DNA from: a virus
Direction: 5' to 3' (one strand)
DNA length: 58,200 bases
IMG/VR virus record: IMGVR_UViG_3300025889_000140
Location: 1-58,200 of that record
Positions within the stretch are counted from its first letter, which is position 1. Each line of letters begins with the position of its first letter. The notes beneath the pieces were generated by a model that was not told the DNA's origin, did no database searches, and saw only the letters and a program-made list of their open reading frames with translations. Shown piece by piece: positions 1 through 58,200 of this stretch. Made by a program: the position numbers and the translations under genes.

Positions 1-47
1 TTTCAGCAGATGGCTCTTAATTCATATCTAACTAAAAACTATTAATT

Positions 48-155
48 ATGAAAGAAGAAATATTATATCAAATCGAAGAATTTGAAGACGGATATCTGTC
101 ACCTTATAGGTTAGTAGAAAAAATAAAGGAAATACTAAACAATACCACAGATTAA
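48..155 (+). CDS. Hypothetical acidic peptide, 35 aa
   Basis: Small ORF beginning MKEEILYQIEEFEDG and ending NNTTD. It is unrecognised, with a high Glu/Asp content and a predicted helical character. The start follows an AT-rich leader (ATTAATTATG) like those of its downstream neighbours. The stop codon TAA (153-155) lies inside the 5' strand of stem I of the hammerhead ribozyme that follows, so gene and ribozyme overlap by seven bases. That arrangement recurs at the other ribozymes, which supports this short ORF being real. Confidence 0.55.
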   Translation: MKEEILYQIEEFEDGYLSPYRLVEKIKEILNNTTD

Positions 156-206
156 CTGACGAGTCCTAAGAGGACGAAACACCTGAGTAATCAGGTGTCT
201 TAATCT
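149..206 (+). ncRNA. Type I hammerhead ribozyme 1
   Basis: All core elements are present in order. Stem I is AGATTAA (149-155) with TTAATCT (200-206). The CTGACGA core box is at 156-162. Stem II is GTCC (163-166) with GGAC (172-175) around a five-base loop. GAAA is at 176-179. Stem III is CACCTGA (180-186) with TCAGGTG (191-197), closed by a GTAA loop. The U-C cleavage dinucleotide is at 198-199, so self-cleavage is predicted between 199 and 200. It would release a downstream mRNA starting with UUAAUCU and ending in the leader of the 221-562 gene. Stems II and III differ in sequence from those of the other copies but keep pairing, which is compensatory support. Confidence 0.93.
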
Positions 207-220
207 TAAAATTTATTATT

Positions 221-562
221 ATGAAACACACCAGAGAAATCAACGGAGTCACCTACGATATTTTAAATCGTGGGTGGGAAACCAGTAGAGCATGGGGACA
301 CAAGTCTGAACTCTATGCTAATGGAAACTTTATTGGCGAAGCCAAGGTGAGATACTACAACAGAACATGGGAGTCCTACAGGTTTAGGTCTTGTATGCAG
401 AAGTTAGTAGGTGACTTGATTGAAGACAGAGAGAAGACCTATCTTCGTATCTACAAGGAAAACAATGGGATAAAAAGACTGACAGCCGACATGAAGCGTG
501 AAGCACTGGCTAAAGCAGATAACCCAGTAGGAAATTTATATAAACTTTACGAAACAATTTAA
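221..562 (+). CDS. Hypothetical protein, 113 aa
   Basis: Starts MKHTREINGVTYDILNRGWE. The composition is rich in aromatic and charged residues, with no membrane segment or signal peptide and no family I recognise. The start is fixed by the ribozyme leader: predicted cleavage at 199/200 leaves a 21-nt 5' leader before this ATG. It is followed after four bases by the next gene (567), so the two probably share one processed mRNA. Confidence 0.75.
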   Translation: MKHTREINGVTYDILNRGWETSRAWGHKSELYANGNFIGEAKVRYYNRTWESYRFRSCMQKLVGDLIEDREKTYLRIYKENNGIKRLTADMKREALAKADNPVGNLYKLYETI

Positions 563-566
563 AACT

Positions 567-821
567 ATGAGTAAATTAAACCACAAAGCACAGAAGTTGA
601 TAGTAGAATACTTCAACCTCAACAACGGACACCCAGACGATGAGAATTACGACTGGAACTACTATGATATTCAAGGATATCAAGAAGACCTGGACGAAAG
701 TCCTGTAGAAGATGCTTTTGATATAGAGGATATTGAACATCTTCAGATGCGTATAAAATACCTACGCATGTACCATGAAGCCAAAGAAAAACTTAAAGTT
801 TATGGCCACGTGTACGCTTAA
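567..821 (+). CDS. Hypothetical acidic protein, 84 aa
   Basis: Begins MSKLNHKAQKLIVEYFNL. The middle is strongly acidic (around DDENYDWNYYDIQGYQ) and the C-terminus is helical and Lys-rich. No domain is recognised. It lies four bases behind the 113-aa gene. Its TAA stop (819-821) directly abuts stem I of hammerhead ribozyme 2, so the transcript would be cut about 59 nt behind the stop. Confidence 0.7.
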   Translation: MSKLNHKAQKLIVEYFNLNNGHPDDENYDWNYYDIQGYQEDLDESPVEDAFDIEDIEHLQMRIKYLRMYHEAKEKLKVYGHVYA

Positions 822-886
822 GATTAACTGATGAGGGTTTATTATCCGAAACAGCTGTGCAATCTATTTGCATGGCTGTCTTAATC
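822..886 (+). ncRNA. Type I hammerhead ribozyme 2
   Basis: Stem I is GATTAA (822-827) with TTAATC (881-886). The CTGATGA box is at 828-834. Stem II is GGG (835-837) with TCC (845-847, one G-U pair) around a seven-base loop. GAAA is at 848-851. Stem III is an 11-bp hairpin (852-862 with 868-878) that includes two G-U pairs. The U-C cleavage dinucleotide is at 879-880, so cleavage is predicted after 880. This copy has the weakest stem II and longest stem III of the four. The 21-nt leader left after cleavage ends at ATG 902. Confidence 0.9.
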
Positions 887-901
887 ATTAAATTTTTTAT
901 T

Positions 902-1195
902 ATGAAAGTAACAATTTTACAACGTAGTGTATACTACAAAACGGCAGAGGTAGAGATAGACATAGACATGAATCTGTATGACCATTGGAGGTTAGACAAT
1001 GGTAAGTATGCAGACATAGGAGACTACCTAATAGAGAATGAAGACCTATGGTCTGACAAGATAGACCAAAAGCTAAGCGAGTCTGAATTCATCTTCGGAT
1101 TTGGAATGGATAGTAGTGGGGGTTGGGCAGACGCTGAGCTAGAGTCTGAATTCAGATACGAATGTGACGAACTAAAAATAGGAGGACACTTATGA
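902..1195 (+). CDS. Hypothetical protein, 97 aa
   Basis: Starts MKVTILQRSVYYKTAEVEID and is acidic throughout, with no recognised family. An in-frame ATG upstream at 857 would put the start inside hammerhead stem III. The ATG at 902 is preferred because it follows the same AT-rich leader (TTTTTTATTATG) seen behind the other ribozymes and because ribozyme cleavage would remove the earlier codons. It overlaps the next gene by four bases (ATGA). Confidence 0.72.
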   Translation: MKVTILQRSVYYKTAEVEIDIDMNLYDHWRLDNGKYADIGDYLIENEDLWSDKIDQKLSESEFIFGFGMDSSGGWADAELESEFRYECDELKIGGHL

Positions 1196-1335
1196 AAATT
1201 AAACAGCACAAAATACTGCCGTCTGGACTTCATGCAATCCTGGACCAGAAAAATAGAGTACATATCTACACAGAGTTAGAATACCAACAGCTAACCTGGT
1301 GGCAGAAAGTTAAATTACAGAATGGTTGGAAGTAA
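1192..1335 (+). CDS. Hypothetical small basic protein, 47 aa
   Basis: Short ORF (MKIKQHKILPSGLHAILD... ending LTWWQKVKLQNGWK). It is translationally coupled to the preceding gene through an ATGA overlap at 1192-1195. It is basic, with a tryptophan-rich C-terminus and no recognised domain. The overlap with the upstream gene and an open frame up to the following promoter region support it. Confidence 0.55.
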   Translation: MKIKQHKILPSGLHAILDQKNRVHIYTELEYQQLTWWQKVKLQNGWK

Positions 1336-1338
1336 ATT

Positions 1339-1390
1339 TACTATGCATGCATAGTATATTTGGATATGTTCAAATTAAGTTTTATATTTG
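1339..1390 (+). promoter_or_regulatory. Promoter with palindromic operator candidate
   Basis: A perfect 18-bp palindrome TACTATGCATGCATAGTA (1339-1356) runs directly into TATATTTG (1355-1362). A second TATATTTG lies at 1383-1390. The TTTG at 1359-1362 sits 20 bases before the second box, which matches the Bacteroidota TTTG-N20-TAnnTTTG promoter. The palindrome overlaps the start of this element and could bind a dimeric regulator (inference). A roughly repeated CAAATTAAGTTT also flanks the second box. The gene at 1411 follows about 20 bases downstream. Confidence 0.6.
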
Positions 1391-1410
1391 TCAAAATTAA
1401 GTTTAAAATT

Positions 1411-1659
1411 ATGAAATACACTAAAGAATATTGGGAATGGAACAATTCTCAAGATGACCTGCTCTTAAGAGCCAACCCAGATTTGATTTTTCAACTGCCA
1501 AAGGTTGAAACTACCACGTGTAAAGTCCTGGTAGTAAACCCCTCTAATTACAAGACAGACAAGGGGTATATAAGCAAGAACTATTGCTTTTGCAATCCTG
1601 CAACCACGTTTGTGGGTGACACCATTAAAGTAAGAACTAAATTTATTCAAAAATTATGA
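1411..1659 (+). CDS. Hypothetical protein, 82 aa
   Basis: Begins MKYTKEYWEWNNSQDDLLL. It has three cysteines and no recognised domain. The ATG at 1411 is chosen over an upstream in-frame TTG at 1360, because that codon lies inside the promoter element and 1411 follows an AT-rich leader. It overlaps the following zinc-ribbon gene by four bases (ATGA), so the two are probably co-translated. Confidence 0.65.
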   Translation: MKYTKEYWEWNNSQDDLLLRANPDLIFQLPKVETTTCKVLVVNPSNYKTDKGYISKNYCFCNPATTFVGDTIKVRTKFIQKL

Positions 1660-1841
1660 AAGAGCAATATAGAATTTTACGAAGAATGCAAGAAGATGGC
1701 TACAACGTAGTCACTTGCGGTAATTGTGGCGATGTAGTGTTATTGGAAGTAGATGACACTATTGAGGACGTTCAATGTCCACACTGCAAAGAGACTATGG
1801 ACTATAGCGACATGCCAGATTTATACCACCAGATTAACTGA
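1656..1841 (+). CDS. Zinc-ribbon protein, 61 aa
   Basis: Two CxxC knuckles (C21/C24 in CGNC, C41/C44 in CPHC), 16 residues apart, give a classic four-cysteine zinc ribbon. Such small phage proteins often bind nucleic acid or RNA polymerase, but the role here is unknown. The gene is coupled to 1411-1659. Its TGA stop (1839-1841) lies within the CTGATGA core of hammerhead ribozyme 3, so the ribozyme starts inside this reading frame and cleavage leaves the stop intact on the 5' product. Confidence 0.72.
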   Translation: MKEQYRILRRMQEDGYNVVTCGNCGDVVLLEVDDTIEDVQCPHCKETMDYSDMPDLYHQIN

Positions 1842-1889
1842 TGAGACTTGAGTAGTCGAAAGGGTAGGAATTTTCCTACTCTCTTAATC
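1832..1889 (+). ncRNA. Type I hammerhead ribozyme 3
   Basis: Stem I is GATTAA (1832-1837) with TTAATC (1884-1889). The CTGATGA box is at 1838-1844. Stem II is GACT (1845-1848) with AGTC (1854-1857) and loop TGAGT. GAAA is at 1858-1861. Stem III is eight base pairs (1862-1869 with 1874-1881, one G-U). The U-C cleavage dinucleotide is at 1882-1883, so cleavage is predicted between 1883 and 1884. Unlike copies 1, 2 and 4, the 3' product carries a GGC-GAAA-GCC hairpin right behind the cleavage strand. Confidence 0.92.
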
Positions 1890-1890
1890 A

Positions 1891-1900
1891 GGCGAAAGCC
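1891..1900 (+). other. Leader hairpin GGCGAAAGCC
   Basis: A three-base-pair stem with a GAAA tetraloop sits two bases behind stem I of ribozyme 3 and 17 bases before ATG 1918. The same ten bases, preceded by CA and followed by an A/T-rich stretch and ATG, recur at 57509-57518 behind the large structured RNA. It could protect the 5'-hydroxyl end produced by cleavage or keep the start site open (inference). Confidence 0.55.
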
Positions 1901-1917
1901 ACTAAATTTATTTTATT

Positions 1918-2124
1918 ATGAGTATAGATATGATGAAAATGTTCATGCTCCTGGGGGACATGACAAATGAAGAGAGCTCCTTGGCTGACAAGGTAGCTTA
2001 CAAACAGCGTATAGCGTTTGCTACAATGCGTAATGCTATTCCAGACTGGCAACCACCTAGTGACTGGGACACACTTTCAGATGAAGTTAAGATGGAACGT
2101 CTAACGAAACTTATGGAAGTATGA
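1918..2124 (+). CDS. Hypothetical protein, 68 aa
   Basis: Begins MSIDMMKMFMLLGDMTNEE. Residues 36-45 read ATMRNAIPDW, followed by a short acidic C-terminal helix. The family is not recognised. It is the first gene of the mRNA released by hammerhead ribozyme 3. It overlaps the following coiled-coil ORF by four bases (ATGA at 2121-2124). Confidence 0.68.
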   Translation: MSIDMMKMFMLLGDMTNEESSLADKVAYKQRIAFATMRNAIPDWQPPSDWDTLSDEVKMERLTKLMEV

Positions 2125-2228
2125 ATGCACAAGAAAACCTGGTGGCTTACCTCGAAGCAAGAGTTGAGTCACTTGAAGCCAGGGTTAAAGAACTAGAAGA
2201 AGAAATTCAATCACTTAAAAGCAATTAA
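2121..2228 (+). CDS. Small coiled-coil peptide, 35 aa
   Basis: MNAQENLVAYLEARVESL followed by heptad-like Leu/Glu repeats (EARVKELEEEIQSLKSN). It is probably one amphipathic helix able to dimerise. It is coupled to the preceding gene through an ATGA overlap. The stop TAA sits in ATTAACT, the sequence that begins hammerhead stem I elsewhere, but no ribozyme follows here. Confidence 0.5.
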   Translation: MNAQENLVAYLEARVESLEARVKELEEEIQSLKSN

Positions 2229-2245
2229 CTATAAAATTTATCACT

Positions 2246-2878
2246 ATGCCTAATCACGTTTATCACACAATCAAAGCTACGACAGACAAAGGTCGTAAAG
2301 TATTAAAAGAAATATCCAAAACCGAATACGGAATATGTGGATATGTAAAGCCAATGCCTAAAGACTTGACAGGAACAACAAGTCCACAGCGTATACCAGA
2401 AACAATATCAAGAGAAGAGTCTGACAGATTGAAAGATTTGTATGGCTACGATAACTGGTACGACTGGTGCTATAGAAACTGGGGGACAAAGTGGGGGTGC
2501 TATGACAACCATTATGATGAAGTCCAAGGGACTCTACATTTTGCTACAGCATGGTCACCTTTCAACTTTGATGTTCTTGATTTATTAACCAAGAAATTGC
2601 CAGACTTTATCTGGACCTGGGAAGAAGAGCAAGGATTTGGTGAAGAAGAAGAATTCCAGGACGGAGAATGCATACGTTCTTTCTCATGGGATTTGCCAGA
2701 GATATCAGATGACATTGTTGAGGTTGACGGAGTAGAATACATGGTCTTGCTATCTGACCACGTTACTCCAGACCAGACCTTTCCTGCAGGTTATTACCTG
2801 GCTTATGAGCCACTGGAAGAGGGTAGAATTGCTGAAACTTTAGAAGAATTAAACAAAAAAGTTTTGGACAATTCATAA
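2246..2878 (+). CDS. Api92/YubB-like ferredoxin-fold protein
   Basis: The N-terminus MPNHVYHTIKA and the internal blocks CYRNWGTKWGCYD and TLHFATAWSPF match the Api92/YubB-like family (ferredoxin-like fold, DUF1281 group). That family is common on phages and conjugative plasmids, and its biochemical role is unknown. The usual family core covers about residues 1-120. The C-terminal part, residues 125-210, is acidic and less typical. It is the first larger gene of the early operon, with a 17-nt AT-rich leader (TATAAAATTTATCACT). Confidence 0.75.
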   Translation: MPNHVYHTIKATTDKGRKVLKEISKTEYGICGYVKPMPKDLTGTTSPQRIPETISREESDRLKDLYGYDNWYDWCYRNWGTKWGCYDNHYDEVQGTLHFATAWSPFNFDVLDLLTKKLPDFIWTWEEEQGFGEEEEFQDGECIRSFSWDLPEISDDIVEVDGVEYMVLLSDHVTPDQTFPAGYYLAYEPLEEGRIAETLEELNKKVLDNS

Positions 2879-2917
2879 ACATTTATTAAATTTACAATTC
2901 ATTAAACACTATTTTTT

Positions 2918-3124
2918 ATGGGAAGAACTAAAGAACTATTCGCAGATGTGCGACAGCAAGAGGCAGACAGGTTAGATGCCGACTATGAGTATCAACTTTG
3001 GCTATCAAAGGTAAGGTTTCATAGTAAATCCTTAACCAGAACTACAGAGGTCCTCGATGATTTATTCGAGGGTTTTGCTATGGCTATAAAGCATGGCCAG
3101 GAACAATCTAAACACTATAATTAA
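2918..3124 (+). CDS. Hypothetical protein, 68 aa
   Basis: MGRTKELFADVRQQEADRLD, highly charged and predicted mostly helical, with no recognised domain. The stop codon is followed immediately by the ATG of the DnaA domain IV-like gene (3125), so the pair is likely co-translated. It sits at the head of the replication/recombination cluster. Confidence 0.68.
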   Translation: MGRTKELFADVRQQEADRLDADYEYQLWLSKVRFHSKSLTRTTEVLDDLFEGFAMAIKHGQEQSKHYN

Positions 3125-3427
3125 ATGCACTATCCAATTTTTAGTGGGTACGTATCACACGTTTGTGACGTGTACTCCATTAGTCCAGTTGATTTGTTTG
3201 TTAAGAGTAAACGCAGAGATATAGTAGATGCCAGGCATCTGCTATATTTCCTTTGCTATGAAAGACCTATGCGTATTCGTTATATCCAACAATACATGGA
3301 AGAAAACGGATACAGAGTAGGTCACTCAACAATCATACATGGAATAAAACAGATAAAAGAGAAGTCAGAATATGATAATGACTATCAGAAAATAATTAAT
3401 GATATAAAAGAATGTATAACTCTTTAA
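3125..3427 (+). CDS. Stand-alone DnaA domain IV-like DNA-binding protein
   Basis: Residues 28-75 resemble the C-terminal helix-turn-helix of DnaA: the basic stretch KSKRRDIVDARHL is followed by GHSTIIHGI (66-74), the DnaA signature that contacts DnaA boxes. The AAA+ ATPase and N-terminal domains of real DnaA (about 450 aa) are absent. It may bind the phage origin or host DnaA boxes to recruit or block initiation (inference). It overlaps the next gene by 16 bases. A second protein of this type is encoded at 10758-11282. Confidence 0.72.
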   Translation: MHYPIFSGYVSHVCDVYSISPVDLFVKSKRRDIVDARHLLYFLCYERPMRIRYIQQYMEENGYRVGHSTIIHGIKQIKEKSEYDNDYQKIINDIKECITL

Positions 3428-3822
3428 GTAGTGTCTTTGAGGAAGCACTGAACGATGAAAAAGCAGCCAATGTAGATGGCAAAGGATATGAGTCCAGAAT
3501 TCTGCATGGCTGTAAGATTACAAGAGATAACGAGACAGGTAATGTGCTTATCCAGAACGTAGCTCTTGGTGGGGATTATTATAAACCTATTGACTATGAG
3601 TCGGAGTGGAAGTTTGTTGACAAAGGTTGGCGATATGGTGTTTATAATCTTTGTATTGAAACCTATCACATAAAATTAAAACGGATAGAGGAAAGAATAA
3701 AAGAAGAAATGAACACAAAGCAAAACCCTAAACAAATTCAGCACCTAAAGACTCACAGAGAGAGAATACTAAATATGTATAACACAATAAACAATAAATT
3801 AAAATCACTAAATTATGAGTAA
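3412..3822 (+). CDS. Hypothetical protein, 136 aa
   Basis: Begins MYNSLSSVFEEALNDEKAAN. The centre is beta-rich and a basic, probably coiled-coil C-terminus (about residues 85-136, KLKRIEERIKEEM) follows. No family is recognised. It overlaps the DnaA-like gene upstream by 16 bases and the Sak3 gene downstream by eight, so it belongs to the tightly packed recombination operon. Confidence 0.68.
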   Translation: MYNSLSSVFEEALNDEKAANVDGKGYESRILHGCKITRDNETGNVLIQNVALGGDYYKPIDYESEWKFVDKGWRYGVYNLCIETYHIKLKRIEERIKEEMNTKQNPKQIQHLKTHRERILNMYNTINNKLKSLNYE

Positions 3823-4411
3823 TTCAAAATCAGTTTTCGAGACATTGAACTCTATCAATGTAAATGACAAAGTAGAAAAGAAGAACAACCTAACGTATCT
3901 ATCATGGGCATGGGCATGGGCAGAGGTTAAGAAAAATTATCCAACTGCCACCTATACAATCTATGAAGATGTGAATGGAATGTTCTACCATACCGATGGT
4001 AAATCTGCATGGGTAAAGACTGGGGTAACAATCAACGACCAGGAACATATTGAGTACCTACCTGTAATGGACTACAGAAACAACTCAATTCTTCTGGACA
4101 AAATTACTTCAGTAGATGTAAACAAAACAATACAGCGTAGCTTAACAAAAGCTATAGCAAGACATGGTCTTGGGTTGTATGTGTATGCAGGTGAAGACTT
4201 GCCAGGCGGTGAAACTAACGTAACATCAAAGAAACCTGTCGCTAAAAAGATGACAACGATTGAGCTAAATATAGGCGATGAAAACTGGGACAAAGTCCTC
4301 AAGTATGTAGTCGCTAACAAGAGCAAAGGTCTTAAGGTTATTGGCGAAGAGCTAAAGACAAAGTACAGCATGACTACAGCTGTTAAGAAAGAAATAGCAA
4401 ATGCAATATAG
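3815..4411 (+). CDS. Sak3-type single-strand annealing protein (DUF1071)
   Basis: Residues 27-40 (TYLSWAWAWAEVKK) and the following YPTATYTIYED are the hallmark of the DUF1071/Sak3 group of phage recombinases. These coat ssDNA and anneal complementary strands. IQRSLTKAIARHGLGLYVYAGED (about 108-130) is the second conserved block of the family. The remaining C-terminus is Lys-rich. It pairs with the exonuclease gene two bases downstream, the usual two-component phage recombination layout, and an SSB-like gene follows soon after. Confidence 0.85.
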   Translation: MSNSKSVFETLNSINVNDKVEKKNNLTYLSWAWAWAEVKKNYPTATYTIYEDVNGMFYHTDGKSAWVKTGVTINDQEHIEYLPVMDYRNNSILLDKITSVDVNKTIQRSLTKAIARHGLGLYVYAGEDLPGGETNVTSKKPVAKKMTTIELNIGDENWDKVLKYVVANKSKGLKVIGEELKTKYSMTTAVKKEIANAI

Positions 4412-4413
4412 TC

Positions 4414-5145
4414 ATGAAAGATATCATCAAATTACTACAAGACGATAGAGAATACTATGATGGGGTTGGAAAGAATTATCTTTCTAACTCCAACATTGGT
4501 GACCTGTTAAAAAATCCTAAGAACTTTAATAAAAAGCAAGAGGATAATAAAAATTTCCTGGTGGGTAGATATTTCCATCAGTTAATTCTTGAGCCAGAGA
4601 AAGCACAGGCAGTGCCACATATTGACCTGGCCACACGAAGAGGTAAAGCTTACGATAGTTTCCTGGAAGAGCATGGTCTGGACATAGGATTGCTCACAAA
4701 AGAAAAACTAGAGACAGAAAAACTGGTTAATGAGATACTAAACGTGAATGACTTCAGAGATTTAATACGTGAGGACGGAGCTCAATATGAAGTGCCTATG
4801 ATTAAAGAAATACATGGCGAAATGTGGAAAGGTAAGGCCGATATTGTTGGCAGTAACCACCTGATTGACCTCAAGACTTCAAGTTCTATTGAAAAATTTA
4901 AGTGGAGTGTACGAGATTATAATTACGACAGCCAAGCTTACATCTACCAGGAGTTGTTTGGTAAGCCACTTGTTTTTCTTGTGATTGATAAGACAACACG
5001 TATGATGGGCATGTACCCAGTAAGCGATGAAAGTTTAGAACGTGGCGAGCAAAAGGTTATCAAAGCTATAGAGCAATACAGAAAGTTCTATGGTGACAAC
5101 CCCTCTGAAGATATAAATCAATTTTATTTCTATGAAGAAGTTTAA
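4414..5145 (+). CDS. PD-(D/E)XK exonuclease (RecE/Cas4-like)
   Basis: Conserved features of the phage exonuclease fold are visible: GRYFHQLILEP (51-61), an acidic residue in GKADIVG (D143), and IDLKTSS (151-157) giving the D-x-K catalytic pair D152/K154. It probably resects dsDNA ends to give the 3' overhangs used by the adjacent Sak3 annealing protein. The length of 243 aa fits DUF3799/RecE C-domain-like enzymes. It overlaps the next small gene by 14 bases. Confidence 0.85.
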   Translation: MKDIIKLLQDDREYYDGVGKNYLSNSNIGDLLKNPKNFNKKQEDNKNFLVGRYFHQLILEPEKAQAVPHIDLATRRGKAYDSFLEEHGLDIGLLTKEKLETEKLVNEILNVNDFRDLIREDGAQYEVPMIKEIHGEMWKGKADIVGSNHLIDLKTSSSIEKFKWSVRDYNYDSQAYIYQELFGKPLVFLVIDKTTRMMGMYPVSDESLERGEQKVIKAIEQYRKFYGDNPSEDINQFYFYEEV

Positions 5146-5302
5146 AGATTATATAAAAAACTTATTTGATTATCAAGTAGGAAGACGTGTAATGTGGTTT
5201 GAAGTTCCGATGGACTGCAGAACACGTGAAGCAAAAGATGAAATCATCTTGAGCACTATAGAAACATTGGAACGAACTATTAATATTAATAATTATGAGT
5301 AA
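5132..5302 (+). CDS. Hypothetical protein, 56 aa
   Basis: MKKFKDYIKNLFDYQVGRRV, basic at the N-terminus and acidic/helical at the C-terminus, with no recognised domain. It overlaps the exonuclease gene by 14 bases and the SSB-like gene by eight. Frame and overlaps fit the compact operon, but the product is unknown. Confidence 0.6.
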   Translation: MKKFKDYIKNLFDYQVGRRVMWFEVPMDCRTREAKDEIILSTIETLERTININNYE

Positions 5303-5597
5303 TTCAAACACAAACGATGAAATTGTATTCGCAGATGGGTTCAAGTTCAGAAAGAAACACCCTAACCAAAAAGACTTTGTCTTGGGGAGTTTAAGTATCA
5401 AAGTAGATGATGCTATCACATTTTTAAAATCTAACCAGAAAAATGGTTGGGTAAACTTAGGTATCAAAGAAAGCCAAGCAGGTAATCCTTACATGTTTGT
5501 TGATAACTTTGAGCCAAAGTCACGTAACAACAATGCTAATGGAGTAGACACAGCTCCAAATCAAGCACCTGTTCAAGAGGCAGACCTGCCATTTTAA
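5295..5597 (+). CDS. Probable single-stranded DNA-binding protein
   Basis: The 100-aa protein ends in EADLPF after a Gln/Asn-rich linker. This acidic, phenylalanine-terminated tip is the SSB tail that recruits partner proteins. The first 75 residues are beta-strand rich, as expected of a small OB-fold, but I do not recognise a specific family. Its place at the end of the Sak3-exonuclease operon and just before a terminator fits an SSB role. Confidence 0.65.
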   Translation: MSNSNTNDEIVFADGFKFRKKHPNQKDFVLGSLSIKVDDAITFLKSNQKNGWVNLGIKESQAGNPYMFVDNFEPKSRNNNANGVDTAPNQAPVQEADLPF

Positions 5598-5606
5598 TTT
5601 AATATT

Positions 5607-5636
5607 GGGGGGGTGTGTAATGCACCTCCCTTTTTT
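5607..5636 (+). terminator. Rho-independent terminator after the recombination operon
   Basis: GGGGGGTG (5608-5615) pairs with CACCTCCC (5623-5630) over eight base pairs with one G-U and a seven-base loop, followed by six T residues (5631-5636). It would end the early transcript behind the SSB-like gene. Confidence 0.8.
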
Positions 5637-5641
5637 ATACT

Positions 5642-5746
5642 ATGAAAAGATTAACAAAGATTTCAGCGTGGCTAACCATTGGGTTTATTTCCTTTCTGGT
5701 AGGCCGAACAATTATCAGACTTGTGTTAAGTTTTTTTTCTATATAG
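5642..5746 (+). CDS. Small single-pass membrane peptide, 34 aa
   Basis: MKRLTKISAWLTIGFISFLV plus GRTIIRLVLSFFSI: a basic N-terminus followed by one hydrophobic helix (about residues 9-33). It starts six bases behind the terminator T-run. No homologue is recognised, and the role (membrane or host-takeover peptide) is unknown. Confidence 0.4.
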   Translation: MKRLTKISAWLTIGFISFLVGRTIIRLVLSFFSI

Positions 5747-5803
5747 TAGTATTAGTTTAATATATTTATTTATATTTACTTCCTATATGTAGACTAAAAG
5801 TTA

Positions 5804-5872
5804 ACATTTATAACATAACCACTGATAATCAGTAAGTTAAGTAACACAAAGTCGACACAAAGTCGACACAAA
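5804..5872 (+). repeat. Origin-like module: 13-mer, palindrome and 11-bp direct repeats
   Basis: ACATTTATAACAT (5804-5816) is followed after six bases by TGATAATCAG (5823-5832), the centre of the 13-nt palindrome ACTGATAATCAGT. Then come 2.6 copies of the 11-mer ACACAAAGTCG (5844-5854, 5855-5865, partial to 5872). The same 13-mer and spacing occur at 56179-56207, again followed by 11-bp repeats. It lies 16 bases before the primase-helicase ATG in a non-coding stretch (5747-5887). It may be an origin or a regulatory operator. Confidence 0.55.
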
Positions 5873-5887
5873 TAAATTAAATTCAGC

Positions 5888-8305
5888 ATGACAGCAAAAG
5901 AAATCACAATTTTCCAGAACATTAAAGAGACCTCAACACCTTTCTTCAGAGACATAGATTTTATCTTAGAAAGAATAAAGTCTGGTGCGTCTAAAGACCT
6001 GGTGAAGAGGATAAGAACTGAGCAGAACAAGTCTCAGCGGAATGAACTAAAGAAAAACTTACCTGCTATTTGTTTTTCTGGCACGTTCAACAAAAGAAAT
6101 GACACTTCAATTATCCAACACTCTGGACTTATATGTTTAGACTTTGATGGGTACGAAAGCAACAAAGAGTTATTAACAGATAAAGAGAAGCTAACTAAGA
6201 GTAATTATATTTATTCTGTTTTTATATCACCATCTGGTAAGGGGTTGAAAGCACTTGTAAAGATACCTCAAGATGTAGACAACCACATAAACTATTTCAA
6301 TAGTTTAGAGATACACTTTAACAATCCTCACTTCGATGCAACGTGTAAGAACTTATCAAGAGTTTGTTACGAGTCATACGACCCATTGATTTATGTAAAT
6401 AAGAACTCAAGTGTATGGGAAGAGATTAAAGAAAAAGAATACACCGAGGTGAACACCAGGTTAGATGTTCCCACTATACCAATCACAGATGAGAATAAGA
6501 TTGTAGAAATCTTAGTGAAGTGGTGGACAAAAAAGTATCCTATGGTTGAGGGACAACGTAATAATAATTGCTATGTTCTGGCATCAGCGTTTAATGATTT
6601 TGGAATAAACAAATCATTGGCAGGATACGTACTCCAGAACTACAGAACATCTGATTTTTCTGAGAGTGAAATAAACCAGACCATAAACTCAGCGTATGCA
6701 CAGACTCAAAACTTTGGCACAAAGTATTATGAAGATGAAGAGAGAGTCAACAACATACGTGTAAAGCTCAGGCGAGGCACTTCTAAAAAGGAAATCAAAG
6801 CTCAGTTAGAGGACAGCCACATTGAAGCTAATGTTATAGAGGCCGTACTCAATAGAGTTGAAGAGGAAAATCAACAGAAACAATTCTGGACCAAGTCTGA
6901 AAAAGGAGTTATCAAGATTGTACATATTTTATTCAAGCAATTCCTGGAGGACAATGGCTTCTATAAGTATTGTCCAGAGGGTAGCAAGAATTATGTGTTT
7001 GTTAAGGTAACCAACAATCTTGTAGACCACACAGATGAGAAACAAATCAAAGACTTTGTTCTGAATAGTGTGATTGAGTTAGACGATGCTTCGATATATA
7101 ACCACTTTGCAGACCAGGTAAGGTACTTTAGAGAGGATTTCCTGACACTTCTGTCTACAATAGACATATACTTTGTCGAGGATAATAAGACCACCTCATA
7201 TCTTTACTATAATAATTGTGCTATAAAGGTTACGAAAGACAATGTAGAGATAATAGACTACATAGACCTCAATGGTTTTGTTTGGAAAGACCACGTCATA
7301 GACAGAGCTTTCAATAAATGCTCTATAGAGGGTTGTGATTACACAAAGTTTATTCATAACATCTGTGGTAATGAGCCAGACAGAATTAAATCAATGGAGT
7401 CAACGATAGGATTTCTTATGCATGGATATAAAAATCTAAGCTATTGTCCTGCTGTTATACTTAATGATGAGGTTATATCTGACAATCCAGAGGGCGGCAC
7501 AGGTAAAGGATTGTTTATGAATGCTTTACAACACATGAAGAAAGTTGTAACGATTGATGGAAAGTCGTTTACTTTTGAGAGGTCCTTTGCATACCAGTTA
7601 GTATCAGCAGATACACAGATACTGGTGTTCGATGATGTCAAGAAAAACTTTGACTTTGAAAGACTCTTCAGTGTTGTGACTGAGGGATTAACTTTAGAGA
7701 AGAAGAATAAAGATGCTATTAAAATTCCTTTCAGCAAGTCACCTAAGATTTCCATCACCACCAACTATGCAATCAAAGGAGCAGGTAATTCTTTTGCACG
7801 TAGAAAGTGGGAGCTTGAACTTCACCAGTACTACAACAAAAACTTTACTCCTCTTGATGAGTTTGGTAAACTAATGTTTGGTGATTGGAATGATGCCGAC
7901 TGGTGTAAGTTTGATAACTACATGGTTGGTTGTATGCAGGCCTATCTTGATACAGGACTAGTCAAAAGCAAGTTTGTAAATCTAAAAATCAGACAGCTTT
8001 CAGCAGAGTCTTCTTATGATTTCATTGAGTGGGTTGGACTTATCGAGGGTACAGATGCAGGTGCTGCTATACCAGTAAACTCAAGAATACACACCAACAA
8101 TCTATATCTAGATTTTATATCTGAGTATCCAGATTACGGACCAAAGTCCAGGCTATCTATATCTCAGGTCAGGTTTAATAAATGGCTAACAGCTTATGCT
8201 ATTTATAAAACAGGAGCTCAACCAGAAAAGGGTAGAGATGCTTCAGGTAGATGGATAAGATTGAAAAGAGAAGATGAAGTTAACGTGCAAACATCTATAC
8301 TATAA
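5888..8305 (+). CDS. Primase-helicase with VirE/BT4734-type N-terminus
   Basis: The N-terminal 200 residues match the VirE_N/BT4734-like domain, with ICFSGTFNKRN, LICLDFDGY and SPSGKGLKALVKI, a group related to archaeo-eukaryotic primases. The C-terminal half is a superfamily 3/D5-like helicase: Walker A PEGGTGKGLF near residue 533, Walker B QILVFDDV near 577, a sensor Asn in ISITTNYAIKG near 620 and an arginine-finger stretch ARRKWEL near 640. It probably primes and unwinds phage DNA. It follows the origin-like repeats and overlaps the next gene by one base. The VirE-type domain is typical of Bacteroidota elements. Confidence 0.85.
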   Translation: MTAKEITIFQNIKETSTPFFRDIDFILERIKSGASKDLVKRIRTEQNKSQRNELKKNLPAICFSGTFNKRNDTSIIQHSGLICLDFDGYESNKELLTDKEKLTKSNYIYSVFISPSGKGLKALVKIPQDVDNHINYFNSLEIHFNNPHFDATCKNLSRVCYESYDPLIYVNKNSSVWEEIKEKEYTEVNTRLDVPTIPITDENKIVEILVKWWTKKYPMVEGQRNNNCYVLASAFNDFGINKSLAGYVLQNYRTSDFSESEINQTINSAYAQTQNFGTKYYEDEERVNNIRVKLRRGTSKKEIKAQLEDSHIEANVIEAVLNRVEEENQQKQFWTKSEKGVIKIVHILFKQFLEDNGFYKYCPEGSKNYVFVKVTNNLVDHTDEKQIKDFVLNSVIELDDASIYNHFADQVRYFREDFLTLLSTIDIYFVEDNKTTSYLYYNNCAIKVTKDNVEIIDYIDLNGFVWKDHVIDRAFNKCSIEGCDYTKFIHNICGNEPDRIKSMESTIGFLMHGYKNLSYCPAVILNDEVISDNPEGGTGKGLFMNALQHMKKVVTIDGKSFTFERSFAYQLVSADTQILVFDDVKKNFDFERLFSVVTEGLTLEKKNKDAIKIPFSKSPKISITTNYAIKGAGNSFARRKWELELHQYYNKNFTPLDEFGKLMFGDWNDADWCKFDNYMVGCMQAYLDTGLVKSKFVNLKIRQLSAESSYDFIEWVGLIEGTDAGAAIPVNSRIHTNNLYLDFISEYPDYGPKSRLSISQVRFNKWLTAYAIYKTGAQPEKGRDASGRWIRLKREDEVNVQTSIL

Positions 8306-8538
8306 TGGACGAACTAGACGAGAATATACATTTAGCATTTATTAATTCCTTTGCAGTTATTATACATAACAAAGATGCAAAGGAGTTAATAGGTGCTGAT
8401 GCAGGCTGGTTTATCCACAATCCAAAGTACGATGCTACAATGGAAGAGGTTGAGACAATGTTAGATTACTTTGTCGAGATTGAAGACTATGAGAAATGTT
8501 CAGAAATTAAAAACTATATAGATGCCAATAGAATTTAG
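8305..8538 (+). CDS. Hypothetical acidic protein, 77 aa
   Basis: MDELDENIHLAFINSFAVII, acidic. The C-terminal half (MEEVETMLDYFVEIEDYEKC) resembles small helical proteins found beside phage replication helicases, but no family is recognised. It overlaps the primase-helicase by one base and the SF2 helicase by 17, so it may be an accessory factor of either (inference). Confidence 0.65.
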   Translation: MDELDENIHLAFINSFAVIIHNKDAKELIGADAGWFIHNPKYDATMEEVETMLDYFVEIEDYEKCSEIKNYIDANRI

Positions 8539-9763
8539 AGACTATCAGAAAAATATTATCAATACAGCAGTAGAGGTGATACAAAAAAAGGGTTTTGTTT
8601 ATCTGGCAATGGAAGTTAGAACAGGTAAAACTCTTACAAGTTTAGGGATAGCAGAGAGAATGGGATACGAGAACGTGTTATTTCTTACAAAGAAGAAAGC
8701 TATCAGCTCCATAGTTAAAGACAACGAAATGATGTGTCCAACTTCATTTAGTTTGTTTGTAATTAATTACGAAAGTATGCATAAACTTCCTAATATTAAA
8801 TGGGATTTTATTATCTTAGATGAAGCTCATGGCATGGGAGCTTTTCCAAAGCCAAACAAGAGAGCTAGAGACGTTAAAAGTATTATAAAGAAAACGGATT
8901 GTGATATCTGTTTGTTGTCAGGAACGCCAACACCTGAGTCGTACAGCCAAATGTACCACCAGGTGTTTGGTATTCCAAAGAATCCATTTAATCAATATGT
9001 AAACTTTTATAAGTTTTGTAAACAATACGTAAGAGTTAAGCAAAGAAAAATCAATTCTCTTTACATAAACGATTACTCTGATGGACTACCTACGATACTT
9101 GAAGCAATGAAACCCTACACTATTTCTTATACACAAAAAGAAGCAGGATTTAAAGTGGACACAAGAGAACATGTGCTTGAAGTAGAGATGAGCAAGTTAA
9201 CTTATGAGTTAACTAAAAAGCTACAGAAAGATTTAGTAGTTGAGGGGAGTGAAGAGGTAATACTTGCTGACACTCCAGTAAAACTTATGATGAAACTTCA
9301 TCAAATGTATTCTGGAACTGTTAAGTTTGAGTCAGGCAAGTCTACTATCCTGGACCTCAGCAAAGCAGAGTTTATTTGCAAGCAGTTTTTTGGTATGAAG
9401 ATAGGCATCTTCTACAAGTTTAAAGAAGAACTCAAGGCACTTAAGGAAGTGTATGGTGATGACTTATGTACAGAGCTAGATGATTTCAATACTACTAATA
9501 AAAGCATAGCTCTTCAGATAGTTAGTGGGCGTGAGGGTATCTCGTTGCGTAAAGCCAAAGCTCTTGTGTATTATAATATAGATTTCTCAGCCACAAGCTA
9601 CTGGCAATCAAGAGATAGAATGACAACCAAAGAAAGACTGGAGTCAGATGTTTATTGGGTGTTTTCTAGAGGAGGTATAGAGAAACAAATATACAAAGCT
9701 GTAACTAAAAAGAAAGACTACACCTTACGTCATTTTAAAAAAGATTTACTAAGCTTAAACTAA
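8522..9763 (+). CDS. SNF2-like superfamily 2 helicase/translocase
   Basis: Ordered SF2 motifs are visible: Q-like EFRDYQKNII (4-13), Walker A RTGKT (33-37), motif Ia FLTKKKA (54-60), Walker B/DEAH ILDEAHG (98-104), motif III SGTPTP (133-138), and motifs V/VI in SGREGISLRKA and QSRDRM near residues 335-365. At 413 aa it is a compact phage SNF2-type helicase, expected to remodel replication forks or recombination intermediates. It is coupled to the upstream genes by overlap. Confidence 0.88.
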   Translation: MPIEFRDYQKNIINTAVEVIQKKGFVYLAMEVRTGKTLTSLGIAERMGYENVLFLTKKKAISSIVKDNEMMCPTSFSLFVINYESMHKLPNIKWDFIILDEAHGMGAFPKPNKRARDVKSIIKKTDCDICLLSGTPTPESYSQMYHQVFGIPKNPFNQYVNFYKFCKQYVRVKQRKINSLYINDYSDGLPTILEAMKPYTISYTQKEAGFKVDTREHVLEVEMSKLTYELTKKLQKDLVVEGSEEVILADTPVKLMMKLHQMYSGTVKFESGKSTILDLSKAEFICKQFFGMKIGIFYKFKEELKALKEVYGDDLCTELDDFNTTNKSIALQIVSGREGISLRKAKALVYYNIDFSATSYWQSRDRMTTKERLESDVYWVFSRGGIEKQIYKAVTKKKDYTLRHFKKDLLSLN

Positions 9764-9769
9764 TATTTC

Positions 9770-10216
9770 ATGAGAACAAAAGCTGGTAAATTTAGGCAAG
9801 ATGACTACGATAAATTTAACGACATATCAATTAAAAAGGTTTGTGATTATTTAATTGAAAAAGGGTTTAGTGTTCCTGATAAAGAGGAGGATTATGATAT
9901 TGACATAATCGCATATAAAAACAACGAACAATATAGAATAGAAGTTGAGGTTAGAACTAAATTAAATTGGAATTCAGAAAAAGACTTTCCATATAGTACA
10001 GTATCATTTCTAGGTAGAAAAGAAAAATATTCTAAATCAAATATATTTTGGTATTTTCTAGTATCAAATGATATAAATAATTTTTTATTCTGTAGAAGCG
10101 ATTATATATTTCAGGAACAATTTAAAGTTTGTATCCAAGTGGATACAGATAAAAGATATGGAATTGATATAGCGTATCATGTACCAAAACAATTATGTAA
10201 CTTTAGAAGTTTTTAA
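9770..10216 (+). CDS. Putative restriction-endonuclease-fold protein, 148 aa
   Basis: The core DYDIDIIAYKNNEQYRIEVE (about residues 42-61) looks like a PD-(D/E)XK core: an acidic residue before one strand and a Glu-containing strand followed by Arg/Lys. FLGRKEKYSKSNIFWYFLVS follows, as in type II-like nucleases. The coding sequence is visibly more AT-rich than its neighbours, so it may be a recent insertion. The product could be a nuclease or an inactive relative. Function is uncertain. Confidence 0.6.
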   Translation: MRTKAGKFRQDDYDKFNDISIKKVCDYLIEKGFSVPDKEEDYDIDIIAYKNNEQYRIEVEVRTKLNWNSEKDFPYSTVSFLGRKEKYSKSNIFWYFLVSNDINNFLFCRSDYIFQEQFKVCIQVDTDKRYGIDIAYHVPKQLCNFRSF

Positions 10217-10221
10217 ATTTG

Positions 10222-10229
10222 TAACTTTG
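10222..10229 (+). promoter_or_regulatory. Candidate -7 promoter element TAACTTTG
   Basis: TAACTTTG fits the Bacteroidota TAnnTTTG box and lies only six bases before ATG 10236. A transcript from it would be nearly leaderless. No clear TTTG box is seen 19-21 bases upstream, so this is tentative. Confidence 0.35.
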
Positions 10230-10235
10230 TTGTAG

Positions 10236-10475
10236 ATGACTGAGCAGCAGATACAAAAGAAAAGAATTCAACAACTTGAGGCCGAGGGTTACTACGTTAT
10301 TAAGTTAATCAAGACAAATAAGAATGGAATACCAGACCTCATAGCCATACCTCCAGACTGCGATGTTCTCTTTAGCGAAGTTAAAAAACCTGATGGGAAA
10401 GTATCTGCTCTTCAGGAATACAGATTAAAAGAACTAAAAAAACATGGCGTTAAGACTGAGGTTTACAGAGGGTGA
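10236..10475 (+). CDS. VRR-NUC domain nuclease
   Basis: Complete small VRR-NUC: NGIPDLIAIPP (30-40) supplies the catalytic Asp34, FSEVKKPDGK (46-55) the E-x-K pair Glu48/Lys50, and SALQEYRL (57-64) the conserved Gln60. Stand-alone VRR-NUC proteins of this size are common in phages and act on branched or flap DNA. It overlaps the following gene by 32 bases. Confidence 0.88.
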   Translation: MTEQQIQKKRIQQLEAEGYYVIKLIKTNKNGIPDLIAIPPDCDVLFSEVKKPDGKVSALQEYRLKELKKHGVKTEVYRG

Positions 10476-10761
10476 TGTAGAGTATGAAGTGGACGATTAC
10501 TTTATTGATATACTAAAATCATTACCATCTAAGATTGGTATGGAAATAGCAACACAAATAGATTGGAATGCAGAATACTTACCAGAGACAAACAGCTGGA
10601 CAAATATATATGCAGGAGTAGTTAAAAGAGTTGAGCCTCCAGTCTTTTTTGCAGTTGAATATATTAAAGAAAAAAATACAAACACAATTTACATAGACCT
10701 AGAAATTATCGACAGCGATACTTATCTAGATTATCATTTATTAAATCAAATATTAGTATGA
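10444..10761 (+). CDS. Hypothetical protein, 105 aa
   Basis: MALRLRFTEGDVEYEVDDYF, acidic, mixed alpha/beta, no recognised motif. The chosen start overlaps the VRR-NUC gene by 32 bases. A later start is possible but no better ATG lies near. Its stop overlaps the ATG of the DnaA-like gene (ATGA at 10758-10761). Confidence 0.65.
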   Translation: MALRLRFTEGDVEYEVDDYFIDILKSLPSKIGMEIATQIDWNAEYLPETNSWTNIYAGVVKRVEPPVFFAVEYIKEKNTNTIYIDLEIIDSDTYLDYHLLNQILV

Positions 10762-11282
10762 AAATAGAATATCCATCAAACAGATTAAAAAAAATAGTTA
10801 ACAGAGTTTTTGATGTTGACATTATGGACAACACAAGAAGACGTGAAGTGGTAGAAGCAAGAATGGTTTACTCTCGTATCCTTATGGATACAGGAAAACA
10901 CACTCTTACCAGAGTTGCAAAAACTTTAAACAAAAGCCATTGCACAATAGTACACTACAATAAAAACTTTAAATACTTTATCAAACCAGATGAAAGATTG
11001 TGGGAAATGTACCTGTTGTGTGCCAAAATTTTTACCGAAACAGACCATGTAGCTAATGCTTTAGACCTAGAAGACTGCAGAAATTTAATATTTTCTTTGG
11101 AAAATAAAATAAAAAAGTTAACTTTGGATATCAGTCGTTTAAATTTAGAGCATGACACGTATAAAAAGCAGACAGAAACATACCCTGACTTGTATCGTTT
11201 AATAAACGAAAGAGTAAGGCCAGCAAATGTTAAAGAAGTTACAAGAAAATTAAATACATACTTAAATGGAATACACAATTAA
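10758..11282 (+). CDS. Second DnaA domain IV-like protein, with coiled coil
   Basis: Residues 27-67 (RRREVVEARMVYSRILM through KSHCTIVHYNKN) match the DnaA domain IV helix-turn-helix. HCTIVHY (61-67) corresponds to the DnaA-box-contacting signature. Residues 105-150 form a Leu/Lys coiled coil (SLENKIKKLTLDISRLNLE). No AAA+ domain is present. Together with 3125-3427 it gives the phage two separate DnaA-like DNA readers. Confidence 0.68.
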   Translation: MKIEYPSNRLKKIVNRVFDVDIMDNTRRREVVEARMVYSRILMDTGKHTLTRVAKTLNKSHCTIVHYNKNFKYFIKPDERLWEMYLLCAKIFTETDHVANALDLEDCRNLIFSLENKIKKLTLDISRLNLEHDTYKKQTETYPDLYRLINERVRPANVKEVTRKLNTYLNGIHN

Positions 11283-11502
11283 CGACATAGAAAAGATAAC
11301 GGAGTTTAAATCATGGAGTGATAAGAAAAAAATAGATGAATTATTACGTATTGATTGTGATTTGTATACTAACCTGGGAATTGATTCAACAAAATCAGAA
11401 AGATTAGAGGCAAGAAAAAACTCAAGGAAAATATATAGACAAATAAAACAGATAAACCATAAAATTGGCAACGACCTTTTGGTTGTAATGGATAAGGATT
11501 AA
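11266..11502 (+). CDS. Hypothetical protein, 78 aa
   Basis: MEYTINDIEKITEFKSWSDK, highly charged and helical, with no recognised domain. It overlaps the DnaA-like gene by 17 bases and shares its last base with the next start. Probably a small early-operon accessory protein. Confidence 0.6.
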   Translation: MEYTINDIEKITEFKSWSDKKKIDELLRIDCDLYTNLGIDSTKSERLEARKNSRKIYRQIKQINHKIGNDLLVVMDKD

Positions 11503-11693
11503 TGGAACAAATAGCATCACTTGAGAACGAAAGAATAAAACATGTTAATGCAATAACTAACGAGCTTCACGACTCTTGTGATGAGATATATGAGTCTTTA
11601 ATAGACCATGACTACGCCCACTGTAAAGAAGTCACTAAGACATTAATCCTACAGCTAAAAGCAATGATAGATTCAATGGATGATGACTTATAG
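11502..11693 (+). CDS. Hypothetical helical protein, 63 aa
   Basis: MEQIASLENERIKHVNAITN, an acidic helical protein rich in Asp, Cys and His (residues 24-42, HDSCDEIYESLIDHDYAHC). A metal site is conceivable but unproven. It overlaps the phosphoesterase gene by 14 bases. Confidence 0.6.
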   Translation: MEQIASLENERIKHVNAITNELHDSCDEIYESLIDHDYAHCKEVTKTLILQLKAMIDSMDDDL

Positions 11694-12402
11694 AAAAGAT
11701 TTTAGACCACGACTTAGTGGCAACCGCAAAGCAGCATTTGATAACATCACGCAAAAGGAAAGAAGAATCCTGGTAGTAGGAGATATTCATGCACCCTTTG
11801 AGCTTGATGGGTATTTTGAATTCTGCAAAGACACTTACGCTAAATATAATTGTAACCAAGTAATATTTATTGGTGATATAATTGACAACCACTACAGCTC
11901 TTTTCATACCACAGACCCAGACGGAATGGGTGGTGGTGATGAGCTAGACTTTGCTATTCAAGAAATTCAGAAGTGGGTTGAAGAGTTTCCTGTAGCAGAT
12001 GTTTGTATTGGAAACCACGACAGAATAATAATGCGAAAAGCTTTTGATTCTCAGATACCTAAACGATGGGTTAAATCATACAACGAAGTTCTAGGAACTG
12101 ACTGGAACTGGGTTGATAGAATAGTATATGATGATGTTCAATACGTGCATGGTGAGGGAGGAACAGCACGAACAAAAGCAAAGAACGATATGATGTCTAC
12201 AGTGCAGGGACACATACACACACAGGCATATACCGAGTGGATGGTTGGAAGAAACTTCAAAGTCTTTGGTATGCAGGTTGGTTGTGGAGTAGACTGCAAT
12301 GCTTATGCTGCAGCGTATGCTAAGAATTTTAAGAAACAAGCTATCGGCTGCGGTGTTGTTATAGGTGGACACACAGCTATAAACAGACTCATGGAACTGT
12401 AA
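11680..12402 (+). CDS. Calcineurin-like metallophosphoesterase
   Basis: The full set of metal and catalytic motifs is present: GDIH (34-37), GDIIDNH (65-71), GNHDR (111-115), VHGEG (156-160) and GHIH (177-180). The family hydrolyses phosphomonoesters or diesters, and phage members may act on nucleotides, RNA 2',3'-cyclic ends or DNA. Because hammerhead cleavage makes 2',3'-cyclic phosphates, a role in end processing is a tempting but unsupported idea. The next gene follows without a gap. Confidence 0.87.
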   Translation: MMTYRKDFRPRLSGNRKAAFDNITQKERRILVVGDIHAPFELDGYFEFCKDTYAKYNCNQVIFIGDIIDNHYSSFHTTDPDGMGGGDELDFAIQEIQKWVEEFPVADVCIGNHDRIIMRKAFDSQIPKRWVKSYNEVLGTDWNWVDRIVYDDVQYVHGEGGTARTKAKNDMMSTVQGHIHTQAYTEWMVGRNFKVFGMQVGCGVDCNAYAAAYAKNFKKQAIGCGVVIGGHTAINRLMEL

Positions 12403-12776
12403 TGACCGAAAAGGTAAAAGCTATAACTAAATTTACAGAAAGGTTTAAAGGTTCTTATAAAACATTAGGGCCTAATGATGTAGACTACAGAGTATATGAC
12501 CAAGCAAACAACCTTATAGCTTTTGTTTTGGTGATACCAATAAAAAAAAAGGTAACTGACTGCTACCCTTTATCTGTATCCTTAAATAAATTATCTCAGC
12601 TATCAATGAAACGTCTTAACCCAGTTATAATATGGGCTTGCGAAGATGGTATCATGTATGGTAAAGTAAAAGAAATATATGGAACTGTATCTTGGATGGG
12701 TACTACAGAACTGAACTCAGAGTTAGTAGTGCAGTACCCTAAACAGAAAACATTTAGATACGCTAGATATTATTAA
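12402..12776 (+). CDS. Hypothetical protein, 124 aa
   Basis: MTEKVKAITKFTERFKGSYK, basic, probably mixed alpha/beta. FVLVIPIKKK and PVIIWACEDGIMYGKV suggest a small compact fold. It is the last gene of the rightward early block. Its stop codon overlaps the stop of the convergent 3313-aa gene by four bases, and no terminator is visible between the two. Confidence 0.65.
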   Translation: MTEKVKAITKFTERFKGSYKTLGPNDVDYRVYDQANNLIAFVLVIPIKKKVTDCYPLSVSLNKLSQLSMKRLNPVIIWACEDGIMYGKVKEIYGTVSWMGTTELNSELVVQYPKQKTFRYARYY

Positions 12777-15700
12777 TCAAGACCCATAGCTGCGTCTATC
12801 TCTTTCTGGAGGTCACGCTTTCTTTTTCTCTCGTCTTTCTTTAGTTGCTCTACAGGAGCTAAGCTACCGCCTGGTCCGTACAATTCTTCATATAATCCAG
12901 GAGCAAATTTTTTCATATCTTTCTTGCTCATTCCCTTGCTTACACTACCTTTATTTTCAGGACGATATGATGGAGATATACCAAGCATGTCATAAACAGC
13001 AGGGTCTAAGTCCTCTTCTTCGCCACCGAAATAGTTGTATAATCCGATGAAAGGGTCAAGCTGTGCACCAATAGTTATCTCTGCTAAAGCTCTAGTCACA
13101 GCACCGATTTCACTTTCACCATTCTTGGTTAGCTTTCTGTACTTTTGCAATACACTAGCAACAGGATTTACAATATCATCATTAAATATTCTGCCTTTCT
13201 GCTTGTATTCTTCTCCTTTTATAGCAGAGATAACTCTACCAGCTACATCAAGTCCCTCTACTGTAGAGCCTAAGAATGGTATTTGATATATAAGGTTTAA
13301 TCCCATCATTGCTTCGGCCATTTTTTTAAGAGCTGCTTCCTTATCTTCATCATCACCCTTGATAAATTTAGCTATGTTAGACACACCTACAAACAATACG
13401 TTGGCAACAGCTAAGTTCAAAGCTAAATCTCTAGTGTCTTTTGAACGTGGTCTTTTCTTATTAGCCATGTCTCTTGTAATATTAGTAGTACTCTGCATAA
13501 CTTTATTCATCTGCAGGAATAATGTACTACCGAACATGGTAAATGCACGATTAAATATGTTACTATTCATTTGAAGTGGAATTTTATCTGTACCTCTTCT
13601 TGATTGCTGTGTAGCATTGTAATCATTAAAAGCTTTTACAGCATCGGCTTTACTCATTCCATTTGCAATGTTACGCTTGTAGTTAATCATGTAACCCATA
13701 ACCCCTAAGACATCACCAATTATTGTTGGTGAAGCTGCTGCAGTTTTAAACGCAGCTTGTGCTCTTTTAAGTTTACCTCCAGTAAGTGCGGTCTTCTTAA
13801 ATGTTTGCGAGCCAGATTCTAACCCATATACATCACCCTCTAGTCCTTGCTCAACCCTTTTTCTAAATGTAGGTGATATCTCCATAGCTTCTCTTATAGC
13901 TCCTTTCTTACCAACTAAATCTTTACCTAAGGACAAAGCTACTTTTGCTCCATCAATCATAAACATTGGCAAATCAACTGCTGCCTGTATAATTCTAGGA
14001 ACTCTAGAGTTGGCAGGGAAATAACTATAGTCAGAGTAAGCATTCACAAATGACGTTGCCTGCTTAAGTATCTGTATAGCTTTGAAAGCTAAAGCAAATC
14101 CTGTAAACTGAGTTTGTAATCTAGCTATAAGTTTTATACTTAGACTCGCATCCTTTCCAGAGTCTGGATTGATAGCAAAGTTAACAGCCTTTTTTATAGG
14201 CCCTGTTACACCCATCTCTTCTAGTAATACATTAACAGAGTCAATCTTAAATAAAGCATTCAGTCTCTGTGTACCTACAGCATACGCTTTATATTTCTCC
14301 ATTGTATCAACATGATTCTTAAGAACAGTTGTGAATGTTCCTGCGTGCAGGTCTACATCAGACCTCATGTCTACCCTTTCTTTAAAAGCAGGAGCAGATT
14401 CCGCATTGAACACACCATTGAAATCACCATCAGTAATCATCTTCTTGGTGGTCTCTTTCTGTATCGTTGATGTTGGGAAGTAGTTATTTACATATCCTAA
14501 ATTAACGTCATTAACGTAAGAATATACATCGTTAACACTCTCATAGTATTCATTGCTTAAGAAGTTTACAGTTTTATCAGTAAACTCTACAGCTTCTGGA
14601 CCTATGATACTTTTAATATTCTCTATAACCTCAGGAGTTATACCCTGAGCTTCAAGCTTCTGTCTTTGAACATCATTCAAGCTAAGTGCATATATACGCA
14701 TGAGTTCATCTGCATTAAACCTATCAGTATACTCTCGACCAGTATCACTACGCTTTAATTTTAAAACATGAACACCACTATTGAGTTTAGAATATATTTG
14801 TTTTGCTCCCTTGGTTATACCAGGGATTGTGTTTGCTATAGCATCAAGCTTGGCTTGAGTTTGGAATACACCAGCATTGTTAAGGTCATCCATTCTATTC
14901 AAAGCATCATAAACATTCTTGGTAAAAAAGTTTTTACCCTGAGTCACTCTGTCCAACACATTACTTAATGTGCCTAAGTGCTGGAACATTTGCTTCATGT
15001 TCTGAATAAACTCTTTGGCCGTACTAAATGCCATTCTCTCACCCAGTGCACTAAAAGCTTTACCTATTTCAAAGCTTCTGAAGTGAGAAAGTATCTCATT
15101 CTTTCTGGCGTTACGCTCATTTTTATTTAAAACATTTCCATCAGCATCAAACAACATAGGATTGGTATCCTTAATCTGAGCATCAGCCTCCTCTTTCATT
15201 TTCTTGTTTGCTTCTACTCTTGCTTGTCTTCTTGATTTAAACGTAGCAATTGATTCGGCTCTAACATCTTTCAGCTGTTGCATTAAGTCTTGAACTTCTT
15301 CCAAGCTCATGTTAGATACATCACCGAAAGTGTCCATAGCCAACGCTAAATTAACTTTGGCCTGCTCTTTTTGAGTTAACTTCTGTCCATCATTCTGCTT
15401 CTCTATAAGATTATTTATCTCGGTGCTTTCATTTTGCAGGTCCTGTTGTATTTTATTAAGGTCATCTATATCAGCTGTAAGTATTTGTTTTACAGCTTTG
15501 AAGTATGCTGTACCCTCTCGACTTAAACCTTTAGCTCTACGCTTACCAGACTTAGTGAATGCAGTCATAGCTTTTGCTTTGACTAGCTTAAGCATGTCCT
15601 TGACAAGAGCATTCTTCATTTTAGTCTTTTGCTGGTCTACAATCTTCATTACATACTCAGTATCTGCCTGGAATGTATCCACTGTAGACTTTGTAACACG

Positions 15701-18700
15701 TGATATAAGCCTGTTTATTTGAGCTTGAGTATACATCTTAGACTTTGGTAAAGCCTTTCTTATATAGTTTCTTAATTGTATCTGTGCGGCCTTTAAATTT
15801 TGGCTATTTATTTTACGCTGTCTTAGGTTGTTTTTAATCGCAGCTATTTCTTTTTGCACAGCAACATTAGAACGTGTGTTCAATGTCTTGTCAAAGTCTA
15901 CTAGAATCTCCATCTGAGTTTGTTCTGGCTGAGCTTTGTAGATTGGATTCTCTTTAATTAAATCCATTGCCTTTTGTCTAACCTCAGATAATGTTTTTTC
16001 TGGCGTAGTAAACTTAGAAAGCTTCTGTCTCACCTCATTAAACAACTGCATGCCCTGGCTAACACCACCCTCTACTCTGCCAAACGCTTCTGGCAGTGGT
16101 GTAAATGCATCAACCTTAACTTCCATAGCAGCGTTTATATCAGCAACTTTAAAGCCTCTGTCTTTTAAAACCTCTTTAATAGATGCGTCTGAGAATCCGT
16201 TCTGTCTTCCCTTATTTATAATAGCACCCATTGAATCTGTCTTACTGAATGCAGCATCAGGATTCTTAAGTTTTTTCTCCTGAGCTTTAGTAAGGTTTAT
16301 TTCTTTACCAGCAAAGATGTCAGCAAGTGCAGTTCCAAGGAATGTATCTAGATTCATATCCTGAATTTCTTCAGCCGTCAAATCTTTTGACATTTTAAAT
16401 TGAGACTTGATGTAGTTCCACATACCTAAAAGCCACTGAGTAAATTTACTCTTTACTGCTCCGTCTGCTATTGTCTGTCCTTTGTTTCCAATAAGGATAG
16501 CCATAGTTTCATTAGCGGCCTTTGCTTTGTCTCCGTTGAAGTTCTTAAGTTGCTTCTTATATTCTTCTGTTTGCTCTACAAGTTTTACACCTTGTGCATA
16601 TATAGCTTTTCCTTTCTTTGTAGTCTGTAAGTAGTCAGTCCACACGTGACCCATCTCGTGAATAGATGTGTTAAATAAAGCTGATTGAGAATTATGTACG
16701 TCTGGATTTACATATATATCACCATCAACAGTAACACCATATATAACCTCATCACCTTTCAGATATTTTTTTACACCCTCAGACTCCATAACATTATTAA
16801 ATGTTGAAGTGTCAGTGGATATGGTGACAGACGGAAAAGAAATATTCATAAAAGCATTTAGCTTAGCAACATTATCCATGTTGGTTTGCGCTAGTGCTCC
16901 CTCAAATTCGAGTCCAGGTAAGCCATATTGTACTCCTAATTTTTGCGTCAATATAGTTCCAACACTAGCTGGAGCAAGCTCACCCTCAACTAATTGCCCT
17001 TTACTTTTTTCTGCTTTTGTTTTTGTTACTCTATCTTGTTTCGTTTCAGCTGATGTTAATCCAGCCATAGCTAATCTATAAGCTTCTGGGTAGGTTTCAA
17101 TCAATGAAACTGGCTGCTCTAATATCCCTATGGTTTTTCCTTTAGGACCAAAAGGATAATTAGGGTGATTTGTTTCTATAACATCATCAACTGTTACATC
17201 AACCGCCTGTAATGCTATTATACTTCTTTGTGGCACATTAGCTAGTTGAGGCTCAGTAATAAGGTCTGTAATTTCCTGTATATGAGTTAAGCTAGCAGTC
17301 TCTGTGCTAGCCTCCATGCCCTCTAATAAAGCAAGCGCAACAGGCTTACCGCTTTTAGTTGGCATAGTTACCTTTTTCTTTGGTGCACCAGCTCTACGAA
17401 CTGAACCAGTAGTAATTCTTTTACCCAGTAATTCTCTTGTGGGTATATTTAATTGAGACAGAAACTCTGCGTTTAATATTTGTTCTATTGAACTCATATC
17501 TTTCATAGCTTCTATAACATTCTCTATGTTTGTTATTTCTTCTTGATACTTTTTTAAAGTCGTATCAGTACCCTGACCTTTTTTAATTGACTCTGCTCTT
17601 CTATTTGCAATATCTTGCAGGTCTTGTCTTAAAACCTCTAAAGCTTTTACTTTGTTTTCAGCAGGTACTTTAGACAGGTTGTCTTTAAGTACTCTAAAAA
17701 CAGCTTCATTTGAAGCTATAGAGCCCTCACCCATCTTAACGATGTTCATAGGAACATGTCCATTAAATTCTGGATTGTCTTTCCAGAACTTATCAAACAA
17801 TTCTTTGTTATCGTTGTATACTTTCTTTGCTTTGTCTAATAATCTTTGTGCTTCTTCTTTTGTAGTACTTGCCCACGCAGCGTTCTCATTTCCAATTGTA
17901 CCAGTAAATCCTAATCCACCTCTTAAATTATCTATGGTGTTTCCAGTAAAAATATTTACAATGTTACCTGTAGTAAGCTGGTCTGATATATTAAATATAG
18001 CAGGTATACCATTAATTACCTCTAAGGTTTTTATTGATGGAAGCTTTCTGTCTGTTCTGCTATTGAGTTCGTTAACATCAATAGTGCCCTCAGGTTTTAC
18101 CACAAGATTGGTAGACACGTTTCCTGACTGCGTTTCGTTGATTGCCTTAGTGACTGCATCTACTTCACCTTTTATAGGGGTAAATGAATCGTCTTCTTTC
18201 TTTCTGAAGTCTACCTTAGTATCGTCTAAGGAAGTTTCTAAATCAGCAACCTCTTGTGCTGCAGCAGTTGCGCTAGCTTGTAGCTCTTTTATTCCTGGCA
18301 GGTATTCTTCTGTAGTAATACCCTGGAACTTAGCGTCATTCTCTACTGCTTGGAGGAGCGAGTTATAAAGACTTGACCCAGTTTGTCGGTCAGCGGACCT
18401 TTTGCTCGCAGCTCGTCCAAGAATTTCTTTCCTTTTTCCCTGGTCGACATAGACGGAGTTGACTGGTCGGTAGTTTTGTTTTTCATAAGTAATATTATTA
18501 GCTTCTAATTCCTGTACAAAGATACCAATTTTATCTTGAAGAGTTGGGTCATCAAAGTCAAATATATTTATAAAACTTACTTCCCCTGTATCTTCGTTGA
18601 TAGTAAAATCAGTTATCCCTGCTTTTTTCAAAGCATCTATTGTGCCTTGAGTATCTGTAACATTTAATGTATATTCATTTCCATTGTGGTTTTCTGCTCC

Positions 18701-21700
18701 CTCTTCAACATAAGTAGCAGCAATGCTACTCTCTTGTGTTTCAGGAGCTAAGGCAGCTGCTAATGCAGCATATTCCTCTGCTTGTTCTATTGTTGCATTC
18801 TTCAATACAACTCTGTTAGATATCTCTACTATCTCTGTACCTGCATCGTTTTTATACCCACCGATACCCTCTTCAACTTCAACCTCTAATCCTAGTTGTT
18901 GTCCTATACCAGTTAAGTTGTTCTTATATTGCTGATAGCCCTCGCTTTCTCTTAACGTCTGTGCTTGTTCAGCACTCTCAATTGTAGTGTCGAAGAATGG
19001 AGCAACAGCTACGACTGTCTCTGGTTTAGTAGTAGGCGTTACAGTTATACCTAGTTTTTGTTTCTGGTCAGTAGTTAATTGAGCTATTTTTTTAGGATTG
19101 TTTACTTCAGTGCCACTTCTCTCTGATGTTTTTTCAAAGACCTCTTCACCAGGTGCAAAAACATCTTTCACTTGTTGTTCAGCAGTTATTCCATCTCTAA
19201 TAACTATATCATTGTCTGCAAGGTTTACGTCAAAAGCACCTGAGTCATCAATAAGAGTTCCATCTGAATCAAACCTTTTAACTCTTGCACCTGTACCAAA
19301 GGAGCCATCTAAGTATGTTTTTACAGTTACCTCTTGTCTACTTCCATCTTCATTAGTTACAGTAAATGTTTCTTCCTTTAAAACAACATTATTATCTTGA
19401 AACTTTTTAGTTTCAACTACCTCCTGCGTTTCGGTGGTCTCAACCCCTGGGGTTTCTTCGAGTGATACTTCTGTTCCCACTCCTGTGCCAATTGCGGCTT
19501 GTTGGCGTGCATCCACGCTCTCTGTTTCTGGCTTTTGAACGGCATTTATTTTATCATTTAATTGGTTAGCAACTTCTTCATCATTAACAACCTTACCATT
19601 GAACTTAGTCAGCTCACGAACACTCATTTTACCAAGCTTCTTTAAGAACTCTTGCTTGGTGTAACTCTTTCCGTCAATTACATACTGAGATAGACCAGCT
19701 CTAACATCACCAACCTCTACGCCTGGTGAGAATATAGATTCTATCTTTGCTCTCTTGTTGTCTGGAGCTAATGATTTGTTTTCTATAAGATATGCAATCT
19801 CTGCATTTATATCTTTTATCTTCTGACTAAACACTTCTTTACGATTAGTGTCTGCAGTATATTCTTCTTTGGCCGCTAACAATTCCATTAGTCTAGCCTT
19901 AACTCTTTTATTCTTAGGTCTGTTTTTACTTCTTCCAAAATCCAGCATATTATCTGCATCTTTAGATAGGCCTAAGTTTTTTTGTATACGTTGTCCTTGG
20001 TCTTCGTTAATCTTACCAAGTGCAAGCATATTATTTGTCCATGCTGATATTCTGGTGTCTGATTCTTTCTCGTTAACAATAAAGTTTATATCTGTAAGCT
20101 TAGAAGCAAGCTCTATGTTAGACATATTACGTGCATCTATAAGCTTGTTAACAGCCATCATACTGGCGTTGCTACCAAAACCACCGATACCCTCAGCCGC
20201 AATATCTTTCCAATCTAACTGGTCACCAACTACAACTTGAGCTGTTGCTTCACCAGCCATCTCACCAATAGGGTCAAAGATAGCACGTTCAGCTAATTGC
20301 GATGCAATTTTTTTAGTTCTTGTTGCTGTCTTACCTACCTTAAAAACACGACCAGCTAATCCTGAAGTAAAATAATCAACCATTGCAATTGGAATACCAC
20401 GTTTAAAACCACGTTCTTTAGCTAATGCCCATACATCTTCATCTTGTATAGCTAACTCAACGTCTTTAGCATCAAGAACATCATAGCCCTCAGATTCCAT
20501 AGCTGCAAAAAACTCATTAGTATATTCCATGGCTAAATTTGTCATAGCCATACCAGCTCTAGCTCCTTTTTGAGCTCCTAATACTGCTCCAGGAATTGCT
20601 CCAACCCCACCAGCAGTTGCTCCAACCCCTGCACCAACCCCTGCACCAGTCACTGTAGAAGCTGTTACTATTTCAAATCCATAAGGTAGCATCATAGCTA
20701 TAGAATTTGCAGCTAAAGACAATGCTAATTCTCCAGGGTTTCTTAAAAAAGCATCTAAGCTTTCTCTAAACCCTTTAGCCCTGTAGTATCTTGATAATGC
20801 TCTTGAATCTTTTTTACCTCTGTTTTTAGTCTTAAAAGCTACTATCATTTCAGCGGCTTTTTTTACATCTTCTGGATTGTCAAGGTCTAATGATTGAAAA
20901 TCAAAAGGCATACCAGTAGATAACTGAAGTATTACTTCAGCGGCATTACCATCATTAAGACCTTTCCGTATTTCGTTTAGTGCTGCAGAGAAGCCTGTCT
21001 CGAACTCACCCATAATACTTTTATCGTACTTAGCACTATAAAAAGTCTTAGCTGATTCATATATGTTTGCTGCATGTTGTTTCTCTGCATTGAGCGATGC
21101 GACCTGAACTTTGAAGCTGTCTAGTAATGCAGCTTCTCTCTCTGTTTCTGGCTTTACGTCTGTTAAGTTTTTTAGTTCAACACCAAAAGTTTCTAGTGCT
21201 TCAATTTCCAACGCTTCCTCAAAAGCTTTGGCTTGATAGTTTGCAATTGATGCGTCTTTAGCTAATGCTGAATATTTTTTCTGTAATAACAAGTCATATT
21301 TTTCTCTCAATTCTATCTTTTCTGATGTATTAACCTCAGAATATAAATCATCTTCTATTTTTTTAAGCTCTGCTAAAACCTCATCAGTATCATCTCTTAA
21401 AATACCATCGACATATAAGCCACCATAAAGTTTCTTTTGCTCAGGTGTTAGCTCTTCAATATAATCTGCTCCGAAATCTGCAACCTGAGATTCTATAAAA
21501 TCTATTTTATCTCTTACCTCTAAATACTTATCATATTTTGCTTGTTCAGTTTTAAAGTTTAGACCAGTATCTGAGTATAATTTTTTACCTACGGCATCTG
21601 TCGAGTGTGTGTCTTTCCACTCACCCTCTGCAAATCTTTGTGCTTCTTCTTCTGTATCAAACTGAAAAACCTCACCCCTTTCTTCAGCTACTTTTTTTGC

Positions 21701-22714
21701 TTCCTCAAAATCTAACTTCATCCAGTCATTAGGATTCGTTCCGTAGAACTCAGGATTTTTTGGGAATAAAGTTGGAATAGCATAATGCTTTCCATCTTCC
21801 TCATAAGATGTCATCAAGACAGTAGAGGCAGTCCCATCAGCATTTATCAGCCCTACTCTTCGTAGCTGTTGAGCTTTTAAAGATTTACCCTCGAAGTCTA
21901 AGGCTTCATTTGTTTCAAACTCTTCAAGAGCATGTTGCGATAAAAAGTTTTTTAGCTTTTGAGATTCTAATATCTCTGTGTCTGTGGTAAAAGGGTCGAG
22001 GTCAATTGTTTCTGTAGCTGAACCATCAAAATTAGTAACAATCATTTTGTCACCAATACCAGTTTCTTCAAAACTAAACCCATACTTCTGAAACTTTTTA
22101 TTTAAAGCAGGGACAACAGACTCTTCTTCTTGAGCAATAAGGTCAGCAGTAACAATTGATAAATCATTTTGAAACTGTTCACTTTGTTGTAGTAATGTTT
22201 GGTTTATTTTTTGCTGCTCTAACTGAGCTTCTTGGTCTAGCTTTTCTTGAGTTTTAAAAGCTTCCATGTCCAGTTTACGCTGAGCATCAAAAGCCTCTTT
22301 AGCTTCTCTTTCTTGAGCTACTTGAACAGGGTCTCTAAACTTTGGCTGTGCAACTCTTGTTTGGTCTATCGCTTGTACTGGAGGTTGCTCTCGTAAATCA
22401 ACACCATCTTCTTGAATATTGTACTTAGTCTTGAATCGCTCCAATAAACCAACTTCCGAATCTGAGACCGAAGCGTCTTTTTTTTTTACTTCAACCTCAT
22501 CTTCAACAAACGATTCTGTTTTAAGCTTAGGGGACTTGTACTTCAACAAAAACTCTTCTTTTGTTTTGGTATATAAACCATCTCTAGATACCACTCCAAA
22601 CACTTGGTCTTTGTACGCATCGCTTCCGTTATACTTCTGTATAAATTCTTCGTAAGAATTAGTGTAATATCCCTCTCTTACTAGAGTATCATAAAGTTTT
22701 TTTAATTCGTCCAT
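12773..22714 (-). CDS. Giant internal virion/ejection protein with zinc-metallopeptidase motif, 3313 aa
   Basis: By position and size this is the largest member of a three-protein internal-virion set (with 22724-24610 and 24628-25536). The N-terminus has two copies of a short repeat (LYDTLVREGYYTNSYEEF, then VVSRDGLYTKTKEEFLLK). A Gly/Ala-rich hydrophobic stretch (about residues 675-720, GAGVGAGVGATAGGVG) may insert in membranes. IHEMGHVW near residue 2018 is an HExxH zinc-peptidase motif. The rest is mostly charged helical sequence. It probably enters the cell with the DNA and processes or spans the envelope. It is unusually long for such proteins. The reading frame is uninterrupted. Confidence 0.8.
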   Translation of the reverse strand: MDELKKLYDTLVREGYYTNSYEEFIQKYNGSDAYKDQVFGVVSRDGLYTKTKEEFLLKYKSPKLKTESFVEDEVEVKKKDASVSDSEVGLLERFKTKYNIQEDGVDLREQPPVQAIDQTRVAQPKFRDPVQVAQEREAKEAFDAQRKLDMEAFKTQEKLDQEAQLEQQKINQTLLQQSEQFQNDLSIVTADLIAQEEESVVPALNKKFQKYGFSFEETGIGDKMIVTNFDGSATETIDLDPFTTDTEILESQKLKNFLSQHALEEFETNEALDFEGKSLKAQQLRRVGLINADGTASTVLMTSYEEDGKHYAIPTLFPKNPEFYGTNPNDWMKLDFEEAKKVAEERGEVFQFDTEEEAQRFAEGEWKDTHSTDAVGKKLYSDTGLNFKTEQAKYDKYLEVRDKIDFIESQVADFGADYIEELTPEQKKLYGGLYVDGILRDDTDEVLAELKKIEDDLYSEVNTSEKIELREKYDLLLQKKYSALAKDASIANYQAKAFEEALEIEALETFGVELKNLTDVKPETEREAALLDSFKVQVASLNAEKQHAANIYESAKTFYSAKYDKSIMGEFETGFSAALNEIRKGLNDGNAAEVILQLSTGMPFDFQSLDLDNPEDVKKAAEMIVAFKTKNRGKKDSRALSRYYRAKGFRESLDAFLRNPGELALSLAANSIAMMLPYGFEIVTASTVTGAGVGAGVGATAGGVGAIPGAVLGAQKGARAGMAMTNLAMEYTNEFFAAMESEGYDVLDAKDVELAIQDEDVWALAKERGFKRGIPIAMVDYFTSGLAGRVFKVGKTATRTKKIASQLAERAIFDPIGEMAGEATAQVVVGDQLDWKDIAAEGIGGFGSNASMMAVNKLIDARNMSNIELASKLTDINFIVNEKESDTRISAWTNNMLALGKINEDQGQRIQKNLGLSKDADNMLDFGRSKNRPKNKRVKARLMELLAAKEEYTADTNRKEVFSQKIKDINAEIAYLIENKSLAPDNKRAKIESIFSPGVEVGDVRAGLSQYVIDGKSYTKQEFLKKLGKMSVRELTKFNGKVVNDEEVANQLNDKINAVQKPETESVDARQQAAIGTGVGTEVSLEETPGVETTETQEVVETKKFQDNNVVLKEETFTVTNEDGSRQEVTVKTYLDGSFGTGARVKRFDSDGTLIDDSGAFDVNLADNDIVIRDGITAEQQVKDVFAPGEEVFEKTSERSGTEVNNPKKIAQLTTDQKQKLGITVTPTTKPETVVAVAPFFDTTIESAEQAQTLRESEGYQQYKNNLTGIGQQLGLEVEVEEGIGGYKNDAGTEIVEISNRVVLKNATIEQAEEYAALAAALAPETQESSIAATYVEEGAENHNGNEYTLNVTDTQGTIDALKKAGITDFTINEDTGEVSFINIFDFDDPTLQDKIGIFVQELEANNITYEKQNYRPVNSVYVDQGKRKEILGRAASKRSADRQTGSSLYNSLLQAVENDAKFQGITTEEYLPGIKELQASATAAAQEVADLETSLDDTKVDFRKKEDDSFTPIKGEVDAVTKAINETQSGNVSTNLVVKPEGTIDVNELNSRTDRKLPSIKTLEVINGIPAIFNISDQLTTGNIVNIFTGNTIDNLRGGLGFTGTIGNENAAWASTTKEEAQRLLDKAKKVYNDNKELFDKFWKDNPEFNGHVPMNIVKMGEGSIASNEAVFRVLKDNLSKVPAENKVKALEVLRQDLQDIANRRAESIKKGQGTDTTLKKYQEEITNIENVIEAMKDMSSIEQILNAEFLSQLNIPTRELLGKRITTGSVRRAGAPKKKVTMPTKSGKPVALALLEGMEASTETASLTHIQEITDLITEPQLANVPQRSIIALQAVDVTVDDVIETNHPNYPFGPKGKTIGILEQPVSLIETYPEAYRLAMAGLTSAETKQDRVTKTKAEKSKGQLVEGELAPASVGTILTQKLGVQYGLPGLEFEGALAQTNMDNVAKLNAFMNISFPSVTISTDTSTFNNVMESEGVKKYLKGDEVIYGVTVDGDIYVNPDVHNSQSALFNTSIHEMGHVWTDYLQTTKKGKAIYAQGVKLVEQTEEYKKQLKNFNGDKAKAANETMAILIGNKGQTIADGAVKSKFTQWLLGMWNYIKSQFKMSKDLTAEEIQDMNLDTFLGTALADIFAGKEINLTKAQEKKLKNPDAAFSKTDSMGAIINKGRQNGFSDASIKEVLKDRGFKVADINAAMEVKVDAFTPLPEAFGRVEGGVSQGMQLFNEVRQKLSKFTTPEKTLSEVRQKAMDLIKENPIYKAQPEQTQMEILVDFDKTLNTRSNVAVQKEIAAIKNNLRQRKINSQNLKAAQIQLRNYIRKALPKSKMYTQAQINRLISRVTKSTVDTFQADTEYVMKIVDQQKTKMKNALVKDMLKLVKAKAMTAFTKSGKRRAKGLSREGTAYFKAVKQILTADIDDLNKIQQDLQNESTEINNLIEKQNDGQKLTQKEQAKVNLALAMDTFGDVSNMSLEEVQDLMQQLKDVRAESIATFKSRRQARVEANKKMKEEADAQIKDTNPMLFDADGNVLNKNERNARKNEILSHFRSFEIGKAFSALGERMAFSTAKEFIQNMKQMFQHLGTLSNVLDRVTQGKNFFTKNVYDALNRMDDLNNAGVFQTQAKLDAIANTIPGITKGAKQIYSKLNSGVHVLKLKRSDTGREYTDRFNADELMRIYALSLNDVQRQKLEAQGITPEVIENIKSIIGPEAVEFTDKTVNFLSNEYYESVNDVYSYVNDVNLGYVNNYFPTSTIQKETTKKMITDGDFNGVFNAESAPAFKERVDMRSDVDLHAGTFTTVLKNHVDTMEKYKAYAVGTQRLNALFKIDSVNVLLEEMGVTGPIKKAVNFAINPDSGKDASLSIKLIARLQTQFTGFALAFKAIQILKQATSFVNAYSDYSYFPANSRVPRIIQAAVDLPMFMIDGAKVALSLGKDLVGKKGAIREAMEISPTFRKRVEQGLEGDVYGLESGSQTFKKTALTGGKLKRAQAAFKTAAASPTIIGDVLGVMGYMINYKRNIANGMSKADAVKAFNDYNATQQSRRGTDKIPLQMNSNIFNRAFTMFGSTLFLQMNKVMQSTTNITRDMANKKRPRSKDTRDLALNLAVANVLFVGVSNIAKFIKGDDEDKEAALKKMAEAMMGLNLIYQIPFLGSTVEGLDVAGRVISAIKGEEYKQKGRIFNDDIVNPVASVLQKYRKLTKNGESEIGAVTRALAEITIGAQLDPFIGLYNYFGGEEEDLDPAVYDMLGISPSYRPENKGSVSKGMSKKDMKKFAPGLYEELYGPGGSLAPVEQLKKDERKRKRDLQKEIDAAMGLD

Positions 22715-22723
22715 AGATGTTTA

Positions 22724-24610
22724 TTAATCAAGTTCACCACTTCCACGTGTAGACCTTACTTGTGTTCTAGTTTTTTTCTTTCCACCTCTATTACTTACAG
22801 TAGTGGTTTGCAGAATAATTCCCTCTTCGTCAGTTAAACTTTTGGTTATAAGGTCTTTTATTTCTTTAGAATACCCTGGCTTACTAATATCAACTTCTCC
22901 TAGTGTTGTACCGCCTTTCTTGATTTTAACAAACTTATCTTTGTTATCACCAACGCCATAAGATTGTTCTATATTAAATCCTTTTGGTAATTTGTTTTTA
23001 AAAGCTTTTACCGCTTCACCATTTGCATCATCAATAACTCCTGTTACATTACCATTCTTATCTTTAGTAACAAACTCATGTCTTGTTTCATCTATGTCCT
23101 CATCCAAAATTCTTCTAAATGCCTCTTGTGTAGATTCTTCTCTCTCTACAGCTCCTGCACTAAATCCTGTTGATGTTGCGTTAAAGTCTTCTGTTAAATC
23201 AATACCTGATTTAGTTATGACCTCATTTATGTTTCCAATCTTACTCTTATCATCTAAGAAGAAGTTTGCGCTTGCAGTGACCCAAGAAGTCTGGTCTAAT
23301 GGAGTTCCGTCCTTGCCTGTCCAAGAAAGTGTTTCTGCAGCTCTACCATCATTAAATGTAATAATAACATTTTCCCCTGTTCTATCAATTGACTCAATAT
23401 TAGGGTTGATACTTCTTAAGAAATCTTCAGCTTCTTTTACTTGCGCATCATCACCATAATATAATTGAGCTACATTACTTACAACATTTTTATCCTTATC
23501 CTCTTTAGTACCTTTAGCCACTTCAGCAGCACTTTCTTTAGGCTCTTGATAAGTAGTAATAGTTTTCTCTCTATCTATTTTATTTCTAAAGTTTGTTTGA
23601 ACACTCTCAAAAACTAATTTCTTTTGCTTATCACTAAGTAGCGGCTCTATTCTACCACTACCATCGTCTCTAATCAAAACTTTATTAGGGTCTTTTTTTG
23701 CTTCGTCAGCATCAAATGTAGGTTCAAATGGTACGCCAGTGTCTGGATTGATGGCTATGGTGTTTGTGAGAACAGATAATCCGTTTAATGGATTAGCTTC
23801 TAAATAGCCATTAATCATGTCTTTTTCCATGCTTAGAAAGCTATCTACGGCTTTTTCACCATTAGGACCTAGTGTCCCACGCATAGTTGGGTCTAGTAAT
23901 TTAGTTATAGTACCTGCATATTCTGGGCCTCCAGCTCTTCTTACACTATCTATAAAAGTCCCTAACCTCTCAGCTTCCATAGTCATAGTTCCTGACACAT
24001 CAAACTTATCGTACTTTTCTTTGTATCTATTACGTAACTGATTAACAGTCATGAAGTCATTAGGATTTTTACTTAATACTCTTGTGCCTCCAGGGCCGTC
24101 AACGAGCTTACCAATACTTACGCTTCCATCTTCTTGGTTTATATAGGACTGAGCATTCTTAAGATTAGAAAGACCCTCTATATTAGCCATCAACCAGGAC
24201 TCTAGTTCTTGACTTTTTCCCTCTTTTAACCTGGCCATTTTTTCTGTATACTCAGCCTGGTATTCTTCAGCTAAACCAAATAGTTGTTTAGTCCCATCAG
24301 TTAAGTTCTGACGAGCTACAGTGTAATCTCTATCTTTCATTACACCACTCTTTAAAAGCCTGTCTTGAATAAGACGCATACGTGAAGCGTCAGCAGCATG
24401 GTTTAATGCAAAGGTGTTTGCTGTTTTAAAATCTCCAGATGGAGCATCGTTAAGAGTATCTTGGTATTCTCTGGTTGCCTTGTCAAAAGCATCTCTTTTA
24501 GCTTGTCTTTCAGCTCCAGCTTCTAATAAAATATTAGATAAGTTTGCGCCTACTTCCTGCCAGTTAACACCAGCAGCGTTTTCTCTTTTTACGTATCCGT
24601 AATAACTCAT
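22724..24610 (-). CDS. Internal virion protein, 628 aa
   Basis: Starts MSYYGYVKRENAAGVNWQEV. Helical N-terminal half with Ala/Glu-rich segments; the C-terminus is basic (GGKKKTRTQVRSTRG). The pattern of a Gln/Ala-rich helical protein directly before a giant ejection protein fits the podovirus gp15/gp16-like order. No enzymatic motif is seen. It ends ten bases before the giant gene. Confidence 0.65.
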   Translation of the reverse strand: MSYYGYVKRENAAGVNWQEVGANLSNILLEAGAERQAKRDAFDKATREYQDTLNDAPSGDFKTANTFALNHAADASRMRLIQDRLLKSGVMKDRDYTVARQNLTDGTKQLFGLAEEYQAEYTEKMARLKEGKSQELESWLMANIEGLSNLKNAQSYINQEDGSVSIGKLVDGPGGTRVLSKNPNDFMTVNQLRNRYKEKYDKFDVSGTMTMEAERLGTFIDSVRRAGGPEYAGTITKLLDPTMRGTLGPNGEKAVDSFLSMEKDMINGYLEANPLNGLSVLTNTIAINPDTGVPFEPTFDADEAKKDPNKVLIRDDGSGRIEPLLSDKQKKLVFESVQTNFRNKIDREKTITTYQEPKESAAEVAKGTKEDKDKNVVSNVAQLYYGDDAQVKEAEDFLRSINPNIESIDRTGENVIITFNDGRAAETLSWTGKDGTPLDQTSWVTASANFFLDDKSKIGNINEVITKSGIDLTEDFNATSTGFSAGAVEREESTQEAFRRILDEDIDETRHEFVTKDKNGNVTGVIDDANGEAVKAFKNKLPKGFNIEQSYGVGDNKDKFVKIKKGGTTLGEVDISKPGYSKEIKDLITKSLTDEEGIILQTTTVSNRGGKKKTRTQVRSTRGSGELD

Positions 24611-24627
24611 TTAATTACTCTTTTTAA

Positions 24628-25536
24628 TTAAAAACCTAACTGCTGCTTTAACATCATTCTTTGTTCTGGAGTCATCTGCATTAACTGGTCCATAAACTCT
24701 ACTCCTTGTAGGCCGCCTAGTTGTTGAAAATCAGCTATAGGAGTAGTTACAAGATTACCGCTTGAATCTGTAGTCATCGTATTTCCTAAAGAACCAAAAG
24801 TATTAGCATCATAGCTTAACCCACCAACAGCTTGTTGAAACTGTTGATTCATCATTGGTTTTAAGTTCTGTCTGTACTCTCTACCTGTTCGAGGACCTTG
24901 TCCAGCAAACTGACCAGTTCCTGCTAGGTAATCTGCTTTTTGTTGTTTTGTAAAATCTTTCTGCATACTAGCTACGTCTCTAGCTTCTGCGCTTTTTCCA
25001 TAAGTGGGCATCATTTGAAGTCCTTGAGAAATAGTGCTTCCTACACCAGCTAAAGCTTGCTGGTTAAGCTGAGCTCTAGCATCTGCTGCTTGTGCTGCTG
25101 CTTGCTGAGCACCAGCGGCTTCACCAAGTTTTATCTGCATTCTGATATCACTCTTACGAGTTTCTTCGTCAGCGGCTAATTTTTCCAGTTCTGACATCTC
25201 TTTACCTTGAGCAGTTCTGATTGCTCCAGAAGCTTGAACCGCTCCCTCTTGAACTCTTTGAGAACCACCCAAAACGCCACGCTGGTCACCCTCTCTTAGG
25301 GCTTCCATTTCTGTTTTTATCTGAGCACCAAGTGTATCCTGCATTTGCTCGTATGGCTCTTGTTGTATTGCTAGAGCTTTCATTTCATTTTTTGTTAGCT
25401 CTTTCTCTACTTCAGCCATAGCTTGTGCGGCAGACCTTGCTGCTGCCTCTTCCATTCTTTTTTGTTTACCAGCACCGATAAAACTCATTGTGGTTGTTCC
25501 TGCTGTTATAACTAAGCCTGCTATTGCTCCTGACAT
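24628..25536 (-). CDS. Internal virion protein with Gly/Ala N-terminus, 302 aa
   Basis: The N-terminus (MSGAIAGLVITAGTTTMSFIGAGKQKRM) is hydrophobic and Gly/Ala-rich and is followed by an Ala/Glu/Gln coiled coil (about 29-150). This is the build of short-tailed phage ejection proteins such as T7 gp14-like internal core proteins. The C-terminal 150 residues are Gln/Gly-rich. It is the first of three consecutive ejection-protein genes. Confidence 0.68.
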   Translation of the reverse strand: MSGAIAGLVITAGTTTMSFIGAGKQKRMEEAAARSAAQAMAEVEKELTKNEMKALAIQQEPYEQMQDTLGAQIKTEMEALREGDQRGVLGGSQRVQEGAVQASGAIRTAQGKEMSELEKLAADEETRKSDIRMQIKLGEAAGAQQAAAQAADARAQLNQQALAGVGSTISQGLQMMPTYGKSAEARDVASMQKDFTKQQKADYLAGTGQFAGQGPRTGREYRQNLKPMMNQQFQQAVGGLSYDANTFGSLGNTMTTDSSGNLVTTPIADFQQLGGLQGVEFMDQLMQMTPEQRMMLKQQLGF

Positions 25537-26048
25537 AATAATTTTTTATTTAATATAACATACTCAGGTAGTTCTTTATAATCTTCCGTATAAACCTCTG
25601 CCTCAGCATCTTCAATTGTTTTAGCGTTTGTTCTGTATACGCACACCCAAGTTGTATCTTCATGTATATAAGCAACTCGTTGTGTACCTATCTCAGTCAT
25701 CACTTTCATTGGTGCTTTTATTCTTTTTACTTCACCTGTGTCTAGTAAAACTGACATCTCACCTTTTAAAAAAAAAGATGGGTGGTTTTGTTTATGAATA
25801 AAACTTACAACCAATGTGCCTTTCGGCATAAAAATCTCTCTGGTATATAGTCCGTCTTTTAAATGATGAGTAACTGGCATCAACTCGTCCATTTCAGGAG
25901 TGTGGTGCTTTACTGAACCATTATGTACTAAGACGTTCTCTTTGAATGTATTAATATTCTCCCAAAGAAGACCTCTATTTTGATGGACATACTCTAATAT
26001 ATTTTCTGGTTTATTTTTCTTTTTCCTAAATATACTTAATATACCCAT
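25521..26048 (-). CDS. Hypothetical structural-cluster protein, 175 aa
   Basis: Begins MGILSIFRKKKNKPENILEY. The middle is beta-rich (GTLVVSFIHKQNHPSFFLKG, ending TTWVCVYRT), which could be a cupin-like or small jelly-roll fold, but this is not certain. It is preceded by a TATCTTTG promoter box and overlaps the 302-aa gene by 16 bases. Confidence 0.62.
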   Translation of the reverse strand: MGILSIFRKKKNKPENILEYVHQNRGLLWENINTFKENVLVHNGSVKHHTPEMDELMPVTHHLKDGLYTREIFMPKGTLVVSFIHKQNHPSFFLKGEMSVLLDTGEVKRIKAPMKVMTEIGTQRVAYIHEDTTWVCVYRTNAKTIEDAEAEVYTEDYKELPEYVILNKKLLCQEQ

Positions 26049-26056
26049 AACTTTTA

Positions 26057-26064
26057 CAAAGATA
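26057..26064 (-). promoter_or_regulatory. Late promoter -7 box TATCTTTG
   Basis: The minus-strand TATCTTTG (plus strand CAAAGATA) fits TAnnTTTG and lies nine bases before the start of the 175-aa gene, within the short gap behind the 269-aa gene. It would re-initiate transcription for the ejection-protein genes. Confidence 0.5.
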
Positions 26065-26070
26065 TGAATT

Positions 26071-26880
26071 TTAAGGGAAACTTTTGAATGCCTGACTTTT
26101 TACCACAAAAAGCTCTGTTGGCGAAGTATTATTATTAGTTAGTGTAAATTCACAGTAGTGTCCTAACACTCCTTGAGATTCTGCAATAGAATTTTTAATA
26201 AATAAAAAGTATTCATTTACCCCTGGTATCGGAACGCTTCCTGCTATTGTGATGTCTATGGTGACTATAGATGTTCCGTCATTTTGTTTTACTACTGATG
26301 TAACTTGTCCTGCTAAATTAGGGTCATAAATTCCAGAACCAGGAACAGTTTCAAGACCAAAGTAAAATAAATCTCCATTTGATAAAATAGAACCAATGTT
26401 TGATGGCGGCACAAAAGTAATAGTTGCCGTAGTAGCTGTAGTTACAACATCATCACTAACACCTATACCAGTTAATGAGCGTAAAGGAAGTTGAGGTGTG
26501 TTATCAGGCAAGGTTGTGTTATTTCTTATAAAAGCAAACCAATCAGATTCTTTCTTTTCAAAATAACTTGCGTTAATAAAGCCTGTTGTTTGCAAGTCTG
26601 TTATAAACGTACCCTCCCATGCATCATCAGCTTCAAGGGCAATTGTTTTAAATTTTTTATTTTCTACAGGAGATTCATTAAAAACACTGGTTATTGTAGA
26701 TATACCCTGTATACCATAAAAGTTATTTCTTGGAACACTAGCTGAGTTATGCTGATACAAATCACCACCTTTAAAAGTGTACAAAAATTGATTCATACCC
26801 TTTATAAATTCTGGGTAATAAGAATAAAAAGATGGCCACCCTTGTGCTGAACCGCTATATGTTAATGTATAATTATCCAT
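26071..26880 (-). CDS. Virion-associated hypothetical protein, 269 aa
   Basis: MDNYTLTYSGSAQGWPSFYS: Ser/Thr/Asn-rich, beta-strand rich sequence (NGDLFYFGLETVPGSG and similar). The N-terminal block resembles phage tail-tip or receptor-binding modules that begin LTYS..GWPSF. It sits between a duplicated cell-surface-type protein and the ejection proteins, so a host-recognition or tail-tip role is likely (inference). Confidence 0.6.
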   Translation of the reverse strand: MDNYTLTYSGSAQGWPSFYSYYPEFIKGMNQFLYTFKGGDLYQHNSASVPRNNFYGIQGISTITSVFNESPVENKKFKTIALEADDAWEGTFITDLQTTGFINASYFEKKESDWFAFIRNNTTLPDNTPQLPLRSLTGIGVSDDVVTTATTATITFVPPSNIGSILSNGDLFYFGLETVPGSGIYDPNLAGQVTSVVKQNDGTSIVTIDITIAGSVPIPGVNEYFLFIKNSIAESQGVLGHYCEFTLTNNNTSPTELFVVKSQAFKSFP

Positions 26881-26890
26881 GTTTTATTTT

Positions 26891-28645
26891 TTAAGTTGGG
26901 TCACATGAGCCTGTTGCTATCACCATTCCATATCTTACTTGAATATATGTGCTGTTATTAATTATATAATACAGAGGCGTAGTTGCATCATTTAATGGCG
27001 TTACACCATTAATATCCTCATATACAAAGTTACCAACTTTTGGTATAGTATTAGTATCAGTAGTGAATATTTGAGTATTAGGGTCGTAAGTAGCGTTAGG
27101 TGCAAAATAATAAGTTGTTGTATCTGGTCTACAACTATTGTCTAATTCACCAGCTGAACCTGAAAATGATGGTAAAGCCGCAGGACAACTTACATTATAT
27201 ATAAAGAATGTGTTTATTATTGGAGCAAAAAACTCTAACTGAAAAGTACTAGGTGTAGCAGATGGCTTAGGTATTACCAAAGTAAACACGTCCTCTCCAT
27301 CAGTGCTGTTTTGTGAGCTAGCCACACTTATGGTTCTTGTAGTTCCTAGCGATTGATATGTTCCATTCTGAAGCGAAAACTCATTTACATTTGTATAAGG
27401 AGAGCCGCTAAACGTATCAGGGTAGCCTACATAGGTAGGTAACCCAGTTCCAGAATTAAATTCTCTTCCAAAAGGAAACTGATTGGCGTTATTCTGAGAT
27501 GTTAATATATTGTAAGTATTGCCGTTGTATGTGGCTAACACACCATCAGGTATAAGACTTCCCATGTACATGTGTATAACAATAGCACCCACATCAGATG
27601 GAGTTCCACCTACATCAATGTCTGCAGTAAAATAACCATTGCTTGGATTTGATGCACTGAAGTTAGTATTACATGGGTTACCAGGTGATACAGGAGGAGT
27701 ACATGGTCCTGTAGCTATAACAATACCATACTGTATCTCAAGAAAAGTGGTGTTGTTAACTATGATATATTGACTTGTTGCTGTATTATTTACTGGACTT
27801 CCTCCATTAGCATCGGTATAAACAAAATTACCTACGCCAGGGACACTAAGTGTCTCAGGTACAAATACAATTGGTTGTGTAAATGTCGTAGTTGCGTTTT
27901 GTGCAAAGTAATAAGTTTCTGTAGGGTTAGCGCATGTATCGTCACTCTGAACTGGTGAACCTGAAAAACTATCTAAAGCAACTGGACAATCAGCTTGAAA
28001 AGAAAAAAATGTTCCTAGTATAGGACCATAAAAATCTATATTTAAACCTGTTGCTGTTGCTGAATTTTTAGGTATTACGTGTGTATATACCCTAGTTCCT
28101 CCACCTCTTAAATCTATTTGAGATGACACAACATTAATAGGTGCATTCGTTCCAGTATTCAAATAAGTTCCATCAGTTTGTATTGTATAAACAGGAAGAC
28201 TCGGTTGAGATACTGGAGTGTTGTCTGGACTTCCAAAATAAGTTGGCTGACCAACTGGAGTGTTTAACCCAACTGGGCCTTGATTGTTTCCTATGTATGT
28301 TAAACGATTAAATGTTTGCCCATTATATGTACTTAATATCCCATCAGGAATTGTGTTACCAACAATAGAATAAACCACTACCGCACCTATATCAGCACCT
28401 GCATTTATCTGGCCTAAGAAAGTTCCATTAATTTGGCTTGACTCACCTGCCACCTGGCCACATGGTAATGCACATTGTGGGCATGGTTGCGCAGGTAATA
28501 AAACGCAATTAAGTAATTCACGTACAATTAAGCCGTCTGAATATAATCCATCTGCTGCACAAACATTCATATCCTCATCAGCAAAAATTGCTGTTGAAGT
28601 TGCCAAGTCTGGGCCGTTTAAATAATATGTTCCTGATACTGCCAT
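26891..28645 (-). CDS. Tail-tip/receptor-binding candidate with internal duplication, 584 aa
   Basis: Two tandem copies of a module of about 250 residues (roughly 55-315 and 320-584) share aligned blocks: IPDGILSTYNG with IPDGVLATYNG, PTYFGSPD with PTYVGYPD, VGNFVYTDANG with VGNFVYEDING, and YGIVIATG with YGMVIATG. The sequence is Thr/Asn/Gly/Pro-rich and Cys-containing, as in phage fibres or adhesins. No enzymatic motif is visible. It is encoded between the tail hub and the ejection proteins. Confidence 0.65.
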   Translation of the reverse strand: MAVSGTYYLNGPDLATSTAIFADEDMNVCAADGLYSDGLIVRELLNCVLLPAQPCPQCALPCGQVAGESSQINGTFLGQINAGADIGAVVVYSIVGNTIPDGILSTYNGQTFNRLTYIGNNQGPVGLNTPVGQPTYFGSPDNTPVSQPSLPVYTIQTDGTYLNTGTNAPINVVSSQIDLRGGGTRVYTHVIPKNSATATGLNIDFYGPILGTFFSFQADCPVALDSFSGSPVQSDDTCANPTETYYFAQNATTTFTQPIVFVPETLSVPGVGNFVYTDANGGSPVNNTATSQYIIVNNTTFLEIQYGIVIATGPCTPPVSPGNPCNTNFSASNPSNGYFTADIDVGGTPSDVGAIVIHMYMGSLIPDGVLATYNGNTYNILTSQNNANQFPFGREFNSGTGLPTYVGYPDTFSGSPYTNVNEFSLQNGTYQSLGTTRTISVASSQNSTDGEDVFTLVIPKPSATPSTFQLEFFAPIINTFFIYNVSCPAALPSFSGSAGELDNSCRPDTTTYYFAPNATYDPNTQIFTTDTNTIPKVGNFVYEDINGVTPLNDATTPLYYIINNSTYIQVRYGMVIATGSCDPT

Positions 28646-28659
28646 TCTATTTATTTTAA

Positions 28660-31600
28660 TTATGGTGTTGGGTCGGTACAGTCACAGCAGACATCTGTTA
28701 AGTCTATTGTTCCGTAGCACAACACATCTTCTGTTGGTTGTCTATAATCGTATACTAAATATAAGTTTGAGCCAGTTGTACCCATTGTGTACTCTCCTAT
28801 GTATTGGTCTGGTGCAAGGGCAACATCTAAAGGTAGAGCTGGTCCTGCAGCAGAAATTAAAGAAAGTATATCAGCAGGTGTTGCTGTATATGTCGTATTA
28901 GTTCGCAAAGCATAAAACTCATTTTGAGTCGGCTCAAAAACAAAATCATCTACACTTCTTCTATTACAAATCACTTGAACTGAAGCATTATCAGCAGGTA
29001 TAACACCAGCTCCTTGTGGAGCGGTTACAGAATCAAACTGACTGATTATAATAAAATCAGTACCATCTGTGAATGTTACTTGCTCAGAATGAAGTGGAGA
29101 CAAATATGTTCCATCTACCCATCTGTATTCATTGTGTATTGTTTGCCCTACATGAGTAGCATTAGTAATACATACTTGATACACAGTAATAATCTCTGCA
29201 ACTGGACATTTAACCTGAACGCTAACTGATGTTCCAACTTTTCCTGTTAATGTAACTTGTGCTTCACTTTCACTTACAATGTTTTTATCAAAGTTAAAAG
29301 TAAAAGTTCCATTGCCAATAGACGTTGTAGGGACTACGCTCACCCCATCATATACCACTTCTATACTGCTAGGTGTAGAACCACCTGGTGTATTTGCCAC
29401 GCAAATAATTTCTACATCTCCAACTAATAACCCAAGGTCGATACAATATTCAATTGTTTTGTCTTCAGAAAATGTAAAGCTTCTATTTATACCACATTCA
29501 ATACATGATTCTTCAGATGGCAACTCTTCATCGTTAATACTTAGAACATATTCATTCATATAAGGGTCATACCCTCCAATTTTTTGATTGTTCAAACTAT
29601 TAATAAATCTATCTCTAAACCACGACCTCATACCAGCTTCAGAAATTACTGTAAGCTGTTCATTTTGTCCTGCAGAACCTGTAAGCATAATTACTGCACC
29701 ACGCTTAGCGTCAGTAAAATACTTATTGTAACCCCAAGAACAAAAGCTTTCAGGGTTTCTTGAAATACCATACTCTTCTATTCTGGCTATCTGAGTTCCT
29801 AAAACCTCAGGTACAGAAGCAACTTGACCTCCACCAGTGGAGTCTGTTAACAAATTCTTTCCAGCCAGGACATAAGAAATTTTATCTTCTTGTAAAACTA
29901 ATATATCGGTTTCTCTTCCATGAAGTTTTTCAATAGGACCATATATATCTTCACAAGCCTTAAAGTTTAGTAAACCTAAGTTAAATTCGTTTAGTTTATT
30001 TACATTACTTTCATTATTGTAAACACCACTATAAGTTAAATCAGCAAAGCGATGTGCTTGCTTAAACTCTAATTCAGAAGTAGATGTAGTTCTTTCTCCT
30101 AAACTAAACTCTTTTCCTACAATTGAATCTCTAACCCTATAGCTTTCTACACCATTTCCGAAAGAAAAACAATTAAAAAAGTCTGTTAATATAACAGCAG
30201 ATTGAGTACTGGTTTGATTTTGTATGTTACCATCATGTCTTCCAGTTGTCTTATCTATATTGAACACATCTGCAGATTCATACCATAAATCTGGCGTAGC
30301 ATCTTGAGGTTCGGTTTCAAAAACCAATGTATTTTCAGCTCTAAATACTTCTATTTTTAAATCAGCACACGCTCTTTTTCTACCTGAATTCTTAGCTCCA
30401 GAACAAGAGTTTGTTCCAACTATCCCTAAAGACTTCAATCCTGTACTTGTACTTTCCAAGAATTGCCATTGATACACACATCTGTCTTGTGCCATTTGAC
30501 CTAAAGCAGCATTTGTTGAGCCAGCTGTTATGAGTGCAGGATTGTAATAGTTGTCAAAGTAAGGAGCTGGACAATCTGGGTCTCCTGTAATTCCAGAGAC
30601 TGTACCACTATTTAATAAAGAAGCAATATTGTCTCCATCCCACCATTCTTTAAAATTATCATAATCCTGTGAGGCTGTTAGTTTTAAGTTTAGATTATAC
30701 TGTCTTCCATCACATTTCTTTCCTGGACCACCTCTTCTTCTGAATTGTGCGGATATATTTATTCTTGACCCTGCAGGTAGTGAGTAATCTATAAACTGTC
30801 CTGGGTTATTAGGGTCTTCAACCCCAACTGGATAAGCCACTCTTGGGTGGTCGTTTTTTCTTCTACCACAATCACTCCTGTTTCCATATAGAACTGTCGG
30901 TAAATCTCCTTGAATCACCTGAAAGTCGTTAGCAATTACTTTCATATAAGTACCTGCTGGGATAGGAATCTGTGCGCCATTAGAATCTTTAACCTCAATA
31001 AAGTTTTCTGTCTGAGCCTCTTTCTGCAAAACAGTAGCATACTGACATCTTGTGGTTGGGCCAGCGGTGTCGGCCTTTACCCTTAGTCTATCACCCTCCT
31101 GAACTTTTCTAGCGTTTTCACCCTCCAATAAAAAGTATGTTGCTGCAGTTGCAGGCTCATCAAAAAAGATGTTTGAATAAACTGTATTGTAATCCTCAAA
31201 ATCTGGCTTTATACAAAGCTTATATCGGTCTGCCCATACTGGTGCTATTTGTGATGGTGGTATAGTTACTTGTATTGTATTCTGAAGTTGTGCGGCAGAG
31301 CAACCTACGTGAACAGTATTATTAGGGCTAACAAGAGCCGTTGATGAACGATTAAATTCATCCATATAGATAATACCTATCTCATAATCTCTGTCACTAT
31401 GTAAACTTTTAGGATTTCCAATACCAAGAAAAGTCCCCTCTGCAAATGTAGCTGTATAGTATTCATAAACACTCTGAGTTGGAGTAGTTAAATCATCAAC
31501 AAATCTCATTGCTGGCACAACAAAACCAATCTCTGTGCTCCCTGGACTAGAAATTATTTCTATAGGTTGTCCAGCTGCCGTAATACCACTTTCAAATTTT

Positions 31601-33105
31601 ATTAATGCATCAAGGGTGTTTGGAATAGAACAATTCCATTCATCAGTAAGAGTTGTTCCATCGCAAGAAGTTTCATTTCCAGGGACTGGGTCGTACACTG
31701 GAAGTATGTTTGCTGCTGTCCCTATCGACTCTATAAATTGAGGGTTTTGAGATAATTCATAAACACTTGAGAAATCTATAGGTAATATAAATGTGAATTC
31801 AAGTTCTAAATTTGTAGACTGTTGAACTGGGAAAGGAGTTTGCCCAGAAAACTGAGCATGACTATATCTAATTTCAAAAGTTAAAGAAGCACCAGCCTTT
31901 AGCTCTAACTCACCTAAATCAAAAAACACCGCAGCGTTTACAATATTTTGGCTTCCATTAATGTTGTATGTAAAAGAAGCGGTTCTGTCATCAAAATCAG
32001 CAGCACCTATTTCTTCAGACAAAAGGTCGCAATAATATTCTAGACGAATAGGATTTGTGTTTAAATCCAATAAGTCATAACCATCAACATAATTACCATA
32101 TATTAATCTGTTACCCATTATTGTTTGGGCTTGAGCTTTTAATGGGACGTTGTCAAACAATCTTACTAATTGTGTTGGATTTAAAACAGTGTATATTTTA
32201 CTATTATTAAAGTTTAAAGTATAATCTGTATTGTCTGCATATCCAAGATTTTCTTTGTCAAATATCTCTATAGATTTTATAACACTAGATGTGGTTTCAG
32301 CAAAAACAACTTCTATAGCTTTTACCAAAGGACCTCCACTATTGTAAGTAACTTTAACATTATTAAATGCGTTTGTCATTCCCTCATTCAGACCTGATTC
32401 TATTTTATAATCAAATCCTTTGGGAACAAAAGCTGGTTCTGTAAATTGTGATAAAGCAGAGTATTCTCCATCTCCATATCTATATCTGTAAGCAAATGTT
32501 ATAAATCTTTCTTCTATAAAGTTCTCTTCACCAGATAAGTTTGTTAATTCAAATGATGGAGCTGAAACTGGCGGTTTTTTAATTACCAATAGTTGCTCCT
32601 CTAAATCAGGTGAGTTAGCGTCATAGTTTCTAGTGATGTTTATAAACCTAGGCTGGTTGTAGTTGTCAGTCCAGAATAGTAAATCCTCAACCCTGTTTAC
32701 ACCTGTTATTAGAAAATCTTCATTGAAGTTCAAGACAGTTTGTATAGCATCAGCTGTAACAACGTGATAAGTTAATAGGTTTAATTGAACATTATATGAC
32801 ACAACTAAATCTACTATACCACCTGTACTGTGAGCAGGGTCATGAACAAACCAATACAATGTTTCTCTTTGGCCGTCCTCATAAGCACCAATGCATTTTG
32901 CTTGTGAACTTAAAGGAACACCATTATAACTCAAAGAAGTTAGCTGTTGATTACCTCTTGTGTTTTCAACTGAACCAACTTCAGATTCTTCAGTAGAACC
33001 AAGTCTAATATTCATCGCATCAACATACTCGCCATTTGGCACTAAGCGTTCATCAACGCTTTTATTCATGCGGCCTGCAATAAAATTTCTAGTAGTTTCT
33101 GCCAT
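28660..33105 (-). CDS. Tail hub/stabilisation protein (P22 gp10/crAss-like), 1481 aa
   Basis: The N-terminus contains NFIAGRMNKSVDERLVPNGE and YVDAMNIRLG followed by EVGSVENTRG. This is the signature of the phage stabilisation/tail-nozzle proteins seen in crAss-like and other Bacteroidota short-tailed phages. A long beta-rich body with Cys-rich patches follows. It is directly upstream of the receptor-binding candidates and downstream of the ring/adaptor genes, as expected for the nozzle. Confidence 0.75.
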   Translation of the reverse strand: MAETTRNFIAGRMNKSVDERLVPNGEYVDAMNIRLGSTEESEVGSVENTRGNQQLTSLSYNGVPLSSQAKCIGAYEDGQRETLYWFVHDPAHSTGGIVDLVVSYNVQLNLLTYHVVTADAIQTVLNFNEDFLITGVNRVEDLLFWTDNYNQPRFINITRNYDANSPDLEEQLLVIKKPPVSAPSFELTNLSGEENFIEERFITFAYRYRYGDGEYSALSQFTEPAFVPKGFDYKIESGLNEGMTNAFNNVKVTYNSGGPLVKAIEVVFAETTSSVIKSIEIFDKENLGYADNTDYTLNFNNSKIYTVLNPTQLVRLFDNVPLKAQAQTIMGNRLIYGNYVDGYDLLDLNTNPIRLEYYCDLLSEEIGAADFDDRTASFTYNINGSQNIVNAAVFFDLGELELKAGASLTFEIRYSHAQFSGQTPFPVQQSTNLELEFTFILPIDFSSVYELSQNPQFIESIGTAANILPVYDPVPGNETSCDGTTLTDEWNCSIPNTLDALIKFESGITAAGQPIEIISSPGSTEIGFVVPAMRFVDDLTTPTQSVYEYYTATFAEGTFLGIGNPKSLHSDRDYEIGIIYMDEFNRSSTALVSPNNTVHVGCSAAQLQNTIQVTIPPSQIAPVWADRYKLCIKPDFEDYNTVYSNIFFDEPATAATYFLLEGENARKVQEGDRLRVKADTAGPTTRCQYATVLQKEAQTENFIEVKDSNGAQIPIPAGTYMKVIANDFQVIQGDLPTVLYGNRSDCGRRKNDHPRVAYPVGVEDPNNPGQFIDYSLPAGSRINISAQFRRRGGPGKKCDGRQYNLNLKLTASQDYDNFKEWWDGDNIASLLNSGTVSGITGDPDCPAPYFDNYYNPALITAGSTNAALGQMAQDRCVYQWQFLESTSTGLKSLGIVGTNSCSGAKNSGRKRACADLKIEVFRAENTLVFETEPQDATPDLWYESADVFNIDKTTGRHDGNIQNQTSTQSAVILTDFFNCFSFGNGVESYRVRDSIVGKEFSLGERTTSTSELEFKQAHRFADLTYSGVYNNESNVNKLNEFNLGLLNFKACEDIYGPIEKLHGRETDILVLQEDKISYVLAGKNLLTDSTGGGQVASVPEVLGTQIARIEEYGISRNPESFCSWGYNKYFTDAKRGAVIMLTGSAGQNEQLTVISEAGMRSWFRDRFINSLNNQKIGGYDPYMNEYVLSINDEELPSEESCIECGINRSFTFSEDKTIEYCIDLGLLVGDVEIICVANTPGGSTPSSIEVVYDGVSVVPTTSIGNGTFTFNFDKNIVSESEAQVTLTGKVGTSVSVQVKCPVAEIITVYQVCITNATHVGQTIHNEYRWVDGTYLSPLHSEQVTFTDGTDFIIISQFDSVTAPQGAGVIPADNASVQVICNRRSVDDFVFEPTQNEFYALRTNTTYTATPADILSLISAAGPALPLDVALAPDQYIGEYTMGTTGSNLYLVYDYRQPTEDVLCYGTIDLTDVCCDCTDPTP

Positions 33106-33106
33106 C

Positions 33107-34030
33107 TTACTTTATCCACTTATCCATTCCTCTGATGTTCTGTATCAAACGACCTGGATGTATATTACTAATTCTAAGCTTAGCGTTTCTTAGTAACGCA
33201 GAGCTTCTTTTTCTTGCTCTAGCAACAACATATTCTTGTACACCAAACTTAGCATTCAATATAGCAAACTGAATGTAAGCATAAACATATTCTTCAAATA
33301 ATTTATTGACACTAATTTGAGAGTCATCTCCAGCCTCCATTCCGTCTGAAACATATTCCAGAATACACAACTCACCTGCCATATCTGAACTGAAGTTTAT
33401 AACTCCAGCTTTTTTATTTATTTTAAATGTAGGATTAAAGTTTGCAGTTTCAGTATTTAATCCATACTGAGCTCCTATACCATAATCAAAATACCAATCC
33501 CCATCTACACAATACCCCTCTCTATTATTGTAAGGGCTTTGCTCGTTGAGGTAAATACTTTTTTTAGTACCCTCTATCCTTTGCATATCAATCGTAGACG
33601 TAGACGGCTTTAAAATGTTTCCATCATGGTCAAATAATATTCTACAGTTGTGGTCTTGAAGATATGCATCGCTCCAATTAGTTTGAATGTTTTCTGTAAG
33701 TGGTCTAAGCACACCATCTTTATATAAAGATATTCTTACCCAATTAACATAATCTATTGGCAGCACATATCTTAATGTGTCACACACATCTAGTTCTAAA
33801 ATCTTTAGCTCTTTAAATGCATCATAGTTGAGTTCCTGTATAGCCCTTTTTGCGTGAAACAAAATTCTATATCTTTCCTCATTATTGACTAAACTATGGT
33901 TGCCAGCATACATTAACATAAAATTGTTGACTATGTCATACAAACTTACATATTGATATGACCCCCAGTTAGCATCTTCAGGAGCGTTTCCATTGTTTTC
34001 GTAATATTGATATTCTGTTAAGTATGCCAT
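33107..34030 (-). CDS. Head-tail ring/adaptor protein, 307 aa
   Basis: MAYLTEYQYYENNGNAPEDA, followed by YQYVSLYDIVNNFMLMYAG and RYRILFHAKRAIQELNYDAF. The combination occurs in the adaptor or tail-tubular-A-like proteins next to stabilisation proteins. RYVLPIDYVNWVRISL gives the beta domain of that fold. It ends two bases before the tail-hub gene and shares its first base with the 344-aa gene, consistent with co-translation. Confidence 0.68.
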   Translation of the reverse strand: MAYLTEYQYYENNGNAPEDANWGSYQYVSLYDIVNNFMLMYAGNHSLVNNEERYRILFHAKRAIQELNYDAFKELKILELDVCDTLRYVLPIDYVNWVRISLYKDGVLRPLTENIQTNWSDAYLQDHNCRILFDHDGNILKPSTSTIDMQRIEGTKKSIYLNEQSPYNNREGYCVDGDWYFDYGIGAQYGLNTETANFNPTFKINKKAGVINFSSDMAGELCILEYVSDGMEAGDDSQISVNKLFEEYVYAYIQFAILNAKFGVQEYVVARARKRSSALLRNAKLRISNIHPGRLIQNIRGMDKWIK

Positions 34031-35064
34031 TATTGTTCTTTTTGTTCTTCTCTCATATCCATTGATTGCCCAAACTGAATTGCTTGAACTTCTCTAATTG
34101 ACATTCCAGCATATTGTAATATTTTATTTACCAATGTCGGCTCGTCTTCTAAAGGTAATTCAAAATCCTGGTATAAAGCATCTGATTGATTAAAAGATGG
34201 TTCACCTCCAACTAGTTGAGCATAAGTCCACTTAGGGTCTTTAGGATATCGTATATACTGACACAAGATTCTGCCAGCTGATGTCTCTCCAGAATTTATT
34301 ACATTTACACCCCATTGAAAGTTCTCAGGGTATACCTGTATTACTGTTCCATTCTGTGAGTAAGCTGGGAACAATTCTGTAGGTTTAGTTAAGTTAGACA
34401 TATTGAGCTGTGTAATCTTCTTATTGGTAACTTTCTCACATTCATTTACACCCTGTCTAGTACTTAAAATTGTATATGAATCTCCTGCACTTATAAATAT
34501 ATCATCTTCTAATATTAAAGTGTCAGTAGCCACTGTGTTTAAATATCTAACATTTGTTGTTTGTCCAGTGCTTAAGTTAACAACAACGTCACCTGGCTGT
34601 ACACCAAGGACAAAAAAGTTTTTGGTGTTATCAACTAATTCATTTACGCTAGCTAACGTGTTAGTGCTATTAGCAACTAAATATCTTGTAAGCAATAAAA
34701 CTTTATTTATCAAATAATAATCTGAGCCTGTTGTGGCTGTAGTCGGCACGCTGTACGTAGAAGTAGCAGATGGTGAAATGATTACCTCATTAGCTCCATT
34801 AAGATATACTGGTGCAAGAGGTTGCTGCTCCGAAAATAATTCGATAGCATCCTGATAAGTTTGTTTTATATCTGCCAATCCAACCCCTGATTGCCTAGCA
34901 TTCTCTTTAGTTATTTGATAATTATACTGATAGAAGTAATCCTCAAAAATATCTAGCTGCGCTTGCTTGGCATATAAATTAAAATCACTAGGAGTTATAT
35001 ATCCATAGTTGTTTTTATTAAGAACCGACAGTACAGTTTCTCGTACTGAATTTATTATGCTCAT
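34030..35064 (-). CDS. Head-tail adaptor/ring protein, 344 aa
   Basis: Begins MSIINSVRETVLSVLNKNNY; residues 20-48 (YGYITPSDFNLYAKQAQLDI and following) are typical of a second crAss-like ring protein. It carries a beta-rich middle domain and an acidic/Gln C-terminus (DMREEQKEQ). It is the first gene behind its own promoter and a terminator. Confidence 0.65.
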   Translation of the reverse strand: MSIINSVRETVLSVLNKNNYGYITPSDFNLYAKQAQLDIFEDYFYQYNYQITKENARQSGVGLADIKQTYQDAIELFSEQQPLAPVYLNGANEVIISPSATSTYSVPTTATTGSDYYLINKVLLLTRYLVANSTNTLASVNELVDNTKNFFVLGVQPGDVVVNLSTGQTTNVRYLNTVATDTLILEDDIFISAGDSYTILSTRQGVNECEKVTNKKITQLNMSNLTKPTELFPAYSQNGTVIQVYPENFQWGVNVINSGETSAGRILCQYIRYPKDPKWTYAQLVGGEPSFNQSDALYQDFELPLEDEPTLVNKILQYAGMSIREVQAIQFGQSMDMREEQKEQ

Positions 35065-35082
35065 CTGTTAATTTATTTACTA

Positions 35083-35090
35083 CAAAGATA
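35083..35090 (-). promoter_or_regulatory. Promoter -7 box TATCTTTG for the tail operon
   Basis: Minus-strand TATCTTTG (plus strand CAAAGATA) begins three bases past the T-run of the upstream terminator and 19 bases before the 344-aa gene. Termination of the capsid transcript is thus followed at once by re-initiation for the tail genes. Confidence 0.55.
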
Positions 35091-35093
35091 AGC

Positions 35094-35127
35094 AAAAAAA
35101 AAGAGGTTGCATTTCTACAGCCTCTTT
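35094..35127 (-). terminator. Rho-independent terminator between capsid and tail blocks
   Basis: Ten-base-pair stem (35100-35109 with 35118-35127, one G-U) and an eight-base loop, followed on the minus strand by a run of nine T residues (35094-35102, three of them shared with the stem base). Confidence 0.85.
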
Positions 35128-35188
35128 CTTGATTGGTTGGAGTTATCAGCTCCATCTATTATTATGAAGTACTTTGCAAAAATATAAA

Positions 35189-35941
35189 TTATTTTTTATT
35201 ATCCAAGTTCTTTTCAAGAAATTTTAATACTTCAATTCCCTCATCAGATTGAAGATAGCTTGCAATCACATAGTAAGGGTCTTCTCCAAAAGGAAGATTA
35301 ATCATTCTCTTTTTGTTCTTATCAGTATTGAAGTATACATCTTTCTTGTTGTTCTTGAAAACTAATACCTTATAATTAAAAAACTCTTTTATTTTAGAGT
35401 TAAGTTTTAACGCAGGGTCTTTAACAGACCTTAAAAACATATCTGGTTCTTGCTCGGCAAATATAAGAATATCTCTTCTTAGCTCTGCTGATGTAGTTCG
35501 AGACGTGTCTGTGTTGAACAACACTCTAGCTAAAGCTTCCACCTGGTCTATATCAAGTTGTCTAGCTTCTATAAGAGCATCTACTCTGTTATTTAATTTA
35601 TCCATTTCTTTCTGAGCATCTTTCTCAGTATTAACCTCAACAAACTTGCTTCCATTCATTGGGTGATAATGTAAAAACTCTTGAAGCACTTGATTTGTTC
35701 TTGGAACAGATAAGAATCCGTCTTCAAAAACAATTGGCTCTACAATAGCATTACCATCTTGCTCATCTTCAAATGGGCTTTTTTGGTTACGTGCATAACG
35801 TAAGGCTCTGTTAGTTCCTGTACTTTCATCAAAGTACATCAATGGATATCTTCTTGAGTTTCTAGTTGGCAGCATAAAAGAAAGTGGTGCTGCATCTTTG
35901 GTAAGTTTATAGGTCTTATTGACCAATACATTTTTTTTCAT
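35189..35941 (-). CDS. Hypothetical capsid-cluster protein, 250 aa
   Basis: MKKNVLVNKTYKLTKDAAPL, followed by FMLPTRNSRRYPLMYFDEST and ALRYARNQKSPFEDEQ. This type of protein is regularly found right behind the major capsid gene in Bacteroidota phages, but its role is not established. It is flanked by terminators on both sides, so its expression level may differ from that of the capsid protein. Confidence 0.65.
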   Translation of the reverse strand: MKKNVLVNKTYKLTKDAAPLSFMLPTRNSRRYPLMYFDESTGTNRALRYARNQKSPFEDEQDGNAIVEPIVFEDGFLSVPRTNQVLQEFLHYHPMNGSKFVEVNTEKDAQKEMDKLNNRVDALIEARQLDIDQVEALARVLFNTDTSRTTSAELRRDILIFAEQEPDMFLRSVKDPALKLNSKIKEFFNYKVLVFKNNKKDVYFNTDKNKKRMINLPFGEDPYYVIASYLQSDEGIEVLKFLEKNLDNKK

Positions 35942-35961
35942 TTGATTATAATTTAATTATT

Positions 35962-35990
35962 AAAAAAGGTTGAGGTCGCAAATTGCGACC
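35962..35990 (-). terminator. Rho-independent terminator behind the major capsid gene
   Basis: On the minus strand GGTCGCAA and TTGCGACC (35974-35981 and 35983-35990) form a near-perfect hairpin followed after six bases by six T residues (35962-35967). Partial read-through would lower expression of the 250-aa gene. Confidence 0.7.
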
Positions 35991-36008
35991 CCTACCTTAT
36001 TATTTAGT

Positions 36009-37490
36009 TTATGATTGGAAAATCACAAAGTTGTTTGCACCCATAGTACATACACATCTTTCAGATAGGAAGTTTACTTCCATAGCATCTAAATCAGATG
36101 TCATTGCACCACCAGCTGAACCTGTAATCCAAGTCTTGTACTTTCTGTCTTCAGTTTCTGAAGCTCTGTATCGTACATGTAAGAAAGGACGCTTAGCATT
36201 CTTTCCAAGGATTTGGTCGTAAACAGTAGTTGAACCTGCAGGTACTAGTAAACCATTTACAGAACCTGTTCCAGTTAAACCACCACGCATAGTTGGGTCG
36301 TTTAGGTATTTCCAGTCAGACTTGTAGAAATCATATCCTCTACGGAATCCAGTGAATCCAAGATTCAATGCCATCTCCATGTCATTGTCAAATAGACCAT
36401 AAGAAGTACCATTTGCAGTAGACTGAGCAGAACCATTAAGTTCAGCTAACATGTCATCAATATCAAATCCAAATTGTCTGTTCAAGAAAAGTACGTTTTC
36501 TTCAATAGCACCTTGCTTGTCTAAACGAGAAATGATAGTATCGAAATCTGCTAGTGCAGTTGGGTTTCCACCTGCCCATACATTTCCTCTGTTTTCTACT
36601 GCGTAGAATACACCCTCAGAACCTTTGTTTCCTACATCTCCACCAGCAGCAATTGCTCCAGAGCCTGCTTCTGCTGGTACTGCTTCAATCATAGCTGTTT
36701 CTAAGTAGTCATCAAAACGTAAACGAGTTTCGTGCTCAGACTTCAAATACCATAGGTATCCTGAAGCTCCGTTTTCAGTAGTCACTTCAATCCATCCGAT
36801 TTGAGCCATATCAGAACCTGATACTGCATACTTATCTTTGATGATGATTGGTGAGTTGTCGAAGATTTCATCTTCAGCCTCTAAAGAACCTTGCATTCCT
36901 GCTGTTCCTTTTTTGAATTCAGAACCATAGATAAAGATAGTTGCATCAGCATTACCTGCTCCTGAACCACCTGTATAACCTGCAGCGTTATAGAAAGCTA
37001 CAGTAATTTGGTTATCGTTCAATCCTCCTGCAACACCTACTGCAGTTACGATTCCTTTATATTCTCCTGAATCATCATTGTTAGAAACAACAACAGTTTG
37101 ACCTACACGAATAGCGATAGTTCCAGCTGTTAAGCCTGTTGCAGCTCTGTCTGGTACTAATGCATCGTTAATGTCAAATGTTACATTGTCTCCATCAACT
37201 ACTGCTCCTGTTCCACACTCTGTATATTTAGTGTGTAATCTTCCTTGCTCTGCCCACTTTACTAGGTCTGAGTTACTTGGTAGCTCAGCTCCTACTAAAC
37301 GTAAGAAAGAAGAAATAGTTCTATTACCATAACGCTCAAATTCTTTTTCATAAGTGTCTGGTAAGTACTGATTCAAAAAGTTGAAATCAGTAATGTAATT
37401 TGTAGCCAACGGCACTTGTTGTGGTGCTGGCTGTAGCGCAAACCCTGGTCCTACTGGAGTAGTGTTTGGCCCTAATAATTGTCCTGGCAT
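36009..37490 (-). CDS. Major capsid protein, 493 aa
   Basis: Begins MPGQLLGPNTTPVGPGFALQ, and QVPLATNYITDFNFLNQYLP leads into DTYEKEFERYGNRTISSFLR. The latter is a typical start for the HK97-fold capsid proteins of crAss-like and related Bacteroidota phages. The length fits a major capsid protein without a fused scaffold. It lies directly behind the acidic scaffold gene and before a strong terminator, and uses many GCT/GGT-type codons as expected of a highly expressed gene. Confidence 0.82.
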   Translation of the reverse strand: MPGQLLGPNTTPVGPGFALQPAPQQVPLATNYITDFNFLNQYLPDTYEKEFERYGNRTISSFLRLVGAELPSNSDLVKWAEQGRLHTKYTECGTGAVVDGDNVTFDINDALVPDRAATGLTAGTIAIRVGQTVVVSNNDDSGEYKGIVTAVGVAGGLNDNQITVAFYNAAGYTGGSGAGNADATIFIYGSEFKKGTAGMQGSLEAEDEIFDNSPIIIKDKYAVSGSDMAQIGWIEVTTENGASGYLWYLKSEHETRLRFDDYLETAMIEAVPAEAGSGAIAAGGDVGNKGSEGVFYAVENRGNVWAGGNPTALADFDTIISRLDKQGAIEENVLFLNRQFGFDIDDMLAELNGSAQSTANGTSYGLFDNDMEMALNLGFTGFRRGYDFYKSDWKYLNDPTMRGGLTGTGSVNGLLVPAGSTTVYDQILGKNAKRPFLHVRYRASETEDRKYKTWITGSAGGAMTSDLDAMEVNFLSERCVCTMGANNFVIFQS

Positions 37491-37511
37491 TTTTTAATTT
37501 TTTAAATGTTG

Positions 37512-38612
37512 TTAATTTTTTCTTTTAATACTCTTAATCTTTAAACCTCTGCCCTCGCTTGGATTGATTGCACGAAACTGAGTTCCTCCTTTAGAAACAA
37601 CTTCTGGAGCAGAACGTGTAGACATATTAATATTTTTCATTTTTCTAGTTACGTCTTCCGTTGCTGCCGCCTTGCCTTGTTCGTAAAAAAACCTTGCGAA
37701 CTTGTCAGGGTTCATTGCTGCTGCTAATGCTTTGTGATACTCAGCCGCATCTTTAACTAATCCATCTTCATTCAAATGATTATTAATAAAATTAATAACG
37801 CTTGATTGAGATTTCTTAATCTCTTCTACAGAACCTCCAGGATTGTACAACAAATTAGCGTCATCAATACTGACCTTAAAACCTTTAAAGTCTTGATTAA
37901 GCACCTTGTCAGTTTCTTTGTTAAAGAAATCTACTTTCCTAGCCTGCTCTTCTGACTGAGTCTTTGCATTCTCAACGTATTGCTTGTAAGCTTTATAGTC
38001 TTCATTGTCCTCAGAAATACCAGTTGCACTTGACTCAAGTGGCTGGCGATACATTTCTTTTTGTTCATTGAAAAACTTTCTAGCTTTTACAATTGCTTTT
38101 TTCTTTTTTAACTTAGCTCTTTTGATATCAGATTCATCGTCAAGTTCCTCATCATAGGAATAATCTTCCATTAACAGCTCAACATCTTCTTTATCAATGC
38201 CCTCTTCAGTGGCTAAAAGATACTCAGTTAAAATTTGGTCTTCATCTAAGGAATCAAAGTCTCTGTTTAATTTAACATAATCTTCAATGCCACGACCAGT
38301 TTTCTTTTTATATTCAAAATAAGCTGACACATCTTCTGGCAGTTCAGTATTGTTTTCTTTTTCTTCAAACAATTGGTCTACCGATGATATGTCCTTATCA
38401 TATCTATTCTTAATAAAACTAAGAACGTCTTCTTCTTTTAGTTCAGCACCTTGCGTTTCCTCAGGAGCTGCGGTTTGCTCTACAACTTCAGTTTCCACTT
38501 GTTGTTGTGTTTGCTCTTCGTGTTGCTGTTCAACCTTTTCAATTAGATTTTCTTCTACTTCAGCGGCTGACTTTTCTTCAACAACACCCACTTCTTTTAC
38601 TTTTATTTCCAT
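37512..38612 (-). CDS. Scaffold/assembly protein, 366 aa
   Basis: The Glu/Gln-rich N-terminus (KVEQQHEEQTQQQVETEVVE) is predicted coiled coil and the C-terminus is basic (GRGLKIKSIKRKN). The size, charge pattern and place between portal and major capsid gene match phage scaffolding proteins, which bind the capsid protein through a basic tail and are lost on maturation. It has its own promoter box 18 bases upstream. Confidence 0.75.
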   Translation of the reverse strand: MEIKVKEVGVVEEKSAAEVEENLIEKVEQQHEEQTQQQVETEVVEQTAAPEETQGAELKEEDVLSFIKNRYDKDISSVDQLFEEKENNTELPEDVSAYFEYKKKTGRGIEDYVKLNRDFDSLDEDQILTEYLLATEEGIDKEDVELLMEDYSYDEELDDESDIKRAKLKKKKAIVKARKFFNEQKEMYRQPLESSATGISEDNEDYKAYKQYVENAKTQSEEQARKVDFFNKETDKVLNQDFKGFKVSIDDANLLYNPGGSVEEIKKSQSSVINFINNHLNEDGLVKDAAEYHKALAAAMNPDKFARFFYEQGKAAATEDVTRKMKNINMSTRSAPEVVSKGGTQFRAINPSEGRGLKIKSIKRKN

Positions 38613-38629
38613 TAGATTAAATTTTAGTA

Positions 38630-38637
38630 CAAATATA
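38630..38637 (-). promoter_or_regulatory. Capsid-operon promoter -7 box TATATTTG
   Basis: Minus-strand TATATTTG (plus strand CAAATATA) lies 18 bases before the scaffold start in the 54-base gap behind the portal gene. It would drive scaffold and major capsid expression. Confidence 0.55.
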
Positions 38638-38666
38638 GTACATTAAACAATTATTTTTTATTTAGT

Positions 38667-41102
38667 TTATCTTGGGTCAAACTCTGCTAAATCAAACCCA
38701 TCTAAACTATCTTCATTAGACTCAAAGTTTTGAGGAGGTAAGTTATTTTTTCTTTGATTAATTAACTTAGACTGCTCTGTATTTTGTTGACTAATACGAG
38801 AAGCTTTAGCTGTTTCTCTTTGAACTTCTCTCTTAGCTAGAGCCTCTTCTGACATTCCTCTCAACTGTTGATTATAATTAAACTCTTCTGCCATCAACTG
38901 ACTTTTTAGCATAGCTTCATTCTTCATCTTCTCAATTTCAAAAGCTATCTCGGCTTGTTTAATTTGCATCTTAGCATTCATCTCTGCTTGAGATTGTTGC
39001 ATAGCTGCTTGCGCAGCCATTTGCTGAGACTTTAATTGCTGAGCGGCTTGCATCTGTTGCTTTAACATAGCATTCTTCTCATCACGTTCTTGCTTTTGTT
39101 TTCTTTTTACCTTAAGTAATTGATTAGCAAGTTTAATGTTTTTAATTTCTCTTATATCAATAGCATCTTCCAGATTTATATCTTGTTTAGATAAAGCCAT
39201 TTGGATATTAGCCTCAAGCTGAGCTTTCTCTTCTTCATCAGGTGAAACCTCAATAAAGATACCGAAGTCATAAATATATAAATCAGATATATCATTAAGT
39301 ATACTTACGTTATACTTTCCTATTTTATTTATAAAATCTTCTTTGAAATCAGAGTACTCTAATATATCCGCTACTCTATAAGTTAAAGCTTCTGCCAGTG
39401 TTCTGTAAACATACAAGCTTCCTTGAAGTATATGTCTAGTTGCTGTGTTAGAGTTTAACGCTGCAAGCTTTTGTAATCCAACTAACGAGTTGGGGTCAGG
39501 AGTTGAGCCATCTCTAGCTTCATTTAACCCTGTTACAGTTCTAATCATGTTTAGATAATGATTATAGTTTGTAATAAGCATCTGAGTTTTACTAGCACCA
39601 CTATTAGATGTAAGTTGCTGTATAGGAACTCTGGCTTGATTAAAGTCTCCGTCTTGTGTATAGCTTCTTCCAATTACAGAACCTGTTTGGAAATATAATC
39701 TTAATGCATCTTCAGGATTATACGCAGCTCCTGTCCCCAGGTCAACTTCATTTAATCCATCTGCATCTATAAATACTCCATCAGGCACAGTCCTGGCTAT
39801 AACTTGTTGTAATTTCAAATGTGTAATCTGAATCAAATCAGCAAAAGGAATCATTCTTCTAACCAAAGATTCAATTACGCCTTTGTACATTCTTGGAGCT
39901 ACAGCTACATAGTTTGGTAATGCGTGTTGTGAAGAAGACTGAGGGCGAACCATATTACTAGCCAGTTCCCACTTCAAAAGAATATCAGTACCCATCACCA
40001 TTATTCCGTCATACCAAACATCAATAGTTTTTGAAACCTTTTCAAACCTGCCCTCTTCCATCATTTCTGGTGGAGGATTGAACTGGTCATCTTTTTCTAT
40101 CATTTTCATAGCTCCGCTATCAGTAACTTTTTTCTTATAAACCATCTTCTTCGTGGTTTTATAATTGAAATACATTAAGGTTACTGTGTCTCTATAAAAA
40201 ATATCGTTCTGATAATATTGTGCTACGTTGTAGTAATCATACCAGCTTTGACTATATTTAGATATCTTATCTAAATCTTCATTAGTTAATGTTGGGTCAA
40301 TCTTTAGGAGCTCCGTAATAGGAACAACTTTAATTTCACCCCAGTAAAAACAATCTTTAAAATGTGGGTCTTCAGTATAACTATACACAACATTAGCAGG
40401 GTCAACATATTTAACCTCTACACCAGAGCCTGGTAAAAACTCATGCTTGGCTACACCAATACCTAATACTGTTAAATCATAATCAATACGCTTACGTGTG
40501 TCTGCATAATGATTTTCTTGAAACATAGTGTCAATAGCCTCCTCTTCAGCTATCTCTATGGCTGGCTTATAATTAAGCTGCATGTATAGTGTAAGTTCTT
40601 CGTCATTTTCAGGAAGAGAGTCAGGGTCCATTGTAAATGGGTCTGCTCCTGTCATGTTTTTAATATCTAAGAGTATGTCTTTGGCGGCCATCTGAGCCTC
40701 CACCATGTCTTGATACTTACTTCTTTTACCTTGGGATAACACATCTTGCGCAAAAGCTTTTACTTTAAACAGTCTGTCTGACATTCCATTAACTACAATG
40801 TCAACAAACTTTGGAAGTATAGGAACAGGGGTCCAGTCTAAATTAAGATAAGATAAATCTCCGTCTACTGCTAGTTCATTTTTGTATTTTCCAACTGATT
40901 GTTCACCTCTTGCGTATAAACGTAATCTGTGAAAATCTCGCCATTGGTTATAATAACGACAGCCATTGCCGTCTTTTCTAAACCACTCATACTGTATTGC
41001 TTGCCCTATCTGTAAGCCAAACTCATCAGTGGCTTTTTCCGCATCTGATACAAATTGACTAGGGAATCCTACAGACGAAATATCTATTTTAACTTCTTTC
41101 AT
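38667..41102 (-). CDS. Portal protein, 811 aa
   Basis: The gene lies one base behind TerL and before scaffold, the canonical position. Recognisable portal features are the N-terminal block RDFHRLRLYARGEQSVGKYK, the central helix SLVRRMIPFADLIQITHLKL and a long C-terminal Gln/Met/Ala-rich coiled coil (MLKQQMQAAQQLKSQQMAAQ) typical of the barrel/clip tail in crAss-like portals. The length of 811 aa fits that group. Confidence 0.82.
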   Translation of the reverse strand: MKEVKIDISSVGFPSQFVSDAEKATDEFGLQIGQAIQYEWFRKDGNGCRYYNQWRDFHRLRLYARGEQSVGKYKNELAVDGDLSYLNLDWTPVPILPKFVDIVVNGMSDRLFKVKAFAQDVLSQGKRSKYQDMVEAQMAAKDILLDIKNMTGADPFTMDPDSLPENDEELTLYMQLNYKPAIEIAEEEAIDTMFQENHYADTRKRIDYDLTVLGIGVAKHEFLPGSGVEVKYVDPANVVYSYTEDPHFKDCFYWGEIKVVPITELLKIDPTLTNEDLDKISKYSQSWYDYYNVAQYYQNDIFYRDTVTLMYFNYKTTKKMVYKKKVTDSGAMKMIEKDDQFNPPPEMMEEGRFEKVSKTIDVWYDGIMVMGTDILLKWELASNMVRPQSSSQHALPNYVAVAPRMYKGVIESLVRRMIPFADLIQITHLKLQQVIARTVPDGVFIDADGLNEVDLGTGAAYNPEDALRLYFQTGSVIGRSYTQDGDFNQARVPIQQLTSNSGASKTQMLITNYNHYLNMIRTVTGLNEARDGSTPDPNSLVGLQKLAALNSNTATRHILQGSLYVYRTLAEALTYRVADILEYSDFKEDFINKIGKYNVSILNDISDLYIYDFGIFIEVSPDEEEKAQLEANIQMALSKQDINLEDAIDIREIKNIKLANQLLKVKRKQKQERDEKNAMLKQQMQAAQQLKSQQMAAQAAMQQSQAEMNAKMQIKQAEIAFEIEKMKNEAMLKSQLMAEEFNYNQQLRGMSEEALAKREVQRETAKASRISQQNTEQSKLINQRKNNLPPQNFESNEDSLDGFDLAEFDPR

Positions 41103-43352
41103 CTATCTAATTAAATCGCTTATTAATCCCTTATTGGTATACCTTGCAAAGTTAATGGAAATTTTTGAGCTTTTCTTTTCAGGTGTATAAAGATGCTTTT
41201 GACAAGCCATAATCGCTAAACCACTGCTAATAGATGCATCAAATCTAGTTCTGTTGCTTATATCAAACTTAGCCCAGTCTTCTAGAGTCCTGGTAAATGG
41301 CATAGACCCCATAAGGTCAGGGTCTCTAAATGTACCCTCCATATCTAAACCAATATGTTTTTCTATATACGATTCTATTGCAGCTGCATGAGCTTGTTTT
41401 ATATCCTCACTGGAGTTTGGTATACCTCCTAATTCTTTTTCTGTTCTTGATAATTTATTAAAAACCTTATCAGGCCTATTCATACTAAAAGCTCTATATC
41501 CTCTGTTTTTAAAATGATACAAAAGCCTAGGCTTGTTATTCTCAACAAGTATTGGCATTCCATAAAACACACAAGCCATTAACACTTCTTCAAAAAATAT
41601 TTCTGCGGTTTGAGGTCTTGCTACATACTCTAAGAAAAACTCATTGCTTGGAGCTTCGTCCATGTTGAATTTTGTCAGGCCATGTAGTGCACCATTAGAA
41701 CCTCTTCCACCTACTGTTCCAGATATGTCATAACTATCACAACCAAACGCACCCAGGTGTTCATTACCTGGCATCTTTTTCCCATTCCTGTTTATGATTC
41801 TATTCTGTAAATTTTTGTTGGGTGTCCACGAAACTAGGAATCTCCCACGATTGTTAGGTGTCCATATAACTTTAGAATCTTTTATTCCATCTTTCCATGA
41901 AAACGAGCCTCTTGTTAAATGATGTTCTTTTATAACAGAATCGTTATAATCAATCTGCTGATATATCTTTGTTAAATTAAATAAAGATTGTTTACTTTCA
42001 TCTCTGAAAGCATGTGACTCAGTTCTTGGAAACTGTCTATAGAATTCGTTCAAAGCATCAGGGTCATTCTTTAGACTTTCAACTTCAGCTTCCCAATAAT
42101 CTATCGCACCATTCTCTATAACCTCACCATCAACACCAATAGTTTTTTCTGTAGGTTTTCTAAAAACAGGTAATCCATATCTATCTATAAATCCCTCCAT
42201 ATTCCATTCCATTGGAATAAATAAGTTATATAATCCGCTTTTAGTTTGGCCATTAGAATTACGCTTACTCAATGATGAATCCTCGTATAATTTTTTAAAA
42301 TTATCTCCACCCTTGCTCAATGCATTAGAAGTAGAACCCATCATACATTTACCTATAATCTTACTACCTAAACGCAAACAAGTTTTTGTTACACGCCAGT
42401 TATTTAAAATATTATTTGGCTTTATCCATTTACCACTTTCATCATGCACTAACAATAATAACTTCTCACCATCATAGGAGTTGTCATCTGTGTTCTTCCA
42501 ATCTATAGTTGTATCCAATCCTAACAATTCTTCTTGGTTAGAATCATACATATTTTTTTTTGTTATTTTAGATGCTGGTATCCTAAACGCTAACTCTGTT
42601 TTAGGTTTATCCATACCATCTTGTATAGGCTTGAAGAAGAATGGTAATCTGTTTGCTATAGGAACAACTTTATCAGTAAACATTTTCTTAGCGTCTGCTC
42701 CTGTTTTAGATAGTATACCAACCCTCGAATCTTTTGCGAGTGTCCCTGTATTGACACTCTCTGAAGAGCCCATGTAAGAAAAGCCTGAACGCCTTATTTT
42801 TAAATAAGCCATTCCAAAACTTCTGTTGTCAGCCTTGCATGCCTCCCAATACAAATAAAATATTCTATTAGCTTCTCTATAATCTGGGTAACCCACATCT
42901 ATAGATGTCCATTGCAAGTACATGTAGTGAGCTCCTGATATGTATGTAGGAACTCCATTATTCATAAACCAATAACCTAATTCTCTATTATCAAATTCAT
43001 TCTCAATATAATCAACCCAGTTGTTTTTAAACTCACTAGGCATTTCATTCCATTGAAATATTGATTGAATTTTACTAAGAGGTTTTGGAATATCTATTCT
43101 TTCCCAGTATTGTTCAGATTTTTTATTTGAACGTGAATGTATTTTTTTTGGTTGTTTGGGTAGACCAATAATAAGACCTTGTATATTTATAATCTCTCCA
43201 AGCTCGCCACTTCTAGATATACAGACAAAGTCATATTTCTTGTTGTATCCATACTCCCAACTTTTATTTTTGTTCTTGTTGGTAAGTACGGATTTAGGTA
43301 CGTAATCTTGTACAACTTTATACATGTCGTTATTTTGACCTACGCTCTGCAA
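41103..43352 (-). CDS. terL: Terminase large subunit, 749 aa
   Basis: The ATPase domain shows KIRRSGFSYMGS in the Walker A position, which lacks the usual GK(S/T), and LLLLVHDESGKW as Walker B followed by the catalytic Glu region. The nuclease part begins at HLGAFGCDSYDISGTVG with the first metal-binding Asp. It sits upstream of portal with one base between. The start at 43352 overlaps the 95-aa gene by 23 bases, and a later ATG (M10) is also possible. The degenerate P-loop resembles that of other Bacteroidota short-tailed phages. Confidence 0.8.
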   Translation of the reverse strand: MQSVGQNNDMYKVVQDYVPKSVLTNKNKNKSWEYGYNKKYDFVCISRSGELGEIINIQGLIIGLPKQPKKIHSRSNKKSEQYWERIDIPKPLSKIQSIFQWNEMPSEFKNNWVDYIENEFDNRELGYWFMNNGVPTYISGAHYMYLQWTSIDVGYPDYREANRIFYLYWEACKADNRSFGMAYLKIRRSGFSYMGSSESVNTGTLAKDSRVGILSKTGADAKKMFTDKVVPIANRLPFFFKPIQDGMDKPKTELAFRIPASKITKKNMYDSNQEELLGLDTTIDWKNTDDNSYDGEKLLLLVHDESGKWIKPNNILNNWRVTKTCLRLGSKIIGKCMMGSTSNALSKGGDNFKKLYEDSSLSKRNSNGQTKSGLYNLFIPMEWNMEGFIDRYGLPVFRKPTEKTIGVDGEVIENGAIDYWEAEVESLKNDPDALNEFYRQFPRTESHAFRDESKQSLFNLTKIYQQIDYNDSVIKEHHLTRGSFSWKDGIKDSKVIWTPNNRGRFLVSWTPNKNLQNRIINRNGKKMPGNEHLGAFGCDSYDISGTVGGRGSNGALHGLTKFNMDEAPSNEFFLEYVARPQTAEIFFEEVLMACVFYGMPILVENNKPRLLYHFKNRGYRAFSMNRPDKVFNKLSRTEKELGGIPNSSEDIKQAHAAAIESYIEKHIGLDMEGTFRDPDLMGSMPFTRTLEDWAKFDISNRTRFDASISSGLAIMACQKHLYTPEKKSSKISINFARYTNKGLISDLIR

Positions 43353-43617
43353 ATCCTTGTTTTGTATCTACTTTGTTATTACTTTCTGCTAGAGATAAAG
43401 CTTCTTTTTCTGCCTCTATTCTACTTAGTATTTCAAATGCATCAAATATCGCAAGCTTTTTAGTAGCTGCCGCATTCTTAAGTCTATCTGCTGCCAAATC
43501 ATCTTCAGGGTCTGGCTTAATAATATCTTCTTTAGCAACCTTAATTAATTGATGAACAGCTCTTCTGGCTGCGTCAATAATTTCTAATTTAATTTCCTTG
43601 TTTGATTTCATTCTCAA
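43330..43617 (-). CDS. Hypothetical helical protein before TerL, 95 aa
   Basis: MRMKSNKEIKLEIIDAARRA, charged and entirely helical, including DDLAADRLKNAAATKKLAIF. It directly precedes and overlaps TerL, which is the usual place of a small terminase subunit, but no helix-turn-helix signature is seen. A start at the second Met (43611) is equally possible. Small terminase is a guess from position only. Confidence 0.6.
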   Translation of the reverse strand: MRMKSNKEIKLEIIDAARRAVHQLIKVAKEDIIKPDPEDDLAADRLKNAAATKKLAIFDAFEILSRIEAEKEALSLAESNNKVDTKQGFAERRSK

Positions 43618-43891
43618 GTTCTTTTTCTAAACACGCCAGGGCTCGCCAAGCTACCTTAGCAGTATGTCGAATCCCATCATTGTCAATTGTTCCAGCCTCT
43701 ATTAAATGTCTAGCTAATGCATCGTAATCGTCTGTTGATTTATTTCTGTCCCAATGTAAATTTTTATCTGGGTGATGTTGTTTGTTTCCTGCTAAAGAAA
43801 CACGTGAAACCTCCATTAATGCAAGAGGAAAATATTTAATAACACCTGTAAATACAGGTCTTTTTTTTCTTTCTTCTGGATTTAATTTCAT
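43589..43891 (-). CDS. MazZ/DUF5664-like dNTP diphosphohydrolase-related protein, 100 aa
   Basis: Residues 15-90 follow the DUF5664 pattern: FPLALMEVSRVSLAGNKQH, then HWDRNKSTDDYDALARHLIE and IRHTAKVAWRALACLEKELE, including a conserved helix-D/RH-helix layout. Members of this group include MazZ, which removes dATP/dGTP in 2-aminoadenine phages. No PurZ gene is seen here, so the substrate is open. It overlaps the neighbouring genes on both sides in the packaging cluster. Confidence 0.65.
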   Translation of the reverse strand: MKLNPEERKKRPVFTGVIKYFPLALMEVSRVSLAGNKQHHPDKNLHWDRNKSTDDYDALARHLIEAGTIDNDGIRHTAKVAWRALACLEKELENEIKQGN

Positions 43892-44451
43892 AGTATCATT
43901 GTTATCTGATGGTCAAACATTCTATATAATTTTTCTCCATCTACTTCAAACTCATATTCACTCTCTGGTCTGAAAGATATTAAATCACCCTTTTTAACGC
44001 CTTGATTTACTAATGTAGTATTAGGATAAATCATCTCAGCAACTAAAGGTTCTTCTTTAGTGTTCTTAAATATAATGGATTCTTTTGTTTTAATTGGTTT
44101 AACATAACAATACCTGTCATGAGCATACCATTTGTTATCTTGCTTAAACATAAAGAACTGTTCGCTGTCAACTAAAAACAAGTTGTCTTTTAGAAAACTT
44201 TTACCACTTTTTCTGCGTCCCTTAATATCATTGTAGAATTTAAAAACATTGTGATGAACAAGAAGAGTATCACCTACCTTTATAGGTCCACAATAGTTTA
44301 TAGGCAGTGCTTTTACTTCAGCATACCTGTTTGAGTACCTGGCATCTTCTTCAGATGAGCTAACAAGAAAATCTATCCCACCAATATTTTTTGTATTGGA
44401 ATATCTTTTGTTTTCTCTAGGTGTTACTATAAAGTCAGTTGGTGATTTCAA
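43888..44451 (-). CDS. GroES-like beta-barrel protein, possibly with two domains
   Basis: Two stretches resemble the GroES barrel: KALPINYCGPIKVGDTLLVH (about residues 47-66) and the C-terminal VKKGDLISFRPESEYEFEVD with GEKLYRMFDHQITMIL (about 152-187). The order G-x(K)-GD-hydrophobic and the final barrel strand are typical of co-chaperonins. A T4 gp31-like or fused GroES pair is possible. The phage also encodes GroES and GroEL at 54-56 kb. Its position before the DUF5664 and TerL genes suggests a role in capsid folding. Confidence 0.6.
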   Translation of the reverse strand: MKSPTDFIVTPRENKRYSNTKNIGGIDFLVSSSEEDARYSNRYAEVKALPINYCGPIKVGDTLLVHHNVFKFYNDIKGRRKSGKSFLKDNLFLVDSEQFFMFKQDNKWYAHDRYCYVKPIKTKESIIFKNTKEEPLVAEMIYPNTTLVNQGVKKGDLISFRPESEYEFEVDGEKLYRMFDHQITMIL

Positions 44452-44672
44452 AAGTTTATATTGTATTCAATGGATACAGGCATAGTCGAACTAAACTCTT
44501 TCCAAAGAATAACAACATCATCTTCTTCTATGTATATTTTGTAGGATTGCAATTGAGAATCATATTTAATTAAATGAATCCTGTGTGTTCCATTTAGAAC
44601 TTCTTGACCTACTAAGTAATGCATAGCTCCAGACTTATAATCTGGACCGACAGATATTTTTCTTATATCCAT
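44448..44672 (-). CDS. Hypothetical protein, 74 aa
   Basis: MDIRKISVGPDYKSGAMHYL, with GQEVLNGTHRIHLIKYDSQL suggesting a small beta protein. No family is recognised. It overlaps the GroES-like gene by four bases and lies 17 bases behind the giant fibre gene. Confidence 0.6.
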   Translation of the reverse strand: MDIRKISVGPDYKSGAMHYLVGQEVLNGTHRIHLIKYDSQLQSYKIYIEEDDVVILWKEFSSTMPVSIEYNINF

Positions 44673-44689
44673 TATATTAAATTTTATTA

Positions 44690-47600
44690 TTAAGACTTAA
44701 GTAAGTCTATTTCTGCTTTCAATTCTTTTATTGCTTGTACAAGAACAGGGATTAGTCTACCATAACTTGCTTCTAATCTTTCAGGGTTGTTATCATAAAC
44801 AAGCTGTAGGTTTTCATCATCTACCTTTTGTAATTCTTGTGCGATAAATCCTAAATCTTTCTGTCCTACCTTAGCTCCATCTCGCATATTCCAATCAAAT
44901 GTTACAGGCTGTAATTTGCTAATTAAGTCAAGCCCATAAGGTGATGGTTGTACGTTTGTTTTATCTCTGCCATCAGAAAGTGCAGATATTGTTTGTACTT
45001 GACACCTTAAGGCAGTTATACTTGAGTTTCCTAAAGTTATTTCATTATAGACAGTAGCAGAGCTTGCTTGAGCGTTTCTACCGATAACGATGTTATTATC
45101 TCCATATGTTATATTAGAACCTGCATTAGAACCTAAAGCTGTGTTCCATCTACCTGTAGTATTAGACTCAAGTGAAAGATATCCTACAGCTGTGTTTTCA
45201 GCACCAGTCATATTTACAAGTAAAGAACCCCTACCTACAGCTGTGTTTGATGCTGCACCATTTTCTCTTAAAGCTTCTCGCCCTATTGCTACGTTATTAT
45301 TTCCAGGGTTACCATTTTTTTGAGCATGATAACCTATTGCAACACTACTATTTTGTACAGCAGCATTTGCATTAGCTTCGTTTCCTATAGATACGTTAAA
45401 ACTACCTGTAACGTTGTTTATAGATGTTTGATACCCTATTGCTACGTTATTGTTTGCGTTCGAGTTTAGTAAAGACTCAAATCCTATAGAGGTATTTCTA
45501 CTTGCTGTTGTTGCTAGTGACAATGAATTTTTACCAAATACAGTATTATAACCACCTGTGAGGTTAGCTAAATTTCCTGCATTATTTCCTGCAATGGTAC
45601 TATCATTTGGTTGGTCTAAATCTAAAAGGCCTTTTATTGTGGCTGTGCTATCTACCAAAAGCTCACCTTGACCCAATGAAACAGGAGCGGTTGTTGAACC
45701 AATGTAAACGCCTACATGTCCAAATCTAGTGCTGATTTCTGTAACCCTTACTGTTTCGGTATTAGTTTCATCTATAAAACTAACATAATTACCTCCACCA
45801 ATATTAATAGTATTATTTTGGCCATCGTATGTAAGGTCGTTTCCTATATATATAGCTCCATTTCTAGTTATTGTAGGTGCAATATTGTTTCCAAAAGCTA
45901 AGGTCTTCTTTACAGTTCCTCCTGTCAAAACTTGAAGAGTATTACCCTCCCCAAGCACTCCAACATTACCAGATGTAGTGTTGCCGCTACCTATAGCAAA
46001 ATTTCCATCACCTGGGTCTGCAACTGCTATATCGTTTACGTTATTCTGATATCCTAATGCAAGATGCCCTTCTCCTTGGTCTTCAACTATATTGTTGTTT
46101 CTACCAAGAGCAACGGAGTAAGCGGAGTTGGCAAGAGACCCAGAACCCCCTGCAATTGAGCCCTCTGCGTTTGCTGTACCGCCTATTAATGCCAATGAAT
46201 CTGTTCCGTTTGAAACAGCAGCACTTCCTATAGCAATAGAGCCAGTTCCAGTTGCCTGAGCAGTTCTACCCAAAGCCGTTGAATATTGTCCTGATGCTGC
46301 AGTATTAATTCCAATTGCAACGGCATCTGTATTTGTAGCGGTAGCTTGGTTTCCTATGGCAACTGCATTTTGAGCAGTTTGACCTGTAACGGCTGCTAAA
46401 CCAAGGGCAAGTGAATCTTGACCTTGTGCGTTTGGAGTAGTTCCTATTGCGACAGCTCCTGTGCCTGTTTGAGCAATAGCTTGAGTTCCTATCGCAATAG
46501 CTCCGTTTGTTGATGCTTGAGACGATATACCTAGGGCAACTGCTCCTGTACCGCCTGCAACAACGTTATCACTTCCCATTGCAATAGACCTTGTTGCTCC
46601 ACTTGCAACTTCATTGCCTTGACCTGCTACAATAGATTCTTTTCCGTATGCATTGTTTTTTTTACCGATAGCAGCTGAGCTTGCGGCATTAACTATGTTG
46701 TTAGAACCTGTTGCAAATGCTCCATCAGCACCTGAAACACCAATATTATTCTGACGGCCTAAAGCTACTGAGTTTTCTCCACCTGAGCTTATTACGTTTT
46801 CAAATCCTGACACAATAGAACCAGGTGAGGCAACTGAATTTCCTTTTCCAAATACTGCAGAGTGTTCAGCTGTAGATAACGTAGTTGATGTGTTACCAAC
46901 TACTACACTATAATCTGCTGCGTTTACTGTACTAGTTCCTCCTGTAATCCCTGCTTGCCCTGATGCAACTACACTATCTCCATAACCAAAAGCATTAATT
47001 CCTGAAGCTGTACTACCACCACCTCCTGCAAAAGCGTTTGCGGCATTTGCTTCTGAATTTCCAATAGCAAAGCTTTGTAGAGCTGAAGCTACAGCTTGTC
47101 CGCCAAAAGCAAAGGACAGTTCTGCTGAAGCTATAGATTGTTCGCCTCCTGCAAAAGAGTTTATTCCTGTTGCCTGATTTTCATTTCCAAATACAAACGC
47201 ATATTCACCAGTTGCGCTGTTACCCTCTCCTGCCACAAAAGTATGAGGTGCTGAAGCTGTATTTCCTTTTCCAAAGACGGCAGAACTAACTCCAGTATTA
47301 TTATTTGATAATCCTGCAGTAATTGAGTAATCTGCATTAACTGTGTTGTTATCACCAAACGCTGCAACCGAAGACCCATCAATAGTAAGTGACGAACCCC
47401 AACCGATTGAATGATTAGCATTCAACTGACTGCTTTGGCCTCCTAATAATGCAAAGTCATCTAAAACACTATTTCCTGAACCGAACACATTTGACTGACC
47501 TCCATTTATTGAGTTGTTTGCGGTGTCATTGAAGTTCAATGATGTACCTCCTGGAATAGGGCTTATCACTATTGGAGCGTCTCCTATTTCTCTAGTGCCT

Positions 47601-48394
47601 GTCCATAGTGTAATATTACCTGGTGTTCCTTGTCCTGTTATAACAGGGCTGTTATCTATCTTAGCCCAAAATACGTTTCCTGCATCATCTTCTGAAATAA
47701 TTGCCCAATCTTGTGGCTCCCAATCTGTGATTCCACTTAAATCTGTTGTTCCTGCAACAGATACAACCCAATACTTTCCTGTATTTCCAGGAATAAGAGA
47801 TATGGCTTGTAAGTCAGGAGTGTTTGTGTCTGCGTCCCATGTTCCTTGAAACTCAAGGCCTGAACCTTGGAAGTTTTGCCAAGTAACATTTCCTGATGCA
47901 TCTGAAACTAAAACTTGTTCATTATTTCCTACTTGGTTATTAGCATCATATATAGGTCCTAAAAGTTTTGTATCTCCTCCTAAGGTTGTAATTCCTGAAA
48001 CTGTTAAGTTTCCTAGTAAACTACTATCTAAACCTACTGTTAAGTTTTGTGCTATACTTAAGCTACCAACACCGCTTCCATTATCCAGATAAACTATTGT
48101 GCCGCTTGGAGCTTGACATGCATCTTTTGCATCAGTGGTGGCAACATCTTGGTAAAACAAAGAATTAACCAGCTTAAAAGACTCCTGGCCAGATGAACTG
48201 GAAGTAAATATAGGGATTCTGTAAGAACAACCATCAAAAGCTTCATCTATAATAAAATTAGCAATATCCCCTAATGTAAAAGTTTTTGTCTGCTTTTCAA
48301 TAGGCGTTGAATTTGCAGCAGTTCCAATTAAATAATCCCCAGACTCAATTGGTAACTGATTAGGGTATGATAAAGTATTACTAATTTTAGCCAT
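44690..48394 (-). CDS. Giant YadA-like fibre with peptidase S74 tip, 1234 aa
   Basis: Residues about 270-1110 contain dozens of degenerate AIGxxAxAxGxxSxAxG repeats, the left-handed beta-roll of YadA/Hia heads. The last 95 residues are a peptidase S74 intramolecular chaperone with SDGRDKTN near 1140 (self-cleavage serine) and LGFIAQELQKVDD, which trimerises the fibre and is then removed. A receptor-binding function in the trimeric fibre is expected. The N-terminal part (1-100) probably anchors it to the tail. Confidence 0.88.
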   Translation of the reverse strand: MAKISNTLSYPNQLPIESGDYLIGTAANSTPIEKQTKTFTLGDIANFIIDEAFDGCSYRIPIFTSSSSGQESFKLVNSLFYQDVATTDAKDACQAPSGTIVYLDNGSGVGSLSIAQNLTVGLDSSLLGNLTVSGITTLGGDTKLLGPIYDANNQVGNNEQVLVSDASGNVTWQNFQGSGLEFQGTWDADTNTPDLQAISLIPGNTGKYWVVSVAGTTDLSGITDWEPQDWAIISEDDAGNVFWAKIDNSPVITGQGTPGNITLWTGTREIGDAPIVISPIPGGTSLNFNDTANNSINGGQSNVFGSGNSVLDDFALLGGQSSQLNANHSIGWGSSLTIDGSSVAAFGDNNTVNADYSITAGLSNNNTGVSSAVFGKGNTASAPHTFVAGEGNSATGEYAFVFGNENQATGINSFAGGEQSIASAELSFAFGGQAVASALQSFAIGNSEANAANAFAGGGGSTASGINAFGYGDSVVASGQAGITGGTSTVNAADYSVVVGNTSTTLSTAEHSAVFGKGNSVASPGSIVSGFENVISSGGENSVALGRQNNIGVSGADGAFATGSNNIVNAASSAAIGKKNNAYGKESIVAGQGNEVASGATRSIAMGSDNVVAGGTGAVALGISSQASTNGAIAIGTQAIAQTGTGAVAIGTTPNAQGQDSLALGLAAVTGQTAQNAVAIGNQATATNTDAVAIGINTAASGQYSTALGRTAQATGTGSIAIGSAAVSNGTDSLALIGGTANAEGSIAGGSGSLANSAYSVALGRNNNIVEDQGEGHLALGYQNNVNDIAVADPGDGNFAIGSGNTTSGNVGVLGEGNTLQVLTGGTVKKTLAFGNNIAPTITRNGAIYIGNDLTYDGQNNTINIGGGNYVSFIDETNTETVRVTEISTRFGHVGVYIGSTTAPVSLGQGELLVDSTATIKGLLDLDQPNDSTIAGNNAGNLANLTGGYNTVFGKNSLSLATTASRNTSIGFESLLNSNANNNVAIGYQTSINNVTGSFNVSIGNEANANAAVQNSSVAIGYHAQKNGNPGNNNVAIGREALRENGAASNTAVGRGSLLVNMTGAENTAVGYLSLESNTTGRWNTALGSNAGSNITYGDNNIVIGRNAQASSATVYNEITLGNSSITALRCQVQTISALSDGRDKTNVQPSPYGLDLISKLQPVTFDWNMRDGAKVGQKDLGFIAQELQKVDDENLQLVYDNNPERLEASYGRLIPVLVQAIKELKAEIDLLKS

Positions 48395-48397
48395 GTT

Positions 48398-48631
48398 CTA
48401 TTCTTTTTTCTCGGTGACTTCTCCAGTTTGTAAATTTATAACTGACTCTTCACCATATTTTTTTATTAGTTCTTTTTCTAGTTCGACAAACTTACTTTTG
48501 ATTTGTTTTATGTTGCCGATAATATTTTCTTTCTGAAGCTCTAAGTCTCCTAGTGAAATTTTAGATTGCGTAAAAGAATTATTTAGTTCTTGTAAATTAC
48601 CTAATTCTTCTGATGTTAATTGTTTTGACAT
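48398..48631 (-). CDS. Small coiled-coil protein, 77 aa
   Basis: MSKQLTSEELGNLQELNNSF, then a continuous heptad-like helix (residues 20-60, with GNIKQIKSKFVELEKELIKK). No domain is recognised. It lies directly upstream of the fibre gene with its own TATCTTTG promoter, so it could be a fibre accessory or chaperone protein (inference). Confidence 0.6.
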   Translation of the reverse strand: MSKQLTSEELGNLQELNNSFTQSKISLGDLELQKENIIGNIKQIKSKFVELEKELIKKYGEESVINLQTGEVTEKKE

Positions 48632-48654
48632 AATTTTAAATTTAATTTATTTTA

Positions 48655-48662
48655 CAAAGATA
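48655..48662 (-). promoter_or_regulatory. Promoter -7 box TATCTTTG for the fibre operon
   Basis: Minus-strand TATCTTTG (plus CAAAGATA) lies 24 bases before the coiled-coil gene, in the gap behind the holin gene. It separates the fibre operon from the lysis genes. Confidence 0.5.
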
Positions 48663-48668
48663 TGAATT

Positions 48669-49064
48669 TTATTCTTGATTGTTTTTTCTGTTTTTCTCCC
48701 AGCTGCGACCTACAAAATATGCGCCATATACAGTAACTAAAAGGGTTTGGAATATTGGAATATATGCTTCAGCTATTTTAAATTCACCAATATTTCCATC
48801 AGTAAAGCATAATGCTGTAAATATAACTGTAAGATATATGACAACCATAGGTCTTATGTTTTTAGAAAGCCAACTATCTGATTGCATATCATACTTCCAG
48901 CGTTCTGTTACCTGCTGCTGAGCTTCTTTATCTGCTTGCTCTAATATCTCTTGAATTTTTTGTTTGGCGGCTAGTCTTTCTTCGTCTGTAGTTACTAAAT
49001 CATCAATAACACTTCCGACTTGTTTTATAACACCACCTGTTAGCCATTGTATAATTTTTTTCAT
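48669..49064 (-). CDS. Holin (3TM-type), 131 aa
   Basis: An amphipathic N-terminal part with a charged coiled helix (TDEERLAAKQKIQEILEQAD, about 26-45) is followed by KNIRPMVVIYLTVIFTALCF (69-88) and a second membrane segment (about 100-118, YIPIFQTLLVTVYGAYFVG). SKNIRPMV is typical of the 3TM/GTA-type holin family. It overlaps the endolysin gene by four bases. It should permeabilise the inner membrane to release or activate the amidase. Confidence 0.8.
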   Translation of the reverse strand: MKKIIQWLTGGVIKQVGSVIDDLVTTDEERLAAKQKIQEILEQADKEAQQQVTERWKYDMQSDSWLSKNIRPMVVIYLTVIFTALCFTDGNIGEFKIAEAYIPIFQTLLVTVYGAYFVGRSWEKNRKNNQE

Positions 49065-49471
49065 AATCCTTTGTATTCATTAGTTGCGTCAAAGCTTGGA
49101 CAAGCTTTGGTTGAAAAATCCCTATGCCCATGTATAGAGGCTTCAGGAAATATGTTCTTTAATAATCTTAACAATAAAAGAAAGCTAGCTATCTGTGCAC
49201 TTGTTCTATTATCTTCTGGACACATATCTTTATCTACCCCACCAGCATAACAAATGCCAATTGAGTTTTTATTGTATCCTTTTGTGTGAGCTCCTGATTT
49301 TTCTAATGGTCTACCAAGTTGTATATGACCATCTCTCTTAATAAAAAAATGGTAGCCAATTCCTGACCACCCTCTTTGTTTGTGCCATTCATCTACTCTA
49401 TCAGCATCAACGTCCATATCAGGTGGAGTTGCTGAGCAGTGAATAATAATTTTATTTATTTTTCTTTTCAT
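49061..49471 (-). CDS. Endolysin: N-acetylmuramoyl-L-alanine amidase
   Basis: T7-lysozyme/PGRP-type amidase: IIIHCSATP (zinc ligand His11), GIGYHFFI (Tyr40), IHGHRDFSTKACPSFD with the second histidine ligand (His114 or His116), Lys122 and Cys124. No signal peptide or cell-wall binding domain is seen, so release needs the holin. The full length of about 136 aa is normal. It overlaps the small membrane protein upstream by 20 bases. Confidence 0.92.
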   Translation of the reverse strand: MKRKINKIIIHCSATPPDMDVDADRVDEWHKQRGWSGIGYHFFIKRDGHIQLGRPLEKSGAHTKGYNKNSIGICYAGGVDKDMCPEDNRTSAQIASFLLLLRLLKNIFPEASIHGHRDFSTKACPSFDATNEYKGL

Positions 49472-49613
49472 TATAATTAATCCATATTCTTTGAGCTGTA
49501 TATACTATAGAAGCTACTAATAGAATTAATTTTAATACCATCTCTACTTGAGTCATTGAAACAGCAAGGCTAAAAAAATTGATTGCATATATTTTAAAAT
49601 CTTGCAAATTCAT
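49452..49613 (-). CDS. Small membrane protein of the lysis cassette, 53 aa
   Basis: MNLQDFKIYAINFFSLAVSM followed by a hydrophobic helix (about 26-43, VLKLILLVASIVYTAQRI) and a basic tail. It overlaps the endolysin start by 20 bases, so it belongs to the lysis cassette. It could be a second holin or a regulator. Too short for a confident family. Confidence 0.6.
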   Translation of the reverse strand: MNLQDFKIYAINFFSLAVSMTQVEMVLKLILLVASIVYTAQRIWINYNEKKNK

Positions 49614-49684
49614 TATTCTTTAACAATTGTATACTCTACTTCTAATTCTAAAAGTGAACTATTATTTTGAACATAGTCTACCAT
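49613..49684 (-). CDS. Possible 23-aa peptide
   Basis: MVDYVQNNSSLLELEVEYTI plus VKE, squeezed between overlapping stops and starts: it begins inside the end of the 87-aa gene and ends in TAATG with the small membrane gene. The perfect overlaps suggest translation, but it may only be coupling sequence. Confidence 0.3.
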   Translation of the reverse strand: MVDYVQNNSSLLELEVEYTIVKE

Positions 49685-49941
49685 AATGCTACTATTTCCC
49701 CAGCCGTTGTTCCTGTATTATAAACTTGAACTACGTTCACAGGAAAAAACTGTCCTGCATAACATCCAACAAATATTACATCGTCACCGCCTGCGGTTTG
49801 AACTCTTACGTTACCTGGTAAACCTATGTATAAAGCGCAGCCATTATTTACCCCATCAGGGTTAGATACATTTGGTATCAAATCTGTATCGCTGGGAGTT
49901 ACTACTGCCGCTCTATTAGCTGTTAATTTTGTATATGCCAT
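49678..49941 (-). CDS. Small beta-rich virion-type protein, 87 aa
   Basis: MAYTKLTANRAAVVTPSDTD; Gly/Val-rich, predicted all beta (VNNGCALYIGLPGNVRVQTA, ending GEIVALW). The pattern TPSDTDLIPN is common in small phage head-decoration or fibre-base proteins of this host group. The exact role is unknown. Confidence 0.6.
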   Translation of the reverse strand: MAYTKLTANRAAVVTPSDTDLIPNVSNPDGVNNGCALYIGLPGNVRVQTAGGDDVIFVGCYAGQFFPVNVVQVYNTGTTAGEIVALW

Positions 49942-49943
49942 TT

Positions 49944-50099
49944 TTATTTGGTATAAGGGAATTTCCTATTTAAACTGTCTCTGCGCTGTTGGCAGCCACA
50001 AGGTTTCCCTGTTACCTTGCTTACAGTATCAACCACTTTTTTTATTCCAGTGACTGTTGTTACTTTTTCTATTGTATCTCCTAAGCCTCTTGATTTCAT
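49944..50099 (-). CDS. Small conserved-type Cys protein, 51 aa
   Basis: MKSRGLGDTIEKVTTVTGIK, CGC at residues 35-37 and basic FPYTK end. Similar short G-x-GD-x-IEK-x-T-GIKK proteins recur in Bacteroidota phages, with no known function. It overlaps the upstream gene by four bases (ATGA). Confidence 0.6.
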   Translation of the reverse strand: MKSRGLGDTIEKVTTVTGIKKVVDTVSKVTGKPCGCQQRRDSLNRKFPYTK

Positions 50100-50239
50100 T
50101 TTTTACAAGTACATAATTTATTTGGGCACTCTTCAATGTTTTTAAAACTTATAGCTTGCATCCATGAGTTCCATGTACACTGAAATTTACACCATACTGA
50201 TTGCATCCACAATCCTAATTTGACAAATAATTTACCCAT
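50096..50239 (-). CDS. Cys/Trp-rich small protein, 47 aa
   Basis: MGKLFVKLGLWMQSVWCKFQ, with ECPNKLCTCKK at the end. Four to five cysteines could form a metal site. It overlaps the 51-aa gene and follows a TATCTTTG box. Function unknown. Confidence 0.55.
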   Translation of the reverse strand: MGKLFVKLGLWMQSVWCKFQCTWNSWMQAISFKNIEECPNKLCTCKK

Positions 50240-50273
50240 TACTTTTTAAAATTTTTAAAACTTAGTTATAGCA

Positions 50274-50281
50274 CAAAGATA
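50274..50281 (-). promoter_or_regulatory. Promoter -7 box TATCTTTG
   Basis: Minus-strand TATCTTTG (plus CAAAGATA) directly behind the stop of the 96-aa gene and 35 bases before the 47-aa gene. Likely drives the small-gene and lysis block. Confidence 0.45.
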
Positions 50282-50572
50282 CTAATATTTTCCTTTACGA
50301 TTTTTTGGCGAAGATTTCGTTGAACCGCCTTTACCAGCCCATAAATTTTTACATGCCCAATAACGTGCAGTTAGTTTTGATTTGGCTGTTCCGCACTTGT
50401 GACGTGCCTTAAAACTTTTTCGTGCAGCTGCTGAATAATTGTGCCCATAGCCTTTTGCGCCAAAGTGAATTAGCTTTTCTTTTCCACCCTCGCAGGCTTT
50501 AACCATGCGCTTCTTACCTGCCCTATCAGATGGGCGAGGTTTGTTACAAGCCATTTTACTTTTATCTGCCAT
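50282..50572 (-). CDS. Basic Cys-containing protein, 96 aa
   Basis: About one quarter of residues are Lys/Arg; four conserved-looking cysteines (CNKPRPSDR, CEGG, HKCGTAK, WACKNLW). Such proteins in marine phages may coat or package DNA or sit in the capsid, but evidence is only composition and context. One of at least six basic small proteins in this block. Confidence 0.65.
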   Translation of the reverse strand: MADKSKMACNKPRPSDRAGKKRMVKACEGGKEKLIHFGAKGYGHNYSAAARKSFKARHKCGTAKSKLTARYWACKNLWAGKGGSTKSSPKNRKGKY

Positions 50573-50573
50573 A

Positions 50574-50906
50574 TTATTCGTTTACACAAGCCTCTAGCTC
50601 TTTTACTTTTAATTTAAGCGCATCAACATCGCTTACAACTTTTTCTTGATATTTCTCTAAATATATTAACCTCATGTTTTGTTCTGCATCATCAGGTAAA
50701 GAGCCCAGTTCTCCCCTCGGCCACTTAACTCTAAACTCAGAGTTCATTTCAAGCTCAGATTCCATTCTCATCAGATTTATATTCATCTGTTGAATTTCAG
50801 CAATCAACGTAAAATAAACCGCTGCTATCGACAATAATCCTGCGCAAATAGCAATTATTGTTTTAACATTTACGTTAAACCTTGTATCTTCACTAAGCTC
50901 TGCCAT
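50574..50906 (-). CDS. Single-pass membrane protein with coiled coil, 110 aa
   Basis: A hydrophobic segment (about 13-35, VKTIIAICAGLLSIAAVYFT) is followed by a long helical, probably coiled-coil domain. The layout resembles an i-spanin/Rz-like protein and it lies near the lysis genes, but no o-spanin partner is seen, so this is a guess. Confidence 0.55.
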   Translation of the reverse strand: MAELSEDTRFNVNVKTIIAICAGLLSIAAVYFTLIAEIQQMNINLMRMESELEMNSEFRVKWPRGELGSLPDDAEQNMRLIYLEKYQEKVVSDVDALKLKVKELEACVNE

Positions 50907-50907
50907 G

Positions 50908-51150
50908 CTATGCGTTTCTTACTCTTGCCGCTGATGTATTAGCAACAAATTGTTTTCCTTTTTTACCAGCTTTCTTTTTCTTTCTAGCTGTTGCGGCTAA
51001 TTGTCTTTTTGATAAACTACGAGCTTTAGCTAACGGCAAACATCGGTCTGGATTCTTTTTATCCTTAGAAGTTCCGCATGGTCCTTTTATCTTACCATCA
51101 GTTCCTATTCTAACCCATTTCTCGTCTCGCCATTTTTTAAGCTCACCCAT
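50908..51150 (-). CDS. Very basic small protein, 80 aa
   Basis: MGELKKWRDEKWVRIGTDGK, then CGTSK and NPDRCLPLAKARSLS, ending in Lys/Arg-rich sequence. It matches a recurring small phage protein with EKWVRIGTDGKIKGPCGTS. Likely DNA-binding or capsid-associated (inference). Confidence 0.62.
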   Translation of the reverse strand: MGELKKWRDEKWVRIGTDGKIKGPCGTSKDKKNPDRCLPLAKARSLSKRQLAATARKKKKAGKKGKQFVANTSAARVRNA

Positions 51151-51155
51151 TACCT

Positions 51156-51440
51156 TTAGCTTGATGCTCCTTTTATTGCTCCCTTTTTAGCTAATTTCTT
51201 AGCAGCTGCCTTTACCAAAGCTTTAACTCCACCACCAACTGCTCCAGCCGCATAAGTAATAGCTGAATTATCCCCAAGATTTGTTCTTGTTTGTTCTACA
51301 GGAACATTTAGTGTTTTGGCATATTTTTTTATGTTAGACTTTTTCGTTGTACCTCCATTGGTATTATTCTTAAAAACAGGTCTATTAACTAAATTATCAA
51401 CAACAGTGTTTTTGAATCCGTATTTTTCGTAATCTGGCAT
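51156..51440 (-). CDS. Hypothetical basic protein, 94 aa
   Basis: MPDYEKYGFKNTVVDNLVNR; the C-terminus (GAVGGGVKALVKAAAKKLAK) is an Ala/Gly/Lys-rich amphipathic segment that may interact with membranes or DNA. No family recognised. Confidence 0.58.
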   Translation of the reverse strand: MPDYEKYGFKNTVVDNLVNRPVFKNNTNGGTTKKSNIKKYAKTLNVPVEQTRTNLGDNSAITYAAGAVGGGVKALVKAAAKKLAKKGAIKGASS

Positions 51441-51461
51441 AATTATTTTTTTATAGTTGTT

Positions 51462-51536
51462 TTATTTTTTCTTTTTATAGCTTGTCTTTGTCTTTGATTT
51501 AACCTTTGACTTAGCTTTAGTTTTTTTTCCGTACAC
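51462..51536 (-). CDS. Possible 24-aa Lys-rich peptide, GTG start
   Basis: An open frame from a GTG that overlaps the stop of the 73-aa gene (TAGTG). The product is YGKKTKAKSKVKSKTKTSYK plus KKKK, extremely basic. It fits the neighbouring basic proteins but is very short and starts with GTG, so it is uncertain. Confidence 0.35.
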   Translation of the reverse strand: MYGKKTKAKSKVKSKTKTSYKKKK

Positions 51537-51757
51537 TATAATTTGTTTTGTATGTTTTTCATCCCAGTATTTTTTCTTACTTTCAAAGTGTCAACTTGCT
51601 TGTACCCCCTTTTTTCTTTTCCAAAGACTTTTTGATTGGGTGTTCCACCTGCAGCAAGAATACTACATTTTTCTATTTGTCTTAATTGCTCTGGAGTTGC
51701 TTGTGAAATTTTCATTGCATCTCCTAAGATTTTTTTTGCACATTTTCTATCTGGCAT
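51536..51757 (-). CDS. Hypothetical basic protein, 73 aa
   Basis: MPDRKCAKKILGDAMKISQA, PEQLRQIEKCSILAAGG; helical N-terminus with two cysteines and a basic C-terminus. No family recognised. Two bases separate its start from the stop of the 53-aa gene upstream. Confidence 0.58.
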   Translation of the reverse strand: MPDRKCAKKILGDAMKISQATPEQLRQIEKCSILAAGGTPNQKVFGKEKRGYKQVDTLKVRKNTGMKNIQNKL

Positions 51758-51759
51758 AA

Positions 51760-51921
51760 TTATTTATTTTTAGCTCCCTTAGCGTAATTAGGGTCTTTAC
51801 AATATTTGCTTGCAGCCATATTCGCATACGCAGACGGATATTTATCAAAGGTTCTTTTTGCCCATGATATTCCTGCAGCACAAATTTTATTTCCTTTTCT
51901 TTTAGTTGCTTTTCTTGCCAT
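51760..51921 (-). CDS. Small basic protein with PSAYA motif, 53 aa
   Basis: MARKATKRKGNKICAAGISW, then WAKRTFDKYPSAYANMAASK and YCKDPNYAKG. Close relatives with the same PSAYAN and NKIC...GI motifs recur in marine phages, in virion clusters, with no known function. It overlaps the 81-aa gene by 20 bases. Short but convincing because of the motif. Confidence 0.62.
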   Translation of the reverse strand: MARKATKRKGNKICAAGISWAKRTFDKYPSAYANMAASKYCKDPNYAKGAKNK

Positions 51922-52147
51922 CAGTAATAGTTATTTTCTTTTCTCCTGTAGCAACCTCTTTAACTGTTTTAGCGGCATCACCAACATCACTGGCAACTTT
52001 TTTTACTTTTCCTTTAATTTTATCTCTAAGGTCTCTAATGCGTTGTTGCTTACAAGCTTTCAACCTTTCTTTTTCCATTGAGCCTAGCTCACTTCTCTTT
52101 TTACCTGGGTATAGTTCTTCTATACAAGATTTTTTCATTTCTGCCAT
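51902..52147 (-). CDS. Hypothetical charged protein, 81 aa
   Basis: MAEMKKSCIEELYPGKKRSE; Lys/Glu-rich helical first half and an amphipathic stretch KGKVKKVASDVGDAAKTVKE that resembles surface-active helices. No family recognised. Confidence 0.55.
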   Translation of the reverse strand: MAEMKKSCIEELYPGKKRSELGSMEKERLKACKQQRIRDLRDKIKGKVKKVASDVGDAAKTVKEVATGEKKITITDGKKSN

Positions 52148-52180
52148 TAATATGTTTCTTTAATAGTTATTTTGCTTTCC

Positions 52181-52777
52181 TCACGCTGTAACTTCAAATG
52201 CAATTACCATCTCCATTTCACCATCAGTCGAAGCAATATCACCTGTTTCAACTCCTGAAATATTAAAAATATCTCCTGCAGATAAAGTAAACTCTGTTGA
52301 GCTAGTTTTGTATGGATATAATCCGCTATCTGCACTTGTCAAAAGAAGTCCTGAAAAATCTCCAACAAGATTATAATTACTAGCAACTGTTGTATCACCT
52401 GCGTTATTATTCATTTTATAAAGTTTTACTTGCCATGTATTTCCGCCAGTTATAATTGGAGTATCATTAGAAATCCACTTTATAGAAGCTCCTATAATCT
52501 TGCAATCAAAAGGTACAGCATATACAGATGAATGGTCTGCAGAGGGAACTGCTCTTGCTGAAAATTCCAATGTATCCCCAAAAATACCTGCAGCAGAACC
52601 TGTACTTGTAAAAAGGTTTTGAAATACTCCTGTAACTGTAAACTTAGATGTTATAGGAGTTGGTATTAAATCGTCTGGAGATATTTGTATATTCTCTAGA
52701 CCTGTATACCCTACTAGGTAATCAACTTGACTAGTGTCTGTTTTTATTTCAAATTGTGAAAATTTCTTATTTGCCAT
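52181..52777 (-). CDS. Putative structural protein, 198 aa
   Basis: The N-terminus MANKKFSQFEIKTDTSQVDY and LVGYTGLENIQISPDDL resemble the attachment ends of tail fibre or baseplate-type proteins (the giant fibre gene starts similarly, with ISNTLSYPNQLPIESGDYLI). The rest is beta-rich. It may be a short fibre or head decoration protein. Confidence 0.62.
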   Translation of the reverse strand: MANKKFSQFEIKTDTSQVDYLVGYTGLENIQISPDDLIPTPITSKFTVTGVFQNLFTSTGSAAGIFGDTLEFSARAVPSADHSSVYAVPFDCKIIGASIKWISNDTPIITGGNTWQVKLYKMNNNAGDTTVASNYNLVGDFSGLLLTSADSGLYPYKTSSTEFTLSAGDIFNISGVETGDIASTDGEMEMVIAFEVTA

Positions 52778-52802
52778 TTTTAATTATTTTATTTTTAAGG
52801 TG

Positions 52803-52961
52803 CTACACGCACATTTCAGGAAACATTCTGCTGTCCCCAATTACTAACTCTTGTTCGCAGAACTCATCAAGCTCTGTAATTATAAAACATATTTCTGGTA
52901 TGTCTTCGTTTCTTTTATCTTGAAATGGTATGCCATTTCCATTACCTATAGCTGTTCCCAT
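52803..52961 (-). CDS. Hypothetical protein, 52 aa
   Basis: MGTAIGNGNGIPFQDKRNED, with CFIITELDEFCEQELVIGD; acidic with three cysteines and no recognised motif. Its ATG overlaps the stop of the 77-aa gene by one base. Confidence 0.55.
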   Translation of the reverse strand: MGTAIGNGNGIPFQDKRNEDIPEICFIITELDEFCEQELVIGDSRMFPEMCV

Positions 52962-53194
52962 TATGCGTTTCTATCTTTACTTGCTCTACTATGTTCACCA
53001 AAACTTCTCATACCTCTAAGCTTAGTTGCAGCAACAGTTGTTCTGCTTGGACTAGAAGTTTTATTTTTCTTCTTTTCTTTATCCAAGGCCGATTGTAAGC
53101 TTTTAATTTTTGTTATTGCGGCATTTCTAAAGTTGATGCTGTTATTGTCATCTTTAGATTTGTCTTCTTCTTTAGGTTTAGTTTTGTCTGACAT
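52961..53194 (-). CDS. Hypothetical charged protein, 77 aa
   Basis: MSDKTKPKEEDKSKDDNNSI, low-complexity Lys/Asp/Ser N-terminus and basic C-terminus. It is the first gene of the long leftward late block and starts eight bases from the divergent promoter pair. Confidence 0.6.
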   Translation of the reverse strand: MSDKTKPKEEDKSKDDNNSINFRNAAITKIKSLQSALDKEKKKNKTSSPSRTTVAATKLRGMRSFGEHSRASKDRNA

Positions 53195-53201
53195 AATTTA
53201 T

Positions 53202-53220
53202 TATCTTTGTTGCAAAGTTA
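53202..53220. promoter_or_regulatory. Face-to-face divergent -7 promoter boxes
   Basis: TATCTTTG (53202-53209, plus strand) and TAACTTTG (minus strand, 53213-53220 on the plus strand as CAAAGTTA) face each other across three bases in the only 39-base gap between the divergent blocks. Each fits TAnnTTTG. The two could not easily be occupied together, so they may switch between early rightward and late leftward transcription (inference). Confidence 0.55.
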
Positions 53221-53233
53221 CAAAATTTAATTT

Positions 53234-53671
53234 ATGTCTATTCGAGAGTCTGACTACCTAAAATATTGGAGGGTTATTAGATATTTTATAAAAGCTAAGT
53301 ACGGATTATCACAAGCCGATTTAGACATGTTACTCTTTCTTTATTCTGAAGATTACTTCTCTAAAGATAAGTTCGGTGAGTTTGATGAACTACTATCGTG
53401 GGACGTTAATAGATTTGATAGACTACTTAGAGATGGATGGATTGAAGTATTTAGAAAAGGAACAAGAAATAGAAAAGGAATATATCAGTTATCATACAAA
53501 ACTGAAAGAGTTATAAGTGGTATATATAAAAAGTTAGAGGGTAAAGAGATTCCTACCAGTACATCATTTAATCCCATGTTCGCCAAGAACGTGTCATACA
53601 CCGACAAGGTGTATCGAAATTTTATAATTCAAATTAACAAAGAGATTCGTGATGCAAAAAAAGAACTTTGA
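53234..53671 (+). CDS. Winged-helix-like DNA-binding protein, 145 aa
   Basis: Residues 12-85 read as a helical HTH-type block (YWRVIRYFIKAKYGLSQADL, DRLLRDGWIEVFRKGTRNRK) with the wing at GTRNRKGIYQLSYKTE. Similar small proteins recur in flavobacterial phages. A MarR-like fold is suggested, but no catalytic or ligand feature is visible. It overlaps the SET gene by 23 bases and is the first gene rightward of the divergent promoter, so it may regulate it. Confidence 0.65.
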   Translation: MSIRESDYLKYWRVIRYFIKAKYGLSQADLDMLLFLYSEDYFSKDKFGEFDELLSWDVNRFDRLLRDGWIEVFRKGTRNRKGIYQLSYKTERVISGIYKKLEGKEIPTSTSFNPMFAKNVSYTDKVYRNFIIQINKEIRDAKKEL

Positions 53672-54032
53672 TATTCAATATGTTCTTGATAAACTAAATC
53701 TAACCCTAGAAGAACTAGATGCATTATCAGATACTGGACCTGTTATAGATGTTAAATCATATCTTGCGGAACGTAGAAAATCAAACATACATGGTTATGG
53801 AATGTTTGCTAAGCGTAAAATTTTAAAAGATGATTTTATTGGAATGGCTTCTATTGATAATAAATATAAAACGTATCTAGGTAGATACACTAACCATTCA
53901 GCCAGTCCGAATATAGCTTTTCTATATAATCAATCAAATGATTTATTAGTAAAGGCCCTACGAGACATAGAGGCAGGAGAAGAATTATTTTTAGACTATA
54001 CATCACACTTTCTTAATCCACAGTATTTATAA
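53649..54032 (+). CDS. SET-domain protein (lysine methyltransferase-like), 127 aa
   Basis: Core SET motifs are visible in order: SNIHGYGMFAKRKI (45-58), the NHS block GRYTNHSASPN (78-88), which forms the cofactor pocket, and AGEELFLDYTS (109-119) with the catalytic-type Tyr117. The N-terminal 40 residues are a short helical extension. At 127 aa it is a minimal SET domain without pre/post-SET zinc motifs. Its target (host histone-like protein, ribosomal protein or phage protein) is unknown. It overlaps the convergent groES gene by six bases. Confidence 0.8.
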   Translation: MMQKKNFDIQYVLDKLNLTLEELDALSDTGPVIDVKSYLAERRKSNIHGYGMFAKRKILKDDFIGMASIDNKYKTYLGRYTNHSASPNIAFLYNQSNDLLVKALRDIEAGEELFLDYTSHFLNPQYL

Positions 54033-54284
54033 TACTACAACTACATCTCTTTCTTGAATCACAGTAAACTTTTCGTTTTCTATAATCATTGTGTATCCTT
54101 GACGCTTGTCATAGTAGATAACATCGCCTTTGTTTATAACCTCCACATGAGTACCTGGTTCAACTACTTTTCCTTTGCTGTATCTGAACTGAGACGTGTC
54201 TTCAGAAGATAACAATAATCCTGATGAGGTTTTAACCTCTTCATTGATTACTTCAATTAAAATATTTTTTCCTATTAACTTCAT
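54027..54284 (-). CDS. groES: Co-chaperonin GroES-like
   Basis: 85 aa. The mobile loop is EEVKTSSGLLLSSED (15-29) and the barrel strands RYSKGKVVEPGTH and VINKGDVIYYDKRQG follow the GroES pattern. Slightly shorter than host GroES (about 92-97 aa). Encoded with groEL and a zinc-ribbon gene in one leftward operon. It would cap the phage chaperonin. Confidence 0.88.
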   Translation of the reverse strand: MKLIGKNILIEVINEEVKTSSGLLLSSEDTSQFRYSKGKVVEPGTHVEVINKGDVIYYDKRQGYTMIIENEKFTVIQERDVVVVL

Positions 54285-54433
54285 ATACTTGTATATATTA
54301 AAACATCTTCTACATCACACTTATGATGAACACAAGTATAATTGCCAACTATTCCATCTCCGTCAACTCCATAGTCTTCATAACTATGTTCGCCACCCCA
54401 GAGTAAATCTTTATTACATTTAGGACATTTCAT
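54281..54433 (-). CDS. Small zinc-ribbon protein, 50 aa
   Basis: CPKC (3-6) and CVHHKC (34-39) make a four-cysteine knuckle pair. It overlaps the groES start by four bases and lies two bases behind groEL, so it is co-expressed with the chaperonins. Function unknown. Confidence 0.6.
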   Translation of the reverse strand: MKCPKCNKDLLWGGEHSYEDYGVDGDGIVGNYTCVHHKCDVEDVLIYTSI

Positions 54434-54435
54434 AT

Positions 54436-56037
54436 CTACTTAGTTTCGTATGAACGTGCCATAGTTACAATAGCATTAGTGGATAGTATTGTGGTTGCTA
54501 CTGACACAGCATTTAACAATGCAGTCCTAGTTACTTTGAGTGGGTCAATCACTCCCATCTTTATTAAGTTCCCATATTGGGAATTTTTTAAATCATAACC
54601 CTCACCGACTTTAGGAGGTGAAGAATAAATTTCATCAAAGTCTTTTCCTGCATTTGAGAGTATCTGTCTAGCTGGTGCTTGTAATGCATACTTCATTATA
54701 TTGGCAGCAATCTTTTCACTAGCTGTGGGTGAGCAAGGCTCACAAACTTCATAACCCAATGTCCAAAGAGCCATGCCACCACCAGGAAGTATGCCCTCCT
54801 CTAGTGCGGAACGTACTGCACAAACCGCATCGTCCACTCTGTCGTACAGCTCTTTTTGTTCTAGGTCTGTGTTACCACCCACGTATATTACACCAATACC
54901 ACCAGTAAGCGAAGCTATCCTGGACATGATGAAATCTTTTTCAGTTTTTGTTTTTGCTAAATCATACGCACCTTTCAGTTCTGCTACTCTGCCATCAACT
55001 GCATCTTGGTTTGATGAATCATCTTTAAGGATGACTGTTGAGCCACGTCCAACTATCACCTTGGCTGCATGGCCCAAGTCATCAGCATTTATAATGCTCA
55101 GGTCATCCCCAGTCTTTTCGGAAAAGTAAGTAGCTCCTACTGTATATGCAATGTCCTGCATCAACTCATGTTGCTTGTACCCAAAATTCGGTGGTGCAAT
55201 ATTACATATCTTTAAATTGTTTTTCATAACATTGGCCGCCAACGTATTTATTACATTAACCGATGTAGGCGCAATGATAAGTAGTTTTTTATTCTGCTGT
55301 ATGATTGGTTTAAGCACACCCTCAATCTGAAGTATATTACTTATCTCAGCATCAGATACCAGGATACTAACGTCCTCTAGTACACACTCGTCTTTCTTCT
55401 GGTCATTGATAAATAATGGTGATGTGTAACCCCTGTCTACCTTTATACCCTTAGTGGTCTCATAATACGTCTCACTGGTTTGTGATTTCTCTACAGTTAC
55501 AACACCATCTTTACCAACCTCCTTGTATACATTAGCAATCGTAGTACCCAGCTCCTTATCGTTGTTGGCTGAAATAATCGCAACGTCTTTCATCTTTCGC
55601 AAAGATAATTTCTTGGAGTCTGATTTTAAATCATCAATCACCTCTTTCGTAAGTTCATGCATGTGGCGTAATACATCTGTTCGATTAACATCTTCTGTAA
55701 TCAACTCTGTGCCTTTCTTCACCAACGCCTCTGTCAATACTATCGCAGTGGTCGTTCCGTCCCCAGCCGTAGTAGCCGTCTTGTCGGCAGCCTCTTTCAT
55801 CATACGAACCGCAAGGTTCTCGACTGGGTCGATGAGGTTAATAGACTTGGCTACTGTAACTCCATCTTTCGTAACAGTAATGCCTCCAATATGTTCCTGT
55901 GATTCTATAAGTACTGTGTTACCCTGTGGGCCTAATGTACTCTTAACTGCGTTTGATAGTTTGGTGATTCCAGAGATTAACTTCTCTCTGCCGTCCTCAC
56001 CGAAGCGAAGCTCCTTTGGTGAATATCCTTGATTCAT
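54436..56037 (-). CDS. groEL: Chaperonin GroEL
   Basis: 533 aa with the ATP site motifs VKSTLGPQGN (31-40), KDGVTVAKS (57-65) and AGDGTTTA (91-98). The apical, intermediate and equatorial organisation is intact, and ILPGGGMALW occurs near residue 410. The C-terminal GGM tail of host GroEL is missing; the protein ends in IVTMARSYETK. The N-terminus is MNQGYSPKELRFGEDGREKL. It heads an operon with groES. Phage GroEL is uncommon and probably helps fold its own large virion proteins. Confidence 0.95.
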   Translation of the reverse strand: MNQGYSPKELRFGEDGREKLISGITKLSNAVKSTLGPQGNTVLIESQEHIGGITVTKDGVTVAKSINLIDPVENLAVRMMKEAADKTATTAGDGTTTAIVLTEALVKKGTELITEDVNRTDVLRHMHELTKEVIDDLKSDSKKLSLRKMKDVAIISANNDKELGTTIANVYKEVGKDGVVTVEKSQTSETYYETTKGIKVDRGYTSPLFINDQKKDECVLEDVSILVSDAEISNILQIEGVLKPIIQQNKKLLIIAPTSVNVINTLAANVMKNNLKICNIAPPNFGYKQHELMQDIAYTVGATYFSEKTGDDLSIINADDLGHAAKVIVGRGSTVILKDDSSNQDAVDGRVAELKGAYDLAKTKTEKDFIMSRIASLTGGIGVIYVGGNTDLEQKELYDRVDDAVCAVRSALEEGILPGGGMALWTLGYEVCEPCSPTASEKIAANIMKYALQAPARQILSNAGKDFDEIYSSPPKVGEGYDLKNSQYGNLIKMGVIDPLKVTRTALLNAVSVATTILSTNAIVTMARSYETK

Positions 56038-56061
56038 AATTTAAGTGTATTTAATTTAATG

Positions 56062-56093
56062 CAAATATAGTAAATAATTTCAATACATATATA
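56062..56093 (-). promoter_or_regulatory. groEL operon promoter
   Basis: Minus-strand TATATTTG (plus strand 56062-56069) with TTG at 56091-56093 read on the minus strand, 21 bases upstream, fits the Bacteroidota TTG-N21-TAnnTTTG layout. The groEL start is 24 bases away. A run of alternating AT (56114-56127) lies just beyond. Confidence 0.6.
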
Positions 56094-56178
56094 TGTTATA
56101 TACGGCTGCTCCTATATATATATATATTTTATTACAATTAATCGTGTAAAAATTTTTGACGTTTTGGTTTTTTTTATA

Positions 56179-56252
56179 ACATTTATAACATTAGTATTGA
56201 TTATCAGTTAGTTAGCTATTTAAAGTCAACACTAACTCAACACTAACTCAAC
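56179..56252 (+). repeat. Origin-like module 2: 13-mer, near-palindrome, 11-bp repeats
   Basis: The same 13-mer ACATTTATAACAT (56179-56191) is followed after six bases by TGATTATCAG (56198-56207), then tandem 11-mers ACTAACTCAAC (56231-56241, 56242-56252) preceded by a partial copy. The layout and spacing match 5804-5872, but the 11-mer sequence differs. It sits in a 296-base intergenic region next to an AT-alternating tract and the groEL promoter. Confidence 0.5.
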
Positions 56253-56271
56253 ATTAGAATAACATATAAAC

Positions 56272-56294
56272 AAAAAAAGAGGGCACTACCCCTC
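56272..56294 (-). terminator. Rho-independent terminator behind the 64-aa gene
   Basis: On the minus strand GAGGG and CCCTC (56279-56283 with 56290-56294) close a six-base loop and are followed by seven T residues (56272-56278 as A). It would end the 56334-56528 transcript before the groEL promoter. Confidence 0.65.
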
Positions 56295-56333
56295 CTTTCT
56301 TTAGACAAAGTCTATTCATCAAACACTACGCAA

Positions 56334-56528
56334 TTATAGTTTCTTAAATAAGTTAATGTTAGATTCAGCTAACTCGTTACCCTCTGCAATCATACGAACC
56401 TTTTCAGCTCGCTTCATTTGTTTGCGCATACGTGCAGCTTTCGTAATACCCATCTCACACTCAGGTGCATTATTAATGAGCCTACCATTTTTAATGGTGT
56501 AATCTTTTATTGGTTTTCCGTAATCCAT
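56334..56528 (-). CDS. Hypothetical basic protein, 64 aa
   Basis: MDYGKPIKDYTIKNGRLINN, then a Lys/Arg/Met-rich helix (ITKAARMRKQMKRAEKVRMI). No family is recognised. It stands alone between a terminator and the large non-coding region. Confidence 0.6.
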   Translation of the reverse strand: MDYGKPIKDYTIKNGRLINNAPECEMGITKAARMRKQMKRAEKVRMIAEGNELAESNINLFKKL

Positions 56529-57028
56529 ATCTCAAAGTTTTTGTAAAGATACAAAATTTATTAGATACATAGGGGTTGGAGGTTCCACTGCGCCACACGC
56601 AAACCGACCCACAACGGAAAGCGATATTTTTTTTGCCACCCCCCATAGCGATTTGTTCCCTGCACTCTGGATTTTTTTGCCTTTTTTTTTGACCTGTCCT
56701 ACCCTGGTAGTCCTATCCCCTTACCCCTGTCCTGTCCAGGTTACACAAACCCCTTACCCCTGTAGGATTTCCCCCTATATCCCCCCATATCCCCTAACGT
56801 TTACCAGATAAACTTCTTAAGAAGCACAGAGAAGTGCGTTAATCTCTCGCCCAGTTTCCAGTTGTCTAAACATTTAACAGGGAACAAAGACAGATAATGC
56901 GTTGATATTCAATAAGTTAAGTGCGAAAGAACACAATTTTTATTAGAATGATTATAAATTAAAAAAATTTTCCAGGTTAAAATGCATTTTTTTTAAAAAA
57001 CCATTAGGAATTTACAAAAGTATTAAAC
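56529..57028. other. Non-coding region with cytosine-run block and palindromes
   Basis: No ORF or RNA gene is identified in this stretch. It holds: a pyrimidine-rich block at 56700-56800 with seven runs of four to six C (minus-strand G runs); a 14-bp direct repeat CCCCTTACCCCTGT at 56717-56730 and 56750-56763; a palindrome CTTCTTAAGAAG at 56813-56824; and a GCAC/GTGC hairpin (56824-56837). The remainder to 57028 is AT-rich. The block may be part of an origin or packaging site (inference). Confidence 0.5.
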
Positions 57029-57036
57029 TATATTTG
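57029..57036 (+). promoter_or_regulatory. Promoter -7 box TATATTTG before the structured RNA
   Basis: TATATTTG fits TAnnTTTG and stands a few bases before the first paired element of the structured RNA, so transcription would start near 57042. A -33 TTTG is not clear. Confidence 0.55.
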
Positions 57037-57041
57037 TACCA

Positions 57042-57518
57042 GAATTGAACGCTCATTGACATATTGACTTCCCATCGAGAGTACGAGAGTACGCTTCGAG
57101 TAATGCTACGAGTAGCCCAGATAACACCTGGTTACTGCTCTGGGTTATCGCTGAAGACAGGGCCTGCCAGAACATCGGTATAGCTGTCCAGATATCCGCA
57201 ATCATATCCGTTCGATATGGTGCTACCAGAGTTTCTTACAGAGGCGAGTACCAGATACACTCGAGAGTCCAGGTAATTCAGGGACTCAAGGGAAGACAAC
57301 TGCGAGTACAAGTGAAACCAGGGAAGAGTCGAAAGACTCCGAAAGATTGCCTACCAGTAGGGTGCTATCACGATAACCAAGTGTTTAACCATCTGTAGAT
57401 GGAGCGAAAAGGATTGTAGTCCTGGACTGATTGTACGACTCTGAAGCATCGGTATCTGAACGACAGACTAGTGGGAGCAATACCCATGCCGATGACTAAT
57501 TTTAACCAGGCGAAAGCC
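57042..57518 (+). ncRNA. Large structured non-coding RNA / long 5' leader, about 470 nt
   Basis: No ORF is seen, but the stretch is visibly richer in G+C than its flanks and packed with exact inverted repeats. These include GATAAC/GTTATC (57120-57125 with 57144-57149) nested in GCCC/GGGC, CATATC/GATATG (57203-57219), CGAGT/ACTCG (57245-57263), GAGTCC/GGACTC (57265-57287), GAGTC-GAAA-GACTC (57326-57339), CCTA/TAGG (57350-57361) and CCATC-TGTA-GATGG (57389-57402). A three-way junction is closed by CATCGG/CCGATG (57447-57452 with 57489-57494), and GGC-GAAA-GCC (57509-57518) is the last hairpin. It ends 14 bases before the next ATG. Class unknown: a new ornate RNA, a ROOL/GOLLD-type RNA or a group I-like element are alternatives. 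Confidence 0.7.
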
Positions 57519-57532
57519 ATAAATTTTATATC

Positions 57533-57910
57533 ATGCAAAAATTAACGCAAGAACAACTAGACAACAGGGATGAAATCAAAATCGTAAAGAAGCTACTCTC
57601 GATGACAGCACATGTAATCTCGAAAGAAAACGAGGACAAATCCTGGAAACTACAGATAAGCACACCAGATTTCAAGGTGGTGATGAGATTCCACATGCAA
57701 GATTGCCCAGTGAAAGTCCTGAGATACGGAATACAAACCTGGTCGCTAAGTGTTCTCAACTCGAAAGGGAACAGGGTAATGTATAACTCCAGTGTAAATC
57801 CTCAGGTAGCTCAACTGATTGGTGAACTGGTGGGAGGGCACGAAGAGAAAACCCAGAAGCAAGACCAGAAGCAAGACTGGAAAGACCTAGAAACGTTTTT
57901 CAACCTGTAG
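57533..57910 (+). CDS. Hypothetical protein, 125 aa
   Basis: MQKLTQEQLDNRDEIKIVKK, a mixed alpha/beta protein with SKENEDKSWKLQISTPDFKV and VLRYGIQTWSLSVLNSKGNR. The C-terminus is Lys/Gln-rich (KTQKQDQKQDWKDLETF). No family is recognised. The leader is the large structured RNA, and the stop TAG (57908-57910) overlaps stem I of hammerhead ribozyme 4. Confidence 0.68.
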   Translation: MQKLTQEQLDNRDEIKIVKKLLSMTAHVISKENEDKSWKLQISTPDFKVVMRFHMQDCPVKVLRYGIQTWSLSVLNSKGNRVMYNSSVNPQVAQLIGELVGGHEEKTQKQDQKQDWKDLETFFNL

Positions 57911-57964
57911 ATTAACTGATGAGACCTGATAGGTCGAAACCACCTCACCAGGTGGTCTTAATCT
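57909..57964 (+). ncRNA. Type I hammerhead ribozyme 4
   Basis: Stem I is AGATTAA (57909-57915) with TTAATCT (57958-57964). CTGATGA is at 57916-57922. Stem II is GACC (57923-57926) with GGTC (57932-57935) and loop TGATA. GAAA is at 57936-57939. Stem III is CCACCT (57940-57945) with AGGTGG (57950-57955). The U-C cleavage dinucleotide is at 57956-57957, so cleavage is predicted between 57957 and 57958. The leader behind it, up to and including ATG 57979-57981, is identical over 24 bases to that behind ribozyme 1. Confidence 0.93.
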
Positions 57965-57978
57965 TAAAATTTATTATT

Positions 57979-58167
57979 ATGCAATTCAACAAATTATCGT
58001 TGTATCACTACAACCAAGACCAAGTAACAGAAATCAAGTTTGACGAGTACGGAAGACCATATATCCAGGAGTACACAGAATATGACTCCCAGGGTAACAT
58101 CTTGAAAGTCGGTGGCAAGTTTATGCTATCTATGAGAACAGGTTACGAATTCACCATTGAAAACTAA
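57979..58167 (+). CDS. Hypothetical protein, 62 aa
   Basis: MQFNKLSLYHYNQDQVTEIK, acidic and Tyr-rich with no recognised domain. The ATG at 57979 is chosen, although an in-frame ATG lies at 57919, because that one is inside ribozyme 4 and the leader after cleavage ends at 57979. Two further in-frame Met codons are internal. Confidence 0.65.
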   Translation: MQFNKLSLYHYNQDQVTEIKFDEYGRPYIQEYTEYDSQGNILKVGGKFMLSMRTGYEFTIEN

Positions 58168-58172
58168 GAGCT

Positions 58173-58200
58173 ATGAAGTTTACGAAAGAACAACTGGAAA
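58173..58200 (+). CDS. Partial small ORF cut by the window end
   Basis: ATG at 58173 opens MKFTKEQLE and runs off the window. It follows the 62-aa gene after five bases. Nothing can be said about its product. Confidence 0.3.

Follow-up and report, generated by a model that had tools for sequence, protein, structure and literature searches.

Near the right end of a 58.2-kb virus record (the window, that is, the whole stretch of DNA analyzed), positions 57042–57518 raise the question of what a phage could encode in a region without an evident gene. The original prediction was a large structured RNA of unknown class upstream of a ribozyme-flanked gene. As it had described, the stretch contained no plus-strand open reading frame of at least 40 codons (the sole calls were 50–59 codons on the minus strand), and its G+C content of 0.476 was above that of its flanks (0.281 for 56800–57041 and 0.399 for 57519–58200). 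The promoter box before it and the small gene after it were also found, with ~490 nt from the −7 box to the first AUG and about 460 untranslated nt after a boxA-like motif. This layout of promoter, boxA-like motif, leader, and first gene of a rightward operon marks the RNA as an operon leader, and we assigned 57042–57495 to this phage operon as its untranslated leader. The RNA proper is best read as stopping near 57495, and 57496–57532 as the 5′ UTR of the mRNA. The features of the region were as follows.

57029–57036, plus strand: promoter −7 box of the Bacteroidota type (TATATTTG), assigned by sequence and recurring before the boxA-like motif in seven other loci.
57051–57067, plus strand: boxA-like motif (GCTCATTGACATATTGA), matching the GYTCNTTGA motif of Bacteroidota rRNA leaders.
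57068–57303, plus strand: 5′ domain of the leader, varying by subgroup in alignments and not conserved in the window, with folding energy like that of shuffles.
57306–57311, plus strand: 5′ strand (GUACAA) of a long-range closing stem, pairing with 57431–57436.
57369–57383, plus strand: hairpin H0 (CAC/GUG), with an equivalent hairpin showing compensatory changes between the L199 and L242 groups.
57389–57402, plus strand: hairpin H1 (CCAUC-UGUA-GAUGG), with both-sided changes in two of five pairs.
57431–57436, plus strand: 3′ strand (UUGUAC) of the closing stem, pairing with 57306–57311.
57447–57494, plus strand: terminal three-way junction, with five pairs showing both-sided changes and all cells paired.
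57496–57532, plus strand: 5′ UTR of the first gene, with a GGC-GAAA-GCC hairpin at 57509–57518 and the layout of the UTRs that follow hammerheads.
57533–57910, plus strand: first gene of the operon (125 codons), with no match in a PHROG search.

The window terminase was 78% identical to that of MW202828 (Podoviridae sp., Manatee Spring) and 32–46% identical to those of Flavobacterium, Cellulophaga, and Tenacibaculum isolate phages, suggesting that the hosts are probably Flavobacteriia. Isolate records with a terminase match were filed under Elemovirus, Pachyviridae, and Pervagoviridae. Structural genes and GroEL lay on the minus strand and replication genes on the plus strand, and the leader occupied the divergent spacer beside GroEL, at the head of the plus-strand gene block. 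This block probably continues into the plus-strand genes of the left contig end, because L091 and L252 run a similar series of genes and hammerheads unbroken. Position and gene content lead us to regard the operon as early. Its first gene had a homologue in L209 (by reading), and L199 and L247 carried another first gene. Since the first gene differed even between close members of the leader family, the RNA appears to serve the operon and not a single gene.

The many perfect hairpins that had been offered as evidence of structure did not hold up as such, since the whole region folded no better than its dinucleotide shuffles (z −1.07; 12 of 100 shuffles were equally good), and most sub-windows had unremarkable folding energies. 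Structure therefore had to be assessed by comparison, and the evidence for it is comparative, not energetic. The predicted nested GCCC/GGGC-GATAAC/GTTATC stem exists locally (within 57112–57152, z −2.4) but falls in the 5′ half, outside the conserved part. In the window copy, the 5′ ~240 nt showed no conservation and folded roughly as well as shuffles; L199 and the L242 group share a well-conserved 5′ half, from which the window copy differs. Total leader length varied among members from about 300 to 450 nt.

Using the covariance model, we identified the leader RNA in 11 contigs, taken to be from marine Bacteroidota phages of about four lineages, always at the same position, a sample of few lineages in which several members are near-identical. 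Terminase relatives yielded one leader homologue (G004/L091, 69% identity over the 3′ part), while GroEL relatives combined with degenerate patterns yielded L113, L199, L209, L241, L242, L244, L247, L249, and L251. The terminase of the L247 phage was 75% identical to that of the window. The model (R1) covers the 3′ 122 positions of the leader and scored 117–145 bits in 10 of the 11 contigs and 74 bits in the truncated L113; as eight of the 11 sequences were used in building it, these match by construction, and the model mainly shows absence elsewhere, none of the other relatives examined scoring 20 bits. Searching with the first-gene protein recovered no leader homologues, exact DNA patterns gave mostly chance matches in coding sequence, and BLAST of phage records with the leader of the window, L242, or L127 gave no match. 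Weak model matches in L159, G022, and G027 (E 0.4–0.7) were not accepted as members. A scan of GTDB species genomes matched only L208, a chance match, and L209, a true member. L209 (JAAGZR010000219.1), binned as Aliivibrio, is a relative of the window phage with the leader RNA, the gene order, and eight hammerheads, and its Aliivibrio assignment is probably a binning error. Judged from these members, the leader family is narrow, and its conserved portion is about 190 nt at the 3′ end.

This conserved portion consists of a long-range stem around hairpins, followed by the three-way junction. In the alignment of eight members (seven distinct), all 147 of the 147 cells for the 21 modelled pairs held standard pairs, and RNAalifold yielded exactly the same 21-pair structure. 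Both-sided changes occurred in at least one member at seven of the 21 pairs, compared with 4.5 in shuffles and 0–1 in slid controls. The closing stem, which encloses the hairpins, also formed with different pairs in L199, L242, and L091, so that the four diverged members read GUACAA/UUGUAC, GUACA/UGUAC, GUAAA/UUUAC, and GUUGU/GCAAC. The CATCGG/CCGATG junction named in the original prediction was present and conserved with covariation; it comprises a 7-bp outer stem, a 4-bp arm, a CUA linker, and a 5-bp arm that adjoins the outer stem without a gap and carries an invariant AGCAAUA loop. This geometry, as predicted from the alignment, is that of a tRNA acceptor/T arm minus the anticodon arm. Loop and linker nucleotides were invariant at AGCAAUA, CNAG, and GANNGA.

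A cmscan against Rfam 15 returned no match that reached the gathering score, with nothing noteworthy among matches at E ≤ 10, and none of the ROOL, GOLLD, group I intron, or other family models matched. A P7-like pairing of group I introns (CAGGGACU/AGUCC), sought by eye, was not conserved among members. The absence of an Rfam match, together with the homologues and covariation for which the original prediction had called, supports a structured RNA of an undescribed family. From these alignments the locus almost certainly encodes a real, conserved, and previously undescribed structured leader RNA. The suggestion of a large ornate RNA of the ROOL, GOLLD, or intron type was not sustained, given only ~190 conserved nt, a variable length, a narrow family, and an operon-leader layout.

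Transcription is expected to start at about 57042–57044. Throughout the clade, GYTCNTTGACATNNTGA, which resembles the Bacteroidota motif upstream of 16S, sits 14–19 nt past the −7 box (14 nt in the window). Each leader-bearing genome tested had one copy and none had the reversed pattern, and the motif was absent from L124, L128, L131, L135, L181, and L187, relatives that have the divergent spacer and a short UTR without the leader. GYTCNTTGA was found in 17 of 28 Bacteroidota rRNA leaders, 82–287 nt before 16S (0.41 in shuffles). The window motif has an A where most rRNA leaders have a T (GCTCATTGA), and GTTCATTGA was found in L214, L226, and L228. It agrees in part only with the E. coli-type sequence GYTCTTTAANA, the gamma-proteobacterial boxA consensus (PMC5725501). 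In E. coli, boxA takes polymerase past Rho across a 567-bp noncoding UTR (PMC4807359). Lying near the transcript start and having the sequence of the host lineage, as a Nus-factor antitermination leader should, the motif probably functions as a boxA by analogy, and host-type antitermination would be its natural reading.

The boxA-like motif also heads unrelated-looking leaders in the more distant phages L127, L134, L140, L171, and L172. In L127 (1298–1669, minus strand) and L134 (6381–6752, minus strand), a different boxA-headed leader stands directly before a small ORF. Its terminal element, seated on a 7-bp stem, has a canonical tRNA T loop (GGTTCGACTCC; UGCGG-UUCGACU-CCGCA in L127), and ARAGORN found no tRNA there. 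These leader ends would fit the idea of tRNA-like cutting. A third boxA-headed leader, in L140 (3380–3641, minus strand) and L172 (4538–4799, minus strand), finishes with a terminator-like hairpin (GCCCATTC...GAATGGGCTTTT) a short way ahead of the first gene. The G025 match to boxA falls inside an apparent portal gene. In the cultured Cellulophaga phage phi13:2 (L275, KC821633), GTTCATTGACATATTG occurs at 22449 on the minus strand, ~100 nt before a leftward gene block, so that this phage might serve to study the boxA question in the laboratory. A host mRNA leader in a Paludibacteraceae genome (L210, about 1480–1520) has GTTCTTTGACATGTTG immediately downstream of a promoter-like box and may be a case of Bacteroidota boxA outside rRNA operons.

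Complete type I hammerheads, with the core strands and stems I–III and with stem I open, lay between consecutive genes in seven loci (34 copies). The window copies, all below the Rfam cut-off, were as follows.

57910–57963, plus strand: type I hammerhead between the first and second genes, stems I/II/III of 6/6/7 bp (Rfam Hammerhead_1, 20.5 bits).
150–205, plus strand: type I hammerhead, stems of 6/5/8 bp.
822–886, plus strand: type I hammerhead, stems of 6/4/12 bp.
1832–1889, plus strand: type I hammerhead, stems of 6/4/10 bp, followed by a GGC-GAAA-GCC hairpin like that after the leader.

The first gene is thus ribozyme-flanked, as had been claimed, on its 3′ side but not on its 5′ side. Such arrays occurred in the window and in L091, L252, and L209, and a single phage segment could carry seven to nine hammerheads. 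Upstream of GroEL on the minus strand of L131 and L135, we observed by eye intergenic hammerhead-like cores with a differently arranged open stem (CCGTC-CGAGAG...CTCTCG-CTGATGAG...CGAAACGG).

The distance from the hammerhead cleavage site to the AUG was 20–24 nt, or 31–34 nt with an extra GAAA-loop hairpin, and that from the last pair of the junction to the first AUG was 22–25 nt, rising to 38 nt in the window, which has the hairpin. The UTR sequence after the junction also resembled that after the hammerheads (ACUAACUUUUAAAUUAAUUAUUAUG vs UUAACUUUAAAAUUCAACUACAAUG). RNase Z acting on tRNA cuts one base past the stem, and a cut so placed leaves a first UTR of 21 nt in L199 and L209, the hammerhead median being 21.5. 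No other evidence hints as strongly at a leader cut at the junction edge as this agreement in spacing; we consider such a cut rather likely, with a proposed site near 57495/57496. The equal UTR length could also be an inherited translation module without cutting. That RNase Z makes the cut, and not self-cleavage or another nuclease, is a tentative suggestion.

From the conservation, the covariation, the promoter and boxA-like layout, the hammerheads, and the equal UTR lengths, all borne out by the comparison, we infer antitermination, a junction cut with its enzyme, and a free RNA. Host RNA polymerase would initiate at the Bacteroidota-type promoter, and within about 15 nt the transcript would expose a boxA of the kind found in host rRNA leaders. 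This boxA would recruit NusB/S10 and make the polymerase Rho-resistant, so that several hundred untranslated nt would be passable. The leader would fold into a closed multi-hairpin domain and the terminal three-way junction, and would be cut at the 3′ edge of the junction, most simply by the host tRNA 3′-processing activity (RNase Z), which would recognize the 7+5 bp acceptor/T-arm-like helix. Hammerheads would cut between the subsequent genes, and the products would be a free structured leader RNA and mostly single-gene mRNAs with nearly identical 5′ UTRs. We think that this account, a boxA-protected leader RNA cut at the junction edge with hammerheads splitting the remainder into single-gene mRNAs, may well be right; against it, the AGCAAUA loop lacks the canonical T-loop UU and no CCA follows. 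A bolder extension, which we regard as unlikely, makes the leader a phage noncoding RNA of a new class: a boxA-driven, rRNA-like transcript would release it in quantity through a cut at its own tRNA-like or ribozyme domain, and it would act in trans on host translation or the Nus machinery early in infection, while ribozymes dice the same transcript into single-gene mRNAs.

The leader could instead stay uncut and act in cis on read-through or translation of the first gene, as an attenuator, riboswitch, or standby element, with the spacing reflecting an inherited initiation module. Its position directly before the first AUG, the same UTR module after hammerheads, and the terminator-like hairpins that finish the L140 and L172 leaders are consistent with such control. 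However, the first gene varies between close members, unlike the case for most riboswitches, no terminator-like hairpin was seen by eye at the 3′ end of window-type leaders, and the junction edge matches the hammerhead cutting distance, so we judge control by an uncut leader to be improbable, if worth keeping in mind. Less likely still is that the 3′ domain is a new class of self-cleaving ribozyme doing for the first gene what the hammerheads do for the others: it has the invariant loop and linker nucleotides, the same distance to the AUG as hammerhead sites, and a phage that relies on ribozymes elsewhere, yet it matches no ribozyme model, and its tRNA-like geometry provides a protein-based alternative.

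A DNA control element, such as an origin or operator, with incidental RNA structure, is very improbable. The site is divergent and intergenic, beside spacer DNA upstream of the promoter (window about 56790–56940) that by eye is conserved with L113, L117, and L199, and CTGATAATCAG-type palindromes are found in a number of leaders and at other sites; however, the nested and three-way stems carry compensatory changes, and the element is always on the transcribed side of the promoter, oriented with the operon. A recurrent CTGATNATCAG-NNNAGTTA element was observed in leaders (L199, L091, L117) and other spacers, including window 5816–5840.

In some Bacteroidota phages the first operon appears to be built on the plan of an rRNA operon: a boxA of host type, a structured RNA that is long and untranslated, and maturation by cutting. 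The ribozyme array would apparently give every mRNA a nearly identical 5′ end. Bacteroidota boxA outside rRNA operons, the need for an untranslated leader, and the effect of a cut at its end become testable, and since only some relatives have the layout, those with and without it can be compared directly. In the open-access literature, the leader RNA family and its combination with hammerheads and boxA appear new; hammerhead clusters and boxA leaders are already known separately.

Compared with ROOL, GOLLD, and other large ornate RNAs, the leader is likewise a long structured RNA in a phage genome, but it has no Rfam match and differs in size, position, and conservation pattern. For hammerhead clusters of (pro)phages, a role in dividing transcripts into mRNAs of one gene each has been proposed (Perreault et al. 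2011, PMC3088659). The type I hammerheads here also lie between consecutive phage genes, but a conserved leader RNA heads the array and the UTR length after cutting is nearly constant. As in lambda nut sites, a boxA-like motif lies in an early phage operon leader, but the hairpin, where present (L242, by eye), precedes boxA instead of following it, and the structured RNA is far longer. In tRNA and tRNA-like substrates of RNase Z and RNase P, a 7-bp stem stacks with a 5-bp arm whose loop has 7 nt, and the D arm has 4 bp. The leader shares the 7-bp outer stem with a gapless, coaxial 5-bp arm and 7-nt loop, and a 4-bp D-like arm, but has no anticodon arm and no CCA; its invariant loop is not a canonical T loop (UUCRANY), ARAGORN found no tRNA in the window, L091, or L199, and the predicted cleavage spacing is consistent with such substrates. 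In layout the leader also resembles bacterial rRNA-operon leaders (boxB-boxA-boxC), which differ in heading rRNA and not a phage operon of protein genes, and for which the Nus link is here a prediction: both place a boxA-like motif no more than about 20 nt from the promoter box and have a long untranslated structured transcript, and in the L242 group a small hairpin directly before the motif (by eye) repeats the boxB-boxA order.
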